Source: Paragemmobacter kunshanensis (GTDB taxonomy: Bacteria > Pseudomonadota > Alphaproteobacteria > Rhodobacterales > Rhodobacteraceae). Taken from it: 64,000 bases of DNA. The notes beneath the pieces are model-generated. The model was given only the letters and a program-made list of their open reading frames with translations, did no database searches and had not been told where the DNA came from. Location of the stretch: contig NZ_JAALFE010000004.1 in NCBI RefSeq assembly GCF_011059185.1, positions 186,001 through 250,000 of the forward strand, in the 5' to 3' direction. Position 1 is the stretch's first letter. Every line of letters starts with the position of its first letter. The position numbers and the translations under genes are program-made. Positions 1 to 64,000 of the stretch are shown piece by piece.

Positions 1-48
1 GTCCAGCGTGATCGCGCGCCCATCGGGCAGTTTCCATGTCGCCTGCAT
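1..48 (-). CDS. Start of a gene running off the window, probable 2Fe-2S ferredoxin
   Basis: Only the first 16 codons are visible, reading MQATWKLPDGRAITLD. The ATG lies 10 bases after the stop of the glutamine-synthetase-like gene on the same strand, so it is most likely the third gene of the P450 operon. The short beta-hairpin pattern (hydrophobic strand, L-P-D-G turn, second strand) is typical of the N-terminus of plant/vertebrate-type 2Fe-2S ferredoxins, which commonly serve P450s as electron donors. The identification is an inference from 16 residues plus context; the cysteine ligands lie outside the window. Confidence 0.4.
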   Translation of the reverse strand, partial: MQATWKLPDGRAITLD

Positions 49-58
49 GACAGCCCCC

Positions 59-1351
59 TCAGACATACCAGATGTAATAGTCGCGCAGCGCCGCCCCTTC
101 GAGGCCCGCCGTCTTGTCCACCTCGATCCGCTTCATGAAGATGTGGTGTTCGGCGATCTCTGGCCCCAGGGCTGCGCAGAGCGCGGTATCTGCCTCAAGA
201 TCATCCATCGCCTCGGCCAGCGAAGCCGCGACGCCAAAGCCTGCATCAATGCGGTCAAAGCAATCTCCCGCCTCGGCCTCTGGCAGGGGATAGGCGTTCT
301 CCATCCCCAGACGCGCCGCCTGCAACAGGGCGGCCAGCGCGGTGTAGGGGTTGCAGGAGGCATCGGCCATACGGTGTTCCAGCCGGGTCTTCGCCCCGCC
401 CTCTTCCGACACGCGCACGGTGACGCCACGGTGATCGCCGCCCCAGTTGCACCAATAGCCGGACATCGAGGCCGGTTGCAGGCGCAGATAGGATCCGACC
501 GTGGGCGCCAGGATACCCGCCAACCCCTTGTGATGCCGCATCCACCCCGCCACGCAGCCCCGCGCCAGATCGTTCATGTGATCCGGGCCGCCCTTCGGCC
601 CGGTCGCCAAGGCGTTCTTGCCAGCCGCATCCGCGAAAGAGAGGTTGAAATGCAACCCCGATCCGCCCTTTTCCAGAATGGGTTTGGGCAGGAAGGTCAG
701 AAGGATCCCATGTTCCAGCGCCACTTCGCGCGCCATCTGCCGGAACAGGACCATCTCGTCGACAGCCTTCACCGCCTCGTCATAGGCCAGTGTGAATTCA
801 TATTGCGGGGTGTCGTATTCGGCGGTGATCAGTTCAAGCCGGAACCCCGCCTCTTCGGCCCGATGCCAGATCGCATCGGTGAATCCGGCCGGATCGGCAA
901 AGGGGCCGGTGCCATAGACGATGCCGCCCGGCGCATGCAGGGGCGACAGGCCGCCATCTTCGCCAATCTCGAAGGCGAAGGCCTCAAGCTCGATCCCCAC
1001 CTTCGGGGTCAGGCCATGCCGTCCCCAATCCGCCACCGCACGCTTCAGCGCGCCGCGCGGGCAAAGCGGCAGCGGCGCGCCGTCGCTGTCATACAGATCG
1101 CCCGTCACCACCCTTGTGCCCGGCTCCCATCCATCGCGGATTTCGGTGCCGTCCCAGCGGAACTCCATGTCGGGGATGCCTTCGCGGCATTTCGTATGGG
1201 GCGCATCAAGGATCAGGTCCTTGTCCCAATGCACGCTGAAGGTCGGCCGTGCCAGCCGGGTGCCATCGGATTTCATCTTCGACGCGGGCAGATACTTGCC
1301 GCGCATCAGGCTGAGATGGTCGCAGAACATGGCCCTGAGGCGGTCCGCCAT
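59..1351 (-). CDS. Glutamine synthetase family protein (gamma-glutamyl amide ligase-like)
   Basis: A 430-residue member of the glutamine synthetase superfamily, which joins glutamate to ammonia or an amine using ATP. Visible hallmarks are the metal-binding ELEAF at about residues 121-125, a second acidic cluster around E185, the GSGLHFNLS version of the GNGLHxHxS signature at 230-238, and the R-x-E-HR segment near 324 followed by NPYTALAALL. The protein is somewhat shorter than housekeeping GlnA (about 470) and lacks the adenylylation-loop NLYDLP-type sequence. With a P450 upstream (32-base gap) and a probable ferredoxin downstream, it more likely gamma-glutamylates an amine (PuuA/IpuC-like) than assimilates ammonia. 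The substrate cannot be read from the sequence. Confidence 0.88.
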   Translation of the reverse strand: MADRLRAMFCDHLSLMRGKYLPASKMKSDGTRLARPTFSVHWDKDLILDAPHTKCREGIPDMEFRWDGTEIRDGWEPGTRVVTGDLYDSDGAPLPLCPRGALKRAVADWGRHGLTPKVGIELEAFAFEIGEDGGLSPLHAPGGIVYGTGPFADPAGFTDAIWHRAEEAGFRLELITAEYDTPQYEFTLAYDEAVKAVDEMVLFRQMAREVALEHGILLTFLPKPILEKGGSGLHFNLSFADAAGKNALATGPKGGPDHMNDLARGCVAGWMRHHKGLAGILAPTVGSYLRLQPASMSGYWCNWGGDHRGVTVRVSEEGGAKTRLEHRMADASCNPYTALAALLQAARLGMENAYPLPEAEAGDCFDRIDAGFGVAASLAEAMDDLEADTALCAALGPEIAEHHIFMKRIEVDKTAGLEGAALRDYYIWYV

Positions 1352-1383
1352 GATGTTACTCCCTGTTCACTGTTTTTCTTGGT

Positions 1384-2643
1384 TCATTTCAATGTCACGC
1401 GGACAGGCAGCGATTTCAGCCCGGCCACGAAGTTGGATCGCAGGAATTTCTGTTCTCCCGCAGGTTCGATCGACTTGATCCGCTTGGCGAGTTCCTGAAA
1501 CAGCACCCGCACCTCCAGCCGCGCCAGCCACATGCCCAGGCACAGATGCGGCCCGCCCTGCCCAAAGGCCAGGTGGCGGTTGGGCGTGCGCGCCAGATCC
1601 ACGCGGAAGGGTTGATCGAAGGCCGCCTCGTCGCGATTGGCCGAGGCATACCAGTAAAGCACCTTGTCGCCCGCCCTGATCTGCTTTCCATGCATCTCGA
1701 AATCGCGCGTCGCTGTCCGGCGGAAATAGGATGTGGGCGACGCCCAGCGGATGATCTCGTCTGCCATGGTGTCATCCACCGCCCCGCTCTGGATCTGCGC
1801 CAGAAGTTCGGGCTGATGCGCCAGCGCCTGTATGCCCGCCGCGATGGAATAGCGCGTGGTGTCATTGCCCGCCGCCACGATCAGGCAGAAGAAGTTGCGA
1901 AACTCGTTCTCCGGCAGGACAGATCCATCGGGACCGGGTTGCAGGATCAGGTGCAACACCCCCGACGTATCCCCCGCCGCGGTTTTCCGCTGCATCAGAT
2001 CGCGCGCATAGACGAACAGTTCCGCCCCCGCGGGCGAGTTGAAGGGCATCATCCGGAACTCATCCGTCGTCAGCTTGTCCAGCACGTGATCGGTGAAATC
2101 CGGGTCGGTATTGGCGATCAGCGCATCGCCCTTTTCCACCAGCCACGGCAGGTCTTCATCCGGCAGGCCGACGATCCGGCCCAGCATCCGCATCGGCAAT
2201 TCGCGGGCAATCTCCTTGGTTGCATCGAAGGTGCCCTTGGCAAGCGCAGAGTCGAGGATATCAACGCAAAGATCGCGGATCGCCTCTTCAAACCCCGCCA
2301 CCACAGGTTTCGAGAATGCCTTCGCAACCTTGACCCGCGTCATCATGTGTTCGGGCGGATCGGTCTCCTGGAATGTGCGGCGGGCGAGGTATTCCTCATA
2401 GCTCTGATCCTCCATCCTTATGCCGCGGGCCGAGGAAAGAAGGTCGGGCTTGCCGTTCAGCGCATGGATATCGGCATGCCGGGTGACAGACCAGAAGGGC
2501 AGGCCCTGATCCCATTCCGTCCAGTGCATCGGATCATCCCGGCGCAGGCGGGCAAAGGTGTTGTGCGGCGCACCGGTCAGAAAGGTGTCATGGCTGGTCA
2601 GATCGGCATGGCCATCATCGGTGGGTGTCCAGACCGTCATCAT
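1384..2643 (-). CDS. Cytochrome P450
   Basis: A soluble bacterial class I cytochrome P450 of 419 residues. The I-helix oxygen-activation motif AAGNDTTR lies at about 257-264, the K-helix ExxR at 296-299 (EIIR), and the heme-thiolate loop FGQGGPHLCLG at 360-370 with Cys368 as the iron ligand. There is no N-terminal membrane anchor. The start is ATG-ATG with AAGGAG just upstream, so the second ATG at 2640 is equally possible. It is the promoter-proximal gene of a minus-strand operon with the glutamine-synthetase-like gene and probable ferredoxin, and it diverges from the amidotransferase at 2712. The family and motifs are clear; the substrate is unknown, an amine or an alkylated acid being plausible from the neighbours. 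Confidence 0.95.
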   Translation of the reverse strand: MMTVWTPTDDGHADLTSHDTFLTGAPHNTFARLRRDDPMHWTEWDQGLPFWSVTRHADIHALNGKPDLLSSARGIRMEDQSYEEYLARRTFQETDPPEHMMTRVKVAKAFSKPVVAGFEEAIRDLCVDILDSALAKGTFDATKEIARELPMRMLGRIVGLPDEDLPWLVEKGDALIANTDPDFTDHVLDKLTTDEFRMMPFNSPAGAELFVYARDLMQRKTAAGDTSGVLHLILQPGPDGSVLPENEFRNFFCLIVAAGNDTTRYSIAAGIQALAHQPELLAQIQSGAVDDTMADEIIRWASPTSYFRRTATRDFEMHGKQIRAGDKVLYWYASANRDEAAFDQPFRVDLARTPNRHLAFGQGGPHLCLGMWLARLEVRVLFQELAKRIKSIEPAGEQKFLRSNFVAGLKSLPVRVTLK

Positions 2644-2705
2644 TGGCTCCTTGCCGCAGCTTGGTTTTTTGCATAATGATATGGCTTATAAATATGTAAA
2701 GGAAA

Positions 2706-2719
2706 ATATGCATGCATAT
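2706..2719. promoter_or_regulatory. 14-bp perfect palindrome over a start codon
   Basis: ATATGCATGCATAT is a perfect self-complementary 14-mer that contains the ATG (2712) of the downstream amidotransferase. It sits in the AT-rich 68-bp divergent region shared with the P450 gene, downstream of the AAAGGA ribosome binding site at 2698-2703. It could be an operator for a local regulator such as the GntR protein at 3425-4093, or simply chance in an AT-rich stretch. Confidence 0.35.
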
Positions 2720-3428
2720 CGGGCTGCTCGTGACGAATACGGACGACACCGCCTTCGCCGCGCGCCACCCGCGGGATGCGGCGAAGTTCACAGCGCTGAT
2801 CCATGCTGCACGTCCCGGCTGGCAGGTCACGCCCTTTGATCTTCCGAAAGGGGAATTCCCCGTTTCCCCGCAGGAATTCGATGGCCTTCTGATCGGGGGC
2901 AGCCCGGCCTCCGTGCTGGATGACGCAGGCTGGATCACCCGGTTGATGGACCTGATCCGCACAGCCCATACCGCGGGAATTCCGATCGTGGGGGCCTGTT
3001 TCGGGCATCAGGCCGTGGCACAGGCCCTTGGTGGCCGCGTGGGGCCGAATCCCGGCCCCTTCATCCTTGGCGCGGCCGAAACCCGCATCACGGCCCCTGC
3101 GCCCTGGATGGCGGATCCCGCAACGATCCGCCTGGCTGCCGCCCATGGCGAGCAGGTGCTGGAACTTCCCCCGGATGCCGAGATCATCGGTCAGTCCGAA
3201 GGCTGCCCTGTGGCGGCCTATCGCATCGGAACCCGGGTCTTCGCCACCCAGTACCACCCCGAGATGACCCCCGGCTTCATCGCAGCCCTGGTCGAGGAAT
3301 TCGCCCCGAAATTCCCCCCCGCCGTTGGCGCGGCCGCGCGCCAGTCGCTGCGGGCGGGCATCGAAGGCCCGCGCTTCGCCGAATGGATCGCCCGTTTCTT
3401 CGAACAGGCCGCCCCCGGCGCGGCCTAG
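2712..3428 (+). CDS. Class I glutamine amidotransferase-like protein
   Basis: A 238-residue stand-alone GATase1 domain. The nucleophile elbow GACFGHQ places the catalytic cysteine at residue 96, and the YHPEM motif at 181-185 supplies the His182/Glu184 partners, so the triad is intact. Such free-standing domains resemble GMP synthase-type amidotransferases, and some members hydrolyse gamma-glutamyl compounds instead of feeding ammonia to a partner. Beside a glutamine-synthetase-like ligase it could remove a gamma-glutamyl group (a PuuD-like role), though that is inference. The start is supported by AAAGGA eight bases upstream. Its TAG stop overlaps the stop of the convergent gntR gene within CTAG at 3425-3428. 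Confidence 0.85.
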   Translation: MHIGLLVTNTDDTAFAARHPRDAAKFTALIHAARPGWQVTPFDLPKGEFPVSPQEFDGLLIGGSPASVLDDAGWITRLMDLIRTAHTAGIPIVGACFGHQAVAQALGGRVGPNPGPFILGAAETRITAPAPWMADPATIRLAAAHGEQVLELPPDAEIIGQSEGCPVAAYRIGTRVFATQYHPEMTPGFIAALVEEFAPKFPPAVGAAARQSLRAGIEGPRFAEWIARFFEQAAPGAA

Positions 3429-4093
3429 GACAGGGCGGCGATCAGGTCCATCGCGGTGACCTGGTCGAACTGCACATGCTGCTGCATCGCAGACTCCGCC
3501 CCAAGGGAATCGCGGTCGGTGATCAGCCGCGCGATGGCGCGGTGTTCGGCCGCTGATCGTGGGATCGCCCCGGCAAAGCGATAGCGCGCCCGGTAATAGG
3601 CCAGCAGCCTGCGTGCATTGGTCTTGAGCGATTCCAGCAATACCCCGTTGCCCGAGGCAATCGCCACGCATTCATGGAATCGCAGGTTGTGCTGGTAATA
3701 ACCATCCGGATCGGCATCAGGATTGGCGGCGGCATGCGCCTCGCAGGCGCGGACCGCCGCTTCCAGATCGGCTGCCCCCTGCCGCGACAGGCGCCGCGCA
3801 GCAAGGCCCGCCGCCTGCCCCTCCAGCTTGGCATGCACTTCCAGAATGGCCAGGAACTCCTCCAGCGTCGGCCGGAAGATCGTCGCGCCCTTGCGTGGCA
3901 AACGCCGGACAAGACCCAGCGCCTCCAGATAGAGGATGGCCTCACGGACAGGGGTGCGCGAAACGCCATAGCTTTCCGCAAGCTCCGCCTCGTCCAGCAG
4001 ATCACCGGGATTGAGCTGCCCAAGGTCGATCCGCGCCAGCACATGCTGGACAAGCGTCGGGATCTGGGGGCCGGGAAAGGGGATGCTGGTCAT
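3425..4093 (-). CDS. GntR family transcriptional regulator with FCD domain
   Basis: A 222-residue regulator. The N-terminal winged helix (about residues 10-78) contains the GntR core ELAESYGVSRTPVREAI followed by LEALGLVRRLPRKGA. The C-terminal helical region (about 90-215) fits the FCD effector-binding domain, which often senses carboxylates or amino acids through a metal site; the spaced histidines around HNLRFHECVA fit this. It lies 63 bases downstream of the metallo-hydrolase gene on the same strand, so it may be read with the transaminase operon or from its own promoter. Likely targets are that operon or the P450/amidotransferase divergent region. Confidence 0.92.
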   Translation of the reverse strand: MTSIPFPGPQIPTLVQHVLARIDLGQLNPGDLLDEAELAESYGVSRTPVREAILYLEALGLVRRLPRKGATIFRPTLEEFLAILEVHAKLEGQAAGLAARRLSRQGAADLEAAVRACEAHAAANPDADPDGYYQHNLRFHECVAIASGNGVLLESLKTNARRLLAYYRARYRFAGAIPRSAAEHRAIARLITDRDSLGAESAMQQHVQFDQVTAMDLIAALS

Positions 4094-4156
4094 GGTCCTG
4101 CCGCGTCACGGATGGGCGCGACCCTGCCATGCGGGGGCGGCCTTGTCACCCCCGGC

Positions 4157-5023
4157 CTACCCAAGCAGAGGCAGGTCGATCCGCAGCCCGTCCCGCCCGA
4201 CATGCAAGGGCCCCTGCCAATGCGGGGCGCAGGCACACTGCCAGTCGGTCACGCCGAAATCGGGATCGTCGGACGGGATCAGATGATGCAGCGCCAGCGC
4301 CCCGACACCTGCCTCCGCGGCCACCCTTGCCGCATCTTCGGCCAGGGTATGCGCCCGCAGCCAATGCGCCATCAGCCGGTCATCCCCATTGCCGATGCGG
4401 CGCTGCAGGGCCTCCAGCCCCTCGGCCAGCATCGCCTCATGGATCAGCAGATCCGCCCCGCGCGCGAAATCGGCCAGCGCGGGATTATGCGCCGTATCCC
4501 CCGAAAAGACGACATGCCGCCCCGCCCCCCGAAAGGACAGCGACCAGCTTTCCCTCAGCGGTGGATGGATCGAAGGCATGGCGACGGCTGTGATACCGCC
4601 TTCGATGATCGCCTCGCCATCCCGGATCACATGACAGGACACCAGATCGCGCAGATCGGGCCGTCCCTCATCCTCGATCCTTGTGTCGATGTCTTCCCGC
4701 ATCGAAAGGAAGAACCCCTCGAAATAGGCAGCCAGCCCCGATGGCCCCCAGATGCGGACCGGGGTTTTCAATCCGGCAGTCCAGGCCGTGTGCAGCAAGG
4801 GGCCGAGTTCCAGATAGTGGTCCGAATGCAGATGGGTGATGAATACGGTGCGGATATCCTTCAGCGCCATGCCCTGATCGCAAAGGCCACGCGTCACACC
4901 AAGGCCTGCATCGACAACGATGCGCTGCCCGCCAAGCGACAGCAGCGATGACGTGGGCATCGGCGATCCGCTGCGGATGGCAGGGCCGCCCTTGGTGCCA
5001 AGCAGCGCGACGAAATCAGTCAT
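4157..5023 (-). CDS. Metallo-beta-lactamase fold hydrolase
   Basis: A 288-residue MBL-fold protein. The metal-binding signature HLHSDH lies at about residues 64-69, a later SGDTAHN supplies the bridging aspartate, and LHHLIPSDD near the C-terminus supplies the last histidine. The arrangement is closest to the RNase Z / arylsulfatase-like branch of general hydrolases. The ATG at 5023 was chosen because AGGAAG stands five bases before it; an in-frame GTG at 5038 would overlap the previous stop. It is third in the run transaminase, HDAC-like amidohydrolase, MBL hydrolase. A hydrolytic step on an ester, lactone or amide in the same pathway is likely, but the substrate is unknown. Confidence 0.88.
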   Translation of the reverse strand: MTDFVALLGTKGGPAIRSGSPMPTSSLLSLGGQRIVVDAGLGVTRGLCDQGMALKDIRTVFITHLHSDHYLELGPLLHTAWTAGLKTPVRIWGPSGLAAYFEGFFLSMREDIDTRIEDEGRPDLRDLVSCHVIRDGEAIIEGGITAVAMPSIHPPLRESWSLSFRGAGRHVVFSGDTAHNPALADFARGADLLIHEAMLAEGLEALQRRIGNGDDRLMAHWLRAHTLAEDAARVAAEAGVGALALHHLIPSDDPDFGVTDWQCACAPHWQGPLHVGRDGLRIDLPLLG

Positions 5024-5034
5024 CGGGTCTTCCT

Positions 5035-6141
5035 TCACAGGCCGAAAGCATCTGCCATGGCGGCAAGCCTCCGGGATTCCAGCGCGTCGAATTCCGGTGG
5101 CGGTTGCTGGGCCTGCAGGAGATCCAGCAGCGGATCGACCACCGCCGTCTGCTGCCCCGAAAGGGTTTCCATGATCGCATGCCCGCAGAAGGGCACCATC
5201 ACCTCGGAATAGCCACCCTCATGCACCAGAACCAGCCGTCCGGCGCAAAGCGCATCGGCGGCCTGCATCAGCCGCGCGGTCATCGCACGATAGGTGCCGG
5301 AATGCGCCATCATCCGCGCCAAAGGGTCCAGCCCATTGGCATCCAGCCCCGAGGCCACGACGATCAGATCCGGGCGGAACCGTTCCAGCGCGGGCAGGAT
5401 GATCCGGTCCATCGCGGCGAGATAGCTTTCATGTCCACCCCCCGGCAGCAGGGGAATGTTGATGTTCGCACCCTCTCCCGCGCCCGCCCCGCGTTCCGCT
5501 GTCGACCCCAGATGCACCGGATAGCAGGCATTCTGATGGACCGAGATCGTCAGGACATCGGGCCGCTCCCAATAGATCGCCTGCGTCCCGTTGCCGTGAT
5601 GCACGTCCCAGTCGACGACGGCCACCTTGCCCAGCCCATGCCGTGCCTTCATCTCTTCGATCGCGACGGGGATATTGGCCATCAGGCAGAACCCCATGGA
5701 ATGATCGGGCATGCAGTGATGCCCCGGCGGGCGCGACAAGGAATAGGCATTGCGCCAGGCCCCGGTCAGCACGCGGTCCATCGCGTGCATGGCCAGCCCG
5801 GCAGACAGCGCGGCGATGTCATAGCCGCCATGGCCAAAAGGCGATTCCTCGCCCAGGATTCCCCCATCCGCATCCGAAAGCCGCTTGAATTCGGTCAGGT
5901 AGCCGACCGGATGGATCCGGCGCAGCGCCTCATCGGTCGCGGCTTCCCCGCTCTCCACCGTCAGCTTGCGCCACAGACCCGACACCTCCAGCAGGTTCTT
6001 GAACCGGCGCTTGGTTTCCGGGTTCTCGGCCGCACCGCCCCCGGCAGGCGGCTGGATCCAGCCGCCGGGCCGCAGGAACAGCGCGGCCTCGCCCGTGGAA
6101 TGCCAAAGCGTGCGTTCGTCGAAGCAGAAACCCGTCGTCAT
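5035..6141 (-). CDS. Class II histone deacetylase-like / acetylpolyamine amidohydrolase family protein
   Basis: A 368-residue zinc amidohydrolase of the arginase/deacetylase superfamily. Visible motifs are RPPGHH at about 137-142 (tandem histidines), DWDVHHGNG at 177-185 carrying the Asp and His zinc ligands, GGGH at 234-237, and ASGLDAN at 263-269 with the third ligand Asp267. Bacterial members deacetylate acetylpolyamines or other N-acyl amines rather than histones. It is separated by one base from the class III transaminase stop-start junction and by 11 bases from the MBL gene. This suggests deacylation of an N-acylated amine or amino acid whose free amine is then transaminated. Confidence 0.92.
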   Translation of the reverse strand: MTTGFCFDERTLWHSTGEAALFLRPGGWIQPPAGGGAAENPETKRRFKNLLEVSGLWRKLTVESGEAATDEALRRIHPVGYLTEFKRLSDADGGILGEESPFGHGGYDIAALSAGLAMHAMDRVLTGAWRNAYSLSRPPGHHCMPDHSMGFCLMANIPVAIEEMKARHGLGKVAVVDWDVHHGNGTQAIYWERPDVLTISVHQNACYPVHLGSTAERGAGAGEGANINIPLLPGGGHESYLAAMDRIILPALERFRPDLIVVASGLDANGLDPLARMMAHSGTYRAMTARLMQAADALCAGRLVLVHEGGYSEVMVPFCGHAIMETLSGQQTAVVDPLLDLLQAQQPPPEFDALESRRLAAMADAFGL

Positions 6142-6142
6142 G

Positions 6143-7495
6143 TCAAAGCGCCCTGAACCCGGCGTCCAGCGCCGAAAGGATCACCTCGACATCCGCCGCC
6201 GTCAGGACAAGGGGCGGCGACAGGATGATGTTCGGCCCCGAAACCCGCACCATCGCTCCCGCGCGATAGGCCGCTTCCTGCACGCGGGCGGGGATCGCCT
6301 TGTCGGGCGCGGCCTTGGTGGCACGGTCGGCCACCAGTTCGATGGCCGTCATCAGGCCGTGGCCGCCGCGCACGTCGCCGATGATGTCGTGCCGCGCCAT
6401 CAACTCCTGCACACCCCGGAAAAGCTGCGTCCCGCGCGCGGCCGCGTTCTCGACCACGTTCAGCCGCTTCGTTTCCGCCAGACAGGCCAGCGCCGCCGCC
6501 GCGCCGACAGGGTGGCCGGAATAGGTATAGCCGTGCCCGATGGCCGCCTTGCCGCTGGCATCGCCCTCGAAGACCTCTGCGACAGGTTCGGCGATCATCA
6601 CGGCGCCGAAGGGGAAATAGCCATTGGTGATGGCCTTCGCCGTGCAGGCGAAATCGGGCTTCACGCCCCACAACCGGCTCCCCGTCCATGCCCCCGTGCG
6701 GCCGAAGGCGGTAATCACCTCATCCGCGATCAGCAGGATGCCATGCTTGCGGCAGATCGCCTCCACCCTCGGCATGAAACTTTCATGCGGCGGGATCACG
6801 CCGCCTGCGCCAAGGATCGGCTCCATGATGAAGGCGGCAATGGTGCCCGCCCCCTGAAAGGCGATCTCATCCTCCAGCGCGGCAAGGCACAATTGGGCCA
6901 GCCGCGCGGGATCGGTCTCGTTGAACGGATTGCGATAGGTATAGGGGGCGGGGATGTGGTGGCAGCCCGGCAGAAGCGGCTCATAGGCCGTGCGGAAATT
7001 GGCATTCCCGTTGACCGATGCCCCCCCTGTATGGGTGCCGTGATAGCCCTTCTTCAGCGACAGGTATTTCACCCGCCCGCCCTCGCCCCGGATCTTGTGA
7101 TACTGCCGCGCCAGCCGCAGCGCGGTTTCCACCGAATCCGACCCGCCCGAGGTGAAGAAGGCCCGCGTCAGGCCATCCGGTTCAAAGAAGGCGCGCAACT
7201 CTTCGGCCAGTTCGATGACGCAATCGTTCGAGGTGCCCCGGAAGATCGAATAATAGGGCAACCGGTCAAGCTGCGCGGCAATCGCCGCCTTCACCGGCTG
7301 GCAGGAATAGCCCAGATTGACGTTCCACAGCCCCCCCACACCATCGACCACCTCATGCCCGTCGATATCGGTGATCCGCACGCCCTGCCCACCGGTCACG
7401 ATGGTGGGGGCGTTCTTCAGGCTGTCGGCCGGGGCCGTCATGGGATGCCACAGGCTGCGGGCGTTGTTCGCCTTCAGGAAGTTCTCGTCCTTCAT
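6143..7495 (-). CDS. Class III PLP-dependent aminotransferase (omega-aminotransferase type)
   Basis: A 450-residue class III aminotransferase. The cofactor aspartate lies in IADEVITAFGRTG (D258) and the Schiff-base lysine in the segment CTAKAITNGYFPFG (K287). The N-terminal SLWHPMT and the GYHGTHTGG region are typical of omega-amino acid:pyruvate and taurine/polyamine aminotransferases. It would convert a primary amine to an aldehyde with pyruvate or 2-oxoglutarate as acceptor. It lies 19 bases downstream of the iclR gene and directly before the HDAC-like gene. The divergent operon supplies an aldehyde dehydrogenase that could take the product. Confidence 0.93.
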   Translation of the reverse strand: MKDENFLKANNARSLWHPMTAPADSLKNAPTIVTGGQGVRITDIDGHEVVDGVGGLWNVNLGYSCQPVKAAIAAQLDRLPYYSIFRGTSNDCVIELAEELRAFFEPDGLTRAFFTSGGSDSVETALRLARQYHKIRGEGGRVKYLSLKKGYHGTHTGGASVNGNANFRTAYEPLLPGCHHIPAPYTYRNPFNETDPARLAQLCLAALEDEIAFQGAGTIAAFIMEPILGAGGVIPPHESFMPRVEAICRKHGILLIADEVITAFGRTGAWTGSRLWGVKPDFACTAKAITNGYFPFGAVMIAEPVAEVFEGDASGKAAIGHGYTYSGHPVGAAAALACLAETKRLNVVENAAARGTQLFRGVQELMARHDIIGDVRGGHGLMTAIELVADRATKAAPDKAIPARVQEAAYRAGAMVRVSGPNIILSPPLVLTAADVEVILSALDAGFRAL

Positions 7496-7514
7496 GGCTC
7501 TCTCCTTCGGATGT

Positions 7515-8300
7515 TCAGGTCAGGCGCTGCCACAGCGCGGTGATGCCGGGCGGAACCTGTCCGCCCCAGAGTGTCGCGATTTCCGTTGCCGCCGCCGTGA
7601 CTTCGCGGCGGATGACGGCATGCAGGTCCGGCGACATCCGGCTGACCGGCACCGCCACGCCCAGCGCGCCCACCACCGCATCCCCCCGCGCGAAAAGCGG
7701 CACGGCAAGGCTTTGGGCATCGGACTCGAACGTTCCCGCCGTTTCGGCACAGCCCAGGGCACGCACCTCTGCAAGCCGGGCGCGCAGGCGATCGGGATCC
7801 GTCTCCGTAGCTGCCGTCAGGCGCGGCAGGGGGCGGCCAAGCAATGCCTCGCGCTGATCTTCGGGCAGGAAGGCCAGCACTGCCTGCCCGGATGAGGTGG
7901 CATGCCAGGGCAGGATGTCGGCATCCTCCATCATCACCTTGGTCGCATGGGCGGGCGAATAGGCAAAGGCGATGGTCACCAGCCTGTCGCCCTCGCGCAG
8001 CGAAAGATGCGCCGTCTCGCCCGTCGCCCGCGCCAGCGCCTGCAGCACCGGCATCGCCGCATCGCGGGTCGGCACCGCCGTTTCGCGCAGGGCGGCAAGG
8101 CGCAGCACCGCCGGGCCAAGCCGGTATTCCCGCGCCGCGCCGACTTGCTCCACCAACCCGCGCGATTCCATTTCGGTCAGCAGGCGATGGCAGGTCGCCT
8201 TGTTCAGGCCCGACAGACGCGCAATCTCGGACAGGCCCACCTGCGCCCTCTGGCGGGTGAAAAGATCAAGCAGATCAAGGGCTTTTCCGACCGTCCCCAT
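7515..8300 (-). CDS. IclR family transcriptional regulator
   Basis: A 261-residue IclR-type regulator. The N-terminal winged helix starts immediately with GTVGKALDLLDLF and contains GLSEIARLSGLNKATCHRLL. The C-terminal effector domain spans roughly residues 85-255. ATG 8300 was preferred over ATG 8351 because a GGGGGAGG stretch lies upstream and because family members begin at this point; the longer form adds only a basic 17-residue leader. It is the first gene of the minus-strand catabolic run and faces the tctC operon across a 143-bp divergent region with strong inverted repeats, so it probably controls both directions in response to the transported compound. Confidence 0.92.
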   Translation of the reverse strand: MGTVGKALDLLDLFTRQRAQVGLSEIARLSGLNKATCHRLLTEMESRGLVEQVGAAREYRLGPAVLRLAALRETAVPTRDAAMPVLQALARATGETAHLSLREGDRLVTIAFAYSPAHATKVMMEDADILPWHATSSGQAVLAFLPEDQREALLGRPLPRLTAATETDPDRLRARLAEVRALGCAETAGTFESDAQSLAVPLFARGDAVVGALGVAVPVSRMSPDLHAVIRREVTAAATEIATLWGGQVPPGITALWQRLT

Positions 8301-8361
8301 GGGCTTTCGCCGCCTCCCCCTGCCGCCCCGCAAAAGCGGAATGCGCGCCATTGCATTTTTG

Positions 8362-8388
8362 TTGACAGATTGCCGCTTGGCCTGTCAA
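8362..8388. promoter_or_regulatory. Inverted repeat with divergent -35-like arms
   Basis: TTGACAG at 8362-8368 is repeated inverted as CTGTCAA at 8382-8388. Each arm contains a perfect sigma-70 -35 hexamer TTGACA, one on each strand. This suits two divergent promoters, one for iclR (minus) and one for tctC (plus). No convincing -10 box could be assigned at the expected spacing on either strand. Confidence 0.45.
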
Positions 8389-8406
8389 TCTATTTTTCAA
8401 ACCAAC

Positions 8407-8423
8407 GGTTCAAATAATGAACC
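8407..8423. promoter_or_regulatory. Candidate IclR operator palindrome
   Basis: GGTTCA (8407-8412), five bases, then TGAACC (8418-8423) form a perfect 17-bp inverted repeat, 20 bases before the tctC start codon. Short palindromes of this size are typical IclR-family sites, and the iclR gene is adjacent. Binding here would block early elongation or initiation of the transporter operon. The assignment is inferred from position and symmetry only. Confidence 0.45.
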
Positions 8424-8443
8424 ACCAACAGCGGAGAAGCCGG

Positions 8444-9391
8444 ATGAAGAAAATCGCCCTTCTGGGCAGCGCGGCTGCGCTTGCCCTCGCCGCCCTCGGC
8501 GGGGCAGCCCTTGCCGAATACCCCGAAAAACCCGTCACCTTCGTGGTCCCCTGGCCCCCCGGCGATCTGGAGGATGTGCTGACACGCATGATCGCCGAAG
8601 AACTGCAGGCCCAGACCGGCGTTCCGGCAGCCGTCGTGAACAAGCCGGGCGGGGGCGGCGTCGTGGGCGGGCTGGATGTGGCCACCGCGGCACCCGATGG
8701 CTACACCATCGGCTCGCTGACCGTCGGCATTCCAACGGTCAAGACCATGGGCCCCGATGCCCAGTTCGCGGCTGACGCGCTCGAACCGGTGGGGATCTTC
8801 CTGACCTATCCCTTCCTGATCGCGGCCAAGGCCGACGCCCCCTATTCCAGCATGGCCGAACTGGCCGAATATTCGAAGGCCAACCCCGTGCGCCTTGGCC
8901 ATTTCGGCTATGGCATCGAACCCACGATGATGACGGTCTATGGAGTGCAGGAACTGGGCGGTGCCTTCAGCGCCGAAGCCGCCTTCGACGCGGTGGATTG
9001 CTCCACCCTCGCCAATGGCGACGCGGATGTGATAAACACCACGGCACAGCTGGTGCTGTCCTGCCTGGGCGAAATCAAGGTGCTGGCAACGATCACCGGC
9101 GACCGCACCGCGATCACGCCCGATGTCCCGACGCTGGGTGAACAGGTGCCCGCCCTGCAGGGGGCCTCGCTCTGGAACGGGCTCTTCGTGCCCAAGGGCA
9201 CCCCGCAAGAGGTGAAGGACAAGATCGCCGCCGTGGCGCAGACCGTCGTGGCAAGCGAGGCCGCGCAAGAGATCGCCAAGACGACCGGCGCGCTGGTCTA
9301 TTGGCAGGATCAGGCGGCGGCGACCGAACAGGTGGCCAAGGACATGGTCGATCTGGCCGCCCTGCGCGAAAAGCTGGGCGTGACCGAGTAA
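8444..9391 (+). CDS. tctC: Tripartite tricarboxylate transporter substrate-binding protein (TctC/Bug family)
   Basis: A 315-residue periplasmic binding protein. A classical signal peptide covers about residues 1-24 (MKKIALLG start, hydrophobic core, cleavage after ALA). The mature part begins EYPEKPVTFVVPWPPGD, the TctC hallmark, followed by VVNKPGGGGVVGGLDVA and the PDGYTIG segment that shape the carboxylate pocket. The usual PWPPGGxxD motif reads PWPPGDLED here. The ATG at 8444 has GGAGAAG four bases upstream; an in-frame ATG at 8417 would give a non-signal-like leader. It captures the substrate, probably a carboxylate, for the TctBA permease encoded next. Confidence 0.92.
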   Translation: MKKIALLGSAAALALAALGGAALAEYPEKPVTFVVPWPPGDLEDVLTRMIAEELQAQTGVPAAVVNKPGGGGVVGGLDVATAAPDGYTIGSLTVGIPTVKTMGPDAQFAADALEPVGIFLTYPFLIAAKADAPYSSMAELAEYSKANPVRLGHFGYGIEPTMMTVYGVQELGGAFSAEAAFDAVDCSTLANGDADVINTTAQLVLSCLGEIKVLATITGDRTAITPDVPTLGEQVPALQGASLWNGLFVPKGTPQEVKDKIAAVAQTVVASEAAQEIAKTTGALVYWQDQAAATEQVAKDMVDLAALREKLGVTE

Positions 9392-9396
9392 GGTTC

Positions 9397-9430
9397 GGGC
9401 AGGGCGCGGCCTGCGGGCCGCGCCCTGCCC
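9397..9430 (+). terminator. Strong hairpin between tctC and tctB
   Basis: A perfect 15-bp stem (arms 9397-9411 and 9416-9430) closes a four-base TGCG loop six bases after the tctC stop. It is not followed by a T-tract, so it is more likely a partial attenuator or a 3'-end stabiliser. Such a structure would let the binding protein be made in excess of the membrane subunits. Confidence 0.6.
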
Positions 9431-9448
9431 ATTTGCGCGGGGGCAAGG

Positions 9449-10000
9449 ATGACGGACCCGGACGAACCACAGGCGAACCGTCTGGAAAGCATGGCGCTGG
9501 CGCTCATCTTCGCGGCAATCTCGCTGCTGCTGCTGGCGCTGATCGGGGTGGCCACACGGACGGGGCAGGCTTCGGGCGGGTGGTGGACTCGGCCCGCCTT
9601 TGCGCCGGGGATCGCGCTTGCCCTGCTGGTGGCGGCAAATCTGGTGACGCTTTGGCGCGATGCCGCCGATCTGCGGGCGCACCCGGCCACGGCCGAGGAA
9701 TGGGCAGACGCACGGGCAAAGGTTCTGGGCTGGCTCCGTCCCGCCGAATTCCTCGCCTATTACGCGGCCTATATCTGGGCGATCCAGCATCTGGGCTATT
9801 TCCCCGCGACACTGGTCTTCGTCCTTGGCCTGTTGTGGCGGGTCGGACTGCGGGCCGCGCGCTGGATCTGGGCGGGCATCGGGCTTTCGCTCTTCATGAT
9901 CGCGGTCTTCCGTGCGGGGCTGGGCGTCTGGATGCCCGCGCCCGGGCTTTATGACCTGTTCCCCGATGGCATCCGCCTTGCGCTGATGCGCTGGTTCTGA
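9449..10000 (+). CDS. tctB: Tripartite tricarboxylate transporter small membrane subunit (TctB family)
   Basis: A 183-residue membrane protein with about four hydrophobic segments (roughly 20-40, 45-65, 95-130 and 135-165) and a hydrophilic N-terminus. The sequence is poorly conserved, as is normal for TctB. Its identity follows from size, topology and its place between tctC and tctA. AAGG stands directly before the ATG. It forms the permease with TctA. Confidence 0.85.
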   Translation: MTDPDEPQANRLESMALALIFAAISLLLLALIGVATRTGQASGGWWTRPAFAPGIALALLVAANLVTLWRDAADLRAHPATAEEWADARAKVLGWLRPAEFLAYYAAYIWAIQHLGYFPATLVFVLGLLWRVGLRAARWIWAGIGLSLFMIAVFRAGLGVWMPAPGLYDLFPDGIRLALMRWF

Positions 10001-10011
10001 AAGGCGCGGCG

Positions 10012-11514
10012 ATGGATTTCCTGTTTCTCGGCCTGCAGCAACTTGCCGATCCCGCGCTGTTCCTGACCATGTGCATCGGGGCCATCCTTGGCGTCATCGT
10101 GGGGGCCATCCCCGGGGCCGGGGCCGCCGTGACCATCTCGATCCTGCTGCCCAGCACCTTTGCGATGGACCCGCTTACCGGGATGACCCTCCTCCTCGGC
10201 GTCTATTGCGGCTCTGCCTATGGCTCGGCCATCCCCGCCATCATGATCAACACCCCCGGCAGCCCGGTCGCCGTGCTGACCGCGCTCGAGGCACGGCCCT
10301 TCGTCGACCGGGGCGAAGCGCGCCGCGCCCTGAGCCTTGCCTATTCCTCTTCCTTTGTCGGCGGCGTGCTGGCGGTCCTGGCCCTCATGCTGCTGACAAG
10401 GCCCCTCGCCGAAGTAGCCAAGAACTTCGGTTCGGCCGAATTCGCCATGCTGGCCTTCGCCGCCCTCGTCCTTGTCGTCATCGGCCATGGCGGGCGGCGG
10501 GTCGAGGCAACGGCGGCGCTGGCCTTCGGCCTGTTCCTTGCCACGGTGGGGATCGAAACCGCCTATTCCACCCAGCGCTACAGCTTTGGCCAAAGCTGGC
10601 TGATCCAGGGCATCCCCCTGGTGCCGATGGTCATCGGCCTTTTCGCCATGTCCGAGGCGCTGATCCAGCTCACCGGGCGCGACACCACGCGCCAATCCGT
10701 GCAGTTGAAGGGCCATTTCTTCCAGGGCTTCCTCGAGGTGTTCCGCTACAAGGTCACGCTCTTCGGCTCCTCCGTCTTCGGCATCATCTGCGGCATCATG
10801 CCGGGCGTGGGGGAATTCCTCGCGCAGCAGGTGAACTATGTCTGGGCGCGCAAGCTGTCGAAGGAAGGGCATCTCTTCGGCAAGGGCGCCCCTGAAGGCA
10901 TCATCGTCTCCGAGGCCACGAACAACGCCGTCCCCCCCGCCGCGCTGATCCCCATGCTGGCCTTGGGCATCCCGGGCGAGGAACTGACAGCCATGATGCT
11001 GGCGGTCTTTCTGGTGCATAACGTGATCCCGGGGCCGGATCTCTTCCTGAACCGGCCGGAATTCGTGGCCGGGCTTTACTGGACGTTGCTGGCCATGAAC
11101 CTGGTCATCATCCTGTTCCTTCTCGTCGCCACCAATACCATTGCCCGCGCCGCCCTGATCAACAAGCGCTTCCTCGGTGTGGCGATCCTCACGCTCTCGC
11201 TCATCGGCACCTATGCCTCGAACTACAATTTCTCGGATGTCGGCCTCGCCATGGCCTTTGCCGTGCTGGGCTACATCCTGCGCAGCCACCGTTGGCCGCT
11301 GACGCCCATCCTGCTGGGCGTCGTCATGGGACCGATCCTCGAAAGTCGCTTCCGCCAGGCCATGGGCGGCGCGGGCGGCGACCTTTCGATCTTCGTCACA
11401 CGGCCGATCTCGGCCGTCATTCTTGCAGGGCTCGCCCTGCTTCTCTTCTTCACCATCCGGGGGGCGATCAAGGCACGCCGCCCGCGCGAGGACTGGCAGA
11501 TCAATGACACTTGA
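10012..11514 (+). CDS. tctA: Tripartite tricarboxylate transporter large permease (TctA family)
   Basis: A 500-residue polytopic inner-membrane protein with about 11-12 hydrophobic segments. The TctA signature GAIPGAGAAVTISILLP lies near residues 31-47, and the conserved YGSAIPAIMINTPGSPVAV follows near 70-90. The repeated GIMPGVGEFLAQQ region near 263-275 is the second half of the internal duplication. It starts 11 bases after tctB, and its stop overlaps the start of the downstream aldehyde dehydrogenase by 11 bases, so importer and enzyme are translationally coupled. Confidence 0.95.
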   Translation: MDFLFLGLQQLADPALFLTMCIGAILGVIVGAIPGAGAAVTISILLPSTFAMDPLTGMTLLLGVYCGSAYGSAIPAIMINTPGSPVAVLTALEARPFVDRGEARRALSLAYSSSFVGGVLAVLALMLLTRPLAEVAKNFGSAEFAMLAFAALVLVVIGHGGRRVEATAALAFGLFLATVGIETAYSTQRYSFGQSWLIQGIPLVPMVIGLFAMSEALIQLTGRDTTRQSVQLKGHFFQGFLEVFRYKVTLFGSSVFGIICGIMPGVGEFLAQQVNYVWARKLSKEGHLFGKGAPEGIIVSEATNNAVPPAALIPMLALGIPGEELTAMMLAVFLVHNVIPGPDLFLNRPEFVAGLYWTLLAMNLVIILFLLVATNTIARAALINKRFLGVAILTLSLIGTYASNYNFSDVGLAMAFAVLGYILRSHRWPLTPILLGVVMGPILESRFRQAMGGAGGDLSIFVTRPISAVILAGLALLLFFTIRGAIKARRPREDWQINDT

Positions 11515-12991
11515 CCAAGCAACCATCGACCGGCTTGCCGCCACACCGGTCCCCCCCCAACGCCTGCTGATCGGCGGGGCATGGCAGGATGGCTCGGGCG
11601 CGCCGATGCCCGTCCTTTCCCCCATCGACGGATCGCGTCTGACAACCCTCGCCACAGCCTCCGCCGCGGATGTCGCCCGCGCCTGCGCGGATGCCCGCGC
11701 GGCCTTCGAAGATGGCCGCTGGTCTGCAAGGCCCCCCGCCGAACGCAAGAAGGTCCTGCACCGCCTCGCCGATCTGATCGACAGGCACGCCCTCGAACTG
11801 GCCGTTCTCGGCGTGCGCGACAACGGCACCGAAATCTCCATGGCGCTCAAGGCCGAACCGGGCAGCGCCGCCGGCACCTTCCGCTACTATGCCGAGGCGA
11901 TCGACAAGATCCATGGCGAGATCGCGCCGACGCAGGCCAATGTGCTGGCGCTGGTCCACCGCGAACCCATCGGCGTCGTCGGGGCCATCGTGCCGTGGAA
12001 TTTCCCTCTGATGATCGGCGCATGGAAGATCGCCCCGGCCCTTGCCATGGGCAATTCCGTGGTTCTGAAACCGGCTGAAACCGCCTCGCTTACCCTGCTG
12101 CGCCTTGCCGAACTCGCGCTCGAGGCCGGGGTGCCGCCCGGCGTCTTCAATGTCGTCACCGGCCCCGGCGCAATCACGGGCGAGGCGCTGGCGCTTTCGC
12201 CCGATGTCGATGTGCTGGTCTTCACGGGATCAGGTGCCACCGGGCGGCGGCTGCTGGAATATTCCGCCCGTTCCAACCTCAAGCGCTGCTATCTGGAACT
12301 GGGGGGCAAGTCGCCCAACATCGTCTTTGCCGATGCCCCCGATATCGCTGCTGCCGCCAAGGCCGCGGCCATGGCCATATTCCGCAATGCAGGCCAGGTC
12401 TGCGTCGCCGGTTCCCGCCTTCTGGTCGAGGCATCCATCCATGATGCCTTCATCGACGCGCTGACCCGGGCCACGACGCAGATGTCGGTCGGCAATCCGC
12501 TGCAACTGACAAGCCAGATCGGCGCGATCAACTCCCTGACGCAACTGGAGGCCAACCTGCGCTTCGTGACCGACGCCACCGCCGAAGGCGGCGAACTCGT
12601 GACCGGCGGCAACCGCATCCTTGCAGATACGGGCGGTTATTACATGGATCCGGCCATCGTCACGGGCGTCGCCCCCCACCACCGCCTCTTCCGGAACGAA
12701 GTCTTCGGCCCCGTCCTCGCCGTGACCCCCTTCTCTACCGAACAAGAGGCCCTGCATCTGGCCAATGCCACCGATTACGGCCTGGCCGCAGGCGTCTGGA
12801 CAGGCAACCTCGGCCGCGCGCATCGCATGCTGCGGGGCATCCGCGCGGGCGTGGTGCATGTGAACACCTATGGCGGCGCCGATATCACCGTGCCCCTGTC
12901 CGGCACCCGGCAATCCGGCAACGGGGCGGACAAGTCGCTGCACGCATTGGACAAATACACCGATCTCAAGACCGGATGGATTCAACTGTGA
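11504..12991 (+). CDS. NAD(P)-dependent aldehyde dehydrogenase
   Basis: A 495-residue class-2-type aldehyde dehydrogenase. Asn166 lies in VPWNFPL, the general base Glu265 in ELGGKS, and the nucleophile Cys300 in NAGQVCVAGSR; the FTGSGATGR nucleotide loop is at about 240-248. The ATG at 11504 overlaps the end of tctA, and the TGA stop shares bases with the ATG of the UPF0261 gene (TGATG). The family resembles gamma-glutamyl-aminobutyraldehyde and betaine-aldehyde dehydrogenases. It plausibly oxidises the aldehyde produced by the divergent transaminase. Confidence 0.93.
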   Translation: MTLDQATIDRLAATPVPPQRLLIGGAWQDGSGAPMPVLSPIDGSRLTTLATASAADVARACADARAAFEDGRWSARPPAERKKVLHRLADLIDRHALELAVLGVRDNGTEISMALKAEPGSAAGTFRYYAEAIDKIHGEIAPTQANVLALVHREPIGVVGAIVPWNFPLMIGAWKIAPALAMGNSVVLKPAETASLTLLRLAELALEAGVPPGVFNVVTGPGAITGEALALSPDVDVLVFTGSGATGRRLLEYSARSNLKRCYLELGGKSPNIVFADAPDIAAAAKAAAMAIFRNAGQVCVAGSRLLVEASIHDAFIDALTRATTQMSVGNPLQLTSQIGAINSLTQLEANLRFVTDATAEGGELVTGGNRILADTGGYYMDPAIVTGVAPHHRLFRNEVFGPVLAVTPFSTEQEALHLANATDYGLAAGVWTGNLGRAHRMLRGIRAGVVHVNTYGGADITVPLSGTRQSGNGADKSLHALDKYTDLKTGWIQL

Positions 12992-14229
12992 TGGCCGCCG
13001 ACCGCACGATCCTTGTCGCAGGCACCTGGGACACGAAGAATGACGAACTGGCCTATATGGCCGATGTGATCCGCGCCCAGGGCGGGCGGGTCATCACGAT
13101 GGATGTGTCGGTTCTGGGCGATCCCGCCACACCCGCCGACATCTCCAAGCATCAGGTGGCCGAGGCGGCAGGATCCAGCATCGCCGCGGCCATCGCCGCC
13201 GGGGATGAGAATACCGCCATGCAGATCATGGCCGCAGGCTCTGCCCGCCTAGCCGCCCGGCTGCATGCCGAAGGCCGCATCCATGGCGTGATCGTGCTGG
13301 GCGGCACCATGGGCACGGACCTGGCGCTCGATCTCTGTTCCGCCCTGCCGCTGGGCGTGCCGAAATACGTGGTCTCCACCGTCAGCTTTTCGCCCATGAT
13401 CCCGCCGGAACGGCTGCCCGCAGATATCCAGATGATCCTCTGGGCAGGCGGGCTCTATGGCCTCAACGCCATCTGCAAGGCATCGCTCTCGCAGGCGGCA
13501 GGGGCCGTTCTGGGCGCGGCGCGCGCGGTGGAACCGCCCCGCCGCGACCGCCCGATGATCGGGATGACCAGCTTCGGCAAGACCGTCCTGCGCTATATGG
13601 TGTCCCTCAAACCCGCGCTCGAGGCGCGGGGTTTCGAGGTGGCCGTGTTCCATGCAACCGGCATGGGCGGCCGCGCCTTCGAAAGCCTTGCCGCCGAAGG
13701 CGCCTTCGCCGCCGTCCTCGACCTTGCCCCGCAAGAGGTGGGCAATCACCTGTTCGGTTCCGCCATCAGCGCCGGCCCCGACCGCATGACAGCCGCAGGC
13801 GCGCGCGGCCTGCCACAGATCGTTTCCATCGGCTGCTACGATCTGGTCGATCTGGTGGGCTGGCATCCCCTGCCCGACCGCTTTGCCGAAAACCCCTTCC
13901 ACGCCCATAACCGGCTGCTTTCATCCGTCGTTCTGGATGCCGAACAGCGCCGCGCCATGGCGCGCCAGATCATGGCCAAGCTCTCAGGCGCAAAGGCCGA
14001 GACGGTGTTCCTTCTTCCCCTGCATGGCGGCAACGAATGGGATCGCCCCGGCGGCCCCTTGCAGGATGCGGCGGGCCTTGCCGCCTTCGTCGACGAGATC
14101 CGCAAATGCTGCGCGCCGAACGTCTCGCTGGTGGAACTCGACGCCCATATCAACGATCCGGCCTTCAGCGATGCGGCCCTCGCCATCGTAGACCGCTGGA
14201 TCGCGGGCGGCCTGCTGCCGCGGGCCTGA
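12991..14229 (+). CDS. UPF0261 / Tm-1-like ATP-binding domain protein
   Basis: A 412-residue cytoplasmic protein of the UPF0261 family, related to the N-terminal domain of the tomato antiviral protein Tm-1. It opens with TILVAGTWDTKNDELAY, characteristic of the family, followed by the glycine-rich VIVLGGTMGTDLA near residues 105-117 and GMTSFGKTVLRY near 188-199. The biochemical role of bacterial members is unknown; the fold suggests nucleotide or phosphate binding. The ATG at 12991 overlaps the dehydrogenase stop; an in-frame ATG at 12976 is less likely. As last gene of the transporter operon it probably acts on the imported compound or its product. Confidence 0.88.
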   Translation: MAADRTILVAGTWDTKNDELAYMADVIRAQGGRVITMDVSVLGDPATPADISKHQVAEAAGSSIAAAIAAGDENTAMQIMAAGSARLAARLHAEGRIHGVIVLGGTMGTDLALDLCSALPLGVPKYVVSTVSFSPMIPPERLPADIQMILWAGGLYGLNAICKASLSQAAGAVLGAARAVEPPRRDRPMIGMTSFGKTVLRYMVSLKPALEARGFEVAVFHATGMGGRAFESLAAEGAFAAVLDLAPQEVGNHLFGSAISAGPDRMTAAGARGLPQIVSIGCYDLVDLVGWHPLPDRFAENPFHAHNRLLSSVVLDAEQRRAMARQIMAKLSGAKAETVFLLPLHGGNEWDRPGGPLQDAAGLAAFVDEIRKCCAPNVSLVELDAHINDPAFSDAALAIVDRWIAGGLLPRA

Positions 14230-14250
14230 TCCGGCCAAGCCCCGGCATCA

Positions 14251-14292
14251 AAGAAAAACCCGGCGAAGCCCCCGTTCCGGGGCTTCGCCGGG
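14251..14292 (-). terminator. Rho-independent terminator of the frc operon
   Basis: A perfect 14-bp GC-rich stem (arms 14259-14272 and 14279-14292) with a six-base loop. On the minus strand it is followed immediately by TTTTTCTT, a textbook U-tract. It lies between the convergent UPF0261 and frcA genes, 15 bases past the frcA stop. The stem may also slow plus-strand readthrough from the UPF0261 gene. Confidence 0.85.
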
Positions 14293-14307
14293 CTGTCAAG
14301 GCATGCA

Positions 14308-15081
14308 TCAGGCGATGACGTGATCCGGCACCTTGGCCCCGGTCATGAAGGCCACCGCGTCCGACATCGTGTATTCCTTCGGGTCAATCACGCAAAGACG
14401 CTTGCCCAGTCGGTGAATGTGGATGCGGTCCGCCACTTCGAAGACGTGCGGCATGTTGTGGCTGATCAGGATGATCGGCAGCCCCCGCTTCTTCACGTCA
14501 AGGATCAGTTCCAGCACGCGGCGGCTTTCCTTCACCCCCAGCGCGGCGGTGGGTTCGTCCATGATCACCACCTTGGACCCGAAGGCCGCCGCCCGCGCCA
14601 CGGCCACGCCCTGACGCTGGCCACCCGAAAGCGTTTCCACCGCCTGCCCGATGTTCTGGATCGTCATCAGGCCCAGTTCGGACAGTTTCTCGCGCGCGAT
14701 CTTTTCCATCGCCTTGCGATCCAGCATCCGCAACATCGACCCCATCACGCCCGGCTTGCGGATCTCGCGCCCCATGAACATGTTGTCCGCGATGGAAAGC
14801 GCGGGCGAAAGGGCAAGGTTCTGATACACCGTCTCGATCCCGGCATTGCGCGCCTGCATCGGGTTGGTGAAGTGGACGGGTTTGCCGTCCAGCTTGATCT
14901 CGCCCTCGTCCGGCACCACGGCACCGCAAAGCGCCTTGATGAGGGTGGACTTGCCCGCCCCGTTATCCCCGATCACGGCAAGGATCTCGCCGGGGTAGAG
15001 GTCGAAGTCGCAATTGTCGAGCGCGGTCACGCGACCATAGCGCTTGGTCAATCCGCGTGCGGTCAGAATGGGTTCAGCCAT
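14308..15081 (-). CDS. frcA: Sugar ABC transporter ATP-binding protein (FrcA-type)
   Basis: A 257-residue single-domain ATPase. Walker A GDNGAGKST is at about residues 38-46, the signature LSGGQRQGVAVARA at about 144-157, and Walker B VVIMDEPTAAL at about 163-173, with the switch histidine in LISHNMPHV. It has one nucleotide-binding domain instead of the two in RbsA/XylG, as in the FrcA family. ATG 15081 is supported by AGGGAGG eight bases upstream. It energises the FrcC permease encoded just upstream. Fructose as substrate is inferred from family resemblance. Confidence 0.9.
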   Translation of the reverse strand: MAEPILTARGLTKRYGRVTALDNCDFDLYPGEILAVIGDNGAGKSTLIKALCGAVVPDEGEIKLDGKPVHFTNPMQARNAGIETVYQNLALSPALSIADNMFMGREIRKPGVMGSMLRMLDRKAMEKIAREKLSELGLMTIQNIGQAVETLSGGQRQGVAVARAAAFGSKVVIMDEPTAALGVKESRRVLELILDVKKRGLPIILISHNMPHVFEVADRIHIHRLGKRLCVIDPKEYTMSDAVAFMTGAKVPDHVIA

Positions 15082-15095
15082 GTCTCGTCCCTCCC

Positions 15096-16157
15096 TTAGC
15101 CCGAAACCTTGCGGATCCACTGGTCAATGGCGACGGCGCCGATGATCAGGATCCCGGTCAAAAGCACCTTCCACTGCGGGTCCGCGCCCAGCATATTCAG
15201 CCCCATGCTCATCACGCCGACGATCAGCGTCCCGAACAGCACGCCAAGGATCGATCCGCGCCCGCCAAACAGCGAGATGCCCCCGATCACCGCAGCCGTG
15301 ATGGCTTGCAGGTTGAAGTCGGTGACGACGGTGGACGGCGAGATCGAACCGTTCCGCCCGATGGACACCCAGGCCGCCAGACCCGCGATCAGGCCCGCCA
15401 GCGTATAGGTCTTCAGCAGCACGTTGTTCGTGCGGATCCCGGCCAGATCTGCGGCGTCCGGATCATCGCCGACGGCATAGATATGGCGCCCGAAAGCCGT
15501 GTTGTTCAGCATGAACCACAGGCCCACATACAGCGCCAGCATGGCGACCACGCCCAGCGTCACAACCGCGCCGCCGATCTTGAAGCTGGTGCCGAAAATG
15601 TGCAGCAACTGGGTCTGCGCCGTCAGGTCCGCCTCTCGCAATGTGGCGTTCTCCGAATAGATCAGACAGATCGCCATGATGATGTTCCAGGTGCCCAGCG
15701 TCACGATGAAGGGCGGCAGTTTCAGGCGCGAGACCAGATAACCGTTCAACGCCCCCCCGCCCCCTGCGATCAGGAACCCGGCAAGGATCGCCACCATGGC
15801 GGGCATTTCATAGGCGAGAACGAAATTGCCCATGATGACAAAGGCAAAGACCATCAGAACGCCGATCGACAGGTCGATACCCGCCGTCAGGATCACCAGC
15901 GTCTGGGCCGAAGCAAGGATACCCACCACCGCCACCTGCTGCATGATCAGCGTCAGGGTATAGGCGGAAAAGAACCGCTCCCCCCGCGCAAGGCCAAAGA
16001 TGATGATCAGCGCGACAAGCACGATCATCGGCACGGCGGCCGGGTTGGAATGCAGGAAGTGCTGCAGCTTGCGAAGGCCGCTTTTCTGTTCCTCGAAATG
16101 GGCGACCGTGGTCGCGCTCTTGTCGAGAACCTTTTCGAATTCCTGTGGCTGACTCAT
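15096..16157 (-). CDS. frcC: Sugar ABC transporter permease (FrcC-type)
   Basis: A 353-residue inner-membrane permease of the RbsC/AraH (BPD_transp_2) family with about ten hydrophobic segments. The conserved ILTAGIDLSIGVLMV lies near residues 108-122 and the later GGISLFGGRGSILGVLFGTL near 285-304; both are family hallmarks. An extended cytoplasmic N-terminus (about 55 residues) precedes the first membrane span. It lies between frcB and frcA, 14 bases before the latter, and forms the channel for the sugar. Confidence 0.93.
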   Translation of the reverse strand: MSQPQEFEKVLDKSATTVAHFEEQKSGLRKLQHFLHSNPAAVPMIVLVALIIIFGLARGERFFSAYTLTLIMQQVAVVGILASAQTLVILTAGIDLSIGVLMVFAFVIMGNFVLAYEMPAMVAILAGFLIAGGGGALNGYLVSRLKLPPFIVTLGTWNIIMAICLIYSENATLREADLTAQTQLLHIFGTSFKIGGAVVTLGVVAMLALYVGLWFMLNNTAFGRHIYAVGDDPDAADLAGIRTNNVLLKTYTLAGLIAGLAAWVSIGRNGSISPSTVVTDFNLQAITAAVIGGISLFGGRGSILGVLFGTLIVGVMSMGLNMLGADPQWKVLLTGILIIGAVAIDQWIRKVSG

Positions 16158-16201
16158 CTGTCCCCCCGTTCAACCCGCCATCCGGGCGCTGCCTAGACGA
16201 A

Positions 16202-16271
16202 GGGCGGCCCTGATCGAGAGCCGCCCCCGTTTTCTCCCTTCCGGGATCGTGCGGGGGGACAGGCCCCCCGC
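16202..16271 (-). repeat. Two hairpins between frcB and frcC
   Basis: Reading the minus strand after the frcB stop, a first stem pairs 16264-16271 with 16251-16258 (eight G:C-rich pairs, five-base loop). A second pairs 16220-16226 with 16202-16208 (seven pairs). Neither has a U-tract. They probably protect or attenuate the message so that the binding protein is made in excess of FrcC and FrcA, as in many sugar ABC operons. Confidence 0.5.
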
Positions 16272-16286
16272 GCAAGTCTTTTCAGA

Positions 16287-17309
16287 TCAGCCCCAGCAGA
16301 GCTCGGTGCCCTTGGTGGTGTCGATCGACGGCACGCCTTCGGCGGGCTTGTCGGTGATCAGCGCCACGCCGGTGTCGAAGAAGGCCTTGCCCGGGGTCGG
16401 CTCCGGCTTCACGCCTTCGTCGGCCCACTTCTTGATCGCTTCCACGCCCAGCGCCGCCATCATCAGCGGGTACTGCTGCGAGGTCGCACCGATCACGCCG
16501 TCCTTGACCGAGGCCACGCCCGGGCAGCCGCCGTCAACCGACACGATCAGCACGTCGTTTTCCTTGCCGATCGCCTTCAGCGCCTGATAGGCACCCACGG
16601 CGGCCGGTTCGTTGATCGTGTGGATCACGTTGATGTCGGGGTTGATCTGCAGAAGGTTCTCCATCGCCTTGCGGCCGCCTTCTTCGTTGCCGTTGGTGAT
16701 GTCGTGGCCGACGATGCGCGGATCATCCTCGTCGCCGATATCGTTGGGGTCCTTCACGTCGATCCCGAAGCCCATCATGAAGCCCTGGTTGCGCAGGACG
16801 TCCACGGTCGGCTCGGACGGGGTCAGGTTCAGGAAGCCGATCTTGGCATTGGCGGCCTCGGCACCCAGCGTGGCGGCAGCCCATGCACCGATCAGCTTGC
16901 CGGCTTCCAGGTTGTCGGTCGCGAAGGTCGCATCGGCGGCATCAGCCGGATCAAGGGGGGTGTCCAGCGCGATGACGACCATGCCGGCCTCTTGCGCCTT
17001 CTTCACCGAATCGACGATCGCCTTGGTGTCCGAGGCGGCGATCAGGATGCCCTTGGCACCGTCGGCGATGCAGGCTTCGATGGCCGCGACCTGGCTGTCA
17101 TGGTCACCGTCCACCTTGCCGGCATAGGATTTCAGGGTCACACCCAGTTCCGCAGCCTTGGCTTCGGCGCCTTCCTTCATCTTGACGAAGAAGGGGTTGG
17201 TGTCGGTCTTGGTGATCAGGCAGGCAGAAACGTCCTGCGCCATGGCCGGAACAGCCGACATCAGGGCAAGCGTGGCAGCGCCCGCAAGGGCCTTAGCTTT
17301 GAATTTCAT
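16287..17309 (-). CDS. frcB: Sugar ABC transporter substrate-binding protein (FrcB-type)
   Basis: A 340-residue periplasmic binding protein of the ribose/xylose (peripla_BP_4) family. A signal peptide covers about residues 1-24 with cleavage after AMA. The mature N-terminus carries [19 protein letters not shown], typical of FrcB proteins, and [13 protein letters not shown] lies near 246-258. The start at 17309 was chosen because GGGAGG stands seven bases upstream; the in-frame upstream ATG would add a five-residue leader. It is the first gene of the operon, divergent from the ROK regulator. Fructose (possibly also mannose or ribose) is inferred from the family. Confidence 0.92.
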
Positions 17310-17413
17310 TGATTTTCCTCCCAAGAAAATCCGGGGGTGCCCCCCCTTTGTGACATGCCGTGAAGGGACATCCCCCCTTGCGACGCAGCCAAGAAAGCCG
17401 ATTCCCGCCCTCG

Positions 17414-17451
17414 CGTCAAGATAATTAAATCACTCTGAATTATTATTGACA
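17414..17451. promoter_or_regulatory. Divergent promoter/operator between frcB and the ROK regulator
   Basis: An AT-rich island in GC-rich DNA holds ATAATT (17421-17426) and its inverted copy AATTAT (17438-17443), which could be a ROK-family operator. TTGACA at 17446-17451 is a -35-like hexamer toward the regulator. TTGACG on the opposite strand (17419-17414) is one toward frcB. The -10 elements are weak, so activation or an alternative spacing is possible. Confidence 0.4.
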
Positions 17452-17515
17452 GGCTGCCGATTCCCCGCGCATCCTCGCCTCAAAACCGGGCAACACACCC
17501 GGAGCGGGAGGAGAC

Positions 17516-18736
17516 GTGCGACCATTGGCCGAGACGATGCCGGATCGTCTGCACCCCGAAGCCACGGGCTTCCGGGGATCGAACCAGTCCGGCATGCGCG
17601 CGCATAACGAAAGGCTCGTCCTTTCCATCCTGCGTCGGCAAGGGCCGCTCGCCAAGTCCGATCTTGCGCGCATGACGGGGCTTTCGGTGCAGACCGTGTC
17701 CGTCATCATGCGCAGCCTCGAACAGGACGGGCTCTTGCTGCGCGGGGAACCGATCCGCGGCCGCATCGGCCAACCCTCCGTCCCGATGTCGCTGGATGCC
17801 GAGGGGGCCTTCTTCATCGGGCTGAAGATCGGCCGCCGGTCTGCCGATCTCATGCTGGTCGATTTCCTCGGCCGGGTCCGCGCCACGCGCCGCCGCGTCT
17901 ATCGCTACCCCACCCCCGGCACGGTCGTGGCCTTCGTCACCGAGGCGCTGCCCGCGGTTCTGGAAAATCTGCCCGCCGCCCTGCGCGACCGCGTCGGCGG
18001 CATCGGCATCGCCATGCCCTTCCAGCTCTGGAACTGGGTGCGCTACATCGGGGCGCCGCAGACGGAAATGGACGCCTGGCGGGATCGCGACATCGCCGCC
18101 GAAATCTCGGCCATCGCGGGCATGCCGGTCCATGTCCAGAACGATGCCACTGCCGCCTGCGGCGCGGAACTGGTCTTCGGAACGGGCGAAAAGCCGAAGG
18201 ACTTTCTCTATTTCTATTTCGGCACCTTCATCGGTGGCGGGCTGGTGCTGAACGGTCAGCTCTTTCCGGGGCGCACCGGCAATGCGGGCGGTGTCGGCCC
18301 CATGCCCGTTCCCGGCCCCGATGGCACGCTGCAACGCCTGTTCGATGTCGCCTCGATGTCGCGCCTGGCCGAAATGATGGAAGCCGCGGGCGAAAGTGCC
18401 GATCACCTTTGGGAACAGCATGCCGAATGGCGCGTCTCCGACCACCTCCTCGATCACTGGATCCAGCATGCCGCCGAAGGACTGGCCTATGCCACCCTCT
18501 CTGCCGCGGCGCTGGTCGAACTGGAAGCCGTGATGATCGACGGATGGATGCCCACGCATGTCCGCGCCGAACTGACCCTTCGCACCGATGCCGCCCTCGG
18601 CCGGCTCGATCTTTCGGGCGTCGAGCGTCCGCAGGTCCGCGAAGGCACCGTCGGCGCCGAAGCCCGCGCCCTCGGTGCTGCCGCCATCCCCCTGGCCCAG
18701 CGCTACCTGATCGACCCGGCAATCCCGCAGGGCTGA
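17516..18736 (+). CDS. ROK family transcriptional regulator
   Basis: A 406-residue ROK repressor. The N-terminal MarR-like winged helix (about residues 25-90) contains GPLAKSDLARMTGLSVQTVS. The sugar-kinase-like domain follows with the glycine-rich GTFIGGGLVLNG near 238-249 and NAGGVGPMP near 258-266. The canonical cysteine zinc cluster of active ROK kinases (CxCGxxGC) is absent, which fits a pure regulator. The GTG start has GGGAGG four bases upstream; ATG at 17537 is an alternative. Divergent placement beside frcB points to sugar-responsive control of the importer. Confidence 0.92.
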   Translation: MRPLAETMPDRLHPEATGFRGSNQSGMRAHNERLVLSILRRQGPLAKSDLARMTGLSVQTVSVIMRSLEQDGLLLRGEPIRGRIGQPSVPMSLDAEGAFFIGLKIGRRSADLMLVDFLGRVRATRRRVYRYPTPGTVVAFVTEALPAVLENLPAALRDRVGGIGIAMPFQLWNWVRYIGAPQTEMDAWRDRDIAAEISAIAGMPVHVQNDATAACGAELVFGTGEKPKDFLYFYFGTFIGGGLVLNGQLFPGRTGNAGGVGPMPVPGPDGTLQRLFDVASMSRLAEMMEAAGESADHLWEQHAEWRVSDHLLDHWIQHAAEGLAYATLSAAALVELEAVMIDGWMPTHVRAELTLRTDAALGRLDLSGVERPQVREGTVGAEARALGAAAIPLAQRYLIDPAIPQG

Positions 18737-18755
18737 TTGTCGCAGTCCGCGAAAA

Positions 18756-18774
18756 TCGGGCCAATCCGGCCCGA
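18756..18774 (+). terminator. Hairpin after the ROK regulator gene
   Basis: TCGGGCC (18756-18762) and GGCCCGA (18768-18774) form a perfect seven-pair stem with loop AATCC, 19 bases after the regulator stop. No T-tract follows on the plus strand. It may mark the transcript end before the antiporter operon; the rest of the 203-bp gap shows no clear promoter. Confidence 0.35.
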
Positions 18775-18939
18775 AATGGCCCGGAAATCCTGCGGTTTCT
18801 GCATCTGCATCTTGATCTGTTCGAACATTCTGCCCAGATGGACAGGGTCCGTCCAAACGAATGGGCTAACCTTCGGGTGGTTCCTGTCGAATAAGAAGAC
18901 TGCGTCGCATACCGGCGCTGAGGGAGAGTTTGTTTTCCG

Positions 18940-21783
18940 ATGACCCTTGCGCTGATTGCCGCCCTGCCCTTCCTCGGAGCCCTGCTTCCGGGCCTTCTCA
19001 TCCGCGCCGGACGCACGGCCTGCGCCACGGTCACGGGATCCGTCACCGCGCTCGCCCTCGCGCTGCTCGCGCTTCAGGCCCCCGCCGTCCTGCGTGGAGA
19101 GGTGGTGCAGACCCGGATCGAATGGCTGCCCTCGCTCGGGCTGAACGCGAATTTCATGCTCGATGGCCTCGGCCTGCTCTTTGCCGGGCTGATCCTCGGG
19201 ATCGGGCTTCTCATCATCCTCTATGCCCGCTTCTATCTTTCGAAGTCGGATCCGATGGGGGTCTTCTACACCTACCTCATGCTCTTTCAGGGCGCTATGG
19301 TGGGGATCGTCCTGTCGGACAACATCCTTCTTCTGCTGATCTTCTGGGAACTTACCTCGCTTTCGTCCTTCCTGCTGATCGGCTACTGGAAACACCTTCC
19401 CGAAGGCCGCCAGGGCGCGCGCATGGCGCTGGCCGTCACCGGCAGCGGCGGGCTTGCCATGATCGCGGGCATGCTGATCCTGGGCAATATCGCTGGCAGC
19501 TATGACCTGTCGGTGATCCTGACGCAGAAAGTCGTGATCCAGGCCTCTGGCTGGTATCTGCCCGCGCTGATCCTGATCCTGCTCGGCGCTTTCACCAAAT
19601 CCGCGCAGTTTCCGTTCCACTTCTGGCTTCCCCATGCGATGGCGGCCCCCACCCCGGTTTCGGCCTACCTGCATTCGGCCACCATGGTGAAGGCCGGCAT
19701 CTTCCTGATGGCCCGCATGTGGCCGGTGCTGGCCGGCACGCCGGAATGGTTCTGGATCGTCACCTCGGCCGGGCTGATCACCATGGTGATCGGGGCCAAG
19801 ATCGCCTTCTTCAAGGACGACCTGAAGGCGCTTCTCGCCTTTTCCACGGTCAGCCATCTTGGCCTGATCACCATGCTGCTGGGTCTTGGCACGGCCAAGG
19901 CGGCAACTGTCGCGATCTTCCACATCATCAACCATGCCACCTTCAAGGCCGCGCTCTTCATGTCGGCGGGGATCGTGGACCATGAGGCGCATACCCGCGA
20001 TCTGCGCCGCCTCGGCGGCCTGCGCCACCTGATGCCCGTCACCTTCACCATCGCGGGCATCGCCGCGCTTTCCATGGCCGGGATCCCGCCCTTCAACGGC
20101 TTCCTGTCGAAAGAGATGATGCTGGAAGAGGCGGCGCATACCGCGCTCGGCCCCGACTGGCTGCTGCCGGTTCTGGCCACGATCGGCGCGCTCTTCTCCG
20201 TCGCCTACAGCTTCCGCTTCCTCGCGCATGGCTTCCTCGGCCCGGTCCGCGACGATTATCCCCACAAACCCCATGATCCGGGCTTCGGCCTCTGGGCCGC
20301 CCCCGCCCTGCTGGCCACCCTTGTCGTGATCATCGGCCTTGCCCCCATGGCCTCGGCGGCCTGGCTGGTGGATGCCGCGGCCTCGGCCGTCACGGGCACC
20401 GCGCAAGAGGTGCATATCAAGCACTGGCACGGCCTCTATTCCCCCGCGCTGTGGATGTCGATCGCGGCCGTGGGCGGCGGCTTTGCCATGCTCGCCGCCT
20501 TCCCGCGGCTGCGCGCCATGTGGGACGGCACCCCCCGACCCGAAGCGAAGGCGATCTTCGACGCCATTGTCGAACCGCTTGCCGCTGGGGCGCGCGCGCT
20601 CACGCAGGCCCTGCACAACGGCTCGCTTACCCGCGCCATCGCCATCGCGACCATCGCCATCACCGCGACGGCGCTCTGGGCCTTCAACAGCGGCACCCAC
20701 AGCCCCGGCACGCGCGAGATGCTGGCCATAACCCCGGTCACCGCCATTGCCTGGGGCCTTCTGATGTTCGCCACGCTGGGCGTCGCGCTGATCCACCGGA
20801 ACCGCCTGCTCTCGCTCATCCTGATCGGGATCATCGGCCTCATCATCTCGCTCGGCTTCGCCTGGCTCTCGGCCCCCGACCTCGCGCTGACCCAGATCAC
20901 GGTCGAGGTTGTCACCGTGGTCTTCATGCTGCTCGCGCTCAACTTCCTGCCCAAGGAGACCCCGCGCGAAAGCAGCCCCGTCCGCCGCATTCGCGATGCC
21001 GTCATCGCAATCGGCGCGGGCGCGGGCATCGCGGGCCTGGCCTATGCGATCATGACCCGCAACTTCGCCTTCCCCTCCATATCGGCCTATCACCTCGAAC
21101 AGTCGAAACCGGGCGCGGGCGGCACCAATGCGGTCAACACCATCATCGTGGATTTCCGCGGCTATGATACCTTCGGCGAAATCATCGTGCTGGGGATCGC
21201 CGCGCTGCTGATCTATGCGCTGGCCGAAGCCCTGCTGAAACCCGGCCCCGCCAATGACGCGCTGCGCGCCATGGCCGCCACGCGGACAGGCCTTGCCGGC
21301 GACCGGCACCCGCTGCTGATGGTGATGGCCACCCGCTTCATCCTGCCTGTCGCCATGATGATCGGTGTCTTCATCTTCCTGCGCGGCCACAACCTGCCCG
21401 GCGGCGGCTTTGTCGCGGGCCTCGTCTTCGCCATCGCCACCGTGATGCAATACATGGCCTCCGGCCTCGGCTGGACAGAGGCGCGCCAGCGCATCGACCA
21501 TCACGCCCTCATCGGCGCGGGGGTCCTGACCGCCGCCGCCGCGGGCGTCGGGTCCTGGCTCTTCGGCGCGCCCTTCCTCGCCTCCAGCTACACCTATGTC
21601 CATCTCTGGCCGCTCGAGGAATTCGAGCTTGCCACCGCCGCCATCTTCGATCTGGGCGTCTTCCTCTGCGTCCTCGGCGCGGTGCTGCTCGCCCTCAACT
21701 CACTCAGCCGTCTGGCCCGCCGCGCCGGCGAAACGGTCAGCGCCGATCCCTATTCCGTGGATCGCCCGGAAGGGGGAAATTGA
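18940..21783 (+). CDS. mrpA: Mrp-type Na+(K+)/H+ antiporter subunit A with fused subunit B domain
   Basis: A 947-residue polytopic protein. Residues about 1-640 form the NuoL-like channel, with DNILLLLIFWELTSLSSFLLIGYW near 127-150 and the proton-path motif KSAQFPFHFWLPHAMAAPTPVSAYLHSATMVKAG near 217-250, including its conserved lysine and histidine. The C-terminal part contains the MrpB module, including the FLRGHNLPGGGFVAG motif near 815-829. No separate mrpB follows, so this is the fused A subunit of group-2 Mrp systems. It is the first gene of the operon, whose members overlap or nearly abut. Confidence 0.95.
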   Translation: MTLALIAALPFLGALLPGLLIRAGRTACATVTGSVTALALALLALQAPAVLRGEVVQTRIEWLPSLGLNANFMLDGLGLLFAGLILGIGLLIILYARFYLSKSDPMGVFYTYLMLFQGAMVGIVLSDNILLLLIFWELTSLSSFLLIGYWKHLPEGRQGARMALAVTGSGGLAMIAGMLILGNIAGSYDLSVILTQKVVIQASGWYLPALILILLGAFTKSAQFPFHFWLPHAMAAPTPVSAYLHSATMVKAGIFLMARMWPVLAGTPEWFWIVTSAGLITMVIGAKIAFFKDDLKALLAFSTVSHLGLITMLLGLGTAKAATVAIFHIINHATFKAALFMSAGIVDHEAHTRDLRRLGGLRHLMPVTFTIAGIAALSMAGIPPFNGFLSKEMMLEEAAHTALGPDWLLPVLATIGALFSVAYSFRFLAHGFLGPVRDDYPHKPHDPGFGLWAAPALLATLVVIIGLAPMASAAWLVDAAASAVTGTAQEVHIKHWHGLYSPALWMSIAAVGGGFAMLAAFPRLRAMWDGTPRPEAKAIFDAIVEPLAAGARALTQALHNGSLTRAIAIATIAITATALWAFNSGTHSPGTREMLAITPVTAIAWGLLMFATLGVALIHRNRLLSLILIGIIGLIISLGFAWLSAPDLALTQITVEVVTVVFMLLALNFLPKETPRESSPVRRIRDAVIAIGAGAGIAGLAYAIMTRNFAFPSISAYHLEQSKPGAGGTNAVNTIIVDFRGYDTFGEIIVLGIAALLIYALAEALLKPGPANDALRAMAATRTGLAGDRHPLLMVMATRFILPVAMMIGVFIFLRGHNLPGGGFVAGLVFAIATVMQYMASGLGWTEARQRIDHHALIGAGVLTAAAAGVGSWLFGAPFLASSYTYVHLWPLEEFELATAAIFDLGVFLCVLGAVLLALNSLSRLARRAGETVSADPYSVDRPEGGN

Positions 21784-21784
21784 C

Positions 21785-22126
21785 ATGGAAGCCCTGATCG
21801 CCATCGCCATCGGCAGCCTTACCGCCAGCGGCGTCTACCTGATGCTGCGCCAGCGCACCTTTCCCGTCATCATCGGGCTGACGCTGCTGTCCTATGCCGT
21901 GAACGTCTTCATCTTCGCCGCGGGCCGCATCGTGCCTGGCCTTCCGGCCATCATCGCCAAGGATGCGGCGGGCTATACCGATCCGCTGCCGCAGGCGCTC
22001 GTCCTCACGGCCATCGTGATCTCCTTCGGGATGACCGCCGTCATAGTGCTGATGGCGCTCGGCTCCTGGCTCGAAGCTGGCCATGACAAGGTCGACATGG
22101 ACGAGGAAGAGGAGACACGCGCATGA
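21785..22126 (+). CDS. mrpC: Mrp antiporter subunit C
   Basis: A 113-residue NuoK-like protein with three membrane segments (about 3-20, 28-48 and 68-95) and an acidic C-terminal tail. The PQALVLTAIVISFG segment near 64-77 is typical of MrpC/MnhC. The start follows one base after the mrpA stop, with AAGGGGG nine bases upstream, and the stop overlaps mrpD by four bases. It forms part of the seven-function, six-gene Mrp complex in the inner membrane. Confidence 0.93.
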   Translation: MEALIAIAIGSLTASGVYLMLRQRTFPVIIGLTLLSYAVNVFIFAAGRIVPGLPAIIAKDAAGYTDPLPQALVLTAIVISFGMTAVIVLMALGSWLEAGHDKVDMDEEEETRA

Positions 22127-23631
22127 TGTCGCACTGGATCATCGCGCCGGTCGTCCTTCCGGCGATCCTCGCACCGCTCATCGTGCTGGTCATGCGCAAC
22201 GACCTGACGCTGCAGCGCATCTTCGGCCTCGCGGGAACCGTGGCGCTGGGGGCCATCGCGGCGGCGCTGCTGATCGCGGCCAGCCACAACCCTCCAGAGG
22301 CCTATCTGCTGGGCAACTGGCCCGCCCCCTTCGGCATCGTCCTCGTGCTGGACAGGCTTTCCGCCATGATGCTGATGCTCACGGCCATCCTTGCGCTTGG
22401 CGTGCAGCTTTACGTCATCTCTACCGATTGGGATGCGCGGGGCCGCCATTTCCACGCGCTCTTCCTGTTTCAGCTGATGGGCCTGAACGGGGCCTTCCTG
22501 ACTGGCGACGCCTTCAACCTCTTCGTCTTCTTCGAAGTGCTTCTCATCGCCTCCTACGGGCTGATGATCCATGGCGCAGGCAAGGACAGGCTGCGCGCCG
22601 GGGTGCAGTATATCGGCTTCAACCTCGTGGCCTCCACGCTGTTCCTCTTCGCGCTGGCCACGGTCTATGCCGTGACCGGCACGCTCAACATGGCCGACAT
22701 CGCCGTCAAGGTCGCGGCCCTGCCCGAAGGGGATGCCGCCCTGATCCGTGCCGCGGCCGTGCTGATGCTTTCGGTCTTCGCGATCAAGGGCGCGCTGGTG
22801 CCGCTGCAATTCTGGCTGCCAGGCACCTATGCCAATGCCCCGGGCCCGGTCGCCGCGCTCTTTGCCATCATGACCAAGGTCGGCGCCTATGCGATCCTGC
22901 GCAGCAGCACGCTCTTCTTCACGCCCGACTCCCCCGCCATCGGCAGCATGATCGGCGATCTGATGCTGCCCGCCGCGCTTGTCACCCTGGCCATCGGGGC
23001 CGTTGGCGTGCTGGGGGCCACCACGCTGCAACGGCTGGCGGCCTTTGCCGGCATCGCCTCCATGGGCACGATCTTCACCGCCTTCTCGGCCTTCACGCCC
23101 GCCGCGACCTCGGCCGCGCTCTATTACCTGATCCATTCCACCCTCGCCACGGCCGCGCTGTTCCTGATCGCCGATCTCGTCACCGACCGCCGCGGCAGCG
23201 CCCGACTGGACGCGCGCCCCCGGATCGCCCAGCAGGGCCTGATCGCCGGACTGTTCTTCGTCGGTGCCATCGCCCTGGCCGGCATGCCGCCGCTGTCGGG
23301 CTTCATCGGGAAACTGCTGGTCCTCGATGCGATGCGCGGCGATGCGCCGCTGATCTGGACGGTGGTGCTGCTGTCCTCGCTTCTGCTGATCCTCGGCTTC
23401 GCGCGCGCCGGATCCGTGCTGTTCTGGAAATCCCACGCAACCGGCGAGGCACCCGAACCCGGCCATGCCTCCGAACCCCTCGCCTTCATCTCGGTCGGGG
23501 CGCTTCTAGCGGCACTTGTCGCGCTCACCATCTTCGCAGGCCCGGTCAAGGACTGGCTCGACCTTACCGCCACGGCCCTGCACCAACCCGCTGGCTATAT
23601 CGCCGCGAACCAGCTTCCGTGGGTGAACTGA
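22123..23631 (+). CDS. mrpD: Mrp antiporter subunit D
   Basis: A 502-residue NuoM/N-like membrane subunit with about 14 hydrophobic segments. FVFFEVLLIASYGLMIHG near residues 133-150 carries the conserved glutamate. The conserved lysine lies in FAIKGALVPLQFWLPGTYANAPGPVAALFAIMTKVG near 222-257. It starts in an ATGA overlap with mrpC. Together with the A subunit it supplies the ion-translocating channels. Confidence 0.95.
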   Translation: MMSHWIIAPVVLPAILAPLIVLVMRNDLTLQRIFGLAGTVALGAIAAALLIAASHNPPEAYLLGNWPAPFGIVLVLDRLSAMMLMLTAILALGVQLYVISTDWDARGRHFHALFLFQLMGLNGAFLTGDAFNLFVFFEVLLIASYGLMIHGAGKDRLRAGVQYIGFNLVASTLFLFALATVYAVTGTLNMADIAVKVAALPEGDAALIRAAAVLMLSVFAIKGALVPLQFWLPGTYANAPGPVAALFAIMTKVGAYAILRSSTLFFTPDSPAIGSMIGDLMLPAALVTLAIGAVGVLGATTLQRLAAFAGIASMGTIFTAFSAFTPAATSAALYYLIHSTLATAALFLIADLVTDRRGSARLDARPRIAQQGLIAGLFFVGAIALAGMPPLSGFIGKLLVLDAMRGDAPLIWTVVLLSSLLLILGFARAGSVLFWKSHATGEAPEPGHASEPLAFISVGALLAALVALTIFAGPVKDWLDLTATALHQPAGYIAANQLPWVN

Positions 23632-23632
23632 C

Positions 23633-24124
23633 ATGCTCCGCCGCCTCTATCCCCACCCCTACCTCTCGCTCTTCCTGGTCCTGACCTGGTTCCTCCTCGT
23701 CAATCAATGGAAGCTGGGCAGCCTTGTCATGGCCGCCTTCCTTGCGACCGTGATCCCCCTGATCACCGCGCCCTACTGGCCCCACCGCCCCCGGCTCAAT
23801 AGCCTGCCCGCGCTTCTTTCCTATGTCCTTCTGGTGGTCTGGGACGTGATCGTCGCCAATGTGCAGGTGGCGAAGATCGTCCTGTTCATGCCGCGCGATC
23901 GCATCCAGTCCGCCTGGATCCGCGTCCCGATCGAGTTGAAATCGCCCGAGGCCATCGCCCTGCTTGCCGGAACCATCACCATGACCCCCGGCACCGTCAC
24001 CGCCGACATGTCCTCCTGCGGGCGCGTCCTGCTGATCCACTCGCTGCATGCGCCCGACCCCGACGCCATCCGCGACGACATCAAGTCGCGCTACGAATCC
24101 CGGCTCAAGAGGATCTTCGAATGA
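23633..24124 (+). CDS. mrpE: Mrp antiporter subunit E
   Basis: A 163-residue protein with two to three N-terminal membrane segments (about 10-30, 33-50 and 60-82) and a cytoplasmic ferredoxin-like C-terminal half. LLAGTITMTPGTVTADM near residues 107-123 is the MrpE signature. It begins one base after the mrpD stop and overlaps mrpF by four bases. Confidence 0.93.
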   Translation: MLRRLYPHPYLSLFLVLTWFLLVNQWKLGSLVMAAFLATVIPLITAPYWPHRPRLNSLPALLSYVLLVVWDVIVANVQVAKIVLFMPRDRIQSAWIRVPIELKSPEAIALLAGTITMTPGTVTADMSSCGRVLLIHSLHAPDPDAIRDDIKSRYESRLKRIFE

Positions 24125-24390
24125 TCACCTACGCCCTTGCCTTCGCGCTCGTCTGTTTCGGCCTCGGCCTGATCCTGAACCTCTGGCGCCTCATCCTCGG
24201 CCCGACGGTGGCCGACCGCGTGCTTGCGCTCGACACGATGGTCGTGAACGTCATCGCCATCATCGTCCTCTACGGCATCCAGACCGGCCTCGGCATCAAC
24301 TTCGAGGCAGCGATGCTCTTTGCCATGACGGGCTTCGTCGGCACCGTCGCCTTCTGCAAATTCCTTCTCAGGGGGAGCGTGATCGAATGA
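24121..24390 (+). CDS. mrpF: Mrp antiporter subunit F
   Basis: An 89-residue three-span membrane protein. The conserved GPTVADRVLALDTM lies near residues 29-42, with an aspartate important in family members, and TGFVGTVAFCKFL is near 73-85. It overlaps both neighbours by ATGA junctions, showing tight translational coupling. Confidence 0.93.
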   Translation: MITYALAFALVCFGLGLILNLWRLILGPTVADRVLALDTMVVNVIAIIVLYGIQTGLGINFEAAMLFAMTGFVGTVAFCKFLLRGSVIE

Positions 24391-24779
24391 CCTTCGCCCT
24401 CGACATCATCCTTTCCATCCTTCTTGTCGTGGGCGGCCTCTTCGGCCTGACCGGCAGCTATGGCCTGATCCGCCTCAAGGACAGGATGCAGCGCCTGCAT
24501 GCCCCGACCAAGGCCTCCACCGTCGGCCTCGGCACCGCGCTGCTCGCCTCCATGTTCCACGGCCTGATGATCGGCACGGGCTTCTCCTGGCAGGAAATCC
24601 TGGTGATGGTCTTCATCTTCGTCACGGCACCGATCACCGCGAACTACCTGTCCAAGGTGCATCTGCAATCACGCCATTTCGACGGCCAGATCCCCAAGAC
24701 CGGCGTCAGCCGCGACTGGTCCACCTTCGACGACGCCCCCGAAGGCCCGGAACCGCAGCTTCCCCAACGGGATTCCTGA
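24387..24779 (+). CDS. mrpG: Mrp antiporter subunit G
   Basis: A 130-residue protein with three membrane segments. GLIRLKDRMQRLHAPTKAST near residues 26-45 is the MrpG/PhaG signature, and FIFVTAPITANYLSKVHLQ lies near 72-90. It has a hydrophilic 35-residue tail. It is the last gene of the Mrp operon, overlapping mrpF by four bases. Confidence 0.93.
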   Translation: MTFALDIILSILLVVGGLFGLTGSYGLIRLKDRMQRLHAPTKASTVGLGTALLASMFHGLMIGTGFSWQEILVMVFIFVTAPITANYLSKVHLQSRHFDGQIPKTGVSRDWSTFDDAPEGPEPQLPQRDS

Positions 24780-24874
24780 CCAAACGGTAAAAAAGAAGCA
24801 GATAGATCGCATCCCCGCCCTTGCGCGGGGCAGCGCCTGCAGGCATCTTCCCCCCGTCCGGAAGGGAGGACCGC

Positions 24875-25861
24875 GTGCAGACACTCACCCCAAGCAAGAC
24901 CCAGCTTCCGCAGGTCGCCCATCCGCGCAATCCCGGCATGCCGCTCGATCTCGACTGGGTCGCCGCCGTGCAGGCGAATACCTCCGCCATCGAACGCCGC
25001 GCCGCCACGCTGGGTGGCCGCCGCTCGGTGAAGAAAGAGTTTCAGGCCGCATGGCTTCTGAAGGCCGTCAGCCTGATCGACCTCACCACCCTCTCGGGTG
25101 ATGATACCTGGGGCCGCGTCGAACGGCTCTGCGCCAAGGCGCGCCAGCCCGTCGCCCCCTGGATGCTGGAAAAACTCGGGATGGAGGGGCTCACCACCGG
25201 CGCGGTCTGCGTCTATCACGACATGGTGGAAACCGCCGTCCGCGCGCTGGAAGGCACGAAAATCCCCGTCGCCGCCGTCTCCACCGGCTTTCCGGCGGGC
25301 CTCTCGCCCTTCGACCTCCGCATCGAGGAAATCCGCCGCTCCGTCGCTGCGGGCGCGCAAGAGATCGACATCGTCATCTCGCGCCGCCACGTCCTGACAG
25401 GCAACTGGCAGGCGCTCTATGACGAGATGCGCGAAATGCGCGATGCCTGCGGGAACGCCCATGTGAAGGCCATCCTCGCCACGGGCGAGCTTGCCACCCT
25501 CCGCAATGTCGCCCGCGCCAGCCTCGTCTGCATGATGGCGGGGGCGGATTTCATCAAGACCTCCACCGGCAAGGAGTCGGTCAACGCCACCCTGCCCGTG
25601 ACACTGACGATGATCCGGGCCATCCGCGACTATCAGGATCGCACGGGGGTGAAGGTCGGCTACAAACCCGCAGGCGGCATCGCCAAGGCCAAGGATGCGC
25701 TTCTATACCTCGCCCTGATGAAGGACGAGTTGGGCCATCCCTGGCTGCAACCCGATCTCTTCCGCTTCGGCGCGTCTTCCCTGCTGGGCGACATCGAACG
25801 CCAACTCGAACATTACCTGACCGGCCACTACTCGGCCGCCAACCGCCATGCGATGGGATAG
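24875..25861 (+). CDS. deoC: Deoxyribose-phosphate aldolase
   Basis: A 328-residue DeoC/LacD-type aldolase that splits 2-deoxyribose 5-phosphate into glyceraldehyde 3-phosphate and acetaldehyde. Residues VKAILATGEL (first lysine) and ADFIKTSTGKESV (Schiff-base lysine) mark the TIM-barrel active site, and KPAGGIAKAKDAL follows. An N-terminal extension of about 70 residues exceeds the short E. coli form and is usual in alphaproteobacteria. The GTG at 24875 has GGGAGGA four bases upstream. Four bases separate it from an aldehyde dehydrogenase that could oxidise the acetaldehyde. Confidence 0.93.
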   Translation: MQTLTPSKTQLPQVAHPRNPGMPLDLDWVAAVQANTSAIERRAATLGGRRSVKKEFQAAWLLKAVSLIDLTTLSGDDTWGRVERLCAKARQPVAPWMLEKLGMEGLTTGAVCVYHDMVETAVRALEGTKIPVAAVSTGFPAGLSPFDLRIEEIRRSVAAGAQEIDIVISRRHVLTGNWQALYDEMREMRDACGNAHVKAILATGELATLRNVARASLVCMMAGADFIKTSTGKESVNATLPVTLTMIRAIRDYQDRTGVKVGYKPAGGIAKAKDALLYLALMKDELGHPWLQPDLFRFGASSLLGDIERQLEHYLTGHYSAANRHAMG

Positions 25862-25865
25862 GACC

Positions 25866-28208
25866 ATGACGATCAAGGAAATCTTCGACCGCATGGATTA
25901 CGGCCCCGCCCCCGAAGGCAATGCCGAGGTGAAGGCATGGCTCGCGAAACACGGCCAAACCTTCGGCCATTTCATCGACGGCGGGTTCACCAAACCGGCC
26001 GCGACCTTCGCCACGAAGAACCCCGCCAATGGCACCGACCTCGCGCAGATCACCCAAGGCACCGCGCAGGACATCGACGCAGCCGTCGCCGCCGCTCGCC
26101 GCGCGCAGCCGAAATGGGCGCGCCTGCCGGCCCATGCCCGCGCGAAATACCTCTATGCGCTGGCCCGCCTGATCCAGAAACACGCCCGCCTTCTGGCCGT
26201 GCTGGAAACGATGGACAACGGCAAACCCATCCGCGAAAGCCGCGACATCGACGTGCCGCTGGTCGCCCGTCACTTCTACTATCACGCAGGGCTGGCCCAG
26301 CTGATGGACAGCGAACTTCCCGGCCACGCCCCCCATGGCGTCTGCGGCGCGGTGATCCCGTGGAACTTCCCGCTCCTGATGCTGGCATGGAAGGTCGCCC
26401 CTGCGCTGGCCGCCGGAAACACCGTGGTCCTCAAACCCGCCGAGTACACCCCGCTCACCGCCCTCCTCTTCGCCGAAATCACGCGCGAGGCAGGGCTTCC
26501 CAAGGGCGTCCTCAACATCGTCACCGGCGACGGCGACACGGGCGCCGCCCTCGTCGCGCATCCCGGCGTCGACAAGATCGCCTTCACCGGCTCCACCGCC
26601 GTGGGCAAGGCCATCCGCCGCGCCACGGCAGGCACGGGCAAGGCGCTGACCCTCGAACTGGGCGGCAAGTCCCCCTACATCGTCTTCGACGACGCCGATA
26701 TCGACTCTGCCATCGAAGGCCTCGTCGATGCCATCTGGTTCAATCAGGGACAGGTCTGCTGCGCCGGATCGCGCCTTCTGGTGCAGGAAGGCATCGCCCC
26801 CCGCTTCCACGAAAAACTGAAACGCCGGATGGACGGCCTCCGCCTCGGCGACCCCTTGGACAAATGCATCGACGTGGGCGCGGTGGTGGACCCGATCCAG
26901 CTCGCCACCATCACCGACATGGTGAACGGCTCCGACGGCGACATCTACCACGCCGATACGCCGATCCCGGCCCAAGGCTGCTTCTACCCGCCCACCCTCA
27001 TCACCGGCCTCGGCACCGCCTCCCGCCTGATGCAGGAGGAAATCTTCGGCCCCGTCCTCGTCTCCATGACCTTCCGCACGCCCGCCGAAGCCGTCGACCT
27101 TGCCAACAACACCCGCTACGGCCTCGCCGCATCGGTCTGGACCGAAAACGTCAACCTCGCCCTCGACATCGCGCCCAAGATCAAGGCGGGCGTCGTCTGG
27201 GTCAACGCCACCAACCTCTTCGACGCCGCCGCTGGCTTCGGCGGGGTGCGCGAAAGCGGCTTCGGCCGCGAAGGTGGCTGGGAAGGCCTCATGGCCTATC
27301 TCAAGCCCGTCCGCAGCGCCAAACCCCTGAAACCCGTCGCCGCAATCCCTGAACCGCGCGATTTTGATCCCCCCACCCTCGACCGCACCGCCAAACTCTT
27401 CATCGGCGGCAAACAGGCCCGCCCCGACGGCGGCTATTCCCGCCCGGTCTTTTCTCCGAAGGGCAAGCACCTCGGCCATGTCGGCCTCGGCAACCGCAAG
27501 GACATCCGCAACGCGGTCGAAGCCGCCCACGCGGCCAAAGGCTGGGGCAAGGCCACAGGCCACAACCGCGCCCAGATCCTGTACTACATCGCCGAAAACC
27601 TCTCGGCCCGCGCGACCGAATTCGCCGCGCGCATCCGCGATCTGACAGGCCGTGACGGCACGGCAGAAGTGGACGCCAGCATCGCCCGCCTCTTCACCTA
27701 TGCCGCATGGTCGGACAAATACGACGGTCAGGCCAAATCCGTCCCGATCCGCGGTGTTGCCCTTGCCATGAACGAACCCGTGGGCGTCATCGCCGCCCTT
27801 TGCCCGGACGAGGCACCGCTGCTTGGCCTGATCTCCACCATGGCCCCCGCCATCGCGATGGGGAATACCTGCGTGCTGGTGCCGTCAGACCCCTTCCCGC
27901 TGGCCGCGACGGACCTTTACCAGGTGCTGGAAACCTCCGACCTGCCCGCAGGCGTGGTGAACATCGTCACCGGCAGCCATGCCGAACTCGCCAAGCCCTT
28001 GGCAGGCCACATGGATGTGGAGGCGCTCTGGTCTTTCTCCTCGACCGATCTTTCCGCCCTGATCGAAAGCGAAAGCGCGGCAAACCTCAAGCGGACATGG
28101 GTCAACAACGGCCGCGCCCGCGACTGGATGGGCGCAGAGGGGGAGGGCCGCGAATTTTTGCGCCATGCCACCGCGATCAAGACCATATGGGTCCCCTATG
28201 GCGAATAG
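25866..28208 (+). CDS. ALDH16-type aldehyde dehydrogenase with C-terminal pseudo-dehydrogenase domain
   Basis: A 780-residue two-domain protein. The N-terminal domain (about 1-490) is a complete aldehyde dehydrogenase: Asn167 in IPWNFPL, Glu264 in LELGGKS, and Cys298 in NQGQVCCAGSR. After a linker, residues about 505-780 repeat the fold (LFIGGKQARPDGG, AAHAAKGWGKATG, PAGVVNIVTG) but lack the PWN asparagine and the GQxC cysteine. This layout matches bacterial ALDH16, in which the second domain is non-catalytic and helps build the dimer. ATG 25866 follows TAGGACC. Coupling to deoC suggests oxidation of acetaldehyde or a related aldehyde. Confidence 0.92.
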   Translation: MTIKEIFDRMDYGPAPEGNAEVKAWLAKHGQTFGHFIDGGFTKPAATFATKNPANGTDLAQITQGTAQDIDAAVAAARRAQPKWARLPAHARAKYLYALARLIQKHARLLAVLETMDNGKPIRESRDIDVPLVARHFYYHAGLAQLMDSELPGHAPHGVCGAVIPWNFPLLMLAWKVAPALAAGNTVVLKPAEYTPLTALLFAEITREAGLPKGVLNIVTGDGDTGAALVAHPGVDKIAFTGSTAVGKAIRRATAGTGKALTLELGGKSPYIVFDDADIDSAIEGLVDAIWFNQGQVCCAGSRLLVQEGIAPRFHEKLKRRMDGLRLGDPLDKCIDVGAVVDPIQLATITDMVNGSDGDIYHADTPIPAQGCFYPPTLITGLGTASRLMQEEIFGPVLVSMTFRTPAEAVDLANNTRYGLAASVWTENVNLALDIAPKIKAGVVWVNATNLFDAAAGFGGVRESGFGREGGWEGLMAYLKPVRSAKPLKPVAAIPEPRDFDPPTLDRTAKLFIGGKQARPDGGYSRPVFSPKGKHLGHVGLGNRKDIRNAVEAAHAAKGWGKATGHNRAQILYYIAENLSARATEFAARIRDLTGRDGTAEVDASIARLFTYAAWSDKYDGQAKSVPIRGVALAMNEPVGVIAALCPDEAPLLGLISTMAPAIAMGNTCVLVPSDPFPLAATDLYQVLETSDLPAGVVNIVTGSHAELAKPLAGHMDVEALWSFSSTDLSALIESESAANLKRTWVNNGRARDWMGAEGEGREFLRHATAIKTIWVPYGE

Positions 28209-28315
28209 GGAAAAATCTTCACTGAAGATTTTTCCCCACAGGCTTTCCATGGAAAGCCTACGAATTTTCGCAGAAAATTCGTGCCCCGGAAAATTCTTCG
28301 GATGAAGAATTTTCC
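28208..28315. repeat. Array of four consecutive perfect palindromes
   Basis: Four inverted repeats lie end to end between two convergent genes. The first pairs 28208-28220 with 28224-28236 (13 bp, 3-base loop). The second is a 20-bp perfect palindrome at 28240-28259. The third pairs 28260-28269 with 28273-28282 (10 bp). The fourth pairs 28288-28299 with 28304-28315 (12 bp, 4-base loop). They are AT-rich against the GC-rich chromosome, and the third and fourth share GAAAATTC. The first includes a run of Ts inside its arm and may act as a bidirectional terminator. The array resembles REP-type intergenic elements. Confidence 0.85.
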
Positions 28316-28319
28316 TGTC

Positions 28320-28889
28320 TCAGGCCCGACCAGACGCCGCTGACAGGGTCAGCGGGTCGATGCCCATCACCTTGAGCGCGCCCACCCACTTCCCCGCATC
28401 ATCCGGCGAAAAGACAAGTTCCGCCGGCGCATCCGCCACCAGCCAGCCATTCGCGCGGATCTCGGATTCAAGCTGCCCCGGCCCCCAGCCGGAATAGCCC
28501 AGTGCCAGCAGGGCCCGGCTGGGCCCACCGCCCTGGGCCAATGCCTCGATGATGTCCAGCGTCGCCGTCATGCCATAGCCCGAGGCGATCTGCATGGTCG
28601 TGGCCCCGCCCGCATAATCCGTCGAATGCAGCACAAAGCCGCGCCCGCGTTCGACCGGGCCGCCGGTATGAATGCGGATATCGCGCCCTTCGGCCCCAAT
28701 CGGGATGGAAAGCTGCTCCAGCAGGCTGGCAAAGGTCAGGTCCCGCGCCGGACGATTCACGATCAGGCCCATTGCCCCTTCGGCCGAATGGGCACAGATC
28801 AGGATCACGCTCTTTTCGAAACGCGGGTCGCCCATGCCCGGCATGGCGATCAAGAGCTTTCCATCCAGATCCAGCCCGGCCATCTCCAC
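28320..28889 (-). CDS. YqgE/AlgH family protein
   Basis: A 189-residue protein of the UPF0301 (YqgE/AlgH) family. It starts with LDGKLLIAMPGMGDPRFEKSVI and contains GAMGLIVNRP and the later GYSGWGPGQLESEI, all family signatures. The molecular function is unresolved; AlgH was linked to alginate regulation in Pseudomonas. It is cytoplasmic, with no signal peptide. It faces a divergent DsbD-N-like gene across about 120 bp, and its stop adjoins the palindrome array. Confidence 0.93.
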   Translation of the reverse strand: MEMAGLDLDGKLLIAMPGMGDPRFEKSVILICAHSAEGAMGLIVNRPARDLTFASLLEQLSIPIGAEGRDIRIHTGGPVERGRGFVLHSTDYAGGATTMQIASGYGMTATLDIIEALAQGGGPSRALLALGYSGWGPGQLESEIRANGWLVADAPAELVFSPDDAGKWVGALKVMGIDPLTLSAASGRA

Positions 28890-29008
28890 ATCCTCCGCCT
28901 GCTTCCCCGAAGATGGCCCTGTTGCAGCCCTGCCTCAAGCCCCCGAAGGTCATTTCCTGTCGCCGGATCGTGATTTCCCATTTCACCGCCGATCCCTATC
29001 TTCGCCTC

Positions 29009-29809
29009 ATGCGCCAGATTGCCCCCCTTGCCCTGCTTTGCCTGCTCCCCTGCCTGCCCGCCGCCGCCCAGTCACAGGATGACGTACTGACCGGCGCCTT
29101 GCGCAGCGGTTGGCAGGCGGCTGACGGGTCGCATATGGCCGCGCTCCATCTTGTGATGGCACAGGGGTGGAAGACATACTGGCGCAGCCCCGGCGATGCC
29201 GGCATCCCCCCCAGCTTCGACTGGACAGGAAGCGAGAATGTCCGCTCTGTCCGTTTTCACTGGCCCCGCCCGGAAGTGTTCAGCCTGAACGGGCTGAACA
29301 CCATCGGCTACAAGGGCGATCTCGTCCTGCCGATCGAGGTGATCCCCGCCGATCCCTCCCTGCCCGTCCGCCTCAGGGCTGCGGTGGATCTGGGGGTCTG
29401 TTCCGATATCTGCCTGCCCGCCAGCCTGGCATTCGACGGCGTCCTCTCCGGCCCGGGGGCCCCAGACCCCCTGATCCATGCTGCGCTGGCCGATCAGCCG
29501 CTCACCGGGCGCGAGGCCGGTCTCGGCGGCATCGGCTGCCGCATCGACCCGATCAAGGATGGCCTGCGCGTGACAGGCACGATTGACCTGCCAAGGGGAA
29601 ATGGCGCCGAAACCGTGGTCTTCGAACCCGGCCTTTCCGGTGTCTGGGTATCCGAATCCGCCGTTCAGCGGGACGGGAACACCCTTGTCGCCACGGCCGA
29701 GATGGTCCCCCCGCAAGGCAAACCCTTCGCGCTGGACCGGTCCATGGTCGTTGTCACCGTGATCTCGGACGATCGCGCAGTGGAAATCCGGGGCTGCCCC
29801 GCACCCTGA
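29009..29809 (+). CDS. DsbD N-terminal-domain-like periplasmic protein
   Basis: A 266-residue exported protein. A signal peptide covers about residues 1-20 (cleavage after AAA before QSQDD). The mature part resembles the immunoglobulin-like N-terminal domain of DsbD/ScsB thiol:disulfide reductases: GWKTYWRSPGDAGIPPSFDW is typical, and VCSDICLPAS near residues 132-141 holds the redox-type Cys-x3-Cys pair. The membrane and thioredoxin domains of full DsbD are absent. It may receive electrons from a separate membrane partner. ATG 29009 was chosen because it begins the signal peptide. Confidence 0.85.
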   Translation: MRQIAPLALLCLLPCLPAAAQSQDDVLTGALRSGWQAADGSHMAALHLVMAQGWKTYWRSPGDAGIPPSFDWTGSENVRSVRFHWPRPEVFSLNGLNTIGYKGDLVLPIEVIPADPSLPVRLRAAVDLGVCSDICLPASLAFDGVLSGPGAPDPLIHAALADQPLTGREAGLGGIGCRIDPIKDGLRVTGTIDLPRGNGAETVVFEPGLSGVWVSESAVQRDGNTLVATAEMVPPQGKPFALDRSMVVVTVISDDRAVEIRGCPAP

Positions 29810-29858
29810 GGCGCGACCGCCTTCAACCCTGACCGGCACGCAAGCGCTGCCCCGGGCC

Positions 29859-32800
29859 TCAGGCCCTCTGTCGCGTCAGCAGGAAGATCGCCCCCGTCAC
29901 CGCACCCGCCGCCAGAAGAACCAGCAGGAACGCCGCCGCACCGGCGGGCAACCCGGCCAGCCAGGGCAGCAACGCGACCTGCCATCCCGCCAGGGCCCCG
30001 CCTGCAAGGACCGGCCCGAGGATCAGCACCAGCAGCGCCAGCATCACCCCGACCCCGATCCCCAGCACCCGCCGCATCGCAGCCCCCCGCGCGCCGCGGC
30101 CCCGCAAGCCACGCCTGAGCGCCTTCAGCCGCCGCGTGATATCCGCCTGCACCACCGTGATCGCCGGAACCACCAGCAGCACGAGGAACATCCCGAAGCC
30201 CAGACCAAAGACCAGCGTCACCACCGTCGGCTTCAGGAACTCTGCCTGGCTTGATCGTTCGAACAGCAGCGGCGCAAGCCCCAGCACCGTCGTCAGCGTC
30301 GTCAGCAGCACCGGGCGCAGCCTGTCGGCGACCGCATCCACCACGGCCGGGATCAATCCGCGCCGCCGCGAATACTCGTCAATTGTCGACACCAGAACGA
30401 TCGAATCGTTCACGATGATCCCCGACATGCCGATGATCCCCACGATCGAGAACATCGACAAGGGCACCCCCCAATACCAATGCCCGAAGATCGCGCCCAC
30501 CAGCCCGAAGGGAATGACGGACATCACCACGAAAGGCCGCGCCCAGCTAGCAAAGACCCAGGCAAGGCACAGATAGATCCCCACCAGCGCCAGCAGCACC
30601 GACACCGCCGCCCCGCCCAGAAACTCCCGCTCCTGCTCTGCCTGCCCGGAATAGCGCACCTGCACCCCGAAATCCTGCTCGATCCGCGGCACGAAATCCT
30701 GCCGGATCGCGGCCTGAATCTCTGTCGCGCGGGCCGGATCATCCTCGGCCAGGTCGCCGGACACCGTCACGACGCGCAGGCCATTCTCGCGCACCACCGA
30801 TGAAAACCCCGCCGCGCGCTCCACCGTCACGATATCGGCCAGCGGCACATAGCGCGTCGTGCCATCGGCCCCGGTCGCGCGCATCTGCGTCCGTTCCAGG
30901 AAATCCGCCGTCAATTCGCCCTCGGGCAGTTCCACCCGGATCGCCGCCGAACGCGGGCCATCGGGGAAGGTCGCCGCCTCGATCCCGCCCAGCATGTCGC
31001 GCAGGTCGGCGGCCAGCCGGTCGATGGCAAATCCCATGGCCTGCCCGGTCGGGGTCAGGCTCAGGACAAGTTCCTCCTTGTCATAGGCCAGCGTATCCTC
31101 CAGCCCCGACACTTCGGGAAACACCGCCAGCCGCGCCTTCAGCGCCTCGGCCGCCGCCTTCAGGACCGACGCATCCGCCCCGTAGAAATCGACCGAGATC
31201 GCCGATCCGCCCGGCCCGAACCGGCCGCCGCGAAAACTCAGCTCCTCCAGCAGCGGATGCCGGCGGACCTCGGCCTCCACGGCGGCGATGAAGGCGGTGC
31301 CGGAATAGGGCCGCAGGTCCGGATTGACGATCTCCACCGAAATCCCACCCAGGAGATCGGCATCCTTCGTCGCCGCCCCCGAAAGACCGCGCCCCGTGCC
31401 GCCGCCCACCTCGGCCATGACGAATTCCACCGGGTTCAGCCCATGCTCGGCCTCATAGGCAGCACCCACCGCCGCGACCGCCCGCTGCAACTCGGCCATC
31501 ATCGCCTCGGTATCGGCCCGTGTCGCCCCCGGCAGCATCGCGAAATTTCCGGTCAGCGACGATTGCTCGGGCGCGTTGAAAAAGCGGAACGGAACATCCC
31601 CGCGCAGGAACAGCGCCGCCTGTGTGGCCAGCGCCAACACGGCCGCCGCCAGCACCGGATAGCGCGCCGCGATCACCCAGCGCATCAGCGGTTTCATCCC
31701 CGCTTCCTTGAAGCGGTCCAGCTGCCGGTTCATGAACCGGCTTGGCGCGTCATACCATTTTTCCTTCACCGAATCCGCCAGCGCATGGGCCATGTGATTG
31801 GGCAGGATCAGGAAGCACTCGATCAGCGATGCCAGCATCACCGCCATGACGGTAAAGGGAATGTCCTGGATCAGATCCCCGAACCGCCCGCCGATGGCCG
31901 CCAGCGCCAGAAAGGCGATCACCGTCGTGATCGTCGATGCCAATACAGGCCCCGCCATGCGCACCGCCGCCCGCTCCGCCGCCACGACCGGGGTTTCCCC
32001 CAGATGCCGCACGCGGAAATCGGCGTGTTCCCCCACGACGATGGAATCGTCCACGATCACGCCCAGCACCAGGATCAGCGCGAAAAGCGAGATCATGTTG
32101 ATCGTCAAACCGCCCGTCCACATCACGAAGACGGCGGCAAGGGTCGCCACCGGAATGCCCGCCGCCACCCAAAGCGCGATGCGCCCGTTCAGGAACAGGA
32201 ACAGCATCAGCACCACCAGCACCAGCCCGGTCGCCGCATTGTCGAACATCAGCGACAGCCGCTCGGTGATCTGCTCCGCCCGCGTCCGCACGAGATCGAG
32301 CGTCACACCCTGCGGCAGGGCGGGCCGCATCGCAGCCGCAACCTCGGCCACGCGGGCCTGCATGTCGATGGCATCGCCCTCGGGGCCCCGCTCTACCCGG
32401 ATCGCCATGGCCGGGTTCTCGCCCACAAAGGCCGCGCGCCCCCGATCCGCCCCGTCCACCCGAACGCTGGCCACGTCGCGGATGCGCAAAACCGTCCCAT
32501 CCGCCGCCACCCGCAGGGCGATATCGCCGATCTCATCCGCGCGGCGGCGCTCCTCGCCGGTCCGCACCCGGGCGGCCCCCGTCGCCACTTCCCCCGCAGG
32601 CGACGTCACCACCGCCGCCGCGATGGCATCGGCAATCTCGGCCATGGTCACGTCATGCCGCATCAGCGCGACCGAAGTCACCTCGACCACGGTCTGCGGC
32701 GCGGACAATCCATTGATCGTGGTCCGCGTGACGCCCGCCGCAAAAAGCCGCGCGGTGAATTCATCGGCCAGCCGCGCCAGTTGATCCACGCCCACCGGCC

Positions 32801-33236
32801 CTGTGATCACCACATCCGTCACCTGATCGCGCCAGGCGCTGCGCCGCACCTCGGGTTCCTCGGCATCGGCGGGCAGGGTCGTCACGCCTTCGACCGCCGC
32901 CGTCACGTCCTGCGCGGCGCGGTCCAGATCAATGCCCGGCTCGAACTCGATCTCGATCGAGGCCCGCCCTTCGAAGGATCGCGAATTCGTCGCCGCCACG
33001 CCTTCGACGGCGATCAGCGCGGGCTCCAGAACCTGCACGATGGCGCGGTCCACATCCTCGGCCCCGGCCCCCGGCCAGGACACATCGACATCCACTTCCG
33101 AAATGATGACATCCGGAAAATACTGCGCCCGGATATTGCCCGCCGCCGCCAGCCCGGCCACCAGCATCACCACCATCACCAGGTTGGCAATGGTCCGATG
33201 CCGCACGAAATAGGACAATATCCCCCTGGATCGCAT
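29859..33236 (-). CDS. RND family efflux transporter, inner-membrane permease
   Basis: An 1125-residue AcrB/MexB-superfamily protein. The first membrane span is near residues 12-32, followed by the large periplasmic porter domain with PGAGAEDVDRAI near 55-66. LGVIVDDSIVVGE near 391-403 carries the two proton-relay aspartates of TM4. GIIVNDSIVLVS in the second half shows the internal duplication. An extra C-terminal stretch of about 70 residues adds two more hydrophobic segments beyond the usual 12. It pairs with the adaptor encoded five bases upstream; no outer-membrane channel gene is nearby, so it may recruit a shared TolC. Confidence 0.94.
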   Translation of the reverse strand: MRSRGILSYFVRHRTIANLVMVVMLVAGLAAAGNIRAQYFPDVIISEVDVDVSWPGAGAEDVDRAIVQVLEPALIAVEGVAATNSRSFEGRASIEIEFEPGIDLDRAAQDVTAAVEGVTTLPADAEEPEVRRSAWRDQVTDVVITGPVGVDQLARLADEFTARLFAAGVTRTTINGLSAPQTVVEVTSVALMRHDVTMAEIADAIAAAVVTSPAGEVATGAARVRTGEERRRADEIGDIALRVAADGTVLRIRDVASVRVDGADRGRAAFVGENPAMAIRVERGPEGDAIDMQARVAEVAAAMRPALPQGVTLDLVRTRAEQITERLSLMFDNAATGLVLVVLMLFLFLNGRIALWVAAGIPVATLAAVFVMWTGGLTINMISLFALILVLGVIVDDSIVVGEHADFRVRHLGETPVVAAERAAVRMAGPVLASTITTVIAFLALAAIGGRFGDLIQDIPFTVMAVMLASLIECFLILPNHMAHALADSVKEKWYDAPSRFMNRQLDRFKEAGMKPLMRWVIAARYPVLAAAVLALATQAALFLRGDVPFRFFNAPEQSSLTGNFAMLPGATRADTEAMMAELQRAVAAVGAAYEAEHGLNPVEFVMAEVGGGTGRGLSGAATKDADLLGGISVEIVNPDLRPYSGTAFIAAVEAEVRRHPLLEELSFRGGRFGPGGSAISVDFYGADASVLKAAAEALKARLAVFPEVSGLEDTLAYDKEELVLSLTPTGQAMGFAIDRLAADLRDMLGGIEAATFPDGPRSAAIRVELPEGELTADFLERTQMRATGADGTTRYVPLADIVTVERAAGFSSVVRENGLRVVTVSGDLAEDDPARATEIQAAIRQDFVPRIEQDFGVQVRYSGQAEQEREFLGGAAVSVLLALVGIYLCLAWVFASWARPFVVMSVIPFGLVGAIFGHWYWGVPLSMFSIVGIIGMSGIIVNDSIVLVSTIDEYSRRRGLIPAVVDAVADRLRPVLLTTLTTVLGLAPLLFERSSQAEFLKPTVVTLVFGLGFGMFLVLLVVPAITVVQADITRRLKALRRGLRGRGARGAAMRRVLGIGVGVMLALLVLILGPVLAGGALAGWQVALLPWLAGLPAGAAAFLLVLLAAGAVTGAIFLLTRQRA

Positions 33237-33241
33237 CGCCC

Positions 33242-34705
33242 TCAGCCCCCGGCCCGGGCTTCGATCCGGGCCACGACATCGGCCGGCACGCGCTCCATCT
33301 TCAACTGCTCCAGCACGCGCGCCTTGGCCTCCTGCGGCATCCGGGCATTGCCCTCCACCGCCGCAATCAGCGCCGCGCGGCGCTCCTCCGTCAGATCCAA
33401 CATCTCGGGCTCGGCCCGGGCCTCGGTGGCCTCGCCCGGGCGCACGGGGCGCACCTTGATCCCCGCCCCCAGAAGCGGCGACCGTTCCGCCACCACCTCG
33501 CGGCCGACCAGCCCGCCGGGGGCCACGATCACCCGGTCCCCCTGCCGGCGCAGCACCTCGACCGCCACTTCCTGCAAGCGCGCCTCACCGTCCAGCGCCA
33601 GCACGCGGCCCTGCGCATCCACCGCCGTCGCCGGCAGATCGGCCACGCCGTCAAGCGCGGGTTCCTCCACGGCCACCGTCACGAAATCCCCCGGTCGCAG
33701 GCCCGGCGCCGCCTCCAGCGCGGCATAGACGACACGGCCCCCGCCCGCCTCGGCCCCCGAAGCGCCCGCCCGCACGATGCGCCCCTCGGCGGCCAGCGCC
33801 GCCCCGGCCACATCCAGCCGCGCGCTTGCCCGGGCCTCCACCAACTGCCCCCGCGAGTCGATCAGCCGCGCATATTGCGCCGTCGACAGCCGGAACGAAA
33901 CCTCCAGCGCCGCAGGGTCGATCAGCGTGCCCAGAACCTCGTTCGCGCCCACCTGCCCGCCCGCGACCAGCGCCGCCACGCCCTCAAGCCGGCCGTCGAA
34001 TTCCGCCGTGATCACCGTCTCGGAAAGGGCGCGCTCTGCCTCCGACAGGTTGATCCGCGCGCGCGATACCGCAATCGCCGCCTGATCCACCGCCGCTTCG
34101 GCCTGCGCCAGCGCCGACCGGCTGCCCAAAAGCGCCTGCGCCGCCTGCGCCTCGGCCAGGGCCGCCGTCTCCACCGCCGCCGCCGATCCCGCGCCGCGCG
34201 CCTCGATGTCGCGCTGCCGCTGCAAGGCCTGCCCGCGCAGCGCCAATTGTGCCTCTGATTGCGCCAGATCGTCCCGCGCCAGATCCAGCCCGCGCGCCGC
34301 CTCGCGCCCCGCCGCTTCCGCCTCGGCCAGGGCCGCCGCCGCAAGATCGCGCGCCGCCGTCGCCTCGGCCGGGTCCAGCCGCACCAGCACTTCGCCCGCC
34401 CGCACGATGGCGCCGTCGGCAAAACTCGACGAAAGCTCGGCCACCCGGCCCGCGCGCGGCACGCGCAATTCCAGCCGCCGCACCGACCGGACCTCGCCAT
34501 AGGCGGTGATCACCGGCACGATGTGCCCGGCCTCCACCCGCACCACATTGGCCGAAATCACCCGCTCTTCCGCAGGCCGTGCCGGGCCACCGCCCGCCAT
34601 CCGCTCGCGCAGCGCGCCCATCACCACCCCGACCGCCAGCGCCAGCAGGGCCAGCGTCACCGCCGCCAGAAACAAACCGCCGACCGCGCGACCGAAAAAC
34701 CGCAT
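33242..34705 (-). CDS. RND efflux pump periplasmic adaptor (membrane fusion protein)
   Basis: A 487-residue HlyD/AcrA-type adaptor. One N-terminal membrane segment (about residues 8-29) anchors it. The lipoyl half-motif GRVAELSSSFADGAIVRAGEVLVRLDPA lies near 90-117. A long alanine-rich coiled coil at about 117-210 follows, then the second lipoyl/beta-barrel region with ALEVSFRLSTAQYARL. The C-terminal 50 residues are charged and helical, an uncommon extension. It connects the RND permease, encoded directly downstream, with an outer-membrane channel. Confidence 0.93.
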   Translation of the reverse strand: MRFFGRAVGGLFLAAVTLALLALAVGVVMGALRERMAGGGPARPAEERVISANVVRVEAGHIVPVITAYGEVRSVRRLELRVPRAGRVAELSSSFADGAIVRAGEVLVRLDPAEATAARDLAAAALAEAEAAGREAARGLDLARDDLAQSEAQLALRGQALQRQRDIEARGAGSAAAVETAALAEAQAAQALLGSRSALAQAEAAVDQAAIAVSRARINLSEAERALSETVITAEFDGRLEGVAALVAGGQVGANEVLGTLIDPAALEVSFRLSTAQYARLIDSRGQLVEARASARLDVAGAALAAEGRIVRAGASGAEAGGGRVVYAALEAAPGLRPGDFVTVAVEEPALDGVADLPATAVDAQGRVLALDGEARLQEVAVEVLRRQGDRVIVAPGGLVGREVVAERSPLLGAGIKVRPVRPGEATEARAEPEMLDLTEERRAALIAAVEGNARMPQEAKARVLEQLKMERVPADVVARIEARAGG

Positions 34706-34819
34706 TCCATCCCCTTCGCAGACCCTGCTGCCCTGACGCCAACCTAGCCCGTCAGGCCGCCCGCGCCAATGACGCCTGCGTGAAACGCCGGATGCCCAGG
34801 TTTCCGTCGCTGCCCTGCG

Positions 34820-35362
34820 CTACTTTCTGCGGCGATGTTCCTCAAGCCGGGGGAAGATCTCGACAAAGTTGCAGGGCCGGTGGCGATAGTCGAACTGCCA
34901 TTTCAGGATCTCGTCCCAGGCATCCCGACAGGCCCCCGGGCTGCCCGGCAGCGCAAAGAGATAGGTCCCCCCCGCCACGCCACCACAGGCCCGCGACTGC
35001 ACCGCGCTTGTTCCGATCTTCTGCATCGACACGATGGTAAAGACCGTGCCGAAGGCCTCGATCTCCTTCTCATAGACGTCGCGATGCGCCTCGACGGTGA
35101 CATCCCGCCCCGTCAGCCCCGTGCCGCCCGTCGTCAGGATCACATCCACCGCCGGATCGGCGATCCAGGCCCGCAACTGCGCCGCGATCCCGGCCCGGTC
35201 ATCCTGCACGATCCCCCGCGCGGCCAGCAGATGCCCCGCATCCGTCAACCTCTCCACCAGCGTATCGCCCGAACGGTCGTCCGCTGCCGTCCGCGTGTCG
35301 CTGACGGTCAGCACGGCAATCCGCACCGGGATGAAATCCTTCGTCTCGTCGATCCGGCTCAT
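34820..35362 (-). CDS. moaB: Molybdenum cofactor biosynthesis protein B
   Basis: A 180-residue MoaB/Mog-fold protein. [20 protein letters not shown] lies near residues 18-37 and the molybdopterin-binding [15 protein letters not shown] near 78-92; [18 protein letters not shown] near 138-155 completes the fold. MoaB/MogA proteins adenylylate molybdopterin before metal insertion. ATG 35362 overlaps the uracil-DNA glycosylase stop (ATGA), so the two are co-translated, although no functional link is obvious. Confidence 0.93.
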
Positions 35363-36219
35363 CTCGCCCTCAATCTCGCCTGTATCTCCAGCAGATCCGC
35401 CCAGGCCTCGCGCTTTGCCGCCGGGTTGCGCAACAGATAGGCCGGATGCGTCATCGGCATCACAGGCCGGCCAAGCGCCTCGGTCCATGTGCCACGCAGC
35501 CGCAGGATGCCCTTCGCCCCCAGCAGCGCCGAACAGGACACATTCCCCATCAGCACGATCACCTCAGGCTGGGCCAGTTCGACATGCCGCTCGACAAAGG
35601 GCCGCATCATGGCCACTTCCTCGGGCAGCGGATCGCGGTTGCCCGGGGGCCGCCAGGGCATGACATTCGTGATATACAGCGCCCGCTCCGTATCGGGATT
35701 GTCGCGGCCCAGTCCGATGGCCGCGAACATCCGGTCCAGAAGCTGCCCCGCCGCCCCCACGAAGGGCCGCCCCTCCAGATCCTCCTCGCGCCCCGGCGCC
35801 TCGCCCAGGATCAAGACCCTTGCCCCCGCCCGCCCATCGGCAAAGACAAGGTTGCGCGCGCCCTTCTTCAACTCGCAATGCTCATATCCCGCCAGCGCCT
35901 CGCGCAGCGCCGCCAGCGTGCCGGCCGCCGCCGCCCGCGCCACCGCCTCGGCCACCGCCGCATCCGCCGCCTGCGCCGCGCGCTCTGCCGCGCTGATCTG
36001 GGGCACATAGGGCTCTGCCGCGCGCGCCTCCGGCCCCTTCTGCGGCAAGGGGGCCGCACTGGCCGGTGCGGCCTGCCATGCCCCGCGCTCGGGCAGGTCA
36101 TAGGCATTCACCGGATCCTCGCCGATGACTTCGTCCACACCCAGTTCCATCTGCCAGCGCAGCGCCGCCAGCGCCGCCTGCCAGCCTTCGGGCGTGGAGA
36201 TGTCCAGATCGATTCCCAT
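35359..36219 (-). CDS. Uracil-DNA glycosylase, family 4-like
   Basis: A 286-residue DNA repair glycosylase. Active-site motifs are [10 protein letters not shown] near residue 138 with the [13 protein letters not shown] loop, [13 protein letters not shown], and the leucine-loop motif HPAYLLR near the C-terminus. The first 100 residues form a variable alanine-rich extension. Classical family 4 enzymes bind a 4Fe-4S cluster through four cysteines. Here only two cysteines are present in the whole protein (EHC and NVSC), so a cluster is unlikely. The start at 36219 gives the MGIDLDIS N-terminus; its ribosome binding site is weak. Confidence 0.88.
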
Positions 36220-36297
36220 GCCCGCAAAACTAGGCCCGCCCCCGGCCCTGCGCCACCGCCAAATTTTCCCGCGCGAAACCGGACCCCGCCGCGCGGC

Positions 36298-36326
36298 TTG
36301 CCCGATCCACTGCCCCCCCCTATAAG
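36298..36326 (+). promoter_or_regulatory. Sigma-70-like promoter of the pyrB operon
   Basis: TTGCCC (36298-36303) and TATAAG (36321-36326) are separated by exactly 17 bases. The predicted transcript starts about 36333, leaving a 20-base leader with AGGAGG at 36343-36348. The leader is too short for a pyrimidine attenuator. Confidence 0.55.
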
Positions 36327-36354
36327 CCGCAGGAAACCCCGAAGGAGGATGAGA

Positions 36355-37317
36355 ATGACCTTCCGCGCGCGCCACCTCCTCGGCATCGAACATCTCGCGC
36401 CCCTCGAAATCACCACCGTCCTCGATCTGGCCGACCGCTATGTCGATCTCAACCGCCGCACCGTCAAACAATCCGACGTGCTGGCCGGGATGACGCAGAT
36501 CAACATGTTCTTCGAAAACTCCACCCGCACGCAGGCCAGCTTCGAACTGGCGGGCAAGCGGCTGGGGGCCGACGTGATGAACATGTCCGTCGCCCAGTCA
36601 TCGGTGAAGAAGGGCGAAACCCTGATCGACACCGCCATGACGCTGAACGCCATGCATCCCGATCTGCTGGTGGTCCGCCACGGCGCATCCGGCGCGGTCA
36701 ACCTCTTGGCCTCCAAGGTCAACTGCGCGGTGCTGAACGCGGGCGACGGCCGCCACGAACACCCGACCCAGGCGCTGCTCGATGCCCTTACCATCCGCCG
36801 CGCCAAGGGCCGCATCCAGCGCCTGACCGTCGCCATCTGCGGCGACATCGCCCATTCCCGCGTGGCGCGGTCGAACCTGATCCTCTTGGGCAAGATGGAA
36901 AACCGCATCCGCCTGATCGGCCCCCCCACCCTGATGCCATCAGGCATCGGCGAGTTCGGGGTCGAGGTCCATGACGACATGCGAAAGGGCCTCGAAGGCG
37001 CGGATGTGGTGATGATGCTGCGGCTTCAGAAGGAACGCATGGATGGCGGCTTCATCCCGTCGGAACGTGAATACTACCACCGCTACGGCCTCGACGCCGA
37101 CAAGCTTTCGCATGCCAAGCCCGATGCCATCGTCATGCATCCCGGCCCCATGAACCGCGGCGTGGAAATCGACGGCGATCTGGCGGACGACATCAACCGC
37201 TCCGTCATCCAGGATCAGGTCGAAATGGGCGTCGCCGTCCGCATGGCCTGCATGGACCTGCTCGCCCGCAACCTGCGGCTGGAACGCGGGCGCAAGATCG
37301 TGGGAACGATGGTATGA
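36355..37317 (+). CDS. pyrB: Aspartate carbamoyltransferase catalytic subunit
   Basis: A 320-residue ATCase that makes carbamoyl-aspartate, the first committed pyrimidine step. The carbamoyl-phosphate motif [13 protein letters not shown] lies near residues 52-64, the catalytic SVKKGET near 83-89, and the aspartate-binding RLQKER near 231-236, with [11 protein letters not shown] at about 261-271. There is no pyrI regulatory gene nearby; a dihydroorotase-like gene follows, as in class A ATCases. AGGAGG stands six bases before the chosen ATG. Its stop overlaps a 38-residue membrane-protein gene. Confidence 0.96.
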
Positions 37318-37430
37318 CACCCGACCCCGACCGCAAACCCACGAAGGACGAGATGAAGCAGGGCGGCAAGGTCGCGGCCCTTGTCCTGATCTTCCTCGCC
37401 CTCTTCACCATCTATTTCGTGGTGGGATGA
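37314..37430 (+). CDS. Small single-span membrane protein between pyrB and pyrX
   Basis: A 38-residue open frame beginning in the ATGA overlap with pyrB and ending in an overlap with the next start (ATGATG). It has a charged N-terminal half ([15 protein letters not shown]) and one hydrophobic span at about residues 20-37. Its position inside a tightly coupled operon and its coherent signal-anchor design support a real gene, though the family is not recognised. It may stabilise or localise a neighbour. Confidence 0.6.
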
Positions 37431-37807
37431 TGGAGTTTCGCCCCGATCCCGCCGCCTACCTGCGCGCCCATGTCATCATGGCCCTCGTCGGCGGCATCGC
37501 CGCGGGCCTTGTCCTTGTCGCGCTCGGCAATTCCGACCCCTGGGTCGGCCCTGTCGCCGCCCTTCTCGCCATCGGCATCCGCGCCGCCTATGTCCGGTCC
37601 GAAGCGATGGGCGAAGTCTGGCACCTCACCGGCACGCACCTCACCGGCCCCGGCGGCCGTTCCATCCCGCGAGACCAGATCGTGCAGGCCCGCCCCTTCC
37701 TCGGCGCGGTCCAGATCGTCACCCGTTCGGGCGACAAGCACCTGATCCGCTACCTTCCCGATCCTGCCGCCGCCGCGCGCGCCATCCAGTCCGGACCCCG
37801 CACATGA
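37427..37807 (+). CDS. Hypothetical membrane protein, two N-terminal spans
   Basis: A 126-residue protein with two hydrophobic segments (about 14-34 and 39-56) followed by a soluble beta-rich tail of about 65 residues (HLTGTHLTGPGGRSIPRDQI, then GAVQIVTRSGDKHLIRYL). The tail resembles a small bacterial PH-like module, but this is a weak impression. Two adjacent ATGs (37427, 37430) are possible starts. It overlaps the small gene upstream and the dihydroorotase-like gene downstream by four bases each. The function is unknown. Confidence 0.75.
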   Translation: MMEFRPDPAAYLRAHVIMALVGGIAAGLVLVALGNSDPWVGPVAALLAIGIRAAYVRSEAMGEVWHLTGTHLTGPGGRSIPRDQIVQARPFLGAVQIVTRSGDKHLIRYLPDPAAAARAIQSGPRT

Positions 37808-39075
37808 CCACGCTGCACCTTACCCATGCCCGGATCATCGACCCCGAGGCAGGCACGATTACCCAGGGCTCCGTCACATTGGCGAAAGGCGTCATCGCCG
37901 CCATCAACGGCCCGAAACCCAAGGGCGCGACGGAAATCGACTGCGGCAACCACCACCTCGCCCCCGGCATCGTGGATATCGGCGTCAAGATCGGTGAACC
38001 CGGCGAACGCCACCGCGAAAGCTTCCGCTCCGCAGGCCTCGCGGCAGCGGCAGGTGGCGTCACAACCCTGATCGCCCGCCCCGACACCGCCCCCGCCATC
38101 GACACACCCGAAACGCTGGAATTCGTCACCCGCCGCGCGCTTGACGCCTCTCCCGTCCGCATCCGCCACATGGCCGCCCTGACCAAGGGCCGCGAAGGGC
38201 GCGAGATGACAGAGATCGGCTTCCTCCTCGACGCAGGCGCCATCGCCTTCACCGACGCCTTCGCCGTGACGCAGGACGCCAAGGTTCTCTCCCGCGCCTT
38301 CACCTATGCCCGCTCCCTCGGCGCGCTGGTGATCGGCCACCCGCAGGATCCGGGTCTCTCCAAAGGCGCCGCCGCCACCTCGGGCAAGTTCGCCTCGCTC
38401 CGCGGCCTGCCCGCCGTGTCGCCCCTTGCCGAACGCATGGGCCTCGAACGCGACCTCGCGCTGGTCGAAATGACGGGCGTGCGCTACCACGCCGACCAGA
38501 TCACCACCGCCCACGCCCTGCCCGCGCTGCAACGCGCCAAGGAGTCGGGCCTTGATGTCACGGCAGGCACCTCCATCCACCACCTGACCCTGAACGAGAT
38601 CGACCTCGGCGACTACCGCACCTTCTTCAAGCTGACGCCCCCCCTGCGCTCCGAAGAAGACCGCCTCGCCTTGGTCGAAGCCGTGGCAAACGGCACCATC
38701 GACTGCATCTCCTCCATGCACACCCCCGCCGACGAGGAATCCAAGCGCCTCCCCTTCGAAGAGGCCGCCGCAGGCGCCGTCGCCCTCGAAACCCTGCTCC
38801 CCGCCGCCATGCGCCTATACCATGCAGGCCATATCGACCTGCCCACCCTCTTCCGCGCCCTCTCGCTGAACCCGGCCAGACGCCTCGGCCTGCCCCAAGG
38901 CCGCATGGCCATCGGCGCCCCCGCCGATCTGGTGCTGTTCGATCCCGACGCCCCCTTCCTGATGGACCGCTTCAAGTTGCAGTCCAAATCCAAGAACACC
39001 CCGTTTGACGGACAGCGGATGGAGGGTAAGGTGCTGGCCACCTTCGTGAACGGAACCCGGGTCCACACAGCATGA
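37804..39075 (+). CDS. pyrX: Dihydroorotase-like protein lacking metal ligands (PyrX/PyrC' type)
   Basis: A 423-residue amidohydrolase-fold protein clearly related to class I dihydroorotase. The zinc-binding PGxxDxHxHxREPG motif reads [14 protein letters not shown] at about residues 54-67, so both histidines and the arginine are replaced. The catalytic TDHAPH segment reads SMHTPA near 304-309, losing the aspartate. It should therefore be inactive, like Pseudomonas PyrC', which forms the ATCase holoenzyme with PyrB. Its place in the pyrB operon supports that structural role; an active dihydroorotase must be encoded elsewhere. Confidence 0.88.
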
Positions 39076-39692
39076 TCTTCCTGCCCGAAATCACCTCTGC
39101 CCCGCTGGCCCTCGGCCTTGTGGCCCTGCTGGCCTATCTTGCGGGGTCCATCCCCTTCGGCGTGGTGATCACCCGCGCCATGGGCCTTGGCGACCTGCGC
39201 CAGATCGGATCGGGCAATATCGGCGCAACCAATGTCCTCAGGACAGGCAGCAAACCCGCCGCCGCCGCGACCCTGATCCTCGACGCGGCCAAGGGCGGCA
39301 TCGCCGTGCTGATCGCCCGGGCACTGGTGGGGGAAGATGCCGCACAGATCGCGGCACTCGCCTCCTTCCTCGGCCACCTTTACCCGGTCTGGCTGGGCTT
39401 CAAGGGCGGCAAGGGCGTCGCCACCTTCCTCGGCATCCTGCTAGCGCTGGCCTGGCCCGTCGGGCTCATGGCCTGCGCCACATGGGCCGTGGCCGCGGCG
39501 CTGACGCGCATTTCCTCGGCCTCGGCGCTGGCTGCATCGGCGCTCAGCCCCGGCTTCCTCGCCTTCGCGGGCTATTCCGATCTGGTGCTTCTGGCCCTGC
39601 TGCTTGCCGCGCTGGTCTGGATCCGCCACGCCGCCAATATCCGCCGCATGCGGGACGGAACAGAGCCGCGGATCGGAAAGAAGACCGCTTGA
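39072..39692 (+). CDS. plsY: Glycerol-3-phosphate acyltransferase PlsY
   Basis: A 206-residue inner-membrane acyltransferase that uses acyl-phosphate to make lysophosphatidate. The three PlsY motifs are present: SIPFG near residue 26, the phosphate loop [13 protein letters not shown] near 46-58, and [13 protein letters not shown] near 112-124. It has five predicted spans. It overlaps the dihydroorotase-like gene by four bases, placing phospholipid synthesis in the pyrimidine operon, a common alphaproteobacterial arrangement. Confidence 0.95.
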
Positions 39693-39720
39693 AATCGCCC
39701 AGGCAAGCGACAGCCTGCCG

Positions 39721-40062
39721 TCAGCGGATTTCAACACCGTTCAGCAAGCGCTTCAAAACGGCAAACTGATAGACAATCGCTGCAAGACCCAATGTAATGA
39801 TTGACAGGAGAAGCCAGATCACGGCGTGTCCGATGATCTCTCCCAGGCCAACCTCCACATGCAATTTACCCACGACGCGCCCGTCCGGGGCAACAAGGCT
39901 CGTCCGGTTGATCGGCGCCTTGAAGATGTAATAGGGTGCGATGAATAGACCAAGACCAAGTGTCACGATGGTCAGAAGCACCCAGATTATTACCGTCCCA
40001 ATACCTTCAGAAACAGTGAAATCGCACTTCAGTTTGTGCCCCGACGGAATAAGGGAATTCAT
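39721..40062 (-). CDS. Hypothetical two-span membrane protein
   Basis: A 113-residue protein with two long hydrophobic segments (about 20-45 and 75-105) in a repeated layout. Each contains a W-V/L-L-L-x-I-V/I-TLGL core, so the protein looks like an internal duplication, with a short hydrophilic VAPDGRVVGKLHVEV link. ATG 40062 was chosen because AAAGGA lies nine bases upstream; ATG 40080 is too close to it. It is convergent with plsY. Its base composition is distinctly more AT-rich than the neighbouring genes, suggesting recent acquisition. The function is unknown. Confidence 0.75.
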   Translation of the reverse strand: MNSLIPSGHKLKCDFTVSEGIGTVIIWVLLTIVTLGLGLFIAPYYIFKAPINRTSLVAPDGRVVGKLHVEVGLGEIIGHAVIWLLLSIITLGLAAIVYQFAVLKRLLNGVEIR

Positions 40063-40423
40063 TTTAACATTTCCTTTCAAATTGTTAACCGAAGCCTCAG
40101 TGAACTGCCCCTCACTTCACTGAACAATAACGAAGCCTTAAACCATGAAAGAAATATGTCCAAACTGTGCGCTCCGGCACAGCCTGCACAAAAACCCTAC
40201 GCGCCGCCCGCAGCGTGCCGAAAGGCTGATCGGCTTCTTCGACTTGTGCAGAGTCACAGGCCCCAGCCGCTTCGGGGCCAACCTCGTTCAGGCCTGATCC
40301 CAATTGGCTTCGCCATGGCGCACCCTTGGACGCAGCCTTGCCGATACCTGAACTCGCCGCCCGCTGCGTGCCCACAGAGTGCGGCACAGGCTGCGGCACG
40401 GGAAATTGACTGCCGTCGTGGCC
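40063..40423. other. 361-bp intergenic stretch without a firm gene
   Basis: This interval lies upstream of the small membrane gene and downstream of gshA. Its left third is AT-rich and carries a hairpin pairing 40097-40104 (TCAGTGAA) with 40116-40123 (TTCACTGA), nested inside ATTGTT/AACAAT repeats. CGAAGCCT occurs twice, at about 40090 and 40131. The rest is GC-rich and contains a possible 50-codon frame at 40145-40297. I see no promoter I would commit to. Confidence 0.5.
40145..40297 (+). CDS. Possible small cysteine-containing protein
   Basis: A 50-codon frame starts MKEICPNCALRHSLH and ends LVQA. It has a Cys-x2-Cys pair followed by histidine, then a basic middle and one more cysteine, reminiscent of a tiny zinc-binding protein. 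There is no good ribosome binding site, and the frame lies in an otherwise unexplained intergenic region, so it may be chance or a decayed gene. Confidence 0.22.
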   Translation: MKEICPNCALRHSLHKNPTRRPQRAERLIGFFDLCRVTGPSRFGANLVQA

Positions 40424-41770
40424 CTAAAGACTCGCGGCCTCATAGATCGGGGCCAAGTCGCCCCCCCAGGCCCCGCGATACTGCGACAGCCAGCGATCCG
40501 CCTGCGTCAGGCCGGTTTCCACCGCTTCCACCAGCGGCGCCAGATAGCGCTCTTCCCCCAGACCGCGCCCCGCCAGCCCCGCCTGCGACAGCGCCACCGC
40601 GGCCCGTGCCAGATCGGCGATCCGCACCCCGCCCGCCTGCCCGGCAAGCCCCTCGACCGAGGCCGCAACCCGCAGCCCCTCGCGCGTCTCCGCATCAAGC
40701 CCCTTCACAAGGTCCCATGCCGCGTCCAGCACCGTCTGGTCATAGATCAGCCCCACCCAGAAGGCCGGCAGCGCCACGATATGCGCGAAATCCCCGCAAT
40801 CGGCCCCGCGCATCTCGATATACCGCTTCACCCGCGCTTCGGGGAACACGGTCGTCATGTGATCCGCCCAGTCCGAAAGCGTCGGCTTCTCGCCCGGCAG
40901 CGCGGGCAGTTCGCCCTTCAGGAAATCTCGGAAGGACTGGCCCAGCGCATTGATGTATCTGCCGTCGCGATAGACAAAATACATCGGCACATCCAGCACC
41001 CAGTCGACATAGCGCTGAAAGCCAAACCCCTCATCAAAGGCGAAAGGCAACATCCCCGTGCGCGAGTCATCCAGCCCCCGCCAGATGCGCGACCGCCAGG
41101 ATTTGTGCCCGTTCAACTTGCCCTCGAAAAACGGCGATGAGGCGAAAAGCGCGGTCGCCACCGGCTGCAGCGCCAGCGCCACCCGCATCTTCTTGACCAT
41201 GTCCGCTTCCGACGCATAGTCGAGGTTCACCTGAACCGTCGACGTGCGATACATCATCTGCGTGCCATGGGTGCCGACCTTGCCCATGTAATCCGTCATC
41301 AGCCGATAGCGCCCCTTGGGCATCACCGGCATGTCCTCGTGCCGCCATTCCGGCGCCGCCCCGATCCCCATGAAGCGGATGCCCAGCGGCTCGGCCAGGG
41401 CGCGCACCTCATCGAGGTGCTGGCGCAGTTCCGCCTCCGTCTCGCGCAGCCCGGCGAAGGCCGCACCCGAAAGCTCGAACTGCCCGCCCGGTTCCAGGCT
41501 GATATTCGCCCCGTTCCGCGTCAGCCCGATGACGTTGTCGCCCTCGCGCACCGGCTCCCAGCCGAACTGCGCCTGCAACCCCGCGAAAAGCGCACTGATC
41601 GACCGCGCCCCGTCATAGGGCAGGGGCTGGCGCGTGTCGGTCAGCCAGCCGAATTTTTCATGCTCGGTCCCGATGCGCCAGTCGGCCTTGGGCTTGCAGC
41701 CCGATTCCATGAACTCGGCAAGCTGCGCAAAGCTCTCGATCGGCCCGCCACCGGACTGGGGAATGGACAT
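40424..41770 (-). CDS. gshA: Glutamate--cysteine ligase (proteobacterial/plant type)
   Basis: A 448-residue gamma-glutamylcysteine synthetase of the plant/alphaproteobacterial class, the first enzyme of glutathione synthesis. RIGTEHEKFGW near residues 31-41, NISLEPGGQFELSG near 93-106 and the YRTSTVQVNLDY motif near 172-183 are diagnostic. MRGADCGDFAHIVALPAFWVGL near 318-339 completes the active site. ATG 41770 is preferred because GGAG lies eight bases upstream; a TTG at 41776 is less likely. It is followed by no co-directional gene until the small membrane gene. Confidence 0.95.
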   Translation of the reverse strand: MSIPQSGGGPIESFAQLAEFMESGCKPKADWRIGTEHEKFGWLTDTRQPLPYDGARSISALFAGLQAQFGWEPVREGDNVIGLTRNGANISLEPGGQFELSGAAFAGLRETEAELRQHLDEVRALAEPLGIRFMGIGAAPEWRHEDMPVMPKGRYRLMTDYMGKVGTHGTQMMYRTSTVQVNLDYASEADMVKKMRVALALQPVATALFASSPFFEGKLNGHKSWRSRIWRGLDDSRTGMLPFAFDEGFGFQRYVDWVLDVPMYFVYRDGRYINALGQSFRDFLKGELPALPGEKPTLSDWADHMTTVFPEARVKRYIEMRGADCGDFAHIVALPAFWVGLIYDQTVLDAAWDLVKGLDAETREGLRVAASVEGLAGQAGGVRIADLARAAVALSQAGLAGRGLGEERYLAPLVEAVETGLTQADRWLSQYRGAWGGDLAPIYEAASL

Positions 41771-41866
41771 CTTCAAGGCTCCGCTGCGTGTCTTGGTTCA
41801 AGGCCCCGACTCGTGCTTCGCCTGACGGGGCAAGTCAAGGGGCCGAAGCCGCCCGCCCGCGCGCCG

Positions 41867-42409
41867 TTACAGGCGTGATACGCCCCGCCCGGCCCGCCGC
41901 CAGATCAGCCGCGACTGTTCTGCCGGGGCAAGGCCGCGCCCCTGCCCGTCGCCCTGCGGACCAAGGGCCGCCAGCAGGATCGACATCTCCATCCCCGGCA
42001 GCCCGGCAAAGACATCAAACAGACCCTCGGCCCCCGTTGCATCCACCGGCACCAGCAGAACCTGCCCATCCGCCTGCCGCAGCCGCCACAGCCGCCGCCC
42101 GCGCAACGACATCAGCCGCACCTCATCCAGCTCCGGCACGCTGACGAACCCGCCAAGCTGCGGCCCCATATAGGAAATCTGCCCCTCATCCAGGCTCACC
42201 ACGCCCGGCGCGGCCGCCCCTTGGGCAAAGCGCAGCCGCCGCCAGCCCTGCAAGGCAAGCCCCGCCGCCAGCCCCGCCAGGATCAGCCCGACCGGCACCA
42301 GCAGCCATCCCCCAAGCGATGCGATCCACAGGCCCAGCAGCAGCACCGAACCGGCCCCGATCACCTCGCGCCACTGCCAGAACGCCGCGCGCAGTTCCGG
42401 CCGGATCAC
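41867..42409 (-). CDS. Hypothetical membrane protein downstream of rsmE
   Basis: A 180-residue protein with two hydrophobic segments (about 18-55) after a short cytoplasmic N-terminus. A beta-rich soluble domain of about 110 residues follows, with EGQISYMGPQLGGFVSVPELDEVRL and VLLVPVDATGAEGLFDVF. The GTG at 42409 overlaps the rsmE stop (GTGA) and has GGGGGA upstream, so it is coupled to rsmE. The family is not recognised and the function unknown. Confidence 0.78.
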   Translation of the reverse strand: MIRPELRAAFWQWREVIGAGSVLLLGLWIASLGGWLLVPVGLILAGLAAGLALQGWRRLRFAQGAAAPGVVSLDEGQISYMGPQLGGFVSVPELDEVRLMSLRGRRLWRLRQADGQVLLVPVDATGAEGLFDVFAGLPGMEMSILLAALGPQGDGQGRGLAPAEQSRLIWRRAGRGVSRL

Positions 42410-43128
42410 CGCCAATCCCCCAGCGCCGCCTGCCACAGCGCCAGCGCCGCCACCGCCGCCGTATCCGCCCGCAGGATGCGCGGCCCAAGGCTGACGGGCA
42501 GAACCGCAGGCATCGCCCTCAGCTTCGCCTTCTCTCCTTCCGAAAACCCGCCCTCCGGCCCGATCAATATGGCCCAGGGCCCCGGTTCCGCCCCCGCCAA
42601 ACCCTGCGCGGCCCCCACCAGAGACTCATCGCACCACAGGATGCGCCGCCCCTCGGGCCAGCCCGCCAGCAGCCGCTCCAGCGCCACCAGATCGGCGACC
42701 TCCGGCACATAGGTGCCCCCGCATTGCTCCGCCGCCTCTACCGCATGGGCCTGCAGCCGGTCCTGCCGGATGCGCTCGGAATTGGTATGCCGGGTCTGCA
42801 CCGGCAGGATCCGCCGCGCGCCCATCTCCACCGCCTTCTCCACGATGAAATCCGTCCGCGCCTTCTTGATCGGCGCGAACAGCAGCCACAGGTCCGGCGG
42901 CATCAGCAGGGCCCTGGTCTGCCGGTCGCAGACCAGAACACCCCCCCGCTTGCCGGCTTCCGCGACCTCGGCCCGCCATTCCCCGTCGCGCCCGTTGAAC
43001 AGCGCAACCGCCGCCCCCTTGGCCAGGCGCATCACCGAAAACAGGTAATGCGCCTGATCCGCGCCCAAGGCCACGGCTTGCCCCTGCCCAAGGGGCTGAT
43101 CTACATAAAGACGAACCTTCGCATCCAT
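42406..43128 (-). CDS. rsmE: 16S rRNA (uracil-1498-N3)-methyltransferase
   Basis: A 240-residue RsmE of the SPOUT superfamily, which methylates U1498 of 16S rRNA. The PUA-like N-terminal domain spans about 1-70. The knotted domain has the motifs KKARTDFIVEKAVEMGARRILPV, LIGPEGGFSEGEK near 186-198 and LGPRILRADTAAVAAL near 213-228. ATG 43128 gives the normal MDAKVRLYV start. It diverges from ubiA, with only 12 bases between start codons. Confidence 0.95.
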   Translation of the reverse strand: MDAKVRLYVDQPLGQGQAVALGADQAHYLFSVMRLAKGAAVALFNGRDGEWRAEVAEAGKRGGVLVCDRQTRALLMPPDLWLLFAPIKKARTDFIVEKAVEMGARRILPVQTRHTNSERIRQDRLQAHAVEAAEQCGGTYVPEVADLVALERLLAGWPEGRRILWCDESLVGAAQGLAGAEPGPWAILIGPEGGFSEGEKAKLRAMPAVLPVSLGPRILRADTAAVAALALWQAALGDWR

Positions 43129-43140
43129 GGCCCGCACCCT

Positions 43141-44106
43141 ATGACCCAACCGCCCGTAATTCCAGAGGCCGGCATCGTTGCCGATGCCCCGCGCGGCAAT
43201 TGGGTCGATACGCTGGCCCCCGCCGCCACCCGCCCCTACCTGCGCCTGTCACGCGCCGACAGGCCCATCGGCACCTGGCTCCTGCTCATCCCCTGCCTCT
43301 GGGCCATCGCCCTTGCCGCCGCGTCCACCGGCGGCTTCACCTGGCTCGACCTCTGGCTCGTCGCCTCCTCGGCCGTGGGGGCCTTCCTGATGCGCGGCGC
43401 GGGCTGCACCTGGAACGACATCACCGACCGCGATTTCGACGCCGCCGTCGCCCGCACCCGCTCGCGCCCCATCCCCTCGCGCCAGGTCACCGTGAAACAG
43501 GCGCTTGTCTGGATGGTGGCGCAGGCCCTCGTCGCCGCGCTCATCCTCTTCACCTACCACCCCCTCGCCATCGCCCTTGGCGTGGGCTCCCTCGCACTCG
43601 TCGCCATCTACCCCTTCGCCAAGCGCTTCACCTGGTGGCCGCAGGCCTTTCTCGGCCTCGCCTTCAACTGGGGCGCGCTGCTGCTCTGGGCCGCGCATTC
43701 CGGCAGCCTGACCCTTGCCCCCATCCTCCTCTATGCGGCTGGCTTCGTCTGGACACTCTTCTACGACACGATCTACGCCCACCAGGACAAGGAAGACGAC
43801 GCCCTGATCGGCGTCCGCTCCACCGCCCGCCTCTTTGGCGCGCATACCGGCAAATGGCTGGCCCTGTTCCTTGTCCTGACGGTCCTCCTGATGGCCGCCG
43901 CCGCCACCCTGGCCCTGCTGCCGCTGGCCTCGCCCCTGCCGCTTCTCGTAGCGCTGGCGGGGGCCTGGGCCATGGGCGCCCACATGTTCTGGCAGATGCG
44001 CCGCGTGGATATCGACGATCCCGCCGCCTGCCTGTCCGTCTTCCGCTCCAACCGCGATGCCGGGCTGATCCCTGCGCTGTTTATTGCCGCTGCGGCACTG
44101 GTTTGA
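43141..44106 (+). CDS. ubiA: 4-hydroxybenzoate octaprenyltransferase
   Basis: A 321-residue membrane prenyltransferase of ubiquinone synthesis. The first aspartate-rich motif NDITDRDFDAAVARTRSRPIPS lies near residues 92-113, and the second motif in YDTIYAHQDKEDDALIGVRST is near 210-230. About eight hydrophobic segments are present. The N-terminus starts with a short hydrophilic leader. It diverges from rsmE at a 12-base gap, so the two promoters must overlap each other's coding regions. Confidence 0.94.
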   Translation: MTQPPVIPEAGIVADAPRGNWVDTLAPAATRPYLRLSRADRPIGTWLLLIPCLWAIALAAASTGGFTWLDLWLVASSAVGAFLMRGAGCTWNDITDRDFDAAVARTRSRPIPSRQVTVKQALVWMVAQALVAALILFTYHPLAIALGVGSLALVAIYPFAKRFTWWPQAFLGLAFNWGALLLWAAHSGSLTLAPILLYAAGFVWTLFYDTIYAHQDKEDDALIGVRSTARLFGAHTGKWLALFLVLTVLLMAAAATLALLPLASPLPLLVALAGAWAMGAHMFWQMRRVDIDDPAACLSVFRSNRDAGLIPALFIAAAALV

Positions 44107-44203
44107 TTGATCCTTCCCCCCTGCCGACGTAATCACGGCAGGCCGTCGCAGAATCCCCGCCCGGGCCTGCCCCCGGCACGAATCGCCCAAGGAAAGCTGC
44201 CCG

Positions 44204-46750
44204 ATGCGCCTGCCAAAGCTGTCATTGCCCAACCTGCGCAGGGCCGATTTCCGCCTCGCCCGTCTGCGGCGCCTGCCGCCGGGCCTCACCGCGCTTCTGG
44301 CCTTCGCCGTGGCCGGGGCCTTCGCGCTCTTCATCGCGATGACGGCCGCCGCGGTGATCGAACGCCGCTCCGTCAAGGCGATCAACTGGGCCATGGCGAA
44401 TGAGGGGATCACCTGGGTCAAGGCCAGCGCCGATGGCATGCTCGTCACCCTCTCCGGCACCGCCCCGAACGAGGCCGCCCGCTTCCGCGCCGTCAACATC
44501 GCAGGCTCCGTCATCGACAGCGGCCGCGTCCGGGACGAACTTTCCGTCACCCCCGTCACCCAGATCGAAGCCCCCCGCTTCTCGGTCGAGATGCTGCGCA
44601 ACGATGACGGGATCCAGCTCATCGGCCTGCTGCCCGAAGGCAGCGACGAACCCACCCTCGCCGCCGCCGCCGCCGAACTGGCCCAGGGCGTGCCGGTGGC
44701 CGACATGCTGGAAACCGCGGCCTATCCCGCGCCCGCAAGCTGGCAGGCGGCCTTCGATTTCGGCCTGAACGCGCTGCGCCTGCTTCCCCGCTCCAAGATC
44801 TCCGTCGCCGCCGACCGGGTCGAGGTGACGGCCATCGCCACCAGCGATGCCGAAAAGCGCAACCTCGAAAGCGAACTCGCCCGCCTGCGCCCCGAAGGCC
44901 TCGCCCTTGTGATCGACATCTCCGCCCCCCGCCCCGTCATCACCCCCTTCACCCTCCGCTTCGTCAAGGATGCCGAGGGCGCCCGCTTCGATGCCTGCTC
45001 GGCCGATACCGACGCCGCGCGCAACCGCATCCTCGCCGCGGCCATCGCCGCCGGGATGGAGGGCAAGGGCAGCTGCACCGTCGGCCTCGGCGTGCCAAGC
45101 CCGCGCTGGGGCGAAGCCGTCGAAGCCGCCATCCGCGCCATCGCCGCCATGGGCCAGGGCACCGTGACCTTCTCGGATGCCGATATCTCGCTCGTCGCCG
45201 CCGAAGGCACCGATCAGGCCGCCTATGACCGCGCCGTGGGCGAACTCAAGGCCGCGCTGCCGCAGGTCTTCTCGTTGAATGCCACGCTCCCCAAGGCGGC
45301 CAATGCCACGGCGGGCCCTGCCGAATTCACCGCCACGCTCGCCCCCGAAGGCCGCGTCGAACTGCGCGGTCGCCTGACCGACGATCTGCAACGCGCCGTC
45401 GTCGACAGCTTCGCCCAGGCGGAATTCGGCGTCGGCAAGGTCTACAATGCCACAAGGCTCGATTCCGAACTGCCCGATGGCTGGCCCGTCCGTGTCCTCG
45501 CCGGGATCGAGGCGCTGGGCGAACTCGACGAAGGCAGCCTTCTCGTGCGCGCCGACACGGTCGAGGTGTCGGGCATCACCGGCTCGCAAAGCGCGCGCGA
45601 CCGGATCAGCCAGATCCTTTCCGACAAGCTCGGCCAGGGAAAGACATTCCGCGTCTCCGTCCGCTATGACGAAGCCCGCGATCCGCTGGCTGCCCTGCCC
45701 ACGCCGGAAGAATGCCTCGCCCGGATCGACAGCCTGCTGGACAGCCAGAAGATCACCTTCCCCCCCGGCTCCGCCGAAATCGACGCGGCCACCGGCCAGC
45801 TGATGACGCGCCTCGCCGATACGCTGAACGAATGCCCCGCTTTGCCGCTGGAAATCTCCGGTCACACCGATTCCCAGGGCTCGGAAGAGGGCAACCGCGC
45901 CCTCTCGCAGGCCCGCGCCGATGCCGTTCTCCTTGCCCTTCAGGGCCGCCGGGTCGAAGTGTCGGAAATGCGCGCTGTCGGCTATGGCGAAGCCCGGCCC
46001 ATCGCCGACAACGAAACCGAAGAGGGCCGCGAAGCCAACCGCCGCATCGAATTCACCCTGATCGGCGCGCCTGCCGCCCCGGCCACGGCCGAAACGGCCG
46101 ATGCCTCTGTACCGGTCCCGCAGACCGCCACCGCAGGGGAAGGGGTGGTGATCCCCGCCCTCGCCCCGCCCACCGATGCGGCTTCCTGCGTCGGCAACAT
46201 CACGGCCCTTCTGGCCCGCGACAAGATCACCTTCGACCCCGGCTCCGACGTCATCTCCAGCGCTTCCTCCGGCCTTGTCGATGCCTTGGCGACCCTGCTC
46301 AAGCAATGCCCCGGCGTCCCGATCGAGGTGGCAGGCCACACCGATTCCCAAGGCACCGAACGCAACAACCGCACCCTCTCCGAAAACCGGGCCAAGGCCG
46401 TTCTGGTCGCGCTCGCCGAACGCGGAGTCGATGTCTCCACGCTCAAGGCCGTTGGCTATGGCGAAGAGAAACCCATCGCCGACAATGCCAACGAAGACGG
46501 GCGCGAGGCCAATCGCCGCATCGAATTCGTCCTTCTCACCCCGCCCAGCACGCCCAGCACGCCCGCGCCCGCAACCGCCGCCCCCCCTCCGGCCCAGCCG
46601 GATCAGGCGGATCAGGCAGATCAGGCGCAACCGGCCACCCCCCCCACGCCCGCCACGGCAACCCCCGATTTCTCCGGTGACACCAGCCCCTCGATCGCCC
46701 CGCAGGAAAAGACCTTGCGTCCGCCCGCCCGTCCCGCGAATAACGGTTAG
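44204..46750 (+). CDS. OmpA family protein with two tandem peptidoglycan-binding domains
   Basis: An 848-residue envelope protein. One membrane span at about residues 28-51 anchors it. A long periplasmic region (about 60-490) contains repeated BON-like alpha-beta units (for example VTLSGTAPNE near 81 and VEVSGITGSQ near 453). Two OmpA-C domains follow at about 515-620 and 673-778. Each has the peptidoglycan signature GHTDSQG followed by NRxLSxxRAxAV, and ends EANRRIEFxL. A proline/alanine-rich tail closes the protein. AAGGAAAG stands eight bases before the ATG. It probably ties the inner membrane to the cell wall. Confidence 0.9.
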   Translation: MRLPKLSLPNLRRADFRLARLRRLPPGLTALLAFAVAGAFALFIAMTAAAVIERRSVKAINWAMANEGITWVKASADGMLVTLSGTAPNEAARFRAVNIAGSVIDSGRVRDELSVTPVTQIEAPRFSVEMLRNDDGIQLIGLLPEGSDEPTLAAAAAELAQGVPVADMLETAAYPAPASWQAAFDFGLNALRLLPRSKISVAADRVEVTAIATSDAEKRNLESELARLRPEGLALVIDISAPRPVITPFTLRFVKDAEGARFDACSADTDAARNRILAAAIAAGMEGKGSCTVGLGVPSPRWGEAVEAAIRAIAAMGQGTVTFSDADISLVAAEGTDQAAYDRAVGELKAALPQVFSLNATLPKAANATAGPAEFTATLAPEGRVELRGRLTDDLQRAVVDSFAQAEFGVGKVYNATRLDSELPDGWPVRVLAGIEALGELDEGSLLVRADTVEVSGITGSQSARDRISQILSDKLGQGKTFRVSVRYDEARDPLAALPTPEECLARIDSLLDSQKITFPPGSAEIDAATGQLMTRLADTLNECPALPLEISGHTDSQGSEEGNRALSQARADAVLLALQGRRVEVSEMRAVGYGEARPIADNETEEGREANRRIEFTLIGAPAAPATAETADASVPVPQTATAGEGVVIPALAPPTDAASCVGNITALLARDKITFDPGSDVISSASSGLVDALATLLKQCPGVPIEVAGHTDSQGTERNNRTLSENRAKAVLVALAERGVDVSTLKAVGYGEEKPIADNANEDGREANRRIEFVLLTPPSTPSTPAPATAAPPPAQPDQADQADQAQPATPPTPATATPDFSGDTSPSIAPQEKTLRPPARPANNG

Positions 46751-46773
46751 GCACGCGAACAGACCAGGGTCCA

Positions 46774-47103
46774 ATGAACCGCCAGGAATTCATCACCGCA
46801 ACCGCCGTCATCCTGCTTCTCGCCTTTGCGCTCGGCTGGTTCACCTATTGGCTCCTGCACCGCTTCACCCGCGTCGCCGGCGGCGACGTGGCCGAGATGG
46901 ACAATCTCGCCCAGGCCCTGCACGAGGCGGAAGAGGCCCGCGATCACGCGCTGATCTATCTGGAAGAGCGTGAGGCCGAACTGATGAACCAGATCGCCCA
47001 GACCGAGGCGGAACTCCGCGCCGCCATGGAAGGCCTGCGCGACGCCCGGCACGAGGCCGAAGAGATGCGCGCCTATATCGAACGCATGCACGCCGCCAAC
47101 TGA
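46774..47103 (+). CDS. Hypothetical membrane-anchored coiled-coil protein
   Basis: A 109-residue protein with one N-terminal span (about residues 8-30) and a charged, heptad-rich helix at about 38-106 (EMDNLAQALHEAEEARDHAL, then EAELMNQIAQTEAEL). It lies 23 bases after the OmpA-family gene on the same strand and may act with it in the envelope. The family is not recognised with certainty; it resembles short membrane-bound coiled-coil proteins found beside OmpA genes. Confidence 0.8.
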   Translation: MNRQEFITATAVILLLAFALGWFTYWLLHRFTRVAGGDVAEMDNLAQALHEAEEARDHALIYLEEREAELMNQIAQTEAELRAAMEGLRDARHEAEEMRAYIERMHAAN

Positions 47104-47175
47104 CGGCCCCCGCATTTCATCGCCGATGCTTGCATGACGGGTCCGGGACGTCTGCCGTCACCCGCCGTCCCGTAG

Positions 47176-47193
47176 GGCGGGGGTCTCCCCGCC
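47176..47193. terminator. Hairpin between convergent genes
   Basis: GGCGGGG (47176-47182) pairs with CCCCGCC (47187-47193) around a four-base loop. It lies in the 138-bp gap between the convergent coiled-coil gene and the hydrolase gene, and could terminate either transcript. No T-tract is present. Confidence 0.35.
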
Positions 47194-47241
47194 ACCCGTC
47201 GCCTCAATAGGGCGCAAGGCTCTCCCCGCCCTTCGACACCC

Positions 47242-48051
47242 CTACCCCAACCCGCCCAGACAGGCCTCCACCAGGCCCGAACCCGGCTCCGCCAACCCCT
47301 CCACCACATCGAAATGGTGCCGCCCCGGATCAACCGTCCATGGGCACTCCCACTCCTCTGCCAACAGACGCGCCTGCCACAGGAAGGCGGGCCGCTCCTG
47401 CCCGCCCACCCAGACATGGGCCTCCACTCCCGCCGCCCGCGCCAGCCGCGCCGGGCTTTCCGCCGCGCATTCCGCCGCGTCCAGCCGCAGCTTGTCCTGC
47501 ATCTCCGTCGCCATCAGCGGCGCCAGTTCCGACAGGGGCGAGATTGGCACCACCCGCCGCAGCCCCGGCACCGCCTGATCCGCACAAGCCATCCGCGCCG
47601 CCAGATGCCCGCCCGCCGAATGCCCCGCCACCACCACCGGCACCCCAGGCACCGCCTCGGCCGCCACCAGACAGGCCCGCGCGATCTCGGCCGTCATCCC
47701 CGCGATCCGCGCCTCGGGCGCCAGCGTGTAGGACGGCATCGCACAGGCCCATCCCCGCGCCACCGCGCCGCCCGCCAGATGCGACCATGTCTCGCGCCCG
47801 AAGGCCAGCCAATAGCCACCATGCACAAAGACCAGCAGCCCCCGCGCCTCACCCTCGGGCAGGAACAGATCGAACCGCTGCCGCGCGCCCGGCCCATAGG
47901 CCAGCCCCAGCCGCGCCCGCGCCCCCATCGCCGCACGGAACCCCGCCGCTGCCGCCTCCCACCTGGGCGGATACCCCTCCGCCCCCGCGATGAAGGCCCC
48001 GTTCGCATAGGCGCGATCCGCCTCCGACCGCCATTCCTGCCCTTTGCCCAT
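47242..48051 (-). CDS. Alpha/beta hydrolase, arylformamidase (KynB)-like
   Basis: A 269-residue alpha/beta hydrolase. VHGGYW near residue 75 matches the HGGxW oxyanion motif of arylformamidases, and VAGHSAGGHLAARM near 139-152 holds the nucleophile serine. The terminal histidine lies in the DPGRHHFDVVEGL segment. AFMID-type enzymes hydrolyse N-formylkynurenine, but no other tryptophan-degradation gene is nearby, so another ester or amide is possible. ATG 48051 gives the MGKGQEWRSEADRAY start. It diverges from gabD across 120 bp. Confidence 0.82.
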   Translation of the reverse strand: MGKGQEWRSEADRAYANGAFIAGAEGYPPRWEAAAAGFRAAMGARARLGLAYGPGARQRFDLFLPEGEARGLLVFVHGGYWLAFGRETWSHLAGGAVARGWACAMPSYTLAPEARIAGMTAEIARACLVAAEAVPGVPVVVAGHSAGGHLAARMACADQAVPGLRRVVPISPLSELAPLMATEMQDKLRLDAAECAAESPARLARAAGVEAHVWVGGQERPAFLWQARLLAEEWECPWTVDPGRHHFDVVEGLAEPGSGLVEACLGGLG

Positions 48052-48171
48052 GCCCAACGCCCCGATTTGATCAAAATTTCGCACACCGCATCCGGAATCT
48101 GCCCTGCCGGAACTGGACAAGCCCCCCCTCGCGGATGCATCCATCCTTAACCCGAAACGCCGGAGGCCCAC

Positions 48172-49650
48172 ATGCTCGATTCCGTCACCAATCTCGCGTC
48201 GCTCCTGAAGGATCCGACACTTCTGGTCACCAAGGCCTATGTCGCCGGCGAATGGATCGACGCCGACGACGGCACCCGCTTCGATGTCACCAACCCCGCC
48301 CGGGGCGACGTGATCTGCACCCTGCCGAACCTTGGCCGCGCGGAAACCGCCCGCGCCATCGCCGCGGCCGAGGCCGCGATGAAGGACTGGGCCGCCCGCA
48401 CCGGCAAGGAACGCGCCGCCGTCCTGCGCAAATGGTTCGATCTGATGATGGCCAATGTCGATGACCTTGGCAAAATCCTGACCGCCGAAATGGGCAAGCC
48501 GTTGGCCGAAGCCAAGGGCGAGGTCGCCTATGGCGCCTCCTTCATCGAATGGTTCGCGGAAGAGGCGAAACGCGTCTATGGCGAAACCATCCCCGGCCAC
48601 CAGCGCGACAAGCGCATCACGGTGATCAAGCAGCCCATCGGCGTCGTGGGCTCCATCACGCCCTGGAACTTCCCCAATGCCATGATCGCCCGCAAGGTCG
48701 GCCCCGCACTCGCCGCAGGCTGCGGCTTCGTCGCCCGCCCTGCCGCCGAAACCCCGCTCTCGGCGCTGGCAATGGCCCTGCTGGGCGAACGCGCGGGGCT
48801 TCCGGCGGGGATCTTCTCGGTGATCACCTCCATCCGCTCCTCAGACATCGGCAAGGAATTCTGCGAAAACCACGCCGTCCGGAAACTGACCTTCACCGGC
48901 TCCACCGAAGTCGGCCGCATTCTGCTGCGTCAGGCGGCGGATCAGGTGATGAAATGCTCGATGGAGCTTGGCGGCAACGCGCCCTTCATCGTCTTCGACG
49001 ACGCCGATCTCGATGCCGCCGTCGCCGGTGCCATGGTTTCGAAATTCCGCAACAACGGCCAGACCTGCGTCTGCGCCAACCGCATCTACGTGCAGGCCGG
49101 CGTCTATGACGCCTTCGCGAAGAAACTGGCCGAGGCAGTGGCGAAAACCAAAGTGGGCGACGGCCTGTCCGAAGACGTCACCTTCGGCCCCCTGATCAAC
49201 GACAAGGCCGTCGCCAAGGTCGAGGAACACATCACCGACGCCCTCACCAAGGGCGCCCGCGTCGAAACCGGCGGCAAGCGCCACGCGCTCGGCGGGTCCT
49301 TCTTCGAACCCACCATCCTGACGGGCGTCACCACCGACATGCTGGTGACCAACGAAGAAACCTTCGGCCCCCTCGCCCCCCTCTTCAAGTTCGAGACCGA
49401 GGAAGAGGTGATCGCGCTCGCCAACGCCACGATCTTCGGCCTTGCCTCCTATTTCTACGCCCGCGACATCGGCCGCATCACCCGCGTGCAAGAGGCGCTG
49501 GAATACGGCATGGTCGGCGTGAACACCGGCCTCATCTCGACCGAGGTCGCCCCCTTCGGCGGGGTCAAGCAATCCGGTCTTGGCCGCGAAGGATCGCGCC
49601 ACGGGATGGAGGACTATCTGGAAATGAAATACATCTGCCTGAGCGTCTGA
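48172..49650 (+). CDS. gabD: NAD(P)-dependent succinate-semialdehyde dehydrogenase
   Basis: A 492-residue aldehyde dehydrogenase of the GabD group, which oxidises succinic semialdehyde to succinate. [22 protein letters not shown] near residues 164-185 and [16 protein letters not shown] near 264-279 are characteristic. The [11 protein letters not shown] segment near 294-304 carries the catalytic cysteine plus the second cysteine used for redox control in GabD. CGGAGG stands five bases before the ATG. Its stop overlaps a tiny lipoprotein gene (TGATG). No transaminase gabT is adjacent. Confidence 0.92.
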
Positions 49651-49736
49651 TGCGCCTCCGCATCGCGCTCCCGCTCCTCTGCACCCTCACCCTCGCCGCC
49701 TGCGGCGGGGGCATCCCGCTGGTGCCGCTGATCTAA
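49650..49736 (+). CDS. Very small lipoprotein coupled to gabD
   Basis: A 28-codon frame begins within the gabD stop (TGATG). It encodes a complete lipoprotein signal: basic MRLR, a hydrophobic core, and the lipobox LAAC at about residues 15-18, leaving a 10-residue mature lipopeptide (CGGGIPLVPLI). Its TAA overlaps the convergent tetR stop region. The perfect lipobox makes chance unlikely, but such a short gene needs proof of expression. Confidence 0.6.
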   Translation: MRLRIALPLLCTLTLAACGGGIPLVPLI

Positions 49737-50359
49737 CTGCGCAGAACCGCCGCGATCTGGCCCCAGATCGCGGCGATTGCCGCATCTGGCGGGGGCAAGT
49801 CCGGGGCAAAGACCGCCTCGCGCATCCCCAGCGTATAGATCGCCCAGATTGCGGCCAGCGCATCCTCCAACGCGACATTGGCCCTGAATGCGCCGGTCGC
49901 CTGCCCGGCGCGGATCACCTCTGCAAGCGGGGCCAGAAACGCCGCCCGATCCGCGCGGCTCTCGGCCTCCGCCTCGGGCGACCATGTCCAGCCATGGGCC
50001 TGCAGCACCCGCAGCAGCTTCGGATCGCCAAGGTCGGTCGCCGCCCAATCCACCAGAATGGCGCGCAGCCGCGCCTCGGGGCTGCCCGGCCCGGCAGCCG
50101 CCACCTCCGTCCGGGCCAGCAGCGCCGCATGCACGTCCTTCACCAGCGCCGCGATCAGCCCCGCCTTGCCATCGAAATAGGCGTTGATCAGGCTGTGCGA
50201 AACGCCCGCCCGCCGCGCCACCTCCACCACCGAGATCGCCTCTACCCCGCGCTCCGCCGCGATGGCCCGGGCGGCCTCCAGAAGCGCCGCGCGGGTGGCG
50301 TGCTTCTGCGCCGCACGTCGGGCGCGGGCAGGTTCGGAAAGGGTATAGCTGCGGGTCAT
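49733..50359 (-). CDS. TetR/AcrR family transcriptional regulator
   Basis: A 208-residue regulator. The N-terminal helix-turn-helix contains AARAIAAERGVEAISVVEVARRAGVSHSLINAYFDGKAGLIAAL at about residues 28-71, followed by a helical ligand-binding domain. ATG 50359 gives the usual family length; earlier in-frame ATGs at 50401 and 50422 would extend it over its probable operators. It converges on gabD and the small lipoprotein and diverges from the 93-residue protein gene at 50474. The ligand is unknown. Confidence 0.88.
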   Translation of the reverse strand: MTRSYTLSEPARARRAAQKHATRAALLEAARAIAAERGVEAISVVEVARRAGVSHSLINAYFDGKAGLIAALVKDVHAALLARTEVAAAGPGSPEARLRAILVDWAATDLGDPKLLRVLQAHGWTWSPEAEAESRADRAAFLAPLAEVIRAGQATGAFRANVALEDALAAIWAIYTLGMREAVFAPDLPPPDAAIAAIWGQIAAVLRS

Positions 50360-50387
50360 GACGTGGCGGTGTAGCGGGTATGCAGAA

Positions 50388-50449
50388 AATGTCAAAGACA
50401 TTGTCTTGCGCTTTCGGGTCATCCCTCCTAATTCAATTTACAATGTAAA
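50388..50449. promoter_or_regulatory. Twin palindromic operators upstream of tetR
   Basis: AAGACA-T-TGTCTT (50395-50407) and TTTACA-A-TGTAAA (50437-50449) are two 13-bp palindromes sharing an ACA-n-TGT core. Their centres are 42 bp apart, about four helical turns on the same face. A further AATGTC/GACATT repeat (50388-50402) overlaps the first. They lie in the divergent region between tetR and the gene at 50474 and probably serve autoregulation. Confidence 0.55.
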
Positions 50450-50473
50450 ATGAATTAATCCGATGGAACCCCG

Positions 50474-50755
50474 ATGATCCAGCCCGTGGACAGCCTGTCC
50501 GACCGCCTGCACCACCTCGCCCGACGGGCGATGGAGGATGGTCTGCTCAACCTCACCGCCGACGAACGCCGCGACATCGCGGCCGAACTCTACCGCCTCG
50601 CCGATGCCGTGACCCTGCAACCCGTGACCCAGGGCGATATCGAAGCCCAGGGTCAGGCCCTCCGCCGTGTGGCCTGGCTTACCGGCTGGCTGGAACGGGC
50701 AAGGCAGCAGTCGGCGCAGCAACCGGCGCAGCAAAGGGCGAAGGCCGCGCCCTAG
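50474..50755 (+). CDS. Hypothetical small helical protein
   Basis: A 93-residue soluble protein, predicted mostly helical, with a glutamine/alanine-rich C-terminus (RQQSAQQPAQQRAKAAP). There are no cysteines and no signal peptide. It is divergent from tetR across the twin palindromes and may be its target. The family is not recognised. Confidence 0.65.
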   Translation: MIQPVDSLSDRLHHLARRAMEDGLLNLTADERRDIAAELYRLADAVTLQPVTQGDIEAQGQALRRVAWLTGWLERARQQSAQQPAQQRAKAAP

Positions 50756-50874
50756 CACGGCCCCAGCCGGGCCGCATAGCCGTTGTTATCGCATATCAGC
50801 CTTGCGCTTTTGCCTAGCAGCGCCGCGCCTGCCACATCGGGACCAAGGCATGATGCCTGATCATGAAAGGACCG

Positions 50875-51393
50875 ATGCAGATGCTGCCGAACCTCCGCAC
50901 CCTCTCCACCGCCGCAATCGCGGCCCTCGCCCTCGCCGCCACGGCGGCTGCCCCGGTTCAGGCCGGCCAGCGGGAACGCGACTTTCTCAAGGGCGTCGCC
51001 GCCACCGTCATCGTGGGCACCGTGCTGCAGAACATGAACAAGCAGCGCGCCCAGGCCCAGACGCCGCGCGGCTACTACCAGCAGCCTGCCTATCAGCAGC
51101 CGCAATACTATGTCCCGCCGTCGCGCAACCAGCAGACGAACTTCGTCCCCCAGGCCCATCACGGCCTGACAACCAGCGCCGCCGCCCAGGCCTTCAAAAG
51201 CTACAGCCCCACCGAGCGCCGCGCGATCCAGCGCCAGCTGTCCCGGCAGGGCTATTACTACGGCGCGATCGACGGCGTCTTCGGCCCCGCCACCTACCGC
51301 GCCCTCAGCAGCTATGCCGTGGATCGTGGCCTGAGCGGCCGCATCGACAGCGCCTCGGGGGCCTATACCGTCTATGACAGCCTGATCTACTGA
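50875..51393 (+). CDS. Exported peptidoglycan-binding domain protein
   Basis: A secreted protein of about 172 residues. A signal peptide covers roughly the first 32 residues, ending VQA before GQRERD. A glutamine/tyrosine-rich low-complexity linker (about 50-85) precedes a C-terminal PG_binding_1 domain. In that domain AIQRQLSRQGYYYGAIDGVFGPATYRALSSYA is the family signature. AAAGGA lies just before the ATGs at 50875 and 50881; ATG 50863 upstream of it is less likely. It probably targets the cell wall. Confidence 0.85.
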   Translation: MQMLPNLRTLSTAAIAALALAATAAAPVQAGQRERDFLKGVAATVIVGTVLQNMNKQRAQAQTPRGYYQQPAYQQPQYYVPPSRNQQTNFVPQAHHGLTTSAAAQAFKSYSPTERRAIQRQLSRQGYYYGAIDGVFGPATYRALSSYAVDRGLSGRIDSASGAYTVYDSLIY

Positions 51394-51400
51394 TCCTGCA

Positions 51401-51428
51401 AGAGGGGCGCCCCACCGGGCGCCCCTCT
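51401..51428 (+). terminator. Terminator-like hairpin after the peptidoglycan-binding protein gene
   Basis: A perfect 12-bp stem (51401-51412 with 51417-51428) closes a CACC loop seven bases after the stop codon. The T-tract is poor. The core GGGGCxCCCCACCGGGCGCCCC recurs downstream of the hsp20 gene. Confidence 0.6.
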
Positions 51429-51519
51429 CTGCATCTCCCCAACGCCAGCCCGGCCCAATCGGCCTTGGCACCTCACCGACGCCCCCGCTTGCACCGCGCA
51501 GGCCGGGCCCGCGCCCCGA

Positions 51520-52344
51520 TCAGGGCCCTTCACCGGCCTTCAGGAACTTGGCTCCCCCCGCGCCCATGCCACCGCTCTGGACAGAGGCCCTCCGCGCCCC
51601 CGGCGCCGCTGCCCGCCAGGCGCGGTCCAGCTCGGCCATCAGATCATCCAGCAGACCTTCCACAGGAACGGCAATGGTGACGGGCCTGCCATTCACCTCG
51701 GCCCCGGCGGAAATGACCGACACCAACTCAGACCCATAGGCCGTGTCGCGAAACACCGGGGCTCCGGACGCGCCGAAATCCGTCACGCAATCCAGCACGA
51801 CCATACGGCCCTCGGTCCCCAGAACCGCGCAGGCATCCTGCATCGACGCCGCCTCTGACCGGTCCCGCGCATAGGATACGATCTCCACCCGATCCCCACC
51901 CCGCGGAAAGGATCCGGTCGCCGCCGGCGTGATCGAGGGCAGCAGGATCGGCTCACCCAGCTTGATCAGGCCAAGGTCGCTTCCGATCTGGTCCCGATGC
52001 GCCATGCTGCCCTCCTCAAGTCCGGGGCGATAGCCGGGATGCGGCAGGATCATCGCCCCCGCGCGATCCGCCTCGGCCCGGCCATCGCGCCATCCGGCCA
52101 GGAATGTCAGTTCCGAAGCGCGATACGGCTCTCCCGTCGCCTTGTCGAAAAGACAATGCGCCGCCGTCAGCACCACATCCGGCGCGATCAGCGTGCCGCT
52201 GCAAAACCCCCTCGATCCCAGGTCGATCCGCCCCACCGCGGCCCATCGCCCGGCGACCACCCCGGTCTCAAGCGGGCGAAGGTTTCCATCCCAGCCAAGC
52301 GCCGGTTGCGCCAGAAGGGCCAGCCAGACCAGAACGCCACGCAT
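51520..52344 (-). CDS. Secreted trypsin-like serine protease
   Basis: A 274-residue S1-family protease. A signal peptide covers about residues 1-17. The catalytic histidine lies in VVLTAAHCLFD near 57-67, the aspartate in GSDLGLIKL near 125-133, and the serine in DFGASGAPVF near 196-205. The usual GDSGGP reads GASGAP, as in several bacterial V8-like members. The C-terminus ends in a glycine-rich GGAKFLKAGEGP tail shared with the paralogue at 53164-53955. Export to the periplasm is expected; the substrate is unknown. Confidence 0.88.
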   Translation of the reverse strand: MRGVLVWLALLAQPALGWDGNLRPLETGVVAGRWAAVGRIDLGSRGFCSGTLIAPDVVLTAAHCLFDKATGEPYRASELTFLAGWRDGRAEADRAGAMILPHPGYRPGLEEGSMAHRDQIGSDLGLIKLGEPILLPSITPAATGSFPRGGDRVEIVSYARDRSEAASMQDACAVLGTEGRMVVLDCVTDFGASGAPVFRDTAYGSELVSVISAGAEVNGRPVTIAVPVEGLLDDLMAELDRAWRAAAPGARRASVQSGGMGAGGAKFLKAGEGP

Positions 52345-52479
52345 CCACCACCTCCACCCTTACGCCCCACGGATCACGCGGCGAAGGTGACAGAGGAACC
52401 CGGCGGAACTGCGGCGCGACCACGCAAGTCTCGGGGCGATGGCCCAGGCACCGAATGACCGCCTGATCCGGCAAACGAA

Positions 52480-52507
52480 GAAGGGGCACCCCACCGGGCG
52501 CCCCTTC
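52480..52507 (-). terminator. Hairpin downstream of hsp20
   Basis: GAAGGGGC (52480-52487) pairs with GCCCCTTC (52500-52507), with further CCC/GGG pairing inside the loop. It lies 25 bases past the hsp20 stop on the minus strand, followed by a modest TTCGTTT. It shares its core with the hairpin at 51401-51428. Confidence 0.5.
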
Positions 52508-52532
52508 GATCATGTCATCCACTCCGGCCCGC

Positions 52533-53006
52533 TCAGTTGGCCTTCGCGGTGGTCCCTTCCAGAACCGGCGCGACACCCGGCGCCGCGCTGGCAATCTCGA
52601 TCCGGCGGGGTTTCAGCGCCTCGGGCGTCTCGCGCGTCAGGTCGATATGCAGCATGCCCAGCTCATGCACAGCCCCCGTCACGCGCACATGATCGGCCAG
52701 CGCAAAGCGCCGCTCGAAGGCGCGGGTGGCGATGCCGCGATGCAGATAGGTCTTGCCCTCGGCCTCCGGGGCCTTGCGGGCGGTCACCAGAAGCGTGCCA
52801 TCCTTCACCTCGACAGCCAGTTCCTCGGCGGTGAAACCCGCCACGGCGATCGAGATGCGATAGCTGTCCTCGGCGGTCTTCTCGATATTGTAGGGGGGAT
52901 AGGTCGGCTGGGCGACATCGGTCGTCAGCACACGATCCATGAGGTCGGCGATCCGGTCAAAACCGACGGTCGCGCGGTAAAGCGGGGCGAAATCAAGGGT
53001 TCGCAT
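52533..53006 (-). CDS. Small heat-shock protein Hsp20 (alpha-crystallin family)
   Basis: A 157-residue small heat-shock chaperone of the IbpA class that holds unfolding proteins. The N-terminal FDRIADLMDRVL region is typical of class A alphaproteobacterial sHSPs. The alpha-crystallin domain (about 38-130) contains YRISIAVAGFTAEELAVEV, the RGIATRAFERRFALADHV loop and GMLHIDLTRETPEALKPR. The C-terminal IxI-type anchor is represented by RRIEIA. It lies between two paralogous protease genes and has a heat-shock promoter and thermometer-like leader upstream. Confidence 0.94.
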   Translation of the reverse strand: MRTLDFAPLYRATVGFDRIADLMDRVLTTDVAQPTYPPYNIEKTAEDSYRISIAVAGFTAEELAVEVKDGTLLVTARKAPEAEGKTYLHRGIATRAFERRFALADHVRVTGAVHELGMLHIDLTRETPEALKPRRIEIASAAPGVAPVLEGTTAKAN

Positions 53007-53094
53007 GGGGTCATCCTCCAGTGAGCGATGCTATGTCATGCCCTCCTCATCGGACGGGCGGCGATGCACCGGCCCTGTCACAGGCATCCGGCAC
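53007..53094 (-). ncRNA. ROSE-type RNA thermometer in the hsp20 leader
   Basis: The predicted 88-base leader can fold into successive hairpins. The last one (53012-53030) pairs CAUC(G)CU with AGGAUG around a six-base loop. The G opposite the Shine-Dalgarno is left unpaired, which is exactly the U(U/C)GCU-against-AGGA arrangement of ROSE elements. The GGAGG there is the ribosome binding site, nine bases before the ATG. An upstream hairpin uses CCGG/CCGG with CCUG/CAGG. Heating would melt the weak final stem and free translation. Confidence 0.65.
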
Positions 53095-53101
53095 AACCCG
53101 G

Positions 53102-53130
53102 ATTTGGGAATGAACCACGCCGCTTTCAAG
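53102..53130 (-). promoter_or_regulatory. Sigma-32 (RpoH)-type promoter of hsp20
   Basis: On the minus strand CTTGAAA (53130-53124) is a perfect heat-shock -35 box. After 14 bases comes TCCCAAAT (53109-53102), close to the CCCCATnT -10 box. The expected transcript start near 53094 lies about 88 bases before the hsp20 ATG. Confidence 0.6.
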
Positions 53131-53163
53131 CCCCCGCCACAGCGCAGGGCGCAAGCCACCGCC

Positions 53164-53955
53164 TCAGGGCGCAACCTTCAGGAACTTTGCCCCGCCCCCG
53201 CCGCCCGAAAGGACGCGCGCCCCCGTCGCCGCCCGCGGCGCGCCCGCCGCCAGTTCCGCCTTCAGCACGGCCAGCGGCTCCGACAGCGGCACAGCCAGCG
53301 ACACCGCCTCGCCCTGCACCTGCGCCTTGGCCGAGATCACCGACACGATCCGCACCTCGCCATCCCGCATCGCAAAGACCGGCGCGCCGCTCGCCCCGAA
53401 TTCCACCGCGCAGGACAGCACCATCAGATTGCTCCGCTGCGCCATGATCTCGCAAACCTCCTGCAGCGACGGCGCCTCCGACCGGTCCATCGCATAGGAC
53501 ACGATCCCCACCTCCTCGCCCATCATCGGGGCGGGATCGGTGGCGAAGGGGGTCACCTGCGGCAGGCGGATCGGCTGGTCCAGCCGCAACAGCGCCACAT
53601 CCACCCCCACATTGCCCAATTCCTCGGCCACGTCGAACTGATAGCCCGGATGCACCAGCGCCTGCGCCACCGCGCGATAGGCCTCCGCCCGCCCGTTGCG
53701 CCACCCGGCCAGAAAGCGCAACTCGCCCTCGCCGATCCGCGCGCCCGTCACCTTGTCGAACAGGCAATGCGCCGCCGTCAGCACCAGATCCTCGGCGATC
53801 AGCGCGCCCGTGCAGAACCCCCGCTCGCCCAGTTCGATCCGGCCCACGGCCTGCCATCCCTTGCCATCGTCGCCCGTCTGCAGCGACCGGATCGTCGGCC
53901 CCTCGGCATGGGCCGGTGACAGCATCAGCAGGAACAGGATCGCGACAAGACGCAT
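53164..53955 (-). CDS. Secreted trypsin-like serine protease, paralogue
   Basis: A 263-residue S1-family protease with a signal peptide at about residues 1-17. The catalytic histidine is in LVLTAAHCLFD near 57-67, the aspartate in VGVDVALLRL near 116-125 and the serine in EFGASGAPVF near 188-197. It closely parallels the protein at 51520-52344 along its whole length, including SYAxDRSEAxSxQ-C and the glycine-rich GGAKFLK C-terminus. It lies on the same strand just upstream of the hsp20 promoter, implying duplication around or with hsp20. A role in envelope stress is plausible but unproven. Confidence 0.88.
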   Translation of the reverse strand: MRLVAILFLLMLSPAHAEGPTIRSLQTGDDGKGWQAVGRIELGERGFCTGALIAEDLVLTAAHCLFDKVTGARIGEGELRFLAGWRNGRAEAYRAVAQALVHPGYQFDVAEELGNVGVDVALLRLDQPIRLPQVTPFATDPAPMMGEEVGIVSYAMDRSEAPSLQEVCEIMAQRSNLMVLSCAVEFGASGAPVFAMRDGEVRIVSVISAKAQVQGEAVSLAVPLSEPLAVLKAELAAGAPRAATGARVLSGGGGGAKFLKVAP

Positions 53956-54172
53956 TCAACATCCTCGGGCATCGGCCCGGCCTGCCTAGCCCGGCTTTCC
54001 GGCGAAAGTTTGGCAGGCCCCCCGACCGCTGTCCAGCCGGACAGGGATCAAGGCCCGAACCGACCGGTCCCTCGTCCATGCCAAAGCCGCTTCATCTTGG
54101 CCCAAATACCCAATCGACACCGGCCAACCCGCGCCACGGCCGAAAGCGGATCCCTGCTCCGCCACCCGGCCC

Positions 54173-54215
54173 CGCGATTTCTGACACAGAAATCGCGCAA
54201 GATTCTGTGTCAGAA
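54173..54215. repeat. Overlapping inverted repeats downstream of glcF
   Basis: A ten-pair stem joins 54173-54182 with 54188-54197. A competing 13-bp inverted repeat joins TTCTGACACAGAA (54179-54191) with TTCTGTGTCAGAA (54203-54215). The two structures exclude each other because they share 54179-54191. The element lies just past the glcF stop (minus strand) and probably terminates that operon. Its GGAAAATTCT edge on the minus strand matches the palindrome array at 28208-28315. Confidence 0.7.
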
Positions 54216-54232
54216 TTTTCCCCCGCCCCGCA

Positions 54233-55522
54233 TCAGCCTTCCGCAAGGGCCCGGGGCTTCGGCCCGCCTGTCGCCCAGTCCAGCAGTTCCACCGAATGCA
54301 CCACCGGCACCGCCGTGCCCGATCCGATCTGCATCATGCAGCCGATATTTCCGGCGGCGATCACATCCGGCGCCTTCGCCTCCAGCGTCCGCACCTTGCG
54401 CGCCTTCAACTCGCGCGAGATCTCGGGCTGCAACAGGTTGTATGTCCCCGCCGAGCCGCAGCACAGATGGCTGTCCGCAGGCTCCACCACCTCAAAGCCC
54501 ACCCGCTTCAGCAACTCCTTCGGCGCGGTCTTCACCTGTTGCCCATGCTGCAGCGAACAGGCCGCGTGATAGGCCACGCGCAGACCCTTTGCCGCGCCCT
54601 CCGGCACCCCGATCCGGGCCAGCAGTTCGGATATGTCGCAGGCCAGCCCCGCCACCCGCGCCGCATCCTCTGCCAGGGGATCGTTGCGGAACATATGCCC
54701 GTAATCCTTCACCGTCGTCCCGCAACCGCTGGTGTTGATCACCACCGCATCCAGCCCCTCGCCCCGGATCTCCGCCATGAAGGCGCGGATATTGGCCGCC
54801 GCAAACCCATGCGCCTCGCCCTCGCGGCCCATGTGATGGGTCAGCGCCCCGCAGCATCCCATGCCCGCAGGCACGACCACCTCGCAGCCCAACCGCCGCA
54901 GCAGGCGGATCGTCGCATCGTTGATATCCGTGTTCAACGCCTTCTGCGCGCAGCCCGTCATCAGCGCCACGCGCATCCTGCGCGCCCCCAGAGGCGCAAA
55001 GCTCTGCGGATCGTCATTGCGCGAAACCGGTGGCACGCGCTTCGGCACCATGTCCAGCATCGCCTGCACCCGCGCATCCGGGATCAGCCGCGCAAAGGGC
55101 TTGCCCATCTTCGCCAGCCCGATCGCCAGCCGGAACCGCATCGGATAGGGTAGCACCTTGGCCAGCACAAAGCGCAGCGCCCGGTCGGTGAAGGGGCGCC
55201 TGTAGGTCGCCTCGATATGGGCGCGGGCATGGTCGACCAGATGCATGTAATGCACCCCCGACGGGCAGGTCGTCATGCAGGACAGGCAGGACAGGCAGCG
55301 ATCAATATGCTTCACCACCCGCGCATCCGCTGCGCGGCCTGTCTCCAGCATCTCCTTGATCAGGTAGATCCGCCCGCGCGGGCTGTCCAACTCATCGCCC
55401 AACACCTGATAGGTCGGGCAGGTCGCCGTGCAGAACCCGCAATGCACGCAGGATCGCAGGATCTCGTTCGACCGCGCCAGCGCAGGGATCGCCAGTTGCT
55501 CGGGGGTGAAATTCGTCTGCAT
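54233..55522 (-). CDS. glcF: Glycolate oxidase iron-sulfur subunit
   Basis: A 429-residue GlcF subunit that passes electrons from glycolate oxidation to the respiratory chain. Two 4Fe-4S clusters are marked by CVHCGFCTATC at residues 25-35 and CLSCLSCMTTC at 76-86. Two cysteine-rich CCG domains follow, including GMGCCGALTHH and HLCCGSAGTYN. A GAGGGGA site precedes the ATG. It is the last gene of the glc operon, separated from glcE by a small membrane-protein gene. Confidence 0.95.
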   Translation of the reverse strand: MQTNFTPEQLAIPALARSNEILRSCVHCGFCTATCPTYQVLGDELDSPRGRIYLIKEMLETGRAADARVVKHIDRCLSCLSCMTTCPSGVHYMHLVDHARAHIEATYRRPFTDRALRFVLAKVLPYPMRFRLAIGLAKMGKPFARLIPDARVQAMLDMVPKRVPPVSRNDDPQSFAPLGARRMRVALMTGCAQKALNTDINDATIRLLRRLGCEVVVPAGMGCCGALTHHMGREGEAHGFAAANIRAFMAEIRGEGLDAVVINTSGCGTTVKDYGHMFRNDPLAEDAARVAGLACDISELLARIGVPEGAAKGLRVAYHAACSLQHGQQVKTAPKELLKRVGFEVVEPADSHLCCGSAGTYNLLQPEISRELKARKVRTLEAKAPDVIAAGNIGCMMQIGSGTAVPVVHSVELLDWATGGPKPRALAEG

Positions 55523-55531
55523 CGCATCCCC

Positions 55532-55843
55532 TCAGAGCAGGACCAGAAAGATCATCACGGCCGAAACCGCCAACCCGGCCATCAGCGCAGGCCAGATCCA
55601 GCCCGCCGCCCCGGCGGGGATCGCCCGGCGCAGCCCCTGCGCCAGCGCCGCCAGCGCCACCGCCGCCGCCCCGATCTGCACCATCAGCCGGGCAAACCCG
55701 CCATCCGTCGCCGGATCATTCGTCACCCAGACCAGCGCCAGCGCCGCCCCCGCCAATCCGATGCCCAGACCCTCGCGCCCCTTCGGCAAAAGACAAAGCG
55801 ACAGATAGATCGCCAGCGGAAACCCAAGGAAGATCAGCGCCAT
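55532..55843 (-). CDS. Small four-span membrane protein inside the glc operon
   Basis: A 103-residue hydrophobic protein with about four predicted spans (3-20, 26-40, 52-68 and 80-102). It starts one base after the glcE stop and ends nine bases before glcF, so it is surely co-transcribed. It has no recognised family. It could help anchor the glycolate oxidase complex at the membrane, a role with no assigned subunit in the soluble GlcDEF set; this is inference from position. Confidence 0.75.
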   Translation of the reverse strand: MALIFLGFPLAIYLSLCLLPKGREGLGIGLAGAALALVWVTNDPATDGGFARLMVQIGAAAVALAALAQGLRRAIPAGAAGWIWPALMAGLAVSAVMIFLVLL

Positions 55844-55844
55844 G

Positions 55845-56936
55845 TCAGGCCGCCCCCTGCATCAGGCCGGGGTTGAACAGCCCCCTCGGATCGAACTTCG
55901 CCCGCAGCCCCGCCGACAGGGCCGCCACCGCCGCAGGCTCCGGGTGAAAGGCACCCGGCCCTTCCCCCCTTACCCGCGTCGCATGGCCCTGAAACACCCC
56001 CAGCCTTGCCCGCAGATCCACCCCCGGCGCCACCGCCAGCCAGACCAACCCGCCGCCCCAGTCATACATCACCGCCTCGGCCCCGGCCCGCGCCACCAGC
56101 CCCGGCGCATCCGACGGCTTCACCGAAAGCCGCCAGACATCCCCCGACAGCCCATGAAACGGCACCACATCCCGCACCGCCGCCCAGACCTCGGCCCCGA
56201 CCTCCTCCACCGCCCCGAAGCGCGCCAGCAGGCGGCGCAACTCTCCCGCGCGATAGCGGACCGATGTCGCGAAACCCTCCACCCGCACGAATGTCCCCCG
56301 CCCGGGCCAATGCGCGGCCCCCGTCACGTCGAAGGGCGATCCCAGCGCCGCCGCCATCGCCTCGACCGCCCGCGCATCCTCCAGCCCCGCGAGGCAGAGC
56401 GTCGCCACCGCCTCCGGCGCGGGCAGCACCTTGAAGGCCACCTCGGTGATCACCCCCAGCGTGCCATGCGACCCCGCCATCAGCTTGACCAGATCAATCC
56501 CCGTCACGTTCTTCATCACCCGCCCGCCATTGCGGATCACCGTCCCGGTCCCATCCACGAACCGCACGCCGATCAACGAATCCCGGCACGCCCCCGCCTG
56601 CACCCGCCGCGGCCCGCTGGCATTCACCGCCACCACGCCGCCGATTGTGGACACCCCCTCACGCCCCAGCAATCCCCGCATGTCCGGCGGATCAAAGGCC
56701 AGCCGCTGCCCCTCGCCCGCCAGCAAGGCCTCCACCTCGGCCAAGGGCGTCCCCGCCCCAACGACCAGCGTCAGCGCGCCGGGCTCATAGAGCCGCACCC
56801 CCGACAACCCGCCCGTCTCCAGCACCTCCCCCGGCACGGCGGCACCGATCCCCCGCGTCCCGCCCCCGCGCAGGATCAGGGGCGCATTCGCCCCCCGCAC
56901 GATCCCCGCCAGTTCCGCCTCATCCACAGGACGCAT
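55845..56936 (-). CDS. glcE: Glycolate oxidase FAD-binding subunit
   Basis: A 363-residue FAD-binding (FAD_binding_4) protein homologous to GlcD but shorter. The flavin loop region includes LILRGGGTRGIG near residues 20-31, LVVGAGTPLAEVEALL and GVSTIGGVVAVNASGPRRVQAG near 94-115. DSLIGVRFVDGTG and VMKNVTGIDLVKLMAGSHGTLGVITE near 142-167 complete the FAD site. ATG 56936 has AAGGGGCAGG upstream; an ATG at 56981 would add a 15-residue leader. It works with GlcD and GlcF. Confidence 0.94.
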   Translation of the reverse strand: MRPVDEAELAGIVRGANAPLILRGGGTRGIGAAVPGEVLETGGLSGVRLYEPGALTLVVGAGTPLAEVEALLAGEGQRLAFDPPDMRGLLGREGVSTIGGVVAVNASGPRRVQAGACRDSLIGVRFVDGTGTVIRNGGRVMKNVTGIDLVKLMAGSHGTLGVITEVAFKVLPAPEAVATLCLAGLEDARAVEAMAAALGSPFDVTGAAHWPGRGTFVRVEGFATSVRYRAGELRRLLARFGAVEEVGAEVWAAVRDVVPFHGLSGDVWRLSVKPSDAPGLVARAGAEAVMYDWGGGLVWLAVAPGVDLRARLGVFQGHATRVRGEGPGAFHPEPAAVAALSAGLRAKFDPRGLFNPGLMQGAA

Positions 56937-57040
56937 GCCTGCCCCTTCATCTGTTCCCAAATATCCTGCGGGGGTCGCCACTGGTGCGCCACTGGTTCAA
57001 GCCCAGTGGCGACGGGTGCAAAACCCCCGGTCCCGCCGCA

Positions 57041-58474
57041 TCACGCTGCGCGACGCGAGGCCGTCACGTATAAAGGAAACACCTTCGCCGGGTTCAGCAG
57101 CCAGCCCGGATCGAACACATCCTTCACGCGCAACTGCGCCTCCATGTCATCATCCGAAAACTGCACCGACATCAGGTCGCGCTTCTCCACGCCCACCCCA
57201 TGCTCGCCGGTCAGGCAGCCGCCCACCTCGACACACAGCTTCAGGATATCCGCGCCCAGCGCCTCGGCCTTCTCCAGATCGCCGGGCTGGTTGGCGTTGA
57301 AGATGATCAGCGGATGCATGTTGCCATCCCCCGCATGGAACACATTCGCCACGCGCAGCCCGTAGCCTTCCGTCAACTCCCCGATCCGGCGCAGCACGAA
57401 GGCCAGTTCCGAAACGGGGATCGTGCCATCCAGACAGATGTAATCCCCCATCTGCCCCATCGCGCCAAAGGCCGATTTCCGGCCCAGCCAGATGCGCTTG
57501 GCCTCATCCTCGCTTGCCGCCTCGCGATAGGCCACCGGATCGTGCCGCGCGGCAATCGCCTTGATCCGCGCCAGTTGCTCGTCGATCTCGGCGGGGCTTC
57601 CCTCCACCTCCACGATCAGCAGCGCCTCGCAATCGGGGTAGCCCGCCTTGGCGAAGGCCTCCGTCGCCACGATGCAGGGCCGATCCATGAACTCGATCGC
57701 CACCGGCAACAGCCCGCCCTTGATGATGTCGGCCACACAGGCCCCCGCCACCTCGTTTGCGGCGAACCCCATCAGCACGGGCCGCGCCCCCTCGGGCTTG
57801 GGCAGGATCCGCAGCCAGGCCTCCGTCACCACGCCCAACTGCCCCTCGGACCCGCAGATCACGCCCAGCAGGTCCAGCCCCGGCGCATCCATGAACGGCC
57901 CGCCCACCTGCACCACCTCACCCGCCATCGTGACCATGGTCACCCCCAGCAGATTGTTCGTCGTCACCCCGTATTTCAGGCAATGCGCGCCCCCGGAATT
58001 CATCCCGATATTCCCGGCAATCGCACAGGCCAGCTGGCTGGAGGGGTCCGGCGCATAGAAGAACCCCTCCGCCTCTACCGCGCCCGTCACCGAAAGATTG
58101 GTCCGCCCCGCCTGCACCCGGATGAAGCGGTTTGTGTAATCCGTCTCGATCACCGCATTCATCCGCGCCACACCCAGCACCACCGCATCCGGCGTGGGCA
58201 GCGACCCGCCCGCGAGCGAGGTTCCCGCCCCCCGCGGGATCACTTTCACCCCCTCGTCATGGCAGGCCCGCATCACGGCGGCCACTTCTTCGGTCGTGCG
58301 CGGCAGCACCACGGCCAGCGGCAAACAGCGATAGGCCGTCAGCGCGTCGCATTCATAGGCGCGCGTCTCGGCCGGGTCGGTGATCAGGGCATCAGGCGGC
58401 AAGAGCCCGGCCAGGCGGGCATGCACCCGCTCGCGCCGCGCCAGGATCGCCGGATCTGGCTGGGGCATTTCCAT
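57041..58474 (-). CDS. glcD: Glycolate oxidase subunit GlcD (FAD-linked oxidase)
   Basis: A 477-residue flavoprotein of the GlcD/D-lactate dehydrogenase group that oxidises glycolate to glyoxylate. VIPRGAGTSLAGGSLPTPD near residues 77-95 and AIAGNIGMNSGGAHCLKYGVTTNNLLG near 148-174 bind FAD. The C-terminal domain has VFHAGDGNMHPLIIFN near 375-390 and GGCLTGEHGVGVEKRDLM near 415-432. ATG 58474 has GGGAGG seven bases upstream. It heads the operon glcD-glcE-membrane protein-glcF, 104 bases before glcE. Confidence 0.95.
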   Translation of the reverse strand: MEMPQPDPAILARRERVHARLAGLLPPDALITDPAETRAYECDALTAYRCLPLAVVLPRTTEEVAAVMRACHDEGVKVIPRGAGTSLAGGSLPTPDAVVLGVARMNAVIETDYTNRFIRVQAGRTNLSVTGAVEAEGFFYAPDPSSQLACAIAGNIGMNSGGAHCLKYGVTTNNLLGVTMVTMAGEVVQVGGPFMDAPGLDLLGVICGSEGQLGVVTEAWLRILPKPEGARPVLMGFAANEVAGACVADIIKGGLLPVAIEFMDRPCIVATEAFAKAGYPDCEALLIVEVEGSPAEIDEQLARIKAIAARHDPVAYREAASEDEAKRIWLGRKSAFGAMGQMGDYICLDGTIPVSELAFVLRRIGELTEGYGLRVANVFHAGDGNMHPLIIFNANQPGDLEKAEALGADILKLCVEVGGCLTGEHGVGVEKRDLMSVQFSDDDMEAQLRVKDVFDPGWLLNPAKVFPLYVTASRRAA

Positions 58475-58490
58475 GACGATCCCTCCCTTC

Positions 58491-58515
58491 AATTGGTAAA
58501 AACATATAACCAATT
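58491..58515. promoter_or_regulatory. Inverted repeat upstream of glcD
   Basis: AATTGGT (58491-58497) and ACCAATT (58509-58515) form a perfect seven-base inverted repeat with an 11-base AT-rich spacer, 17 bases before the glcD ATG. The TTGGT/ACCAA half-sites resemble operators of GntR/FCD regulators such as PdhR and LldR, though with a longer spacer. A glycolate-responsive repressor would fit, but none is encoded next to the operon here. Confidence 0.45.
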
Positions 58516-58557
58516 ATCCCAGATGACAAGCGCCATTCCCGCGCATAACCATCAGCC

Positions 58558-59247
58558 ATGACCATGCCCCTGCATATCGGCAGCCTCGGCAGTGCCGACC
58601 TGATCGCTGTCGCGGCCTATCTGCTGCTCTGGGTCGGCTGCGGCTGGCTGATCGAACATCCGCCTGCCCGGCGCCAATCCGTCACCATCCTGATGCAGGA
58701 TTACCGCCGCGACTGGATGGGGGAATTCGTCACCCGCCAGCCCCGCATCTTCGACGCCACCCTGATCGACAGCCTGCGTCAGGGCACGGCCTTCTTCGCC
58801 TCGGCCTGCATGATCGCCATCGGCGGCGGCGTGGCGCTGATCGGCAATTCCGACCGCGTCAGGGGGCTTGCCGCCGACCTGACACTGGATCAGGCGGGCG
58901 CGCAGGTCGAAATGAAGATCATCCTGGTGATCGCCTTCCTCGCCAATGCGCTGCTGAAGTTCATCTGGGCGCATCGGCTTTTCGGCTATTGCTCCATCCT
59001 GATGGCCGCCGTCCCGAACGATCCCGCCGATCCCAAGGCCCGCCCCCGCGCCGCACAGGCGGCCGAGATCAACATCACCGGCGCGCGCAGCTTCAATCGC
59101 GGATTGCGGTCGATCTATTTCGCGCTCGGCGCGCTGGGCTGGCTCTTCGGCCCCTATGGCCTTCTGCTTGCCGGCCTTGCCAGCGCCGCTGTCCTGATGC
59201 GCCGCGAATTCGCCTCGCATTCCCGCGATGTCATGCTGAAGCGCTGA
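58558..59247 (+). CDS. DUF599 family membrane protein
   Basis: A 229-residue membrane protein with about four hydrophobic segments (roughly 12-33, 75-100, 120-145 and 183-212). The conserved RRDWMGEFVTRQPRIFDATLIDSLRQG region near 50-76 and FIWAHRLFGYCSILMAAVP near 138-156 are typical of DUF599. The function of the family is unknown. It diverges from glcD and converges on the 692-residue membrane protein, overlapping its end by 17 bases. The ribosome binding site is weak; ATG 58564 is an alternative start. Confidence 0.85.
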   Translation: MTMPLHIGSLGSADLIAVAAYLLLWVGCGWLIEHPPARRQSVTILMQDYRRDWMGEFVTRQPRIFDATLIDSLRQGTAFFASACMIAIGGGVALIGNSDRVRGLAADLTLDQAGAQVEMKIILVIAFLANALLKFIWAHRLFGYCSILMAAVPNDPADPKARPRAAQAAEINITGARSFNRGLRSIYFALGALGWLFGPYGLLLAGLASAAVLMRREFASHSRDVMLKR

Positions 59248-61309
59248 TCCGCTTCGCGCCGCGCCGCCCCTCGATCAGCCAGGCCGCAATCGCCAGCCCC
59301 GCCGCCAGCAGCAGCCACAGCCAGCCCGGCAGCAAGGGCGCAATCGTCAGATCCTGCGTCACATAGGCCCCGCGCGGGGTGATCCCCAGCCAGCCGCGCC
59401 CCGCCGCGGGCCGCCCCTCGCGCACCGTGCGAATGTCCGGCACCCCCTCTTCCAGCCGCGCGATCCCGCCATTCGTCGGCACCACCACCGGCTCCAGCAC
59501 CGCGCCGCTGGCAATCGTCTCCACAAACTCGCGCGGCGCCGATGGACCCACCGCCACCACCCGCGTCAACTCGCCCTGCTCCAACCGGTAAAGCCCCATC
59601 ATCGGCGCCTGCCAGACCAGTTCATATCGCCCCGGCGAAACCTCGGGCATCGGCAACACCACCACCGCGCCATCCGGCCCGGTGATCGTCACATCCCCCG
59701 GCGGCTCTTCCGCGATGGACCGCCGCCGCACCGTCAATTCCTGACCCGAGGTCGTGGCAGTCAGCGCCTCTTCCTCCAGTTCCGGCTCCTTCAGCATCCA
59801 ATGCGCCAGCCGCCGCAGCAGTTCCAGTTGCGGCCCGCCACCCTCATATCCCCGCCCCCAAAGCCAGGCGTGATCGGAGGCCAGCACCGCCACCCGCCCC
59901 TCGCCCACCCGGTTCAGCACCAGCAAAGGCCGCTCATCCGCGCCCTGCATCACCACCTGCCCCGCGCGCGGCACCACGTCGATCTGCCGGAACCAGCGGC
60001 CCCAGCCGCCTTCGGGCGCCAGCGCCTCCAGCCCTTCCGTCACCGGATGCCGCCGCCCCAGATCCGTCAGCGCCGGGCGGAACCCGCCCTCGATCACCCG
60101 CGCCGTCGGCTCCACCGGCAGCACATCGGCCAAGGGCGACCGCCACAGCGAATCCACCGCCCCGAATTCCGGCCCCGCCGCCACCAGCACCGTGCCGCCA
60201 TTGCGCACATACTGGGCCACATTCTCCAGGTATGACATCGGCAGGATGCCCCGCATCCTGTATCGGTCAAAGACGATCAGATCGAATTCCTCGATCTTTT
60301 CCACGAACAGTTCCCGCGTCGGAAAGGCGATCAGCGAAAGCTCCGTTACCGGGATCCCGTCCTGCTTTTCCGGCGGCCGCAGGATGGTGAAATGCACAAG
60401 GTCAACCGAGGCATCGGATTTCAGCAGGTTCCGCCACACCCGCTCCCCCGCATGCGGCTCACCCGAAACCAGCAGCACCCGCAGCCTGTCGCGCACCCCG
60501 TTGATCTGCACCACGGCGGCATTGTTGCGATCCGTCAGTTCCCCCTCCGCCGCGGGCGTAGAGAATTGCAGCACATTCATCCCGCCATGCGGCAGCGTTA
60601 CGGGCAGATCCAGATCCTCGCCCACCGGCACGCGAAAAGTCTGCGGTTCGCTGTCATCCACCGCGATCGTCAGGTCCACCGCGCTTTCCCCCGGCGCGGC
60701 CCCCTGATCCTCGATCCGCAGGGTCAGCATCACCTCTTCGCCCAGGATGGCAAAGGCAGGCGCGTTCTTCACGATCAGGCGGCGGTCCCAATCCGCCTCG
60801 CGCCCGGTCAGCAGCACATGCAGGGGCGCGGGCAGGGTGGGTGCCAGTTCCACATCATGCACCTGCCCATCGGTGATGATCATCGCACCCGCCACCCGCG
60901 CGCGCGGCTCCTCGGCCAGCAGTTCCGCCAGCGCCGTCATCGCCAGCGATCCGCCATCCTCCGGCGCATCGGTGAACCGCCGCACCCGCAATTCGGTATT
61001 CTCCAGCCGCGCGACCTCCGCCTCGACCCCGGCAATCGCCGCCTCCACCTGCGCCGCGCGGTCGCCCAGGCCCTGACTCGCGCTTTCATCCACCACCAGA
61101 AGCACGATATCCGACAGCGCCGCGCGCTCCTCCTCCTGCAAGGACGGATTGGCAATCGCCGCCAGCACCACCAGCGCCGTCAGCCCCCGCAGCCACCATC
61201 CCGACAGGCCCCGCCACAGCGCCACAGCCAGCAGCACGGCGGCAAAGCCCGCCAGCCCCCACAGCACCGGCCAGGGCACCAGCGGATCAAGGATCAGCGC
61301 CGCCGTCAT
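59231..61309 (-). CDS. Large membrane protein with glutamine amidotransferase-like domain
   Basis: A 692-residue membrane protein. Two N-terminal spans (about 12-30 and 36-52) precede a vWA-like segment (IVLLVVDESASQ near 67-78). A central flavodoxin-like class I amidotransferase fold follows (VLLVSGEPHAGERVWRNLL near 283-301, FDLIVFDRYRMRG, GGTVLVAAGPEFG near 369-381). One span near the C-terminus (665-683) closes it. The catalytic cysteine of true amidotransferases is missing. It starts in a four-base overlap with the DUF4159 gene; together they belong to the MoxR/BatA-associated gene family. The function is unknown. Confidence 0.82.
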   Translation of the reverse strand: MTAALILDPLVPWPVLWGLAGFAAVLLAVALWRGLSGWWLRGLTALVVLAAIANPSLQEEERAALSDIVLLVVDESASQGLGDRAAQVEAAIAGVEAEVARLENTELRVRRFTDAPEDGGSLAMTALAELLAEEPRARVAGAMIITDGQVHDVELAPTLPAPLHVLLTGREADWDRRLIVKNAPAFAILGEEVMLTLRIEDQGAAPGESAVDLTIAVDDSEPQTFRVPVGEDLDLPVTLPHGGMNVLQFSTPAAEGELTDRNNAAVVQINGVRDRLRVLLVSGEPHAGERVWRNLLKSDASVDLVHFTILRPPEKQDGIPVTELSLIAFPTRELFVEKIEEFDLIVFDRYRMRGILPMSYLENVAQYVRNGGTVLVAAGPEFGAVDSLWRSPLADVLPVEPTARVIEGGFRPALTDLGRRHPVTEGLEALAPEGGWGRWFRQIDVVPRAGQVVMQGADERPLLVLNRVGEGRVAVLASDHAWLWGRGYEGGGPQLELLRRLAHWMLKEPELEEEALTATTSGQELTVRRRSIAEEPPGDVTITGPDGAVVVLPMPEVSPGRYELVWQAPMMGLYRLEQGELTRVVAVGPSAPREFVETIASGAVLEPVVVPTNGGIARLEEGVPDIRTVREGRPAAGRGWLGITPRGAYVTQDLTIAPLLPGWLWLLLAAGLAIAAWLIEGRRGAKRISASA

Positions 61310-64000
61310 TGCCCCAGCCTTTCCAGCAGCGCCGGCACATGCACCTGATCCGACTTATAATTCCCCGTCAGCACATGCATGATCAGGTTGATCCCGAAAC
61401 GGTTCGCCATCTCGCGCTGGCGTTCCCCGGCAAAGCCGCGCCCGACCGGGAACATCGGCACCCCCATCGCATCCACCGCCCAGGCGGCGGCCCAGTCATT
61501 GCCGCCGATCACCACCGGCGTCACCCCGTCATTCAGGTTGCGAAACGGCATCCCCTCCACCTGCTCGGCATCGGGCGGCGCGGCCTCCACCCAGACCGGC
61601 GCGCCGCCGAAACGGCCCGGAAAATCCTGCAACAGATAGAAGGTCCGCGTCAGCACATGGTCCAGCGGCACCTGCTCCAGCGGCGGAATGTTCAGCCCCG
61701 CCGCGATCCGCTGCAGATGCTGCGCCTCGGGCGTGCTGCCCCCCGCGCGGGCCACATCGCTGTCGCGCGTGTCGAACAGGATCATCCCGCCCGTCCGCAG
61801 ATAATCGTTCAGCTTGCGATAGGCATTGGCCGAAGGCAGCGTCTGCCCCGCCGTCACCGGCCAGTAGAGAAAGGGAAAGAACGCCAGTTCATCCCGCTCG
61901 ATATCCACGCCGATGGGCGCCTCCGGCTCGATCGAGGTGCGCTCCCACAGCCGCTCGCCCAGACCGCGCAGCCCCGCCTCGGCCACCTCGTCCACCCGCG
62001 CATCCCCCGTCAGGACATGGCCCAGCACCACCGCCGTCGTCGCCTCCAGCGCCAGCGCCTCCTCTGCCGGATCCGCAGCCCCGGCCTCGCTCTGCGCCCG
62101 CACTTCGGGCGCGGCACCGCCCAGCGCCAGCACCGCCACCGCCAGAACCGCCACCCCGCGCCGCAGCCCCGACAGCCGCCCCGAAAGCCAGAGCGCCGCC
62201 AGAATGTCGATCATCAGCGCCGCCAGCGCCACCGACAGGACCCACCCCTTCAACAGCTGCTCCTGCGCCACATCCAGCCCCTCGACCGGCGTCCCCGCAG
62301 GCCAGCTTGCCGCCTCCAGCACCGTCTCCGCCCCCACCGCGTTCAGCGCGACACGCCGATCCGCCCCGGCATAAAGCCCTGGCGGCAGGGCAGGCCCCGG
62401 CCCCCCGGTCATGCCCGCCGCCAGCGCCGCCCCTTCGACACCGGCCATCTCGCCCGCCTCGCGCGCCGCGCCATAGGCATCCAGCAGCACCTCCGGCACC
62501 CAGACCTGCCCCGCCAGATCCTCGGCCCCCGGCAGGGCGGGCCGTGTCGACACGGCCAGCCGCTCCAGCATCTGCACGAACAACCCCGACAGGGGCAGCG
62601 TCGACCATTCCGCATTGGCGGTCACATGGACAAGCACCACCTGCCCCTGCCCCACTTCCTTGCGCGTCACCAGGGGCGTGCCATCCTCCAGCGCGGCAAT
62701 CGTCCGCGCGGCCAGCTCCGGATCGGGCTGCGCCAGGACCTGCGCCGTCACCTGCACCTCGTCCGGCACCGGCAGCCCATGGAAGGGCGACCCTTCGGCA
62801 AAGGGGGCCAGCGTCTTGGGCTCGCCCCAGCTCATCGCCCCGCCCACCGTCCGCCCGCCTTCGCGCAGGCGCACCGGCATCAGCGGGTCTTCCGACAGGC
62901 GCGACACGTCCGACGCCGCCAGCAAAGGCCCGGCAAAGCGCAAAAGCAGCCCGCCCCCATCCAGCCAGCCCAGCACCGCATCCTGTTCCTCCTGCGTCAG
63001 CGCTGGCACATCGGCCAGCACGATCACATCCGGGTTCGCCAGCAGCACATCCGTCAGCGACCCGTCGATCAGATCCGCCACCGGCTCCAGCGCCTGCCGC
63101 AGGTAATGCGTGGGCGACAGCAGTTGCAGCCCCTCGGCATTGTCGGCCCGCCCGCCGATCAGCGCCACCTTGCGCCGCTTCAGGCTGTCATCCGTCAGGC
63201 TCACCGCCCCGGCCGACCGCTGGCCCACGATCTCGAACCGGGTGATCCGGTTGCGCAGTTCCGGCGGCAGCGCCAGCGCCACCTCGCCCCGCGCATCGCC
63301 CGCCGCAAAGGCCAGCGTCACCCGCGCCAGTTCCCGCTCGATCCCCGCCGGATCCGGCCCGCGCGCCACAACCTCCACCTCCAGCGGCCCCGCCACCGGC
63401 AGGCGGCTTGCCGCGATCTGCACCGCCCCATCGGCAAATCCCGCCGGATGCAGCGCCAGCACCGGGCGCGGGCTCTGGAAGACGGTCACATCCCCGGCCC
63501 GGTCCAGCGCGGCGAAAAGATCGCCCCGCCCTGCCCGGTCCAGCCCATCCGAAAGCCAGAAGGTATCAAACCCCTCATCCGGCAGAACCGCCGCCCAGGC
63601 CGCCAGGTCGCCCGGCAACCAGGCCTGCGGCTCCATCGCCGCCAGCCGCCCGGCCCAGGCATCCGCCGCCTGAAACACCACCGCTTCCGGCGCATCGGTC
63701 AGCCGCAGCACCGCCACCGCCCGCCCGTCGCGCCCCGCCTCTTCCACCAGCGCGCCCGCCCGCTCGATCCGCCGCCCCCAGTCGCGCGCATCGGCCCAGC
63801 CGCCATCCAGCACCACCAGCAGCGGCCCCGTCCCCGGCCCCCGCTCGCGCGGGTTCAGGATCGGCCCGGCAAAGGCGATGATCGCCGCCGCGATCGCCAC
63901 CATGCGCAGCAAAAGCAGCCACCAGGGCGTGCGATCCGTCTCGTTATCCTCGTCCTGCAGGCCCAGCAGCAGCGCCACCCCCGGAAACCGCCGCCGGATC
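61306..64000 (-). CDS. DUF4159 / BatA-like membrane protein, 5' end outside the window
   Basis: At least 898 residues are present; the reading frame continues open to the window edge and starts beyond it. The first visible part, RRRFPGVALLLGLQDEDNETDRTPWW, is the usual BatA (aerotolerance) N-terminal region between two membrane spans. A second span follows near AIAAAIIAFAGPIL. A long periplasmic part precedes spans near LSVALAALMIDILAALWL. The last 220 residues form a DUF4159 domain (DELAFFPFLYWPV, GGMILFDTRDSD, GKWxx-type end HVLTGNYKSDQVHVPALL). It overlaps the next gene by four bases. Confidence 0.85.
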   Translation of the reverse strand, partial: IRRRFPGVALLLGLQDEDNETDRTPWWLLLLRMVAIAAAIIAFAGPILNPRERGPGTGPLLVVLDGGWADARDWGRRIERAGALVEEAGRDGRAVAVLRLTDAPEAVVFQAADAWAGRLAAMEPQAWLPGDLAAWAAVLPDEGFDTFWLSDGLDRAGRGDLFAALDRAGDVTVFQSPRPVLALHPAGFADGAVQIAASRLPVAGPLEVEVVARGPDPAGIERELARVTLAFAAGDARGEVALALPPELRNRITRFEIVGQRSAGAVSLTDDSLKRRKVALIGGRADNAEGLQLLSPTHYLRQALEPVADLIDGSLTDVLLANPDVIVLADVPALTQEEQDAVLGWLDGGGLLLRFAGPLLAASDVSRLSEDPLMPVRLREGGRTVGGAMSWGEPKTLAPFAEGSPFHGLPVPDEVQVTAQVLAQPDPELAARTIAALEDGTPLVTRKEVGQGQVVLVHVTANAEWSTLPLSGLFVQMLERLAVSTRPALPGAEDLAGQVWVPEVLLDAYGAAREAGEMAGVEGAALAAGMTGGPGPALPPGLYAGADRRVALNAVGAETVLEAASWPAGTPVEGLDVAQEQLLKGWVLSVALAALMIDILAALWLSGRLSGLRRGVAVLAVAVLALGGAAPEVRAQSEAGAADPAEEALALEATTAVVLGHVLTGDARVDEVAEAGLRGLGERLWERTSIEPEAPIGVDIERDELAFFPFLYWPVTAGQTLPSANAYRKLNDYLRTGGMILFDTRDSDVARAGGSTPEAQHLQRIAAGLNIPPLEQVPLDHVLTRTFYLLQDFPGRFGGAPVWVEAAPPDAEQVEGMPFRNLNDGVTPVVIGGNDWAAAWAVDAMGVPMFPVGRGFAGERQREMANRFGINLIMHVLTGNYKSDQVHVPALLERLGQ

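Follow-up and report, generated by a model that had tools for sequence, protein, structure and literature searches.

A probable ROSE-type RNA thermometer behind a heat-shock promoter in the hsp20 leader of Paragemmobacter kunshanensis

Introduction

ROSE elements are RNA thermometers in the 5′ leaders of small heat-shock genes. They consist of two to four hairpins, in the last of which a U(U/C)GCU motif blocks the Shine-Dalgarno sequence (PMC3669281, PMC4166951), and members of the group have been shown to act as thermometers (PMC3669281). The rhizobial hspA type is described by the Rfam family RF00435 and the E. coli ibpA type by ROSE_2 (RF01832), whereas short ROSE-like thermometers with two hairpins precede ibpA in Pseudomonas (PMC3669281). 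More than 40 candidates in alpha- and gammaproteobacteria were predicted in 2005, as cited in PMC3669281 and PMC4166951. Within the Rhodobacteraceae, the available excerpt of PMC3230580 places typical ROSE-like motifs upstream of ibpA and hspD in Nautella sp. R11. The RpoHI promoters of Rhodobacter sphaeroides are characterized by a C at −37 and a T at −9, and the base at −9 is reported to be critical for RpoHI (PMC3441632).

Here we analyzed a window of 64 kb (the whole stretch of DNA under study) from the genome of P. kunshanensis (4.46 Mb, 99.98% complete), whose closest named relatives belong to Rhodobacteraceae genera such as Rhodobacter, Gemmobacter and Tabrizicola. We conclude with high confidence that the leader of its hsp20 gene is a ROSE-type RNA thermometer behind a heat-shock promoter. 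Because the Nautella R11 motifs and the candidates of 2005 precede it, the leader is a new ROSE member of a kind already known.

A conserved RpoH-type promoter upstream of hsp20

The elements of the locus are the following, with the bulged G of each hairpin in square brackets:

52480..52507, minus strand: terminator-like hairpin, about 26 nt past the hsp20 stop codon
52533..53006, minus strand: hsp20, small heat-shock protein of 157 amino acids (Pfam PF00011 HSP20, E 2.1e-18)
53007..53093, minus strand: predicted 5′ leader, ROSE element (68.2 bits, E 8e-12 with the covariance model R1, see below)
53012..53030, minus strand: hairpin P3, ROSE core, CAUC[G]CUC ACUG GAGGAUG (predicted fold; bulged G at 53026; 99% of cells paired)
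53014..53019, minus strand: Shine-Dalgarno sequence GGAGGA, spanning the end of the P3 loop and the 3′ side of the stem (8 nt from GGAGG to the ATG)
53040..53059, minus strand: hairpin P2, GCCC[G]UCC ... GGAGGGC (double changes in 6 of 8 pairs among 87 leaders)
53068..53092, minus strand: hairpin P1, GCCGG A U[G]CC ... GGG CCGGU (double changes in 8 of 9 pairs among 87 leaders)
53102..53108, minus strand: −10 element CCCAAAT, its last T at −9 (CCCAnnT kept in relatives)
53124..53130, minus strand: −35 element CTTGAAA of RpoH (sigma-32) type, assigned by sequence and kept in relatives, with the C before TTG as in the RpoHI logo (PMC3441632)

The promoter, CTTGAAA-N15-CCCAAAT at 53130-53102 on the minus strand, thus combines a −35 and a −10 element of RpoH type at the correct spacing. 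With its TTG placed at −36 to −34, it has the C at −37 and the T at −9 of the RpoHI logos (PMC3441632). A relaxed pattern, CTTGAAA-N12-15-CCCANNT, occurred once in the window, compared to 0.02 expected occurrences. In the leaders of relatives, all 12 scored promoter bases were matched in 63 of 96 cases and 11 or 12 of them in 86 of 96. An earlier note on this DNA had proposed the CTTGAAA box together with a good −10 partner, and both are present and conserved. It had placed the box 88 bases upstream of the ATG; we measured 117 nt, and approximately 87-88 nt is instead the distance from the ATG to the predicted transcript start. Judged from the promoter spacing, this start would lie at about 53093, yielding a leader of about 87 nt.

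One RpoH gene of the genome passes the curated cut-off, and another match is strong but falls short of it. Promoter sequence and conservation suggest RpoH-dependent transcription of hsp20 on heat shock. The terminator-like hairpin suggests a single-gene hsp20 transcript, on a hairpin count (one found, 0.5 expected by chance) that is weak taken alone.

Two mutually related genes for trypsin-like serine proteases lie on either side of hsp20 (51520-52344 and 53164-53955, minus strand) and share a similar C-terminal ending (GGAKFLK). One of them ends just 33 nt before the CTTGAAA box.

Three conserved hairpins with covariation

To compare the leader among relatives, we gathered loci by the hsp20 protein, 18 from the same genus (including the locus itself) and 80 from further Rhodobacteraceae, and aligned the 87 distinct leaders with MAFFT by sequence only. 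The promoter and three hairpins, P1, P2 and P3, were common to the Rhodobacteraceae leaders, all preceding a small heat-shock gene (PF00011) as in P. kunshanensis. A structure of 24 pairs was formed in 91.4% of the cells of this alignment, compared to 42-58% when the partners were slid, a contrast that is inflated since the structure was partly picked from the same alignment. Double changes were found in 16 of the 24 pairs, and none of 500 shuffles, which ignore relatedness, reached any of five measures. These double changes, spread over many genera, are the strongest point for a conserved structure of three helices, within the two to four hairpins known for ROSE.

The pairs of P3 are mostly invariant, with a top pair alternating between C-G, U-G and U-A. 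Its bulged G is invariant (87/87 leaders), and the UYGCU and AGGA segments are nearly so. In the predicted fold, the Shine-Dalgarno sequence is held in P3 by base pairing to the UCGCU strand, with G53026 bulged out, and within the whole leader this hairpin was the predicted structure at every temperature tried. The earlier note had described precisely such a hairpin at the leader end, with the ROSE U(U/C)GCU / AGGA pairing and bulged G hiding the ribosome binding site; this description of the last hairpin agrees with the conserved, predicted fold, but the two upstream hairpins of the three-hairpin element had been missed.

An ordinary Shine-Dalgarno sequence beside a fortuitous complementary pentamer could in principle give the same picture. 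Three copies of UYGCU-N3-8-AGGA exist on both strands of the 64 kb, two of them with no start codon following, and P3 is the single copy that precedes one. The motif TYGCT..AGGA is, however, kept beside the ATG in 97 of 98 related loci, which refutes such a coincidence, and the compensatory changes in three helices argue against it as well; we regard this explanation as practically negligible.

Four relatives (L042, L053, L096 and L104) have an extra hairpin between P2 and P3, at about 1450-1480. The leaders of three relatives had a promoter score of 8, and in the two of these that carry the extra hairpin, it may have pushed the promoter beyond the stretch that was read.

The 3′ arm of P2, GGAGGGC (53046-53040, minus strand), nearly duplicates GGAGGAU, the ribosome binding site within P3; P2, too, has a bulged G. 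This arm is possibly a decoy or a relic of a duplication. An alternative fold, in which the Shine-Dalgarno sequence pairs with the 5′ arm of P2, had a probability of ≤0.02 in the thermodynamic ensemble. Transcription attenuation by P2 was rejected because the sequence has no U-run after this hairpin.

Relationship to the Rfam ROSE families

The earlier note had suggested a covariance search with the Rfam ROSE families. In the window and in the leader itself this search yielded nothing above chance, with no match even at E 10. In three relatives, RF00435 matched the leaders over its full 94 positions, including the bulged G of both P1 and P3, with 30-33 bits. The gathering cut-off of 45 bits was reached neither by the leader in the window nor by those of the relatives. 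At an e-value of 0.001, RF00435 identified 11 loci in 385 alphaproteobacterial genomes, just three of them above the gathering cut-off, whereas ROSE_2 (RF01832) gave no match in these genomes at the same value. Because most RF00435 loci in the class (8 of 11) also fall below it, we take this cut-off as a threshold of the database and not as a property that defines ROSE.

For the reverse comparison we built a covariance model, R1, from Rhodobacteraceae leaders alone. Chance rates came from the window itself and from searching the whole genome with the models. The single significant match in the P. kunshanensis genome was the hsp20 leader (68.2 bits, E 8e-12); three weak matches elsewhere (E 0.7-5.6) had no hsp20 nearby and were taken as chance. 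In the 385 alphaproteobacterial genomes, R1 recovered all 11 RF00435 loci, with L113 as a weak case (E 0.05). Profile homology thus holds in both directions, from R1 to the Rfam ROSE loci and, weakly, from RF00435 to the Rhodobacteraceae leaders. Altogether, 70 of the 385 genomes were matched by R1, compared to 11 for RF00435. Outside the P. kunshanensis genome, hsp20 followed directly in all 29 inspected loci, a few of which coincide with RF00435 loci. The element was found in 136 of 149 Rhodobacteraceae genomes, a family figure that is not independent of the training of R1 on source genomes and near relatives, whereas the figure for the class is mostly independent.

Hence hsp20 is probably under ROSE heat control as a rule in Rhodobacteraceae, and such control is probably widespread among the Alphaproteobacteria. 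With 70 of 385 genomes matched by R1 and 11 by Rfam ROSE, current annotation misses most of these elements, and RF00435 appears too narrow for the Alphaproteobacteria. The covariance evidence is a ready basis for an improved ROSE family model.

Like RF00435, the leader has three hairpins in the same order, with a bulged G in P1 and P3 and a UYGCU-(loop)-AGGA core, before a small heat-shock gene. Unlike in RF00435, where the P3 stem covers the AUG, P3 stops at GAUG and the start codon lies outside; the leader sequence is also too divergent for the gathering score. With the Pseudomonas ibpA thermometers (PMC3669281) it shares the unpaired start codon, the GC-rich stable upstream hairpin, the ROSE core in the last hairpin and sigma-32 transcription, which is predicted here, but it has three hairpins rather than two. 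ROSE_2 has the same core motif and function class. The Nautella R11 ibpA and hspD motifs belong to the same bacterial family and kind of gene, a likeness that concerns motif presence alone, as given in the excerpt of PMC3230580. The Rhodobacteraceae leaders might be seen as a distinct ROSE sub-type, with the AUG outside the last hairpin, a bulged G in all three hairpins and the second GGAGGG in P2 as a possible decoy or alternative fold; we consider this rather unlikely. These leaders offer a second, AUG-free ROSE form as a test bed for which hairpins and bulges set the switching temperature.

Probable double control of hsp20 by transcription and translation

When the bulged G was removed, the computed stability of P3 at 37 °C rose from −6.7 to −10.5 kcal/mol, which suits a helix whose stability is kept low. 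With ViennaRNA, P3 and hence the Shine-Dalgarno sequence were predicted to remain mostly paired at 42 °C. We gave this prediction no weight because leaders matched by Rfam ROSE likewise failed to melt. Nearest-neighbour energies that predict no melting of P3 would also suit a leader whose hairpins serve as a binding site for a protein or small RNA, or set the basal rate of translation or the stability of the mRNA, with the heat response due to RpoH transcription alone. We judge this to be very unlikely, as the architecture, the bulged G, the anti-Shine-Dalgarno motif and the downstream gene all match ROSE, and so do the reciprocal model matches with Rfam ROSE.

The ROSE thermometer thus remains our preferred reading, and all sequence features of ROSE are found in the leader. 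Double control, as the earlier note had proposed, is most likely: covariation, reciprocal models, the association with hsp20 and the conserved promoter support both layers at the level of sequence, the RpoH layer through the promoter and its conservation, the opening of P3 through ROSE membership. Heat would raise RpoH activity, leading to transcription of hsp20 from CTTGAAA/CCCAAAT, and the leader of roughly 87 nt would fold into the three hairpins. At normal temperature, GAGGA would be paired with the UCGCU anti-Shine-Dalgarno strand in P3, keeping ribosomes off, in a helix that the bulged G interrupts and presumably weakens. By analogy with other ROSE members, we infer that P3 opens upon heating and translation starts, while the GC-rich P1 and P2 would remain folded and insulate P3, roles taken from the literature.

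A short ROSE-like leader at the second hsp20

The other hsp20 of the genome (G000:C63, locus L002) has an RpoH-like −10 element, CCCCATAT, and a shorter leader than the first hsp20:

L002 (G000:C63), about 1898-1970, minus strand: second hsp20 leader, two-hairpin short ROSE-like form, comprising AUGUC[G]CUU..AAGGGCAU in addition to a P1-like hairpin

This leader is similar to the short Pseudomonas form with two hairpins. Judging from these sequences, both small heat-shock genes of the genome probably carry ROSE thermometers. Among 12 aligned members of the genus, the AUGUC[G]CUU..AAGGGCAU segment of the second leader was invariant except for one site that alternates between U-G and U-A.
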